From a virus, in IMG/VR virus record IMGVR_UViG_3300032286_000096, positions 1-28,649 of that record: a stretch of DNA of 28,649 nt; one strand, written 5' to 3'. Positions 1 to 28,649 of this stretch are shown one piece after another (position 1 is the stretch's first letter; every line of letters starts with the position of its first letter). The notes below the pieces were generated by a model. It searched no databases. It saw only the letters and a program-made list of their open reading frames with translations, and had not been told where the DNA came from. Position numbers and translations under genes: made by a program.

Positions 1-1
1 A

Positions 2-268
2 ACGGATGAAATTGCTCAATCTCAAATTATTGAAAGATACGTAAAAACACAGGTTATGACTCCAAACGAGGCTCGTGAAAAATTAGATCTTCCACAAAGA
101 GCCGATGGGGATGAGCCATTTGTGATGTCTCCACGTCAAGCAACTGACTCAAGGGCAAATTTGGCAGGGAATAGAGAAAGAGATGCAGAAAGAACAAATA
201 ACAACTCAGACTCTACAACCACTATATCTGGTCGTAATCCACAGGGTGAAGGCAGATCATCTCAGTAA
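2..268 (+). CDS. Portal protein, C-terminal end (partial)
   Basis: The reading frame is open from the left edge of the window to a TAA, giving the last 88 residues of a larger protein. It contains the segment MTPNEAREKLDLP followed by an acidic DGDEP stretch. This resembles the C-terminal end of phage portal proteins, where a 'T-x-NE-x-R' helix precedes a Pro/Gly-rich disordered tail. The final ~55 residues are rich in Asn, Ser, Thr, Arg and Gly and are probably disordered. The portal is the dodecameric ring at the capsid vertex through which DNA passes. Its position just before the prohead protease and major capsid genes is the standard siphophage order. The ATG at 56 is internal and not the true start. 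The identification rests on a short C-terminal motif plus context. Confidence 0.7.
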   Translation, partial: TDEIAQSQIIERYVKTQVMTPNEAREKLDLPQRADGDEPFVMSPRQATDSRANLAGNRERDAERTNNNSDSTTTISGRNPQGEGRSSQ

Positions 269-290
269 ATGAGATATTTGTAAAATAGTT

Positions 291-299
291 TGGTATAAT
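291..299 (+). promoter_or_regulatory. Extended -10 promoter ahead of protease-scaffold gene
   Basis: TGGTATAAT is a perfect extended -10 (TG-N-TATAAT). No -35 is recognisable 17-18 bases upstream. The expected transcription start is near 306-310. The ATG at 298 overlaps the -10 itself, so a transcript from here cannot use it. The next in-frame ATG at 310 would be the first codon of a nearly leaderless mRNA. Confidence 0.6.
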
Positions 300-309
300 G
301 GATAACGAT

Positions 310-1629
310 ATGTTAATAAATAAGGCTCATTGGGAAACTAGTGGCGACAGTGTTCGTCTATCAATGCCTATTGGCAAAGTAGATGTAGAGCGCCGAATGG
401 TATCTGGTTTTGCAACCCTAGATAATGTTGATAAACAGGGCGATATTGTAACTACAGAATCTAGCATTCAAGCATTTAAAAATTTTAGAGGTAACTTACG
501 TGAAATGCACCAACCATCTGCTGTTGGCAAGATTGTATCATTTAAAGAGGATAGATATTTTGATCCTTCAGTAAAAAAGTTTTATAGTGGAGTTTATGTT
601 TCTGCTTATGTTTCTAAAGGTGCACAAGATGCTTGGGAAAAGGTTTTAGACGGTACCTACAAAGGTTTTTCTATTGGCGGTAATATTAAAAATTGGGATG
701 ATGCATATAACGAAGAACTAAGCAAAACCATCCGTGTAATTAAAGAATATGATTTGTTTGAGTTATCACTAGTTGATAATCCTGCAAATCAATTTGCAAA
801 TATTGTATCCATCGAAAAAGTAGATGGTCAAAATGTAATTGGTGGATATCTTTCAAAGGCAGAAATTGAAAATGTATTCTGGGATTCAGAAACTGGAATT
901 GTTATGGTTTCAGAATCTGACAGTGAAACAAGCCCTACATCTGGACAACCAATGCAAAATATTGGTTTTATTGAAAAGGGTGACAAAAATAATACAGAAA
1001 CACTAAAGTTCTTAGTTGATAGTGCTAAAGGCATTAGTACAATTAAGATTACAAAGGAGGTTAGTCCTATGACTGAAACAACAGAGGCAGTGGTTGACAC
1101 TGCAGTTGAAGAAGTACAGGTCGCTCCAGAGGCACAGCCAGTAGCAGTTGAAGAAACTGTTGCAGTCGTTGATGAAGCACCAGCAGTTGAAGAACTTGCA
1201 GTTGCTAATTCAAATGATGGTGGTGCAGATTCTTCTATTGAAAAAACAGAAGAGGGAGAAGTTGTTGCAACTGAAACTATTGTAGCAAAGTCTGATGAAG
1301 TAATTGTTGAGGCAGTTGCAGAAATCAAAAATTCTCTTACAAATGCCTTTGGCGATTTAGCAACAACCGTTAAGTCTCTTCATGAGCAAATTGTTGCATT
1401 GAGTAAGTCTCTTGACACCGTATCAGGTGAGGTTAAAACCGTATCTGATGAGGTAAAAAATGTTAAGGGAGTTTTTAATGAGTTTGGTAAGCGAGTAGAT
1501 GCCGTAGAGCACGACACCGCTTTCCGCAAGTCTGGCGATCTAGGCGAGATCGTGCAGTTTGAACCTTCACAAGTTCAAAAATCCCTATGGGGCGGTCGTT
1601 TCCTCAAATCAACCGACCTATTTAACTAA
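310..1629 (+). CDS. Prohead protease fused to scaffold domain
   Basis: Capsid maturation protease of the HK97/XkdF-like type, followed by a long scaffold-like C-terminal region. Numbering is from ATG 310. The protease domain spans roughly residues 10-170: 'VSGFATLDNVDKQGDIV', a candidate catalytic His in 'EMHQPS' (H67), a candidate nucleophile Ser in 'KGFSIGG' (S121), and the 'LFELSLVDNPAN' strand typical of the family. After a linker, residues ~255-375 are very acidic and Ala/Val/Glu-rich. Residues ~340-400 look like a coiled coil, and the end carries 'SLWGGRFL'. An in-frame ATG with a strong ribosome site lies at 1069 (separate entry). The ATG at 298 would add four residues but overlaps the promoter -10 and has no Shine-Dalgarno, so 310 is preferred. 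The protease presumably cleaves scaffold and itself during maturation. Start choice is uncertain; the family call is good. Confidence 0.8.
   Translation: MLINKAHWETSGDSVRLSMPIGKVDVERRMVSGFATLDNVDKQGDIVTTESSIQAFKNFRGNLREMHQPSAVGKIVSFKEDRYFDPSVKKFYSGVYVSAYVSKGAQDAWEKVLDGTYKGFSIGGNIKNWDDAYNEELSKTIRVIKEYDLFELSLVDNPANQFANIVSIEKVDGQNVIGGYLSKAEIENVFWDSETGIVMVSESDSETSPTSGQPMQNIGFIEKGDKNNTETLKFLVDSAKGISTIKITKEVSPMTETTEAVVDTAVEEVQVAPEAQPVAVEETVAVVDEAPAVEELAVANSNDGGADSSIEKTEEGEVVATETIVAKSDEVIVEAVAEIKNSLTNAFGDLATTVKSLHEQIVALSKSLDTVSGEVKTVSDEVKNVKGVFNEFGKRVDAVEHDTAFRKSGDLGEIVQFEPSQVQKSLWGGRFLKSTDLFN
1053..1060 (+). promoter_or_regulatory. Internal Shine-Dalgarno inside protease-scaffold gene
   Basis: AAAGGAGG lies 8 bases ahead of the in-frame ATG at 1069. 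It is among the strongest ribosome binding sites in the window, yet it lies inside an open reading frame, so it is unlikely to be chance. It marks an internal translation start for the scaffold domain. A short AGGA/TCCT pairing (1055-1058 with 1065-1068) could weakly cover it. Confidence 0.75.
1069..1629 (+). CDS. Nested scaffold protein (internal start)
   Basis: A 186-residue protein read in the same frame as the protease-scaffold fusion, starting at its Met 254 (numbered from ATG 310). The start is supported by AAAGGAGG 8 bases upstream. The product begins MTETTEAVVD, continues through a long acidic Ala/Val/Glu region, then a predicted coiled coil (heptad-like 'LHEQIVALSKSLDTVSGEV'), and ends in a basic/aromatic tail with 'SLWGGRFL'. 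Acidic plus helical with a short C-terminal capsid-contact segment is the usual make-up of phage scaffolds. Lambda encodes free scaffold Nu3 in the same nested way inside protease gene C. Free scaffold in excess over the protease-scaffold fusion would fill the procapsid and then be cleaved. That the product exists is inferred from the ribosome site. Confidence 0.7.
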   Translation: MTETTEAVVDTAVEEVQVAPEAQPVAVEETVAVVDEAPAVEELAVANSNDGGADSSIEKTEEGEVVATETIVAKSDEVIVEAVAEIKNSLTNAFGDLATTVKSLHEQIVALSKSLDTVSGEVKTVSDEVKNVKGVFNEFGKRVDAVEHDTAFRKSGDLGEIVQFEPSQVQKSLWGGRFLKSTDLFN

Positions 1630-1657
1630 AGTACAAAATCACTAGGAGGTGAAAATA

Positions 1658-2809
1658 ATGTCGGAACAAAATAAAGACCTAGAAAAGAACTACCCAGGAT
1701 CAGGCGGAGCAGGCAATGAGATTAACTCTCAAGGCGGATTCGTATCTGGTGGCGTAGGTAGTGCTACTGGTTTAAACTCTGCAGCACAATCTGTAGGATC
1801 ACAACTTGGTAACACAGCAACTGCAGCATTCGGATCAACATCTGGAGACAATGCAGTAAACCCAACAGGCGTCGCAGGTGGTATTCTAGCACCAGAGCAA
1901 GCACGTCGCTTCATCGACTATGTGTGGGATGCAACAGTTCTCGCTAAGGATGGTCGTAGAGTTACAATGCGTGCCAACACAATGGAAATCGAAAAGGTTA
2001 ACGTTGGAGAGCGTGTTATCCGTGCTGCTGCACAAGGCGCACCAGATTACACAAACATTGGTGCAACATTTACTAAGGTTGAACTAACTACCAAAAAGAT
2101 TCGTCTTGACTGGGAAGTATCAACTGAAGCACTAGAAGACAATATTGAAGGTGGAGCACTTGAAGATCATTTAGTTCGCTTAATGACCAATGCATTTGCT
2201 AACGATATTGAAGACCTTGCAATTAATGGTCTAGGAACAGGCGCAGATGCCTTCCTTTCTATCATGCCTGGCTTTGTTAAGCAAACTCGTGGAACAGTAG
2301 GAAATGCTGCTCACGAATATGCTGCAACAGTTGCAGACAACAACTACACTACATCAGTAATGCAAGGTTTGCTATTAGCAATGCCTCGCAAGTACCGTGC
2401 ACTTAAGTCAAACCTTAAGTTCTACGCAGGTACTGATGCTTTTGCTGGTATTGTTCGCAACAACGGTACACTTGCAGACGCTATTTCTTCAGCATTCGCT
2501 GACAGAATTGGTAGCACACAAGCAAACCGTCAAGAGTTCCTTGATGGCGGAGCACAAACACTAGGTAACTCACGTACAACTCGTGTACTTGGTGTAGATG
2601 TTCTTGAAGTTCCTTACTACCCTGCAGGTTATGTCGATTTGACATTCCCTCAGAACCGTGTATGGGGTTTCCAACGAGACATCACTGTAAACCGTGAATA
2701 CAAGCCAAAGAAAGATACAATTGAGTACACAGTATTTGTACGCTTTGGTATCCAATGGGAAGAACTAGATGCAGTCGCTTATGTTGACTCAGATAGCGCT
2801 GATTCCTAA
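1658..2809 (+). CDS. Major capsid protein (HK97 fold)
   Basis: 383 residues, a normal length for the HK97-fold major capsid family. Residues 1-75 are Gly/Ser/Asn-rich and low in complexity. The body begins near 'AGGILAPEQARRFIDYVWDA'. It then has the spine-helix/E-loop region ('TFTKVELTTKKIRLDWEVS') and a P-domain helix ('LEDHLVRLMTNAFANDIEDL'), and ends with 'DITVNREYKPKKDTIEYTV' and a final strand. The GTG at 1649 overlaps the Shine-Dalgarno (AGGAGGTGA at 1644-1652), so ATG 1658 is chosen. Codon use is unlike most neighbours: almost all Arg codons are CGT/CGC, while tail genes use AGA/AGG, as expected for a very highly expressed gene. No promoter is visible in the 28 bases upstream, so it is probably co-transcribed with the protease-scaffold gene. 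A hairpin terminator follows directly. Confidence 0.9.
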   Translation: MSEQNKDLEKNYPGSGGAGNEINSQGGFVSGGVGSATGLNSAAQSVGSQLGNTATAAFGSTSGDNAVNPTGVAGGILAPEQARRFIDYVWDATVLAKDGRRVTMRANTMEIEKVNVGERVIRAAAQGAPDYTNIGATFTKVELTTKKIRLDWEVSTEALEDNIEGGALEDHLVRLMTNAFANDIEDLAINGLGTGADAFLSIMPGFVKQTRGTVGNAAHEYAATVADNNYTTSVMQGLLLAMPRKYRALKSNLKFYAGTDAFAGIVRNNGTLADAISSAFADRIGSTQANRQEFLDGGAQTLGNSRTTRVLGVDVLEVPYYPAGYVDLTFPQNRVWGFQRDITVNREYKPKKDTIEYTVFVRFGIQWEELDAVAYVDSDSADS

Positions 2810-2831
2810 GATCTAAAAGATCAAATATTAG

Positions 2832-2870
2832 GGCGGGTAGCGTAAAAAACTACCCGCCTTATTCTTATTC
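2832..2870 (+). terminator. Rho-independent terminator after major capsid gene
   Basis: Perfect 9 bp stem: GGCGGGTAG (2832-2840) pairs with CTACCCGCC (2850-2858) around a nine-base A-rich loop. It is followed by a T-rich run, TTATTCTTATTC. It is the most GC-rich spot in an AT-rich surrounding and lies 22 bases after the capsid stop codon. Confidence 0.9.
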
Positions 2871-2879
2871 TGGTATAAT
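2871..2879 (+). promoter_or_regulatory. Extended -10 promoter for the connector gene run
   Basis: TGGTATAAT begins immediately after the capsid terminator. The predicted start is near 2886. AGGAG (2893-2897) then precedes ATG 2902, so this transcript has a short leader with a Shine-Dalgarno. Any -35 would fall inside the terminator stem. Terminator followed directly by promoter uncouples the connector genes from capsid transcription. Confidence 0.7.
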
Positions 2880-2901
2880 TACAAATAAGACTAGGAGAAT
2901 T

Positions 2902-3255
2902 ATGAATTTAACAATAGAAGAATTATCTACTAAAACCGTAATGGCATTAAAAGCATATGCAAAAAAAAATAAAATAGAGTTATTTGAAGCAAACACTAAA
3001 CTTGAAATTTTAGAAATTTTGGCTAGTTGGATTCCACCACAAAAAATAGAAGAAAAAGTTGAAGAAGTAGATAAGGCAAAAAGTATGATAAACAAAGTAG
3101 CATTATACTCAGAAAGAAACCTACACATGGATAACTTAGGTGCCCTTAAGGTAGGATATAACATAGTTTCAAAGGAGGCATCCGAAAAATGGTTAACTCA
3201 CAGGTTGGTAAGAATTGCACCACCTGAAGAAGTAGCATCATATTACGGTAAATAA
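2902..3255 (+). CDS. HeH/SAP-like small protein
   Basis: 117 residues. Residues 3-42 ('LTIEELSTKTVMALKAYAKK' and the following 'NTKLEILEIL') have the two-helix pattern of HeH/SAP/Rho-N-like domains, small folds often linked to nucleic acid binding. A short charged linker (EEKVEEVDKAK) follows. The C-terminal ~45 residues contain 'SERNLHMDNLGALKVGYNIV' and end in 'PEEVASYYGK'. From memory, this tail recurs in actinophage proteins encoded just after the major capsid gene. The precise role is not established: it may be a head-completion or connector accessory protein. It has an AGGAG ribosome site and is the first gene behind the promoter at 2871. Confidence 0.55.
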   Translation: MNLTIEELSTKTVMALKAYAKKNKIELFEANTKLEILEILASWIPPQKIEEKVEEVDKAKSMINKVALYSERNLHMDNLGALKVGYNIVSKEASEKWLTHRLVRIAPPEEVASYYGK

Positions 3256-3257
3256 AC

Positions 3258-4244
3258 ATGCAAATACTACGTCTTCCACCTTATCCACTTTCTGTAACCT
3301 ATACAGTTCCAGACGCTAATGCTGACTATATTATTGTTATTGAAAACGTTGCAGAATTAACAGAAATTGAAGAAACTATTGAATCTAATGCTAGTAAAAG
3401 AATAACTTATTCTTTAGATGATGATTTTGTTAAATACGACAAATCATATGCTTTAACAATTTATGAAGATGGTGGATCTTCTGGAGCAAACATTGTACGT
3501 GGTGATATCGTAGTACAAGATAATTTAGAAATTATGAGACCATACGTAGATCCAGCATCCTTGGCTACATCTGGTACAGCAACCGACATAGCACTTTATA
3601 CAGGTTATGAAAATTTAGCAAGAGCAATTATTGATGCTGCTGTTGGTGGATTTTATTATGATAGAACATATCTAGAAGTTGTTGGACAAGGAAATGACTA
3701 TTTACCACTTTGGAAAAAAACTCATAAAATTTTAAAAGTATATGAAAATTCACAATTAGTTTATGATATAGATAATGCGGAAGGTCCAGAATTAACAGAA
3801 TATACTTTTGTAATTACAAAAGATAAAACAGCAATTACTAAGGATCCACTAGAGGCAGTTGACTCTATCAATCGTGCAGAACGAAGATATTCACGCATTC
3901 CATTAGGGTATTCAGATTCTATCAGTATGTTTGATACAGAGGATAGTGGACACACTCAAACCGTAGTTCCTGGAGTTGCATTTCCAGAAGGAGCAGATTA
4001 TATTATGTTGCTAGAAACTGGATATAAGGTTGTTCCTTATGACATTCAAGATGCAACATTAATGTTAATTGATGATATTAAATGTGGAAAATTAGATTAC
4101 TACAAGAGATATATTAAAAATTATAGTACTGATCAATTTAAAATTGAATACGATAAGCGTCTTATTGATGGTACTGGAAATATATTAGTAGATAAAATTT
4201 TAGAAAAATATAAAGAGAATATTATTCGTCCAGGAGTATTATAA
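3258..4244 (+). CDS. Putative head-tail adaptor with N-terminal beta domain
   Basis: 328 residues, long for a head-tail adaptor. Residues 1-~95 look like a beta-sandwich (Ig/FN3-like): alternating strands such as 'LSVTYTVPDANADYIIVIEN' and 'SYALTIYED'. Residues ~115-328 contain the helical pattern of gp6/gp15-type adaptors: 'YTGYENLARAIIDAAVGGFY' near the start of that part, then 'DIQDATLMLIDDIKCGKLDY' and a terminal helical segment. An adaptor ring sits below the portal and joins the head to the neck. Position (after capsid, before closure, neck and terminator proteins) supports the role. No catalytic motif is seen. Its stop overlaps the next ATG by one base (TAATG). Confidence 0.6.
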   Translation: MQILRLPPYPLSVTYTVPDANADYIIVIENVAELTEIEETIESNASKRITYSLDDDFVKYDKSYALTIYEDGGSSGANIVRGDIVVQDNLEIMRPYVDPASLATSGTATDIALYTGYENLARAIIDAAVGGFYYDRTYLEVVGQGNDYLPLWKKTHKILKVYENSQLVYDIDNAEGPELTEYTFVITKDKTAITKDPLEAVDSINRAERRYSRIPLGYSDSISMFDTEDSGHTQTVVPGVAFPEGADYIMLLETGYKVVPYDIQDATLMLIDDIKCGKLDYYKRYIKNYSTDQFKIEYDKRLIDGTGNILVDKILEKYKENIIRPGVL

Positions 4245-4693
4245 TGGAAGACTGTACAACAACAGACTTTCTTTATCCAATGAAGGCTGATCTATATTAT
4301 CCAATAATAAATCAAACGCAGTACGGACAAGCAAGCAGAACTTGGTTTTATGATAGAACAATTGTATGCAATGCTACCTCTGTAGGAGGAGCGGGTACTG
4401 AACAGATTAAACCAGAAGCATTTTTACAACATGAAAATAAACTAATAGCAAGAGTAAAGGCAGATCCTAGAGTATCTTCAAATCAAACAGATAATGCAAT
4501 TAGCAATATTTTAATTACAAATATTCGTAATGCCAACGATGAAGTTATTTATAGAGAAACAGCAGGACCAAGGTCTGGACGTGGAACAATTTATGAAGTG
4601 GCAACCGTAGATCCTTTTACTGGACCTTTTGGATCTGTTGAATATTTTAAAGTATTGTTACGTAGAACAGAAAATCAAACAATAACAGACTAA
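4244..4693 (+). CDS. Putative head closure (stopper) protein
   Basis: 149 residues, the usual size for head closure proteins, which plug the neck after DNA packaging. It begins with 'DFLYPMKADLYYPIINQTQY', compatible with the N-terminal strand of stopper proteins that describe 'tape-like' beta structures. It later has a short beta-rich region ending 'YFKVLLRRTENQTITD'. There is no direct motif proof; the call rests on size, predicted beta content and the conserved order adaptor - closure - neck - terminator. The start overlaps the adaptor stop by one base, with CCAGGAG a few bases upstream (4228-4234). Confidence 0.5.
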   Translation: MEDCTTTDFLYPMKADLYYPIINQTQYGQASRTWFYDRTIVCNATSVGGAGTEQIKPEAFLQHENKLIARVKADPRVSSNQTDNAISNILITNIRNANDEVIYRETAGPRSGRGTIYEVATVDPFTGPFGSVEYFKVLLRRTENQTITD

Positions 4694-5370
4694 TGATAAT
4701 TAAAACAAACACTAAGGCTTTTGATAAACAAATGAACAATATTGTTGAATATGCCTATGGATTTTTAGATGGTGCTCAAAAAGGTAAAACTGTTTTTTTA
4801 AAAAATCTAGGTTTAGGAACAATAGATGCAATGGCTAAATATGTAGATGTTTCAGCAAGAGGAAACCCAGCAGCCCTTCAACATGTTTATGAGTGGTATC
4901 AATCTGGCAGCCCTAGTGCAAGATTATTTGATATTACTTATACCGTTAGTAACCTTGGACTAAGTATTAATTCAAAATTTAAACAATCAAGAACTATTAA
5001 AAAAGACTCAAATGTACCATTTTATAATAAAGCGAAGATTATGGAAGATGGAATTCCAGTTACAATTAAACCTACAAAATCTCCAGCCCTTGTATTTAAT
5101 GAAGGTGGACAAACCGTATTTACTAAAAAGTCAGTAGTTATTTCCAATCCTGGAGGAAGTCAGGCAAGAGGATCATTTGAAAAAACTATGGACGAATTTA
5201 TTTTAAGATATTTTAAACAATCATTTTTACGGGCTAGTGGAATATACGACTACATTAAAAAACCAACAATCTTCAAGAAAAATATTAAAGTTGGTTCTAG
5301 AATGGGTAGATCTAAAGGTATCGATACTGGCTTTAAGTGGATTACTAATGCAAAGATTGGTGTAGAATAG
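4693..5370 (+). CDS. Putative neck / minor tail protein
   Basis: 225 residues. It occupies the slot usually held by an HK97-gp10-like or neck protein, between head closure and tail terminator. The N-terminal part ('FDKQMNNIVEYAYGFLDGAQ') is a helix as in gp10-like proteins, followed by 'VDVSARGNPAALQHVYEWYQ', a motif-like stretch seen in actinophage neck proteins. The middle is beta-rich, including 'PVTIKPTKSPALVFNEGGQT'. The C-terminus is basic (KKNIKVGSRMGRSKG). It starts on the stop of the previous gene (TAATG) with no Shine-Dalgarno, so translation is probably coupled. The exact role is inferred from context. Confidence 0.5.
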   Translation: MIIKTNTKAFDKQMNNIVEYAYGFLDGAQKGKTVFLKNLGLGTIDAMAKYVDVSARGNPAALQHVYEWYQSGSPSARLFDITYTVSNLGLSINSKFKQSRTIKKDSNVPFYNKAKIMEDGIPVTIKPTKSPALVFNEGGQTVFTKKSVVISNPGGSQARGSFEKTMDEFILRYFKQSFLRASGIYDYIKKPTIFKKNIKVGSRMGRSKGIDTGFKWITNAKIGVE

Positions 5371-5374
5371 TATT

Positions 5375-5968
5375 ATGGCAGAACTAATAAGTGTAAATAA
5401 TAATACAGGATTTCCACCTGTTTTTTTAAATGCCTATATTCTTGAAGAATTAAGAAAGTTTAAAGGAGTTGACGGCAATCCACTCATGCCAACTGGACCA
5501 GAGCCATTTCAACCTTTCTTCCCAGCACAAGTTCCTGATAGCGTAGAGGGTATTTATAATGACATTCCATTTATTAGAAACAACCCAGATACAACAGTTA
5601 TTATATTTGATAGGCTTATTAGATTTAGACCAAACACATTTTATAGACATAAAAGAGAACAGTTAATATATTTTATTTATAGTCCAAACCTTTCTAAACT
5701 GATTGACACTACTAGGGTTATTATTGAATGCCTAGACAGAGAGGACGCTGCTGCTCAAGACCTAAATCTATGGATATCTCAAAATGACATTCTTGATGAA
5801 AATCAAGAAGTTATTACCAAAAATGTATTTTTTCATAATATAAAGGTTTATCAGGCAGATGAAAGTAGGGATATCCTAGAATTAGCATCTGCCAGAACCC
5901 TTGGACTTAACAAACTTGTAATAGAGTATGACTATCATACAGGCGGGGTATCCGAAAGATATACCTAA
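5375..5968 (+). CDS. Putative tail terminator protein
   Basis: 197 residues. The middle shows a mixed alpha/beta pattern ('YRHKREQLIYFIYSPNLSKL', then 'IDTTRVIIECLDREDAAAQD') and a strand before the end ('TLGLNKLVIEYDYHT'). This suits the tail terminator fold (lambda gpU/HK97 gp10-neighbour class), which caps the tail tube and meets the neck. It lies directly before the major tail protein, the classical place for the terminator. It has four intergenic bases after the neck gene and a weak ribosome site. The last codons come just before the promoter at 5974, so it ends this transcription segment. No terminator hairpin is seen after it. Confidence 0.55.
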   Translation: MAELISVNNNTGFPPVFLNAYILEELRKFKGVDGNPLMPTGPEPFQPFFPAQVPDSVEGIYNDIPFIRNNPDTTVIIFDRLIRFRPNTFYRHKREQLIYFIYSPNLSKLIDTTRVIIECLDREDAAAQDLNLWISQNDILDENQEVITKNVFFHNIKVYQADESRDILELASARTLGLNKLVIEYDYHTGGVSERYT

Positions 5969-5973
5969 AACGG

Positions 5974-5982
5974 TGTTATAAT
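5974..5982 (+). promoter_or_regulatory. Extended -10 promoter for major tail protein
   Basis: TGTTATAAT matches TG-N-TATAAT. No -35 is recognisable. The expected start is near 5989, giving a leader of about 55 bases before ATG 6045, with AGAGGTGA at 6033-6040 as ribosome site. This is the longest leader among the motif-linked genes here. Confidence 0.65.
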
Positions 5983-6044
5983 TAATGCGAGGAAACAAAA
6001 CGCCAAACAACTTAATATCTATTTCTATAGAAAGAGGTGAATAA

Positions 6045-6683
6045 ATGGCATACAGTCGTGGAACATCGACCAACATTATTGTTGGCGCTGCTGCACTTTT
6101 CGTTGCAGATACAACCTTAACTCCAGGAACACTGGAGGCATTTAGTACAGAAGTATCTTTTAAAGAAACACTTTCAAATGATGCAGCATATACTAACGTA
6201 GGTTATACAATGAACGGTCTTGAATTACAGTTCCAACCAGACTTCGGTGAAGTACAGGTTGACCAAATTCTTGACGTTGCAAAACTTTACAAGCAAGGCA
6301 TGCAGGTAAATCTTGCAACTGCTTTTGCTGAGGCTACTCTTGAGAATCTTCTTTTGGCTCTAGCATTTAACTCAGACGAATTAACTGGAAACAAAGCAAG
6401 TCACACAGGACAGGTTTTAAACCTATCTGCAGGAGACATTGGTGAGTGCCCAGTAGAACGTGGAATTGTTGCAGTAGGACCTGGTACAGGTGACTGCATA
6501 GATTCTCCATTCGTAGAGCGTGTTTACACAGCATACCGTGCTTTGTCAATCGAAAACGTAACAGTTTCAGCAAAGCGTGATGAGGCTTCAATGTTTGAAG
6601 TTTCTTTCCGTTTGCTACCAGAAGACGTTTCAGGCTCATACGGTAAGATCGTTGATCGTACCTTCGGAGACCTATTGTCTTAA
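6045..6683 (+). CDS. Major tail protein (tail tube subunit)
   Basis: 212 residues. It forms the stacked hexameric rings of the tail tube. Sequence signs include 'YTNVGYTMNGLELQFQPDFG' followed by 'EVQVDQILDVAKLYKQG' and 'TLENLLLALAF', the central strand-helix arrangement of phage tail tube proteins, and C-terminal strands with 'RALSIENVTVSAKRDEASMF'. It has its own promoter (5974), a good ribosome site and its own terminator (6703). Codon use is shifted toward CGT/CGC for Arg, as in the capsid gene. Both fit a very abundant structural protein. Position after the tail terminator and before the tail chaperones is canonical. Confidence 0.85.
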   Translation: MAYSRGTSTNIIVGAAALFVADTTLTPGTLEAFSTEVSFKETLSNDAAYTNVGYTMNGLELQFQPDFGEVQVDQILDVAKLYKQGMQVNLATAFAEATLENLLLALAFNSDELTGNKASHTGQVLNLSAGDIGECPVERGIVAVGPGTGDCIDSPFVERVYTAYRALSIENVTVSAKRDEASMFEVSFRLLPEDVSGSYGKIVDRTFGDLLS

Positions 6684-6702
6684 TAGTTTAACTATTCTAC
6701 AT

Positions 6703-6736
6703 AGCCCATGTCTTCGGATGTGGGCTTTGTTGTTTT
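6703..6736 (+). terminator. Rho-independent terminator after major tail protein
   Basis: AGCCCATGTC (6703-6712) pairs with GATGTGGGCT (6717-6726) in a 10-pair stem with two G-U pairs and a stable TTCG tetraloop. It is followed by TTGTTGTTTT. It lies 19 bases after the major tail protein stop. Confidence 0.9.
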
Positions 6737-6737
6737 A

Positions 6738-6746
6738 TGATAGAAT
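6738..6746 (+). promoter_or_regulatory. Extended -10 promoter, leaderless, for long tail chaperone
   Basis: TGATAGAAT is one base off TGNTATAAT and starts one base after the T-run of the major tail terminator. ATG 6756 is 10 bases after the end of this -10, with no Shine-Dalgarno between. The mRNA would therefore start within about three bases of the ATG and be effectively leaderless. Confidence 0.55.
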
Positions 6747-6755
6747 AGATTTTAT

Positions 6756-7451
6756 ATGGCAACTACAATATATAAAAGCAAAGTCGTGTATTTATTTAAT
6801 GGTACAGAATTAGAAATAATACCATTAAAAATAAAATATCTTCGTGAATTTATGATAACATTTGATAACATTAATAACACTAAAAATGATGATGAAGCAA
6901 TTGAGGTGTTAGTAGAGTGTGTCAGAATATGTATGAAACAATATTATCCTAAAATTGCGGGTACTGTTAAGGATGTTGAAGATAATATAGATATGCCAAC
7001 AATTTATGATATTTTAGATATTGCTGCTGGAATACGTATTAATAAAAAATCACAAGAGCCAGTAAAGGATCAAGCAATAGACAGCGGGAATACCTGGGAA
7101 AATCTTGATTTAGCCAAATTAGAATCTGAGGTATTTTTATTAGGTATATGGAAAGACTATCAAGAATTAGAAACTTCTTTGTCAATGCCAGAACTAATGG
7201 CAACCTTAGAGGTAAGTAGAGAATTAGATTATACAGAAAAGAAATTTTTGGCTGCAATTCAAGGTGTAAATTTAGACGGGGAAGCAAATAAAAATAAAGG
7301 TCAAAAAGAATGGGAAGACATGAAAGCCAGAGTATTTAGCAAAGGTAAGACAAATGATAGCAATGATGTACTAGCGTTGCAAGGTGTAAATGCACAGAAA
7401 GCAGGGTTTGGTATTGGAATGGGTTTGGATTACGAAGACCTAACAAAATAG
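6756..7451 (+). CDS. Tail assembly chaperone, long form (G-T-like)
   Basis: 231 residues. Residues 1-95 are a G-type chaperone domain, clearly paralogous to the next gene: shared 'PLKI..LR.FM', 'ECV.I.MKQY.P' and 'PT.Y.I...A.GI', about 36 identities over 95 aligned positions by eye. Residues ~115-231 are a second domain with 'EVFLLGIWKDYQELETSLSM' and a closing 'GFGIGMGLDYEDLTK', fitting the T part of G-T chaperones. Such proteins bind the tape measure and recruit tail tube subunits; they are absent from the finished tail. Usually the T part is reached by a -1 ribosomal frameshift. Here the G and T parts are one uninterrupted frame and no frameshift is needed. It is preceded by a weak, apparently leaderless promoter. 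Confidence 0.75.
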   Translation: MATTIYKSKVVYLFNGTELEIIPLKIKYLREFMITFDNINNTKNDDEAIEVLVECVRICMKQYYPKIAGTVKDVEDNIDMPTIYDILDIAAGIRINKKSQEPVKDQAIDSGNTWENLDLAKLESEVFLLGIWKDYQELETSLSMPELMATLEVSRELDYTEKKFLAAIQGVNLDGEANKNKGQKEWEDMKARVFSKGKTNDSNDVLALQGVNAQKAGFGIGMGLDYEDLTK

Positions 7452-7459
7452 TTTCCTTA

Positions 7460-7468
7460 TGCTATAAT
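7460..7468 (+). promoter_or_regulatory. Extended -10 promoter for short tail chaperone
   Basis: TGCTATAAT matches TG-N-TATAAT in the 41-base gap between the two chaperone genes. The expected start is near 7475. A strong ribosome site, TAGGAGGAAA (7481-7490), precedes ATG 7493. No -35 is clear. The tape measure gene downstream has no promoter of its own that I can see and is probably read from here. Confidence 0.65.
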
Positions 7469-7492
7469 TGACATAACCTATAGGAGGAAATA

Positions 7493-7822
7493 ATGGCAAC
7501 AACTACGCATGAGGAAAATACTCTTACGTTAATTGATGGCACAAAAGTTACAGTACGTCCTCTAAAAATCTCTCTACTTCGTCCATTTATGAAGAAGTTT
7601 GAGGGTGTGGGAGCGGTGGCGGAAGATAATGGAAAATCTATGGACATTCTTATGGAATGTGTACAGATTGCAATGAAACAATACAAGCCAGAACTCTCTG
7701 AAGACGTAAATAAACTAGAGGAGATCGTTGATCTTCCAACTGTTTACAAGATCGTAGAAGCAGCATCAGGTATTAAACTTGCTGAAGTTTCAGACGTTCT
7801 TGGCGTAACTATGGCTGAATAA
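7493..7822 (+). CDS. Tail assembly chaperone, short form (G-like)
   Basis: 109 residues, essentially only the G domain of the preceding gene: MATT start, 'RPLKISLLRPFM', 'ILMECVQIAMKQYKPEL' and 'VDLPTVYKIVEAASGIKL', ending about 12 residues after the shared part. It lacks the T domain. No slippery heptamer is apparent near its end, and the tape measure gene starts 22 bases after its stop. It probably supplies the abundant short chaperone that coats the tape measure, while the upstream gene supplies the rarer long form. Strong promoter, strong Shine-Dalgarno and GC-richer codons (CGT, AAG, ATC) suggest higher expression than the long form. Family is clear; the division of labour is inference. 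Confidence 0.75.
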   Translation: MATTTHEENTLTLIDGTKVTVRPLKISLLRPFMKKFEGVGAVAEDNGKSMDILMECVQIAMKQYKPELSEDVNKLEEIVDLPTVYKIVEAASGIKLAEVSDVLGVTMAE

Positions 7823-7844
7823 TTTAAAAGAGGTGTGAAACTAA

Positions 7845-10800
7845 ATGGCTGATGTTAATGCTAATATTGACATTAATATTGATTCGTCTAATGCATTAGC
7901 ACAGTTAAAGGCATTACAACGTCAGATATCACAGTTTCACACCTCTATTTCTAAATCAAGCGAGGCTGCAGCACTTGCACAAAGAGATTTACAAAAAAAT
8001 CTTTTAAATAGCATAAATTCTATCGGCGCATTTAGTGCTGAAATGCGTACAGTTAAAACATCTGCAGAATCTTTTACTGACTCGTTAGAAAAAAATAAGT
8101 TTTCAATGCGTGAGTACTTCCGCTATGCGGGAGCATCTACAAAGACATTTGGTAAGTTATTTAAATCTGAGTTTGACACAGTTGGCAAGGTAGCAGAAGA
8201 ACGTGTAAAAAGACTACAGACTCAATATATTAAGATGGGCCGTGATACTAACGGTGCAATGAGAGCAATTGCTGTTATGCCAACACAATTGAACATGGAA
8301 GACTATACAACCAAAGTTCAATTAGCAGCACAGAAACAAGCATTATTTAATCAATTAATGAAACAGGGTTCTACTAATCTTCTAAATTTTGGTAAGAATA
8401 CTCAATGGGCAGGTCGTCAGTTAATGGTTGGTTTTACACTTCCATTAATGGCTGTAGGAACTGCAGCAACCAAAACATTTATGGAAATGGAAGCACAGGC
8501 TTTAAAATTTAAAAAGGTTTATGGAGATTTATTTACACCACAAGAAGAAACTCAACAAGCATTAGATAACATAACAGAGTTAGGCAAACAATTTACAAAA
8601 TATGGTGTAGCAGTATCTACTACTGTTGGTTTGGCTGCAGAGGCTGCAGCAGCAGGTTTTTCTGGTCTTGATTTACAAAGACAAACAACAGAAGCAACAC
8701 GCCTATCTATTCTTGGTCAAATTGATAGTCAGCAAGCACTTGAAACAACTATTTCTTTACAAAATGCTTTTGGAATGTCTTCTGAAAAACTTGCAGATTC
8801 TATTAACTTTTTAAACGCAGTAGAAAACCAAACAGTTGTATCACTTGATGATATCACTATTGCAATTCCAAAAGTTGCTCCAGTTATTCAACAACTAGGC
8901 GGAGATGTAAAAGATTTAACATTCTTTATGGCAGCAATGAAGGAAGGTGGAATTAATGCATCAGAAGGTGCTAACGCACTTAAGTCTGGTTTAGCAGCGT
9001 TAATTAATCCAACTAAAAAAGCAAGCGATATGCTTGCTGGTTTTGGAATTAATGCAAATGAGATTGTAACAAAAAATAAAGGAAATCTTAAAGCAACAGT
9101 AGTAGAATTTGCAACAGCACTTAACCAACTAGATCCACTTAATAGAGCAAGAGCAATTGAACAAATGTTTGGTAAATTCCAATTTGCTCGTTTATCAACA
9201 TTATTTGCTAACGTTGCAAAAGATGGAAATCAGGCTGCTCGTGTTCTTGCTTTAGCAAATTCATCAGTAGAAGAACTTTCTGCATTATCAGAGCAAGAAT
9301 TAGGAATGACTGCAGACTCTGCAATGAATAAATTTAAGAAAACTGTTGAAGATTTAAAGGTTGCACTTATTCCAGTTGGTCAAGCATTTTTAGAGGCAGT
9401 TACTCCAATAATTGATTTTGTTGGAAATATACTTGAAAAATTTGATAATCTTTCTAATGGAACTAAAAAACTGATTACACTATTAACTGTTGGTATTGGT
9501 GCTGTTGGACCAGTTCTTCTGATGACTTTTGGTTTATTTGCTAACGGTATTGCAAATATTATTAAATTATTCTTAACACTCCGTGGAGGATATCAAAGAC
9601 TAACTGGACAAACACAAATACTTGGTGAACAAACCCAATACATGACAAGTGAACAGATTGATGCAGCATCAGCAGCACATTCTCTTAATCAAACACATGC
9701 AAATTTAACACAAACATTTAATGCTGAAGCAACTGCAATCAATAAACTTATAGCAGCATATACTTCTGCAGCAGGTGCAGCAAGAAACTTTGCAATAAAT
9801 AATCCTGGAATGATGCTACCAGGAAGAGGTGCAAGAAAACTAGCAAGTGGTATTGTTTCTGTTCCTGGACCAAAAGGAGCAGGAGATGTAGTTCCAGCAA
9901 TGTTATCTCCAGGAGAAGCAGTTATTCCAACAGAAATGGCAAAGAAGTATGCTCCATTAATTCAGGGAATGATTGCAGATAAAATTCCTGGATATAAAAA
10001 GGGTAATCTTGGAGAAACAGTAGGAACAGTTCTTGGTGGAAGTTTTATGCAAAGAAGATTTTCTCCTATTGCAATGATGGCTCCAGGAAATACTGCTAGT
10101 GGTTTTGGTATGGATCCAGAATGGCTACAACTTAATGAAACAGCAAAAGCATCTTTTGCATCTGCATTAAAAACTGCAGCAATGGCAGAGGCTGGAATAA
10201 GACAGACATCAGATAATTATAATAAATTTTGGGTAGGACTAAACCCAGTATTAGATGGAATATTTGATATTTTTAAGAGTGGTATTAGTGATGAAGTAAC
10301 TAGCGTAGCACAACTTGGTGAACAACAATATCCAAAAATTGTACAACATATTCAAAGTTTAGAACAAAGTTCACAAATTAGTGCAGATCAAGCAGAACAA
10401 TTATCTGTAGCATTAAGAAAACTTGTTTCTCCATTATTAAGTGATAAAACACAAACAGATATAAAAAGAATTGAGTTAGCATTAAATGAATCAGGACAAA
10501 CAGTTGTTAAAAGAGCATCGTATGAAAGATTTGGCGATTCATTAAAAGAACAAACAGTAAAGAATTTTCCAAGAGAACTTGCACAAAGAAATTTACCAGT
10601 TCCAGGAAACATGCAAGATTATACTTTTGCTCATATTCCACAAGCAAGTGCTACGCCAACATATATTGATCCATTTTTAAGAAAAAAGGCTGGTGCTGGA
10701 AATGCTGCCGAACAAAAAGTTTTAGCAGAACTTAAAAAAGGTGCTTCATTTAAAGAAGGGCAAGTAGTTGCAAATGCTGCTATTCAAGGTGCAAAAGAAG

Positions 10801-13800
10801 GTGCAGCATCAGCATCTCCTTCGAAAAAAACAATTCCAATAGGACAAGATATTGCTCGTGGTTTAGAAGTTGGAATGGCAAGTAGACAAGGTGATGTGGC
10901 AAAAGCAGGAACTACTTTGGCTAACGCTGCAGTTGGTGGAGTCAGAAATGTTCCATTTAGAGCACCAGGTCAGCCAGGATCTATAGCATCTAGTTCTCCA
11001 GCAGCAGTTAATTTAGCAGAAATAACAGAAAAGGCAAGGCGGAATAGAGACCAAATTCTTGCAAACAGACAAGCAAAACGCATAGAAGTAATGAATGCAA
11101 GAATGAATAACTTGAATAAAGCCTTCATGTCTGGAACGTTTGCACTATCTGCCCTCTCTGGTGTAGCATCAATGGCTGGCGGAAATTTAGGAAAATTCTC
11201 TGAAATATTGTTTCAAATAAGTGGACCATTGTTTGCACTATCATCTATAATTCAACTCCTTACTGGTCAAAAAATAATAGCACTCCTTTCAGCATTAGGA
11301 GCACTTAAATTAGGAGTTATTGCTGTTGGCATTACTGCTTTAGGTGTTGGACTTAAACTAACAAATGATGCAAAAAAACGAGAATTAGAATATATCAATG
11401 GTCTATCAAATGCAATGAAAACTACTACGAAACAAGTAAAAACATTAGGAGATTTTTTTGGTGTTGTTCCAACAAAACTTCCATTTGAAGGAAAAAATAG
11501 GGAAATTGTAGGAAAAACAGTAAGGTCTCAAAGAGATGCCTTAAGAGCAGATGAATCATTCCAAGAACAATTTGCACCTACCATCAAAACATTGTCTAAA
11601 GCAACAGCACAAGAAGCAGAACTAGCATTTACCTCTTTAGCACTTAATCTTAAAGCACAAGGTTTTGCAACTGAACAAGTTCAAACAATTATTGATGCCC
11701 TTCGTGAAGAAGCAGGAAAAACTGATGTAAAAATAGATGTAAAATCATTAAATTTTTCTGAAGAAGCAATTAAAAAATTACAAAGTCAAATTGCAGCAAT
11801 TCTTGTAAATTTTGATAAAAACTTTAAAGTTGAGCCAACTGGACTTGAAAAGTTTTTAAAGGGACTCTGGGGTAGTTTAATGGGAGATGCTCCAGAAGTT
11901 GTAACAATGACAAATGAAACTAAAAAATCTCTTTCTGAATTGAGTACTTTTATATCAGAAACTGCAAAATCTTCTGCTGGAATGTTTAAACTTGGTCTTA
12001 TTGATGGAGACCAATTCGAAGCAAGTTTAACTGGAATATTGAGTACACTTAATGGACTAGATGAAGCAGCAAGAAGAGTTGCATTAATAGATATATTTAA
12101 ACAACTTGGTATTAATGCAGGACCGTTTTTAAAAAATCTTCAATCAGCAAAACAAGAAATGATGCTTATTGCTCTTTTAAGTTCTGGAGTTCTTTCTAAA
12201 GACAGTCCTACTATAAAGGCATTGTCTTCAACAGATCCAAAAGCAAGAGCCAGAGCAATAAATAGATTAACCCAAGAATATATAGGTCTTTTTGGAGCAG
12301 TAGCCAAAGTAAATGAAGAGGATGCAAAATTAAATGGCGAGGGCAATGATGGACAAGCAAAAGGAGAATTAAAAGGACTAGCAGCAAAAATTCAAGCACT
12401 TAAAGATCAAACAGAAGCATTTACACTTTTGATAAGCAAGCAAGTTGATTATAAAACTGCATTAGAGTTAACCAATGATTCTGAAATTGTAGCAGAAATT
12501 CTTGCAAATAAAAATCTTAAAACAACAAAACAAAGAACGGATGCACTTAAAAAATATCTTGCGTTAGTTGAAGAATTTAAAGTACAAAGTAAAATAAATG
12601 AAGAAACTGTTGCTGATCCACGAGATGTAGGAATTGCACGTTTAGAAAACTTACAAAAATTTATAGCCCTTAATGAAAAACTTATTGATTTACGTGCTGC
12701 AACTAAAATTAAAGAATTTAATGATGAAATAGAAAAACAAGAAGGACTTTTAGAAAAAGTAAATGACCAAATTCAAACAATTACACAAAATCAAATTGAG
12801 CCAATACAAAAGGTAATTGACGCAAATAATTACGTCCTTGAACAAATAGCATTACAAGAAGATGCAATTAATGAAAAATATAATAAGCAAATAGAAGCAC
12901 TTGACACAATTGAAAAAGCCAATCAAAATATTGCAAACATTCAAAAACAAAGAATGTCAATTGCTGATGCCCTTACTCGTGGAGACATATCTGCTGCTGC
13001 ACAGGCTGTACAAGAAGCAAGAACACAAAATGCACAATCTGTTTTAACTAACCAAAGAGATATTTTAACTAGTGCTCGTGATGAAAATATTAAAAAACTT
13101 GGTAGAATTGAAATTGAAAAAAGAAATAAAGTGCTTCAATTAGAAATAGCAACAATTGAAAAACAAAAATTGTTAACTCTCCAAGAACAAAAAAATGAAA
13201 TTGAAGATAGTATTGATGCAACTAATCGTAAACTTAAAGCGCTAAACACTACAGTTGAAAAAGAAAAAGAATCTGCAATTTATGCTGGTAAAACTAAATT
13301 AGAGATTGATACAGCAAAGACACTTCTTGAGTTAAGTAAAGGTCCGTTAGATGCTTATGCTGCAAAACTTGCAGGTTCTGCTACAAATGCTACAAACTTG
13401 GCAAATGAACTTGAAAGAGCACTTAAGGCTATGCTTGCTATGCAAAATCAACCAGTAGCGTCTGCTCCATCAATTACAAATCCTGTTAAATATGATGAAA
13501 TTCAAAGCAGGCTAACTGCACAAAATATTGCAATGGGAATTGAACCAGGAGCAGCAGCAGGACTAGCAGGAATGTCTTCAAGACTACAGGCTCAAGCAGA
13601 TGCTTATTTTAGGGCTAATCCACAACTAGATCCATTAACAGGAAAATTAAAAATGGCAATGGGTGGTATGGTTCCAAAATATTTTGTTTCAGGTGGATAT
13701 TCAAGGGGTACCGACACAATTCCAGCAATGCTAACACCTGGAGAGTTTGTGGTTAAAAGAAATGCTGTTGATTCATTTGGAGTAAATAATCTTAATAAAA

Positions 13801-13955
13801 TAAATGATGGCTCATACAGTGGATCTTCAGTGTATAATTATAACTTAAATCTAAATGTTAAATCTGAATCTAATGCAGATGATATTGCAAGAACAGTTAT
13901 GACACAGATTAAAAGAATTGATAATCAAAGAATTAGAACTCAGAGAGGATTATAA
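7845..13955 (+). CDS. Tape measure protein
   Basis: 2036 residues, the largest gene here, placed directly after the chaperones. It sets tail length and is ejected ahead of the DNA. Residues ~200-530 match the TP901-type tape measure core, with Ala-rich helices such as 'TTVGLAAEAAAAGFSGLDLQ' and 'MAAMKEGGINASEGANALKS'. Two long hydrophobic parts lie at about 543-580 and 1098-1180, possible membrane-insertion segments. An 'SPSK...GQDIARGLEVGM' motif near 990 is common in tape measures. The 'VPAMLSPGEAVIP' motif near 680-695 returns as 'IPAMLTPGEFVV' near 1960. Residues ~1600-1800 are a charged coiled coil. At about 0.15 nm per residue, the tail would be roughly 300 nm. No peptidase or lysozyme motif was recognised. 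GTG-GAA... upstream 'AGAGGTGTGAAA' (7830-7841) is the ribosome site. Its stop overlaps the next ATG. Confidence 0.92.
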   Translation: MADVNANIDINIDSSNALAQLKALQRQISQFHTSISKSSEAAALAQRDLQKNLLNSINSIGAFSAEMRTVKTSAESFTDSLEKNKFSMREYFRYAGASTKTFGKLFKSEFDTVGKVAEERVKRLQTQYIKMGRDTNGAMRAIAVMPTQLNMEDYTTKVQLAAQKQALFNQLMKQGSTNLLNFGKNTQWAGRQLMVGFTLPLMAVGTAATKTFMEMEAQALKFKKVYGDLFTPQEETQQALDNITELGKQFTKYGVAVSTTVGLAAEAAAAGFSGLDLQRQTTEATRLSILGQIDSQQALETTISLQNAFGMSSEKLADSINFLNAVENQTVVSLDDITIAIPKVAPVIQQLGGDVKDLTFFMAAMKEGGINASEGANALKSGLAALINPTKKASDMLAGFGINANEIVTKNKGNLKATVVEFATALNQLDPLNRARAIEQMFGKFQFARLSTLFANVAKDGNQAARVLALANSSVEELSALSEQELGMTADSAMNKFKKTVEDLKVALIPVGQAFLEAVTPIIDFVGNILEKFDNLSNGTKKLITLLTVGIGAVGPVLLMTFGLFANGIANIIKLFLTLRGGYQRLTGQTQILGEQTQYMTSEQIDAASAAHSLNQTHANLTQTFNAEATAINKLIAAYTSAAGAARNFAINNPGMMLPGRGARKLASGIVSVPGPKGAGDVVPAMLSPGEAVIPTEMAKKYAPLIQGMIADKIPGYKKGNLGETVGTVLGGSFMQRRFSPIAMMAPGNTASGFGMDPEWLQLNETAKASFASALKTAAMAEAGIRQTSDNYNKFWVGLNPVLDGIFDIFKSGISDEVTSVAQLGEQQYPKIVQHIQSLEQSSQISADQAEQLSVALRKLVSPLLSDKTQTDIKRIELALNESGQTVVKRASYERFGDSLKEQTVKNFPRELAQRNLPVPGNMQDYTFAHIPQASATPTYIDPFLRKKAGAGNAAEQKVLAELKKGASFKEGQVVANAAIQGAKEGAASASPSKKTIPIGQDIARGLEVGMASRQGDVAKAGTTLANAAVGGVRNVPFRAPGQPGSIASSSPAAVNLAEITEKARRNRDQILANRQAKRIEVMNARMNNLNKAFMSGTFALSALSGVASMAGGNLGKFSEILFQISGPLFALSSIIQLLTGQKIIALLSALGALKLGVIAVGITALGVGLKLTNDAKKRELEYINGLSNAMKTTTKQVKTLGDFFGVVPTKLPFEGKNREIVGKTVRSQRDALRADESFQEQFAPTIKTLSKATAQEAELAFTSLALNLKAQGFATEQVQTIIDALREEAGKTDVKIDVKSLNFSEEAIKKLQSQIAAILVNFDKNFKVEPTGLEKFLKGLWGSLMGDAPEVVTMTNETKKSLSELSTFISETAKSSAGMFKLGLIDGDQFEASLTGILSTLNGLDEAARRVALIDIFKQLGINAGPFLKNLQSAKQEMMLIALLSSGVLSKDSPTIKALSSTDPKARARAINRLTQEYIGLFGAVAKVNEEDAKLNGEGNDGQAKGELKGLAAKIQALKDQTEAFTLLISKQVDYKTALELTNDSEIVAEILANKNLKTTKQRTDALKKYLALVEEFKVQSKINEETVADPRDVGIARLENLQKFIALNEKLIDLRAATKIKEFNDEIEKQEGLLEKVNDQIQTITQNQIEPIQKVIDANNYVLEQIALQEDAINEKYNKQIEALDTIEKANQNIANIQKQRMSIADALTRGDISAAAQAVQEARTQNAQSVLTNQRDILTSARDENIKKLGRIEIEKRNKVLQLEIATIEKQKLLTLQEQKNEIEDSIDATNRKLKALNTTVEKEKESAIYAGKTKLEIDTAKTLLELSKGPLDAYAAKLAGSATNATNLANELERALKAMLAMQNQPVASAPSITNPVKYDEIQSRLTAQNIAMGIEPGAAAGLAGMSSRLQAQADAYFRANPQLDPLTGKLKMAMGGMVPKYFVSGGYSRGTDTIPAMLTPGEFVVKRNAVDSFGVNNLNKINDGSYSGSSVYNYNLNLNVKSESNADDIARTVMTQIKRIDNQRIRTQRGL

Positions 13956-14596
13956 TGGCATCTCCAATATATTTTTTAGGCAGAAAAAGATATCAAAGAA
14001 TGCCAGGAATTATTTGGTCAGAAAATCCTGGAGTAAATATTAATGGTGTTCAGGTACCTTCTGGAGAAGAAATAGGTGCAGATTCAAGCCTTACCAATGG
14101 TGGAATAAATAAATTTTTAATTTTATCAGATCATAATAGAAATGAAATATCTTTTAATAATGAAAGAATTGAAAAACGTGAAAGAACAATTAACGGCAGA
14201 ATGAGATCATATCATATTGCAGATAAGTTATCAATAACAGTTTCTTGGAACAATCTTCCATCTAGAGCATATGATGAATTAGCAAATTTTTCATCTAATG
14301 GCGTTTCACCAAATAAAAATACTAAGTATGAATATACTGCAGATGGTGGTGCAGGCGGTGTAGAGATATTAGATTGGTATGAAAATCATCAAGGACCATT
14401 TTGGATGTTTCTGTCATATGATAAATATAAAAATTTTAAAGTAAATGGAGAAGTTGTTAATGAATCTTTTCAATACCTTCCTATATATAATCAAGTTATA
14501 CAAGTATATTTTTCTAATTTTAATTATAGCGTTGTTAAACGTGGTGGAGCAAATCATGATCTTTGGAATATTTCAGTAACTCTGGAAGAGGTCTAA
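13955..14596 (+). CDS. Putative distal tail / minor tail protein
   Basis: 213 residues, directly after the tape measure, where distal tail (Dit-like) or minor tail proteins sit. The sequence is beta-rich, with 'DKLSITVSWNNLPSRAYDEL' in the middle and 'YSVVKRGGANHDLWNISVTL' at the end. The C-terminal 'W-x-x-S-V-T-L-E-E-V' strand is typical of proteins forming the ring that joins the tail tube to the tip. Trp-rich segments 'EILDWYENHQGPFWMFLSYD' suggest a packed beta core. No enzyme motif is seen. It starts on the tape measure stop (TAATG). The exact assignment (Dit or other minor tail protein) is not proven. Confidence 0.5.
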   Translation: MASPIYFLGRKRYQRMPGIIWSENPGVNINGVQVPSGEEIGADSSLTNGGINKFLILSDHNRNEISFNNERIEKRERTINGRMRSYHIADKLSITVSWNNLPSRAYDELANFSSNGVSPNKNTKYEYTADGGAGGVEILDWYENHQGPFWMFLSYDKYKNFKVNGEVVNESFQYLPIYNQVIQVYFSNFNYSVVKRGGANHDLWNISVTLEEV

Positions 14597-14597
14597 G

Positions 14598-17500
14598 TTG
14601 TTTGTTAGTGAAACACTAAAAAATCATTTTGAAACATCGGCAACAATTCAAACCAAATCTTTAATTCTTGCTGAATGGAATATGAACATGCCAGATAATA
14701 TTTTTTATGTTGGCAATTATAGATATAGGCCAATTGGATCAGAAATAAAATATAGAACATTACCAGTATCTTTTGATCAATTAGATGAAGGCGATTATTA
14801 TACAGATGCAACAGACTCTGAAATATCTATAGATGGCGGGGTAGATAATCAAGATCTGCCTCAACAATTTACATCTATAGAAGAAAAAAGAAAACTGCTT
14901 TATTCATTAGAAGATTGTTTAAAGCCATTCAGACCAAGATCTGGAATAAATAAACCATTATTTTTTTATAATAATAATCAATATCTTGCAAATTCTGGAG
15001 AGTTTTTAGCACAAAGACCAAGATATTACATGTCTTCTAGATATGATCAATTTAAATATTGGAACTCATATAGAAAAGAAGATGGTTTAGAAAGGGGTAT
15101 TGCAAAGATATCAGGTGGGCAATATTATATTGACGATGCAGTGCCATTTGTAGTATATAAAGAACAAGTTCCTGCAAATAGAATTATAATTAAAATGCAA
15201 ACAAACGTTGGAGATGTAGATTTAACTAATTTTGTTAATTTTTCATCAAATACTCCAGATCCACTATATGGAGATAGCAATAAAACAACTCCTAAAAGAT
15301 GGAAAATACAATATTTAAAAAATAATAATTGGACAGATGCTTATTCGTTTAATGAAAATTCAACAAGATTAGATGGTAGTGCAATAATAAAATCAGATGG
15401 CTATGTTGAATTAGAATATGGTTTAATAGTTCCAGATCGTTTTATAGAAAATTTTTTATTTATAGACACCCATTCCTCTACAACACTTCTTCCAGAATCA
15501 TCAATAAATGGATACGCCTATTTAATTAAACACAATGAATTAGATATAGGAGTATTTTATGTTTGGAATAGTACTTTGTCTGAATATGAAACATTTATTC
15601 CACAATATGGCTGGACGTTAGGTTCTGAGTTAATAACAAGTCAAACAAATTTTGTTAAAAATTTTGTATCTCCAAAAGCATTTCTTGATCCAATAACTAA
15701 AGAATCTAAATATACAGAATTTGAATACATTCGTGGAATTAGGGTTGTTGTAGAGTTAATGAATAAAAATGAATCTACTTTTGATTTAATTGAGATGTCT
15801 CCAAGACTTGTTGCGGATATATCAGATAGCGTTATTGAATATACTGTTCGTAAATCACTTTCTGATCTTGGAAATACATCATTGCCAGTTGGACAGTTAT
15901 TAGCATCTACTGGGTCTATATCTATATTTGATATAGATCAAGCGTTTAATTATAATAATTTAAATAGTATTATTAAAAATTATTTAAGAAAAAATATTAA
16001 ATTTAATTTTTATGAAGAAATATTAAATGTAGAGGGTTCAAATTATTTTGTTCCAATAAAAACATTATATTCAGAAGGTATGCCACAATCTGATGTAACC
16101 GCAGGTAAATTATCGTTAGAGTTAAGAGATTTTTATTTCTTTTTAGAATCAATGCCTGCTCCAAGAATACTGGTTACAGAAGTTTCATTAAGTTATGCCA
16201 TATCTTTGTTATTAGATTATATTGGATTTACTAATTATTCTTTTAAAAGAGTTGATAATGAAAATGATCCAATTATTCCTTATTTTTTTGTTGCTCCAGA
16301 TCAAAATGTTGCAGAAGTGTTAAACCAACTTGCAATATCAACACAAACAGCAATGTTTTTTGATGAATATAATAACTTTATAGTAATGAGCAAAGACTAC
16401 TTAATGCCAACAAATGACATGCGTAATACCGACATAGATTTACTTGGAAATAACAATCAGTCAATTTCTGGCATTATTGAAAATCAAACATTATCAAAAA
16501 TACCAAATATTATTGCTATAAGTAGTGAAGATAAAAAAATATTTAATGATGGCAAAATAAACTATACAACTCGATATATTCAAAGATCTTATGGCTCAAT
16601 CAGACAATCGTCGGTAATTGATAAAGAAAAAACATGGATATATAAACCAGTTTTATTATGGGAAGCGTCTGGAACAACTTCAACAAAAACAATAAACGAG
16701 GTAGCATCAAAACAAAGTAAATATGTTTTAGGTGCAATGCCATTAAACTCAGACCTATCTAATTCATTGCCAACAGTAGTTAATGGCATAGTTACTAACA
16801 ACATTATTGATATTGGAGAAAATGTTTATTGGTTAACAAGATATCAGGGATATCTATTTTCTAATGGAGAAATAATTAGATATGATGCAGCAGAATTTAG
16901 CATTACTGGAATTGGTAATGTTTGGATTTCAAGCAATCAAGAATATCAAAAATACTTTGCATCATTACCTTTTAATGGCAAAATATACCCAACTGGACTT
17001 ATTCGTATTTTTTCAACACCATACTACGAAACTAATAACTCTATAACAAGATTACAACCAGGAGAAGTTTATGAACATGGTCGTGGTCAATTTGGAACAC
17101 CAGTAACATCCCATACTGCTGGAATAGATTCTTATTGGTCTAATAATGATTATGTTCGTGGATGCAACATGAAGTCACAATATTTATTTACAACAGATGT
17201 TAATCCAACACTACCGCAAACATCCATTGGTCCAGCAGGAATTAACAATGTTTTATCAAAACAAACATCTAGAAATAGCATTATTAAAAATTATATGGCT
17301 ACTAGTTATTCTACAGAAACAGAAGTAAATAATCTAAAATCTACACAATCTGGAACAATTCAATCTTCTGCTTTAGTTATGAATGGTCCGTCTTTTAAAA
17401 GTACAGAAACTCCAATTGATTTTGTATCTTATGTTTATAAAAATTTAGATAATGCATATAAAAATTTTGGAACAAGAATGAGGATAATTGGAAAAATTGA

Positions 17501-18911
17501 AAATAATGAAATAAGAAGTCAAACACCTATTGGAAGTATGCCATATTATCAAATTGGAGGAGTTCAAGCAAATCAAAGTATTAGCATTGGTGGTGGTAGC
17601 GGAGGTTTAGCAGTTATGTTAAACCCAGAAACAAATAATGGATATTATTTTGAAATTGTTGCATTAACAGAAAACAATGTTGAATCTTATTTAAATTTAG
17701 ATAAAAATAATCAATCCAATATATCAATTAATAATATAATATTTTATAAAATTAAAAAAGAAAATTCTTCGGATAATGCAATTCCAATAAAATTATGGGG
17801 TGGACTTAGTCAAATATTAGTTGATGATGGAAAATTTACTGGCCAACACAGAGTTTCAGGAGAAGAAAACCCAACGGTATATGATTTATCGGTAGAGTAT
17901 CAAGACATAGGAAATATTAGAAGATTTTTCTTGTATATTAATAATCAAATAGTTAAGGTTGTAGATGATCCAGATCCACTTCCAGTTTATAATAATATTG
18001 CTTTATTTACTCGTGGATCTTCAAAGTGTATGTTTGAAAATGTATATGCTTTATCAGAAAATTATTCTCAAAATTCTAGTGTATTAACTGGAGACACAAT
18101 ATTATCTACTTTTAAAGATAAAGAAGTTAGTTCTAATGAATCATTTAGAAAATATGAAATGAATAAAACCGTTCAATCAACATATTTATCTGGTATTAGT
18201 GCACAACAACCTCCTAAATATAATATGTATTTTGAAGAATTTGGATCAATTATGCGTGAATGTGCATATTTTAATATTAAATATGATCGTGCATACCCAG
18301 CACTTTATGCAGAACTTTCTCCAACATTTAATAGAATAAAAACTTATACAGTTTCTGGATTTTATGCAGATTCTTATGGGGCAGAATTTTTAATTTTTAA
18401 CTCAACAGATTCAGCAATTAATTTAGACGAAACAACTGGTAACTATTTACGAATTCAGGGTATTGCATTTACACAAGATACAACACATGAACTATCTGTT
18501 GATGAATATTTTAAAAAACGTGGAAATTTGTCAGACCCACCATTGCAGGGTAATTCCTTAACATATTCTCCAATATTTGAAAAAGTTAAATATGATCAAA
18601 TAAAACTAAGTAGATTAATCTACGGTAAGAATGAGTTTTCAATAAACACTCCATATATACAAACACAGGATGATGCAGAAGCCTTGATGGGATGGATTAT
18701 TAATAAAGTAATGACCCCTAAAAAATCAATAGGATTAAAGTTATTTGCTATACCAACATTACAATTAGGAGATATTGTTACTATTGATTATAAAAATTCT
18801 GATAATTTAAATTTAATATCTTCTGAAAATGATAGGTTTGTAGTATATAATATTGAATATTCAAGAAATATTAATGGCCCAGACATGACTGTTTATTTAA
18901 GCGAGGTATAA
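14598..18911 (+). CDS. Large tail hub/minor tail protein with lectin-like insertion
   Basis: 1437 residues, starting at TTG 14598 one base after the previous stop, with GAAGAGG just upstream. The central part resembles phage tail hub (Tal/gp27-like) proteins: 'LLDYIGFTNYSFKRVDNEND' and 'APDQNVAEVLNQLAISTQTA' near residue 570. The C-terminal ~100 residues ('DDAEALMGWIINKVMTPKKS' then 'LQLGDIVTIDYK') look like the end of the hub fold. Between them, at about residues 950-1152, lies a jelly-roll-like module: 'GYYFEIVAL', 'YDLSVEYQDIGNIRRFFLYI', and 'ALFTRGSSKCMFENVYALSE'. Its order of strands resembles LamG/concanavalin-type carbohydrate-binding domains. Almost all Arg codons are AGA/AGG. It may act in cell-surface recognition at the tail tip. 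The hub role is likely; the lectin module is inference. Confidence 0.6.
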   Translation: MFVSETLKNHFETSATIQTKSLILAEWNMNMPDNIFYVGNYRYRPIGSEIKYRTLPVSFDQLDEGDYYTDATDSEISIDGGVDNQDLPQQFTSIEEKRKLLYSLEDCLKPFRPRSGINKPLFFYNNNQYLANSGEFLAQRPRYYMSSRYDQFKYWNSYRKEDGLERGIAKISGGQYYIDDAVPFVVYKEQVPANRIIIKMQTNVGDVDLTNFVNFSSNTPDPLYGDSNKTTPKRWKIQYLKNNNWTDAYSFNENSTRLDGSAIIKSDGYVELEYGLIVPDRFIENFLFIDTHSSTTLLPESSINGYAYLIKHNELDIGVFYVWNSTLSEYETFIPQYGWTLGSELITSQTNFVKNFVSPKAFLDPITKESKYTEFEYIRGIRVVVELMNKNESTFDLIEMSPRLVADISDSVIEYTVRKSLSDLGNTSLPVGQLLASTGSISIFDIDQAFNYNNLNSIIKNYLRKNIKFNFYEEILNVEGSNYFVPIKTLYSEGMPQSDVTAGKLSLELRDFYFFLESMPAPRILVTEVSLSYAISLLLDYIGFTNYSFKRVDNENDPIIPYFFVAPDQNVAEVLNQLAISTQTAMFFDEYNNFIVMSKDYLMPTNDMRNTDIDLLGNNNQSISGIIENQTLSKIPNIIAISSEDKKIFNDGKINYTTRYIQRSYGSIRQSSVIDKEKTWIYKPVLLWEASGTTSTKTINEVASKQSKYVLGAMPLNSDLSNSLPTVVNGIVTNNIIDIGENVYWLTRYQGYLFSNGEIIRYDAAEFSITGIGNVWISSNQEYQKYFASLPFNGKIYPTGLIRIFSTPYYETNNSITRLQPGEVYEHGRGQFGTPVTSHTAGIDSYWSNNDYVRGCNMKSQYLFTTDVNPTLPQTSIGPAGINNVLSKQTSRNSIIKNYMATSYSTETEVNNLKSTQSGTIQSSALVMNGPSFKSTETPIDFVSYVYKNLDNAYKNFGTRMRIIGKIENNEIRSQTPIGSMPYYQIGGVQANQSISIGGGSGGLAVMLNPETNNGYYFEIVALTENNVESYLNLDKNNQSNISINNIIFYKIKKENSSDNAIPIKLWGGLSQILVDDGKFTGQHRVSGEENPTVYDLSVEYQDIGNIRRFFLYINNQIVKVVDDPDPLPVYNNIALFTRGSSKCMFENVYALSENYSQNSSVLTGDTILSTFKDKEVSSNESFRKYEMNKTVQSTYLSGISAQQPPKYNMYFEEFGSIMRECAYFNIKYDRAYPALYAELSPTFNRIKTYTVSGFYADSYGAEFLIFNSTDSAINLDETTGNYLRIQGIAFTQDTTHELSVDEYFKKRGNLSDPPLQGNSLTYSPIFEKVKYDQIKLSRLIYGKNEFSINTPYIQTQDDAEALMGWIINKVMTPKKSIGLKLFAIPTLQLGDIVTIDYKNSDNLNLISSENDRFVVYNIEYSRNINGPDMTVYLSEV

Positions 18912-18912
18912 A

Positions 18913-19422
18913 ATGTCAGACAGTTTATCTCCTACCCCAAATACTCCATTAAATATTAATCAAGTTATTATATCTTCTAATGCAAATTTAATTAAAACTG
19001 CTACACCAGATATTGTATTGTTTAATAATGAAGCAGTTTTAATAGAGCAAATGACTGATTTAATTTTTGAAAATATTGGTGGACAAGAATTAATTAGCAT
19101 ATCAAGAAGTGATACCATTAATGGTCAAAATATTTCTTATCAACCAATAAAAAATATAAAATCAATACAACAAGCATATAACTCAAACAATATTTTGGGG
19201 TTGCAAAAAACTTCAGATAAATATTTTTCTGGATTTTCTATTAATTTTTATCAAAAGGTACCAAATGTTGGTAATGGGTTAAACGGTACAAATGTTTATG
19301 TTGATGACTTGGGTAATTTAGTTATAGAGGCTATTAATTTAAACAATGATGAACAACTTGAGGTTCAGTTAAGCACAAGTGGTACAATATATAGTATACA
19401 ACTTGATGGGAATGAATCATGA
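18913..19422 (+). CDS. Minor tail protein, unknown role
   Basis: 169 residues. I do not recognise a specific family. The N-terminus is Ser/Pro/Asn-rich (SDSLSPTPNTPLNINQV). The middle has 'ENIGGQELISISRSDTINGQ' and 'NIKSIQQAYNSNNILGLQKT'. The C-terminus is beta-rich, with 'TNVYVDDLGNLVIEAINLNN', a pattern typical of small fibre- or baseplate-associated proteins. GAGG (18902-18905) precedes the ATG. Its stop overlaps the next gene (ATGA), so it is translated with the tail-tip genes. Placement between the hub and the fibre-like gene suggests a structural role at the tail tip. Confidence 0.5.
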   Translation: MSDSLSPTPNTPLNINQVIISSNANLIKTATPDIVLFNNEAVLIEQMTDLIFENIGGQELISISRSDTINGQNISYQPIKNIKSIQQAYNSNNILGLQKTSDKYFSGFSINFYQKVPNVGNGLNGTNVYVDDLGNLVIEAINLNNDEQLEVQLSTSGTIYSIQLDGNES

Positions 19423-20576
19423 TAACAGACACTGGCAAGTCAATTATTGGAAAATATTTGCTTGGTCAGGCTCCAGCCTATGCTTCATATATTGCTGTTG
19501 GGTGTGGCTCTAAACCATTAGATACATTTGATATTCAAAATGATGTTTCTAATAAACAAAATCTTGATTTTGAAATGTTTAGAGTTCCAATTTCTTCAAA
19601 AGGTTTTATAAAAGAAAATGGTATAGATAAAATTGTTTTAACTGCAGAACTTCCAACAGAAGAAAGATATGAAATATCAGAAATAGGTTTATACTCTGCA
19701 GGATTAAATCCTTCTGCTGGAGCATATGACAGTAAAACTATTTTTGCTTTTACTAATACAGAAAATTGGCAATACCATACAGAGGCTTCTGCAGCAGAAA
19801 TTGTTTTTTTTCCTACTGCATTAGACAGTCCACAAAACGATAATATTATTTCAATTGCAGATCCAGTTTTTCAAACAAATGCTGATAATTTAATATTTTT
19901 TAAAACATCTCGTGCAGATAGATATGAAAGATGTAGATTTTTAAATAATATAATTTTAATTCAAGGAAACGACGCAGATATAACTCTTAGCGAAGAGAGT
20001 GGCTCAACGTTAGATCATTTTGTAATTGAGCCAGGTTCAAATCATATACATTTAACTAATCCACAGGTTGATTTTAGTAAAAATTCTCCTAAAGATGAAT
20101 TAAGATTAGCATTTTCTTTAATTAACAAAAATGGAAGTTCTTTTGCAATTCCAGACACAGTTAGAATTTTAATTGATTTTTCTTCAACAGATACTGGTTC
20201 TGGAGAGTTTGCAAGATTTGAAGCAGAAATAAATCAAGATAGTTCTGGAAATTTAGAAAACTATATTGCAGATTTTGAAACAAATAGATATTTTGTTATT
20301 TCTAAAAAATTACAAGAACTTTATACAACTGCAAATTTTACTTGGGATGCAGTAACAGTTGTTAAAATTTACGCATGTGTCATAGATGGTGGAAATCCAT
20401 CAGAAGATTATTATATTGCTTTAGATGCATTAAGGTTAGAAAATACTCAAACGGTTAATCCACTTTATGGTTTAACTGGGTATTCTGTTGTTAAAAATGA
20501 TAATGCAACAACAGTTACAAAGTCTCCTAATACTAGTAATTATGTAGAGTTTAGATTTGCAGTCGGTGTTTCTTAA
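19419..20576 (+). CDS. Tail fibre-like protein
   Basis: 385 residues. The N-terminal ~120 residues resemble the attachment domain of tail fibre/baseplate proteins: 'DTGKSIIGKYLLGQAPAYAS' followed by 'YIAVGCGSKPL', and later 'YEISEIGLYSAG', a phrase widely seen in fibre N-termini that dock onto the tail tip. The rest is beta-rich, with 'LDHFVIEPGSNHIHL' and a possible jelly-roll ('RILIDFSSTDTGSGEFARFE', 'TWDAVTVVKIYACVIDGGNP'). This may be a carbohydrate-binding module. No collagen-like repeats or chaperone domain are seen. It overlaps the upstream gene by 4 bases and the downstream gene by one. Confidence 0.6.
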   Translation: MITDTGKSIIGKYLLGQAPAYASYIAVGCGSKPLDTFDIQNDVSNKQNLDFEMFRVPISSKGFIKENGIDKIVLTAELPTEERYEISEIGLYSAGLNPSAGAYDSKTIFAFTNTENWQYHTEASAAEIVFFPTALDSPQNDNIISIADPVFQTNADNLIFFKTSRADRYERCRFLNNIILIQGNDADITLSEESGSTLDHFVIEPGSNHIHLTNPQVDFSKNSPKDELRLAFSLINKNGSSFAIPDTVRILIDFSSTDTGSGEFARFEAEINQDSSGNLENYIADFETNRYFVISKKLQELYTTANFTWDAVTVVKIYACVIDGGNPSEDYYIALDALRLENTQTVNPLYGLTGYSVVKNDNATTVTKSPNTSNYVEFRFAVGVS

Positions 20577-20998
20577 TGTCTGACACAGGTATTAAAAAAC
20601 TAATTATTCCTAAAAATCAACTACCGCCTGTAGGAGATAACAACGAATACTTTTTAAGATATAGGATTATTTCTGAAGATAAAAATAGATACTCTCATTG
20701 GTCGCCAATATTTTCAGCAATCGCTCCAGATATAGAAGCAGTTAGTGGTCAATTAATTGTTAATGGCAATACTTCTACAGTTATTTGGGGAGATGAAAAT
20801 ACTAGACCCAAATATGATATATTTGTAAAGTTTGATGGAGGAAGTTATACATATCACGGAACTTCTCCAATTCATTCATATAGTTTTATTAATACTGGCA
20901 CAACAAATGTTAGAGCAGCCATACAGGTTGAAGGTGTTAACAAGGTAAGAAATGCTGAATTGACTATATTTGAATCAAGTATAGTTTCTTTGGTATAA
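20576..20998 (+). CDS. Small minor tail protein, FN3-like
   Basis: 140 residues. 'NNEYFLRYRIISEDKNRYSH' followed by 'WSPIFS' resembles the strand pattern of fibronectin type III-like domains in phage tail proteins. Later, 'KYDIFVKFDGGSYTYHGTSP' has a beta-strand pattern and the end ('TNVRAAIQVEGVNKVRN') fits a final sheet. FN3-like modules are common on tail tips and fibres, where they may aid surface attachment. The ATG overlaps the stop of the fibre-like gene by one base. No Shine-Dalgarno is obvious. The promoter for the next gene is at the 3' end of this one. Confidence 0.5.
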   Translation: MSDTGIKKLIIPKNQLPPVGDNNEYFLRYRIISEDKNRYSHWSPIFSAIAPDIEAVSGQLIVNGNTSTVIWGDENTRPKYDIFVKFDGGSYTYHGTSPIHSYSFINTGTTNVRAAIQVEGVNKVRNAELTIFESSIVSLV

Positions 20999-20999
20999 T
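20991..20999 (+). promoter_or_regulatory. Extended -10 promoter for small lectin-like protein
   Basis: TGGTATAAT overlaps the stop of the preceding gene. A weak -35 (TTGAAT, 20970-20975) lies 18 bases upstream. The predicted start is near 21006, on the edge of the AGGAGG (21005-21010) ahead of ATG 21015, so the leader would be very short. Confidence 0.65.
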
Positions 21000-21014
21000 T
21001 AAATAGGAGGAACA

Positions 21015-21458
21015 ATGGCAAAAATACCGCTACCAGAACGTGGACAACCATTAGATGTTACATATATTTATGAGTTGGCTAAGACTATTAATGATTTATC
21101 TACAGAGATTTCTTCTGCAGCATATAATTTTACAAGCATTGATAATGGTCCATCAATTAAGGAAAATATAAAAACATCAAATGCAAGAGTTGTTGGCGGG
21201 TATGTAGAAATTTTTACAAACAGTATTGTAAACGCTGGTAATGAAAGAGCATTTACTTATTCTTTTCAAAATGACTTTAAGTTTCCACCAATAGTTACAG
21301 CAACAGCATTAAATATTGGAAATACTGAGGCTGGTCAAAATGTTACGGTTGTCTTACAAAGACCAACTACGTCCAAAGTTGATGGATTTGTCAGGTTTGG
21401 AGCATCTGGGAATGTATCACTTGCAGTTAACTTAATTGCTGTTGGTATTCCAAACTAA
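21015..21458 (+). CDS. Small virion protein, H-type lectin-like
   Basis: 147 residues. Residues ~1-45 include a helical start ('LDVTYIYELAKTINDLSTEI'). Residues ~72-147 show the pattern of H-type lectin domains: 'FTYSFQNDFKFPPIVTATAL' (the 'F...F..PP.V' signature), then 'QNVTVVLQRPTTSKVDGFVR', and a last strand 'LAVNLIAVG' where the family usually ends 'W.A.G'. H-type lectins are small trimer-forming sugar-binding domains found in invertebrate lectins and as decorations of phage tails. It has its own promoter and a strong AGGAGG site, unlike the tail-tip genes upstream, so it may be made in higher amounts. The fold call is by eye and moderate. Confidence 0.5.
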   Translation: MAKIPLPERGQPLDVTYIYELAKTINDLSTEISSAAYNFTSIDNGPSIKENIKTSNARVVGGYVEIFTNSIVNAGNERAFTYSFQNDFKFPPIVTATALNIGNTEAGQNVTVVLQRPTTSKVDGFVRFGASGNVSLAVNLIAVGIPN

Positions 21459-21467
21459 AGATTATTT

Positions 21468-21659
21468 ATGCTTTCTTGTAGCAAGTGCCGTGGCCGTTTG
21501 TTTGTTGACAGACTCTATACTACCATGCAGCATATAGAGGTATATTGTGTTCGGTGTGGATTAAGAAAATTTTATCATCCACCAACTGAAAGCGAGGAAG
21601 GTAGATGGTTACTCGAAAAGGAATTATCGATGAGCAAATCTATAATAACGAGTCTGTAA
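21468..21659 (+). CDS. Small zinc-ribbon protein
   Basis: 63 residues with two CxxC pairs: C4/C7 in 'CSKC' and C27/C30 in 'CVRC', spaced 19 residues apart. This is the layout of a one-zinc ribbon. The rest has no recognisable domain. Start at ATG 21468 is 9 bases after the lectin-like gene stop; the ribosome site is weak. Its 3' end overlaps the next gene by 55 bases in another frame, a longer overlap than elsewhere here. A role in transcription or nucleic acid binding is possible, as with many small zinc ribbons, but is not shown. Confidence 0.55.
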   Translation: MLSCSKCRGRLFVDRLYTTMQHIEVYCVRCGLRKFYHPPTESEEGRWLLEKELSMSKSIITSL

Positions 21660-22147
21660 TAAAAGGAAGTAAAAAAATTTGGTTTCTTAATGGCGATCTT
21701 GTAAGGTTACATCATAGTTCTAGGTCTACTGGTTTAGTTTCTGTGTATAATATTAATAAAGATAGAATTGAAACTTGTTTAAGAACTGATTTTAGAAAAA
21801 ATAGAGAAAAGGCATATACAGTTGCAGAGACTGCTAAATTAATTAATCGTCATAGAAAATATATGCCAACACTAATTAAACGAGGAGTGATTCCACCACC
21901 AATAGGTTCTACTTTAAATGGAAAAACTGGGTGGCAAATAAGATCATATTATTCAGAAAGCACAGTTAAAGCAATTCGTGATATACTGGCATCTATACAT
22001 ATTGGACAACCAAGAAGAGACGGATTAATAACAAATAATATGACGCCTACAAATCAAGAGTTGACAAGGCGAATGGGTAACGGTATACTTACATATACAA
22101 AGACAGAAGATGGAAGATTTATTCCTGTTTGGTCAGAGAATATTTAA
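21605..22147 (+). CDS. Helix-turn-helix (MerR/excisionase-like) DNA-binding protein
   Basis: 180 residues. 'AYTVAETAKLINRHRKYMPT' from residue 70 and 'LIKRGVIPPPIG' after it form a winged helix-turn-helix of the MerR/excisionase type: 'tv.E.A..l...r..i.k.i.rG.ipp'. Residues ~100-140 continue with 'WQIRSYYSESTVKAIRDILA'. The N-terminal ~65 residues are a small beta-rich region of unknown role. GAGGAAGG (21594-21601) precedes ATG 21605, which decides the start although it overlaps the zinc-ribbon gene by 55 bases. It is the only obvious regulator in the window, placed between the structural and replication modules. It may control the shift between early and late genes; the target is unknown. 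Confidence 0.65.
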   Translation: MVTRKGIIDEQIYNNESVIKGSKKIWFLNGDLVRLHHSSRSTGLVSVYNINKDRIETCLRTDFRKNREKAYTVAETAKLINRHRKYMPTLIKRGVIPPPIGSTLNGKTGWQIRSYYSESTVKAIRDILASIHIGQPRRDGLITNNMTPTNQELTRRMGNGILTYTKTEDGRFIPVWSENI

Positions 22148-22167
22148 AATCAAGAATGGGTGGGGTA

Positions 22168-22380
22168 ATGGAAAACGAAAGCACAAAAGTATCAGTAACA
22201 TTAGGGTATACCCTTAATTTGGGTAATTTCCAGTCATTAAGGCTTGATCTTGGAGTTGTTGACTCTAAGCGTGATGGTGAAAATACAGAGCAGGCCTTTA
22301 ACAGAGTTTATAAGTTTGTTGAAGACAAACTAACAGAAAAGATTCAGGAAGCACAATCAGAGGCTGACAGTACAGAATAA
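22168..22380 (+). CDS. Small conserved phage protein, unknown role
   Basis: 70 residues from ATG 22168, preceded by GGTGGGG (22158-22165). In-frame ATG 22156 and TTG 22129 further upstream are possible but have weaker signals. The sequence 'VSVTLGYTLNLGNFQSLRLD' then 'LGVVDSKRDGENTEQAFNRV' and a helical end ('YKFVEDKLTEKIQEAQSEAD') resembles a small protein commonly seen near replication genes in actinophages. Its function is unknown to me. The last base of its stop is the first base of the next ATG (TAATG), so the two genes are likely coupled. Confidence 0.6.
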   Translation: MENESTKVSVTLGYTLNLGNFQSLRLDLGVVDSKRDGENTEQAFNRVYKFVEDKLTEKIQEAQSEADSTE

Positions 22381-22688
22381 TGGCTGAACGCAAAGACCGT
22401 ATGGCTTTGCTTAGTAGATATAGTAAATTGCACACAGCAAGATACCAGCAAAAGCCATCTTTAAATTTAAATGTAGAGCAATGGTCTTCCGATGCTTTAG
22501 TTGAATCTTATGGTATTTCAGAATGCTACGATTTGCTTGATTATTATTTTAGTATTGCCGAAGAGCCTAGTTGGAATCATTTTGCATATAATGCAGAAAA
22601 GATTATTAGTGGTAAGATAGAAACAAAAAAAGATATTCAAGAAAGATTAGAACGCAGAAAGTTAGCAAGAAGGTGGCTTAGTGAATAA
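22380..22688 (+). CDS. Small protein ahead of DnaB, possible helicase accessory
   Basis: 102 residues, mostly helical and charged. 'RMALLSRYSKLHTARYQQKP' then 'ECYDLLDYYFSIAEEPSWNH' and a basic C-terminal helix (ERLERRKLARRWLSE). From memory, 'RYSKL' plus 'LLDYYF' proteins recur directly before DnaB-type helicase genes in actinophages. It overlaps the helicase gene by 8 bases, so the two are tightly coupled. A helicase loader or accessory role is a context guess only; there is no ATPase motif and it is far shorter than classical DnaC-type loaders. Confidence 0.5.
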   Translation: MAERKDRMALLSRYSKLHTARYQQKPSLNLNVEQWSSDALVESYGISECYDLLDYYFSIAEEPSWNHFAYNAEKIISGKIETKKDIQERLERRKLARRWLSE

Positions 22689-23904
22689 TACAGAGGCAAA
22701 AGTTATATCGGCACTATTGCAAGATAAGCAAATGCATGTTTTGTTACAGGCCAACGTAGAAAATCTTCTTAGAACTCATAACGATGTATGGAATTTTATT
22801 CGTTTATATTTTGACAACAATGGATCTATTCCCCCAACATCTTTAGTTGTAGAAAAATTTAGAGATTTTCAACCAGTAGATGGCGTTGGTGCTACTAAAC
22901 ATCATCTTGAAGAGTTGCAGGCAGAGTATTTAAATGATAGCCTTAAAGACATATTAAGATCTGCAGCAGGTGAAGTACAGGTTGGCAATGGGACAGAAGC
23001 ACTAAATGGATTAATTACAAAAACTTCTGAATTAAAGAAAAACACTTCTGCTATACGTGATATTGATGCTACCGATCTTGATTCTGCAGTTGCATATTTT
23101 GAAAAGATTCAGCAACAAAAATTAACTGGTCAAGTTGGAATTAAAACAGGTTTGCCAGGATTTGACAACTACCTACCTTCTGGAATTATGCCAGGACAAC
23201 TTGGGGTGTTCCTTGCTTATCCTGGAATTGGTAAATCATGGCTTGCACTTTACTTTGCAGTTCAAGCATGGAAACAAGGTAAGTCTCCATTAGTGATATC
23301 TCTTGAAATGTCTGAAACAGAAGTTCGTAATCGTGTATTTGCAATTATGGGAGAAGGTCTTTGGTCACATAGAAAACTAAGTAATGGCGAAGTAGAACTT
23401 GATATGTTAAAAAATTGGCATGCTAATAAAATAGCGGGTAAACCAGAATTTCATATTATTTCAAATGACAGTGGTGGCGAAGTTAATCCATCAGTAATCC
23501 GTGGAAAGATTGATCAATACAAACCAGACTTTGTTATTGTTGACTACTTACAACTTATGTCTCCAAACCAAAAATCTGATAACGAAACGGTACGTATGAA
23601 AAACCTTTCCAGAGAACTTAAACTTATGGCTATTGGTGAAGAGGTTCCTATTATTGCTATTTCATCTGCCACTCCAGACGATGTTAAAGACTTGAGTAGT
23701 GCTCCAACACTTGGTCAAACAGCATGGTCAAGACAAATTGCTTACGATGCTGACTGGGTTATGGCACTGGGTCGTGCTACGAATAGTGATATTATTGAAT
23801 GTGTATTTAGAAAAAACAGAAATGGTTTTATGGGAGACTTTTTAGTACAAGTAGATTTTGATAAAGGGTATTATAGATATAAGGATTATGAAGATGGTAA
23901 ATAA
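22681..23904 (+). CDS. dnaB: Replicative DNA helicase, DnaB-like
   Basis: 407 residues, starting at GTG 22681 inside the end of the previous gene. Residues 1-~110 are a helical N-terminal domain like DnaB-N ('NNTEAKVISALLQDKQMHVL'). The RecA-type ATPase domain has Walker A 'AYPGIGKS' (G184, K185, S186) and Walker B 'FVIVDYLQLM' (D288). The 'KTGLPGFDNYLPSGIMPGQL' lead-in before Walker A, and the end 'FRKNRNGFMGDFLVQVDFDK', are standard for DnaB. It is slightly shorter than E. coli DnaB (471). It unwinds DNA at the phage fork as a hexamer, and would act with the primase, SSB and DnaE encoded just after. The primase gene starts within its last codons. Confidence 0.9.
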   Translation: MNNTEAKVISALLQDKQMHVLLQANVENLLRTHNDVWNFIRLYFDNNGSIPPTSLVVEKFRDFQPVDGVGATKHHLEELQAEYLNDSLKDILRSAAGEVQVGNGTEALNGLITKTSELKKNTSAIRDIDATDLDSAVAYFEKIQQQKLTGQVGIKTGLPGFDNYLPSGIMPGQLGVFLAYPGIGKSWLALYFAVQAWKQGKSPLVISLEMSETEVRNRVFAIMGEGLWSHRKLSNGEVELDMLKNWHANKIAGKPEFHIISNDSGGEVNPSVIRGKIDQYKPDFVIVDYLQLMSPNQKSDNETVRMKNLSRELKLMAIGEEVPIIAISSATPDDVKDLSSAPTLGQTAWSRQIAYDADWVMALGRATNSDIIECVFRKNRNGFMGDFLVQVDFDKGYYRYKDYEDGK

Positions 23905-24817
23905 TATTTATAGTAAAGAACAAATACAAAGAGTGCTTAGTGGTGCAGGTATTGATGTTGAAGCAGAATTTGGTAATGATTATATAATCTATTGTCCATA
24001 TCATAATAATACTAGAACTCCTGCTGCTGAAATTGCAAAAGATAGTGGATTATTTTTTTGTTTTGGATGTCAAACAACTAAAAATCTTGAAGAATTTGTA
24101 ATGTTTGTAACTGGTAGAACTTATTTTGAAGCAGCAAGATATATAAAAAGCAAACAAACAGAAACTAATATTGAGAGCGTAATTAATAAAACAATGTATG
24201 CTCCGCCAGATTTTGTTCAATATGATGAAGTATTAATTAAACGATTAAACAATCAAGCACTTGAGTCGCCAAGAGCAATGAGATATTATTTTGGTAGATC
24301 TATAACAGAAGATTCAGTTAAAAAGTTTGGACTTGGCTATTCAGAAAAACAAGACATGGTTACTATCCCAGTTCATTCCCCAGATGGAATGACACTTGGA
24401 TTTGTTGGTAGATCTGTAGAAGGTAAAGAATTTAAAAATACTCCAGGACTTCCAAAAGGTAAAATATTATTTAATCTTCATAGAGTTAAAAGTTCTAGCA
24501 CTGTGTATGTAGTTGAGTCATCTTTTGATGCTATAAGACTAGACCAAGTAGGATTCCCAGCAGTTGCAACACTGGGGGCTAATGTATCTGCATCGCAGGT
24601 TAAATTATTAGCAAAGTACTTCAATAATATCGTACTTGTTGCAGACAACGATGAGGCTGGCTCAATAATGAAAGATAAGTTAATTGAAAAACTTGGTTCA
24701 TTAGTCACCGTCATCAACATAGATAAAAAATATAAAGATATAGGCGACATGGATGATGATGCAATCAGAAACATTGAGTTTCAGTTTGACAAATCCATAT
24801 CCTCTATGCTAAACTAA
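23894..24817 (+). CDS. DNA primase, CHC2 zinc finger plus TOPRIM
   Basis: 307 residues from ATG 23894, overlapping dnaB by 11 bases. AAGGA (23881-23885) lies 8 bases upstream; ATG 23888 would leave only 2 bases of spacing. A CHC2-type zinc finger is formed by C34, H37 ('CPYH') and C56, C59 ('CFGC'). The TOPRIM catalytic domain has the key Glu in 'VYVVESSFDAI' (E208) and the 'ADNDEAG' Asp pair (D251, D253). The middle region ('RAMRYYFGRSITEDSVKKFG') is the usual DnaG N-subdomain of the polymerase core. It is about half the length of bacterial DnaG and lacks a helicase-binding C-terminal domain. It makes RNA primers at the fork. Confidence 0.88.
   Translation: MVNNIYSKEQIQRVLSGAGIDVEAEFGNDYIIYCPYHNNTRTPAAEIAKDSGLFFCFGCQTTKNLEEFVMFVTGRTYFEAARYIKSKQTETNIESVINKTMYAPPDFVQYDEVLIKRLNNQALESPRAMRYYFGRSITEDSVKKFGLGYSEKQDMVTIPVHSPDGMTLGFVGRSVEGKEFKNTPGLPKGKILFNLHRVKSSSTVYVVESSFDAIRLDQVGFPAVATLGANVSASQVKLLAKYFNNIVLVADNDEAGSIMKDKLIEKLGSLVTVINIDKKYKDIGDMDDDAIRNIEFQFDKSISSMLN
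24786..24815 (+). promoter_or_regulatory. Candidate promoter for the SSB gene
   Basis: TTGACA (24786-24791) is a perfect -35. It is followed 18 bases later by TAAACT (24810-24815), preceded by TGC as in an extended -10. The predicted start is near 24822. GAAGGAG (24829-24835) and ATG 24842 follow. The -10 is weak (TAAACT), so this is tentative. Unlike the late-type motif it has a clear -35. Confidence 0.4.
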
Positions 24818-24841
24818 TATAACAAATCGAAGGAGAAAAAT

Positions 24842-25498
24842 ATGAGCGTAGTAAAGGGACTCAAAAATATTAATGCCCTGCTCGACAAACCAAAATATGA
24901 TGAAAACTCACCAAAGGTAAGATGGCTTAAACTTGCCGATGGTCAAGCAGCAAAAGTTCGTTTTATTGAAGAACTAGATGAAGACTCTGCAAACTACAGT
25001 GCAGATCGTGGTCTTGCTCTAGTTGTCAAGGAACACACAAATCCAAAAGACTACAAGCGTAAGGCTGTAGATACAATGGAGTCAGAAGGTCGTGACTGGG
25101 CAGAAGAAATGCATCGTAAGGATCCAAAGGCTGGCTGGAGAGCACGTCTTCGTTTTTATTGCAATGTTCTAGTTGATGACGGAATTGAAGCACCTTACGT
25201 GGCTATTTGGTCAATGGGTGTTAGCAAGCAATCAGCATTTAATACAATTCGTGAATATGCTCTTGAAACAGGAAGCATATCAAATGTAGTCTGGAAAGTT
25301 AAGCGTAATGGTCAAGGTACTGAAACAAGTTACACAACCATTCCAGGTGCACCAGATGCAGAACCATTTGATTGGTCAGAAATTAAACCTTATCCTCTTG
25401 AGTTAGCATTGAAGAAAATTCCTTATGCTGAACAAGAAGCATTCTATCTTGGGTTTGATGGCCCAACAACTTCGTCTGCTACCAATATAGACTGGTAA
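24842..25498 (+). CDS. Putative single-stranded DNA-binding protein
   Basis: 218 residues. 'RWLKLADGQAAKVRFIEELD' near the start and the later aromatic/basic strands 'RARLRFYCNVLVDDGIEAPY' and 'SNVVWKVKRNGQGTETSYTT' suit an OB-like phage SSB. Phage genes of this kind between primase and polymerase are often SSBs. The C-terminus (SSATNIDW) is aromatic but not strongly acidic, unlike the tail of bacterial SSB. Codons are of the highly expressed type seen in the capsid gene (CGT, AAG, GGT), fitting a protein needed in large amounts. AAGGAG lies about 6 bases ahead of ATG 24842. The fold was not confirmed; the call rests on pattern and context. Confidence 0.6.
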   Translation: MSVVKGLKNINALLDKPKYDENSPKVRWLKLADGQAAKVRFIEELDEDSANYSADRGLALVVKEHTNPKDYKRKAVDTMESEGRDWAEEMHRKDPKAGWRARLRFYCNVLVDDGIEAPYVAIWSMGVSKQSAFNTIREYALETGSISNVVWKVKRNGQGTETSYTTIPGAPDAEPFDWSEIKPYPLELALKKIPYAEQEAFYLGFDGPTTSSATNIDW

Positions 25499-25501
25499 TA
25501 G

Positions 25502-28500
25502 ATGAACTATGTAGGCTTACATGTTCATACTCACTACTCCCTATTTGACGGCATAGCAACTCCACAAGAGTATGTAGACCGTGCTAGCAAGTTGGGTATG
25601 AACGCTCTTGCAATTACAGATCACGGTACGCTTTCTGGTCACAGAGAGTTGTATCGTGCTGCAAAAGAAAAGGGTATTAAGCCAATCCTTGGTTTAGAAG
25701 GATACATGTGTGCAGACATATCTGATAAAAGAGATAAGTCTGAAAGAGAAGGTCAACAAGACCTTGTTTATAATCATATTATCCTTCTAGCCAAGAACCA
25801 AAAAGGTTTGGAAAATCTTAATAAGATTAGTGAAATTGCATGGACAGATGGATTTTTTAAAAAACCAAGATTTGATTTTGAAATTCTTAAAAAGTATAAA
25901 GAGGGAATTATTGTAACTTCTGCTTGTCCTAGTAGCGTTATTGTTAAAGCATTAGAAGAGCAAGAGTTTGCAATTGCTAAAAAGAACATTAATTGGTTTA
26001 AAGATAACTTTGGTAGTGATTATTATATTGAGGTTATGCCACACAATACACCAGAAATAAACAAATACCTTATTGAACTTGCTGATGAATTTAATATAAA
26101 AGTTGTTGTTACACCAGATTGTCATCATTCAGATACGTTGCAAAAAGAAATACAAGAGTTTAAGTTGATCCTAAATACGCATGGAAAAGTAAACAAAGAA
26201 GCAACGTATGAAAAATCTAAAAAGAAAACAAACATGATGGAACGACTTGATTATTTATATGGTCATGATCGTGATATAACATTTAATAAATTTGATATTC
26301 ATCTTCTTTCATATGAAGAAATTAAAGCAGCAATGGAAAAACAGGGTATTAATAGGGAAGATATATACTCTAATACCCTATTGTTAGCAGATACAGTAGA
26401 GGATTATGACATTAAAGATGGATTAAATTTACTTCCTGTTCAATATAAAAACCCAGATCAGCAACTAAGAGATCTAGCATGGCAAGCATTAAGTGATAAA
26501 AAATTAACATCTTCTTGGGTAGGAAATGATTCGTATGAATTAAGATTAGACGAAGAACTTGAAATCATTAAAGATAAAAAGTTTGCCCCATACTTTCTTG
26601 TAGTTCAAAGCATGATTAATTGGGCTAAGAAAGAAGGGATATTGGTTGGTCCTGGACGTGGATCCTCTGCTGGTTCTTTAGTTTGTTATATGCTTGGAAT
26701 TACAGATATAGATCCATTAGAGCATGGACTTTTATTCTTTCGTTTTATTAATCCAGAACGTAATGATTTTCCTGATATTGATACAGATATTCAGGATACT
26801 CGTCGTGATGAAGTAAAAGATTATTTAGTTAGACAGTACAGGCACGTAGCATCTATTGCAACATTCCTTGAATTTAAAGATAAGGGTGTAGTACGAGATG
26901 TTGCACGAGTTTTAGACATTCCACTTACAGATGTTAACAAAGTTTTAAAATTAGTTGATACTTGGGATGAATACTGTACATCTAAAACTACATTGTGGTT
27001 TAGAGAAAAATATCCAGAGGTGGAGATTTATGGAGATCAATTACGTGGTCGTATTAGGGGTACTGGCATTCATGCTGCAGGAGTTGTTACTAGCAAAGAT
27101 CCAATCTTTAGGTTTGCGCCGTTGGAAACTCGTTCTTCTCCTGGATCTGACGATAGGATTCCAGTCGTTGGCGTCGACATGGAAGAGGCTGAAAAAATTG
27201 GTCTTATTAAAATTGACGCATTAGGTTTAAAAACTTTAAGTGTAGTAAAAGATGCTATTGGGATGATTAAACAAAATCATTATAAAGACATAGATCTTTT
27301 ATCAATTGATATGGCAGACCCTAAAGTATATGAGATGCTTTCAGACGGGTATACAAAAGGTGTATTTCAGTGTGAAGCAACACCATATACAAACCTTCTA
27401 GTAAAAATGGGAGTAAAAAACTTTAATGAATTAGCAGCATCAAATGCTCTTGTTCGTCCAGGCGCAATGAATACTATTGGAAAAGATTATATTGCTCGTA
27501 AACATGGCAAACAGGCTGTATCATATCTACATCAGATATTAAAGCCATATACGGAGGACACCTATGGTTGCGTTCTTTACCAAGAGCAAGTTATGCAGGC
27601 ATGCGTACACCTTGGCGGTATGTCCATGTCAGAGGCAGATAAAGTTAGAAAAATCATTGGCAAGAAAAAGGATGCTAAAGAATTTGATGTATACAAAGAG
27701 CAGTTTGTTGCTGGTGCTTCTGCCTATATTAGTCCCAATCAGGCTCGTGATCTATGGCATGACTTTGAAGCGCATGCGGGATACTCGTTCAACAAGTCTC
27801 ATGCGGTTGCTTACTCTACGCTCTCATATTGGACGGCGTGGTTAAAATATTATTATCCGCTTGAGTTTATGTTTGCCCTTCTTAAAAATGAGAAGGATAA
27901 GGATGGTAGAACAGAATATCTCATTGAAGCAAAACGTATGGGGATATCTATTAAACTTCCACATATCAATGATTCTGATCTTGATTTTAAAATTGAAGGT
28001 AAGGGCATAAGGTTTGGACTAACAGGAATTAAGTTTATTTCTACTAATATTGCTGAAAAGTATATCGCTGCTCGTCCATTTAAAACATACAAAGAACTTG
28101 AAGAATTTACTTTTACAAAAGGTAATGGTGTAAACAGTAGAGCGCTTAATGCTCTTAAACTTATTGGTGCAGCAACATTTGCTGATAATGAAAGAAATGA
28201 TAGTGAAATTAAAGAAAATATTTATGAATATTTAAATCTACCAGAGTTTAATATAGCAATTCCTTCACACTATTATGCATTTATTCAAGACGTTGATTCA
28301 TTTGAAGAAAAGGGATCATACATTTTAATGGGTATGGTTAAAGCAATTAAACGAGGAAAAGGTTGGTCACGAGTTGAAATTCTGGACAAAACTGGCAGTA
28401 TTGGTATATTTGATGAAGAAGCAACAGTTATTGAGACGGGTCGTACTTACCTGGTCCTTGCTAATGATAATCGGATTGTCTCTGCAATTTCTGTTGACGA

Positions 28501-28649
28501 AATAAAAGAATCTTCAAATGCACTTGTTAAATTTTTAGGTTACAAACAATTACCATATAGTGAAGAGGAAATGTTTGTAGTTTCTTTTAAACCAAGAATT
28601 ACAAAAACTGGAAAAAAGATGGCTTCTTTAACTTTAGCAGATACAGCAA
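25502..28649 (+). CDS. dnaE: DNA polymerase III alpha subunit, DnaE-like (partial, 3' end missing)
   Basis: Open from ATG 25502 to the right edge: 1049 residues and no stop. It begins three bases after the SSB stop. The PHP domain keeps every metal-site residue I can map: H7, H9, D16, H41, E66, H92, C142, D206 and H208. The palm has 'PGRGSSAGSL' (from residue 383) and the catalytic Asp pair in 'PDIDTDI' (D427, D429), with the third Asp in 'IKIDALGL' (D572). Fingers and thumb follow ('QVMQACVHLGG', 'AHAGYSFNKSHAVAYS'). A helix-hairpin-helix region lies near 890-930, then an OB-like domain ('ILMGMVKAIKRGKGWSRVEI'), then the start of a second OB ('ITKTGKKMASLTLADTA'), cut by the window. It is the replicase of this phage. 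Confidence 0.95.
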   Translation, partial: MNYVGLHVHTHYSLFDGIATPQEYVDRASKLGMNALAITDHGTLSGHRELYRAAKEKGIKPILGLEGYMCADISDKRDKSEREGQQDLVYNHIILLAKNQKGLENLNKISEIAWTDGFFKKPRFDFEILKKYKEGIIVTSACPSSVIVKALEEQEFAIAKKNINWFKDNFGSDYYIEVMPHNTPEINKYLIELADEFNIKVVVTPDCHHSDTLQKEIQEFKLILNTHGKVNKEATYEKSKKKTNMMERLDYLYGHDRDITFNKFDIHLLSYEEIKAAMEKQGINREDIYSNTLLLADTVEDYDIKDGLNLLPVQYKNPDQQLRDLAWQALSDKKLTSSWVGNDSYELRLDEELEIIKDKKFAPYFLVVQSMINWAKKEGILVGPGRGSSAGSLVCYMLGITDIDPLEHGLLFFRFINPERNDFPDIDTDIQDTRRDEVKDYLVRQYRHVASIATFLEFKDKGVVRDVARVLDIPLTDVNKVLKLVDTWDEYCTSKTTLWFREKYPEVEIYGDQLRGRIRGTGIHAAGVVTSKDPIFRFAPLETRSSPGSDDRIPVVGVDMEEAEKIGLIKIDALGLKTLSVVKDAIGMIKQNHYKDIDLLSIDMADPKVYEMLSDGYTKGVFQCEATPYTNLLVKMGVKNFNELAASNALVRPGAMNTIGKDYIARKHGKQAVSYLHQILKPYTEDTYGCVLYQEQVMQACVHLGGMSMSEADKVRKIIGKKKDAKEFDVYKEQFVAGASAYISPNQARDLWHDFEAHAGYSFNKSHAVAYSTLSYWTAWLKYYYPLEFMFALLKNEKDKDGRTEYLIEAKRMGISIKLPHINDSDLDFKIEGKGIRFGLTGIKFISTNIAEKYIAARPFKTYKELEEFTFTKGNGVNSRALNALKLIGAATFADNERNDSEIKENIYEYLNLPEFNIAIPSHYYAFIQDVDSFEEKGSYILMGMVKAIKRGKGWSRVEILDKTGSIGIFDEEATVIETGRTYLVLANDNRIVSAISVDEIKESSNALVKFLGYKQLPYSEEEMFVVSFKPRITKTGKKMASLTLADTA

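Follow-up and report, generated by a model that had tools for sequence, protein, structure and literature searches.

How does a phage obtain both tail assembly chaperones, the short G and the longer GT, when tandem genes stand in the place of a frameshifting pair? As reported, the G/GT frameshift is widely conserved in long-tailed phages (PMC5009743), and where chaperone genes stand in tandem, a missed frameshift is the usual presumption (PRFect, PMC10885494). For the window, that is, the whole 28.6 kb stretch of DNA analyzed here, a metagenomic virus record, a preliminary description had proposed that duplicated genes are used instead of a frameshift. This proposal is supported, and none of the three findings that it had named as counter-evidence was made: a slippery site giving another product from the short gene, a C-terminal part of the long protein unlike T, or mis-assembly. 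The best explanation is that G and GT come from two tandem genes derived from one frameshift ancestor by a second G, which we consider probable.

The two genes of the window and the identity of their products

The two open reading frames are as first described, both on the plus strand and both with an MATT start: a long gene of 231 aa at 6756-7451 and a short gene of 109 aa at 7493-7822. They sit between the genes for the major tail protein and the tape measure, an order that is the same in annotated relatives. The upstream product (6045-6683, plus strand) matches phrog_2175, 'protein with Ig domain' (E 7e-32), and weakly phrog_885, major tail protein (E 0.039), and its position equals that of the annotated major tail protein in Streptomyces relatives. 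The tape measure gene (7845-13955, plus strand; 2036 aa) starts after a gap of 22 nt and matches phrog_10030 (E 1.8e-108) and Pfam PhageMin_Tail (E 3.7e-25). Rfam and tRNA scans of the window gave no matches. At the far end of the window, an open-ended frame of 1049 aa (25502-28648) follows genes for a DnaB-like helicase, a primase, and a single-strand binding protein; its start, recognized by eye, presumably belongs to a DNA polymerase III alpha subunit.

The similarity of the two G domains, earlier put at 36 of 95 identical residues, is borne out by BLASTP, with 38/100 identical and 69/100 positive over the first 100 residues (E 6e-26). Both window proteins match PHROG 10504 (E 1.6e-22 and 2.5e-20), which in the long protein covers residues 1-100 (6756-7055, plus strand). 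The C-terminal part of the long protein matches a separate family, PHROG 10474 (E 4e-14), to which the short protein has no match. This T domain (7071-7448, plus strand) is aligned to the family over residues 131-223 and to the Streptomyces T by tblastn from about residue 109.

Based on tblastn, the long protein matches 130 phage records, 127 from Streptomyces and 3 from Rhodococcus phages, and the short protein matches 127 records, all from Streptomyces phages and at one place per record. The matches include genes 54 and 55 of MulchMansion, annotated as 'tail assembly chaperone' (E 2e-33). In MulchMansion, Coruscant, and BillNye, the match splits into two small annotated genes, with G in one frame and T in the -1 frame; MulchMansion and Coruscant label them tail assembly chaperone, BillNye hypothetical. 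For the Streptomyces phages Sham and Yaboi and the Rhodococcus phage Dorin, a joined gene is annotated. Thus, the C-terminal part of the long form, which had been taken for T, is homologous to the -1 frame T of annotated Streptomyces chaperones, and these split and joined genes identify the long gene as G joined to T in a single frame, and the short gene as a second G. Judged only from the Streptomyces and Rhodococcus relatives, the hosts would be actinobacteria; a scan of bacterial genome contigs found no relative.

General family collections contributed less. Pfam has no family for either window protein at E 1, and over 66 aligned short or G proteins, it gave scattered weak matches only (best E 0.0038). 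Among 68 long proteins, the NCBIfam model 'phage tail assembly chaperone G' (tail_chap_PVL) matched 3 members (best E 0.062), and an unrelated model, for an rRNA methyltransferase, matched most often (4 members, best E 0.0012). Because the unrelated model matched more often, we judged these matches to be at chance level and rejected them as evidence of identity. A profile of short and G proteins gave two matches to PDB sequences, at E 0.48 and 0.93.

Predicted structures agree with the identification of G. The model of the long protein, built from 68 aligned sequences, has a mean pLDDT of 77.5 with a low-confidence tail, and that of the short protein has a mean of 74.3. Compared with predicted viral proteins (BFVD), the long model has three matches reaching E 0.001, two of which are without a name (one of 215 aa, TM 0.69). 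The third is a named tail assembly chaperone, A0A6J5QVP5, matched at probability 1.00 by both models (E 6.5e-4 for the long and 2.1e-7 for the short model, the latter with TM 0.77). In the comparison with known chaperones suggested earlier, the models thus give the G domain a fold resembling that of predicted tail assembly chaperones. For T in the long model, there are weaker matches to the chaperone of the Arthrobacter phage Kitkat (probability 0.93), to EfaCPT1, an Enterococcus 'tape measure chaperone frameshift protein' (0.90), and to N15 gpGT (0.77), with E 0.013-0.047 (0.047 for each of the last two) and low TM-scores; this fold comparison would add weak support to the identity of T. Foldseek found no match of the long model to the PDB at E ≤0.001, and a second look at the structure (VIA) gave no Z of at least 5.

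Gene layouts among relatives and the direction of change

To describe the layout among relatives, we collected 410 loci including the window, several contigs being present more than once; the profiles read 334 of them as 'G+T then G' and 67 as 'G / -1 / T'. Among the 259 loci with non-identical chaperone regions, again with the window, 207 carry two genes and 43 a single G with T in the -1 frame, proportions that follow from the queries used and do not estimate prevalence. The rest, kept outside the layout counts, are Dorin, seven loci apparently cut by contig ends (five G+T, one T G, and one G), and one with a broken second G. In this last locus, of the two-gene type (L150:4921-5255), the second G is split over two frames by an assembly error or a real frame change. 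G and T share one frame in the window and the other 206 two-gene loci, and a single G match was found in 18/18 frameshift-type records searched whole, some of which are fragments. Both Streptomyces phages and low-GC environmental contigs are found among the frameshift relatives; hereafter, 'Streptomyces-type' denotes loci L163-L181, which are partly IMG/VR contigs.

An assembly artifact could be suspected because the window is a metagenomic virus record. However, the same layout recurs in 207 of the 259 non-identical loci, on IMG/VR contigs with many different sample numbers, so the probability of an assembly accident is close to nil. Tandem G+T and G chaperone genes in place of a frameshift are confirmed as an observation, which is stronger than when first stated.

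Intact frameshift relatives, which the preliminary description had proposed to look for, are represented by the 43 loci, and 35 of these have an in-frame slippery heptamer XXXYYYZ in the G/T overlap. The heptamer is CCCAAAC in 24 loci (low-GC contigs), CCCAAAT in 8 (of higher GC), and GGGAAAC in 3 (low-GC). The remaining eight, Streptomyces-type loci L163, L164, and L167-L172, all carry an in-frame CCCGGAA at the same place, which suggests a non-canonical slippery site. Among the loci listed, the codon context AAC/AAT GAC CCA AAY is common to Streptomyces phages and low-GC contigs with CCCAAAC/T. By comparison with the G tails of frameshift relatives, where an in-frame XXXYYYZ occurs in 26/32, the tails of short genes contain one in 5/68, in all five cases TTTAAAT. 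The short gene has no conserved slippery site leading into a T frame, and in the window the tape measure gene begins 22 nt after it. The window and the other two-gene loci are thus not frameshift pairs: T lies in the frame of G, and a conserved slippery site is absent.

The direction of the change was read from the flanking genes. The flanking-gene tree, built on 1017 columns from the tail terminator, the major tail protein, and the beginning of the tape measure, has 100 rows thinned from 230 eligible ones, namely 68 two-gene and 32 frameshift loci. In it, the 68 two-gene phages are all united in one clade (SH-aLRT 99), and a single change of layout is needed; the program warns of long branches at the root. 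Similarly, a 40-row tree under a mixture model unites its 22 two-gene phages (SH-aLRT 97), again with a single change. Separately, the tail terminator and the tape measure each need one change and the major tail protein two; a free tree of T also needs two. Modest support (80 in the 100-row and 90 in the 40-row tree) places the low-GC frameshift contigs as sister to the two-gene clade. Because the Streptomyces-type root has the frameshift layout, the frameshift looks ancestral and lost once in the sampled phages.

A FastTree of T, in which the low-GC frameshift contigs fall inside the two-gene phages, had suggested that these contigs derive from two-gene phages. We rejected this derivation, as a single branch of the flanking-gene tree separates the sampled two-gene phages from the rest, the slippery site and codon context of the contigs match those of Streptomyces phages, and the likelihood of a T tree with one two-gene clade slightly exceeds that of the free tree.

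The G tree (88 rows, including 28 of the 68 two-gene phages) places the long copies in one clade (100/98) and the short copies in another (98/90), which do not adjoin. The long copies attach between the Streptomyces-type G and all other G copies, and the short copies group with frameshift contigs L299, L305, and L307. These three are low-GC contigs with GGGAAAC instead of CCCAAAC; the flanking-gene tree places them elsewhere, and it does not reject them as the sister of the two-gene clade (p-AU 0.39).

The deep attachment of the long G clade, together with its lower identity to the low-GC frameshift G (0.44, compared with 0.57 for the short G), would fit a long G-T gene acquired from a different phage of the wider family through recombination, after which the resident frameshift gene shrank to G. 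Such a history would leave the present-day mechanism unchanged and alter the origin alone. However, the two-gene T is closer to the low-GC frameshift T (0.57) than to the Streptomyces-type T (0.42), and holding T as one two-gene clade gives a tree that is at least as good (p-AU 0.561). Forcing the long and short G copies together is not rejected either (p-AU 0.365). Since a joint clade is not rejected and the long copy evolves faster, the deep placement of the long G can be long-branch attraction. We regard the recombination route as possible but rather unlikely; in the preferred reading, the second G would have arisen by tandem duplication.

Expression signals, selection, and a proposed mechanism

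To compare the signals of expression, we used the 68 two-gene and 32 frameshift loci that form the rows of the thinned flanking-gene tree. The scores for Shine-Dalgarno, -10, and terminator sites are simple definitions made for this analysis, with mononucleotide shuffles as the reference. With start codons chosen by closeness to the profile start, a Shine-Dalgarno match of at least 5 nt precedes 0/68 long genes, 66/68 short genes, and 32/32 frameshift-type G genes.

In the window, the extended -10 of the long gene, TGA TAGAAT (6738-6746, plus strand; hexamer 6741-6746), ends 9 nt before the ATG, and a Shine-Dalgarno match of at least 3 nt is absent. A -10 with at least 5/6 matches ends 5-10 nt before the start in 59/68 long genes (57/68 by the best site alone), compared with a mean of 3.5 and a maximum of 8 in shuffled sequences; this geometry is found in 1/68 short genes and 0/32 frameshift-type G genes. 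With such a spacing, transcription would be expected to start approximately at the ATG, and the mRNA of the long gene would be leaderless. When this geometry is combined with a Shine-Dalgarno match under 4, genes of the leaderless-like type are the long gene in 56/68 and, in the same phages, the major tail gene in 0/65, the tape measure gene in 0/68, and the tail terminator gene in 8/65. In the window, the gene at 5375, which precedes the major tail protein gene, is a 'tail terminator' by position; TAGAAT lies 6 nt upstream of its ATG, and its Shine-Dalgarno match is 4 nt long.

Nine of the 68 long genes are off the leaderless geometry, six of them with longer spacing and a G-rich run. In L138, L255, L335, L340, L345, L350, and L409, the main -10 is approximately 14-16 nt from the ATG with a G-rich run between, perhaps indicating a very short leader with a weak ribosome site. 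Six upstream alternative starts with a Shine-Dalgarno match exist for the long gene, in 3/68 loci (L067, L074, and L399); those of L067 and L074 were rejected because the match falls in the G-rich arm of the terminator.

The short gene of the window has an extended -10, TGC TATAAT (7460-7468, plus strand; hexamer 7463-7468), a -35-like CTAACA at 7440 with a 17-nt spacer to the -10, and a Shine-Dalgarno sequence AGGAGG (7482-7487, plus strand). An exact TATAAT preceded by TGn lies 23-42 nt upstream of the start in 68/68 short genes; TATAAT is also the best site in 27/32 frameshift-type G genes, where best sites range from 22 to 32 nt. Moreover, between the major tail protein and long genes, the window has an intrinsic terminator-like hairpin with a T-rich tail (6703-6736, plus strand), the hairpin proper being a 10-pair stem at 6703-6726, a feature absent from the preliminary description. 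Within 110 nt upstream of the gene, such a hairpin is present in 63/68 long genes (shuffled mean 0.7), and among frameshift G genes in 17/20 low-GC and 12/12 Streptomyces-type loci; upstream of short genes, no terminator-like site was found within 110 nt (0/68).

These patterns indicate that the short gene has the promoter and ribosome-site type of the frameshift G, and that the long gene has a different, leaderless type. Regarding the earlier claim that each gene has its own -10, both motifs are present, the long gene without a Shine-Dalgarno sequence and the short one with AGGAGG, but for the supposedly weak -10 of the long gene, 'leaderless-type promoter' is the more fitting description.

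Both genes appear to be under purifying selection. Over 2278 pairs, the median identity is 0.53 for the long G, 0.70 for the short G, 0.69 for T, and 0.73 for the major tail protein, the long G copy evolving faster than the short one. From pairs with dS between 0.15 and 1, the median dN/dS is 0.25 for the long G (2141 pairs), 0.16 for T (1458), and 0.135 for the short G (2283), and with such low values both genes seem to be maintained. The different rates of the two G copies, and their identity of only approximately 40% within one phage, could also mean that they are specialized proteins, for example coating different parts of a long tape measure, and that their separation does not serve a ratio. 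We consider such specialization doubtful, as relatives in the same family that have a single gene get by with one G sequence, and the split follows the ancestral division into G and GT in 207 two-gene loci.

Even less probable, and in our judgment very unlikely, is a second recoding event (slippage, cleavage, or drop-off) through which the long gene would go on producing G, with the short gene as an extra. The linker of the window long gene does contain a run of six A that codes for KK, and some XXXYYYZ is present in 8/68 linkers; these are, however, of five different kinds and not conserved, compared with three kinds in the G tails of frameshift loci, and of the three parts compared, dN/dS is lowest for the short gene.

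The mechanism that we propose has separate genes for G and GT. In the ancestor, a single gene would have yielded both forms through a -1 shift of frame at a slippery site, and a second G would have arisen once, in the stem of the two-gene clade. The upstream copy, with a leaderless-type promoter, no ribosome-binding site, and G fused in frame to T, would yield only GT. The downstream copy would have kept the ancestral type of promoter and Shine-Dalgarno sequence, lost the slippery site and T, and thus yield only G. As no terminator is seen between the genes, transcription of the long gene can also continue through the short one; the consensus promoter of the short gene would add short-only transcripts with their own ribosome-binding site, and G should exceed GT. 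Both proteins are presumably made, and promoter and ribosome-site strength would set the G:GT ratio, as far as sequence signals allow prediction.

Observations in model systems provide a rationale for this arrangement. In lambda, the two forms occur at approximately 30:1; the tape measure is bound by the G part and the tail tube subunit by T (PMC5009743). When gpG and gpT are permanently fused in TP901-1, with no free G, the particles look normal but are non-infectious (PMC4493119). Accordingly, a phage with G and T fused should depend on another source of free G, and the short gene would be that source. In Mycobacterium tuberculosis, approximately a quarter of the genes with a mapped start are leaderless; their mRNAs showed no overall difference in mRNA:protein ratio and fewer reads in growth (PMC3898074). 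Since leaderless mRNAs are not always weak, the strength may lie in the promoter rather than in translation. We give an even chance to the fuller proposal that this phage clade swapped a highly conserved recoding switch for gene duplication with split initiation, combining a scarce leaderless GT with an abundant, nested, Shine-Dalgarno-led G. If so, chaperone stoichiometry would be set by two initiation modes, and not by a slipping ribosome, and could vary with the condition of the host's ribosomes. A protein ratio would then be set by leaderless and leadered initiation working side by side.

Comparison with known systems

To our knowledge, there is no settled answer as to why the G/GT frameshift is kept. 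The phages described here offer a natural experiment, with related groups that have or lack the frameshift, one inferred change between them, and a visible candidate for the replacement of ratio control, so that one can ask whether the frameshift itself is important or the ratio alone. For annotators, they are a caution that tandem chaperone genes need not be a missed frameshift. A 2022 paper in Virology on T4-like phages, a different phage group, reportedly concerns a mechanism other than frameshifting, as its title suggests, and could narrow the claim of novelty. In the literature, duplicated G/GT genes are not reported among the matches listed, as far as the available text of those sources extends.

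A conceptual parallel is provided by the selenophosphate synthetases SPS1/SPS2, in which a recoded dual-function gene was replaced by duplicates that split its functions; unlike the phage genes, these encode an animal enzyme, involve UGA recoding, and have no role in stoichiometry (PMC4561486). Much closer are the chaperones of the Stanwilliamsviridae (MulchMansion, Coruscant, BillNye, Sham, and Yaboi), whose G and T are homologous to those of the window, with the same synteny. They share the terminator-like hairpin upstream and the Shine-Dalgarno sequence before G, whereas they have a single G, with T in the -1 frame.

The G/GT pair of the lambda type, known from lambda, TP901-1, and many other phages, likewise lies before the tape measure gene and consists of a short G and a G+T form (PMC5009743, PMC4493119), both of which are apparently needed in lambda and TP901-1. 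In lambda, the two forms come from one gene by a -1 frameshift (PMC5009743), whereas the two-gene phages have no conserved slippery site and use two genes with separate promoter motifs. We rate the chaperones themselves as familiar and the way in which they appear to be made, from two genes, as unfamiliar.
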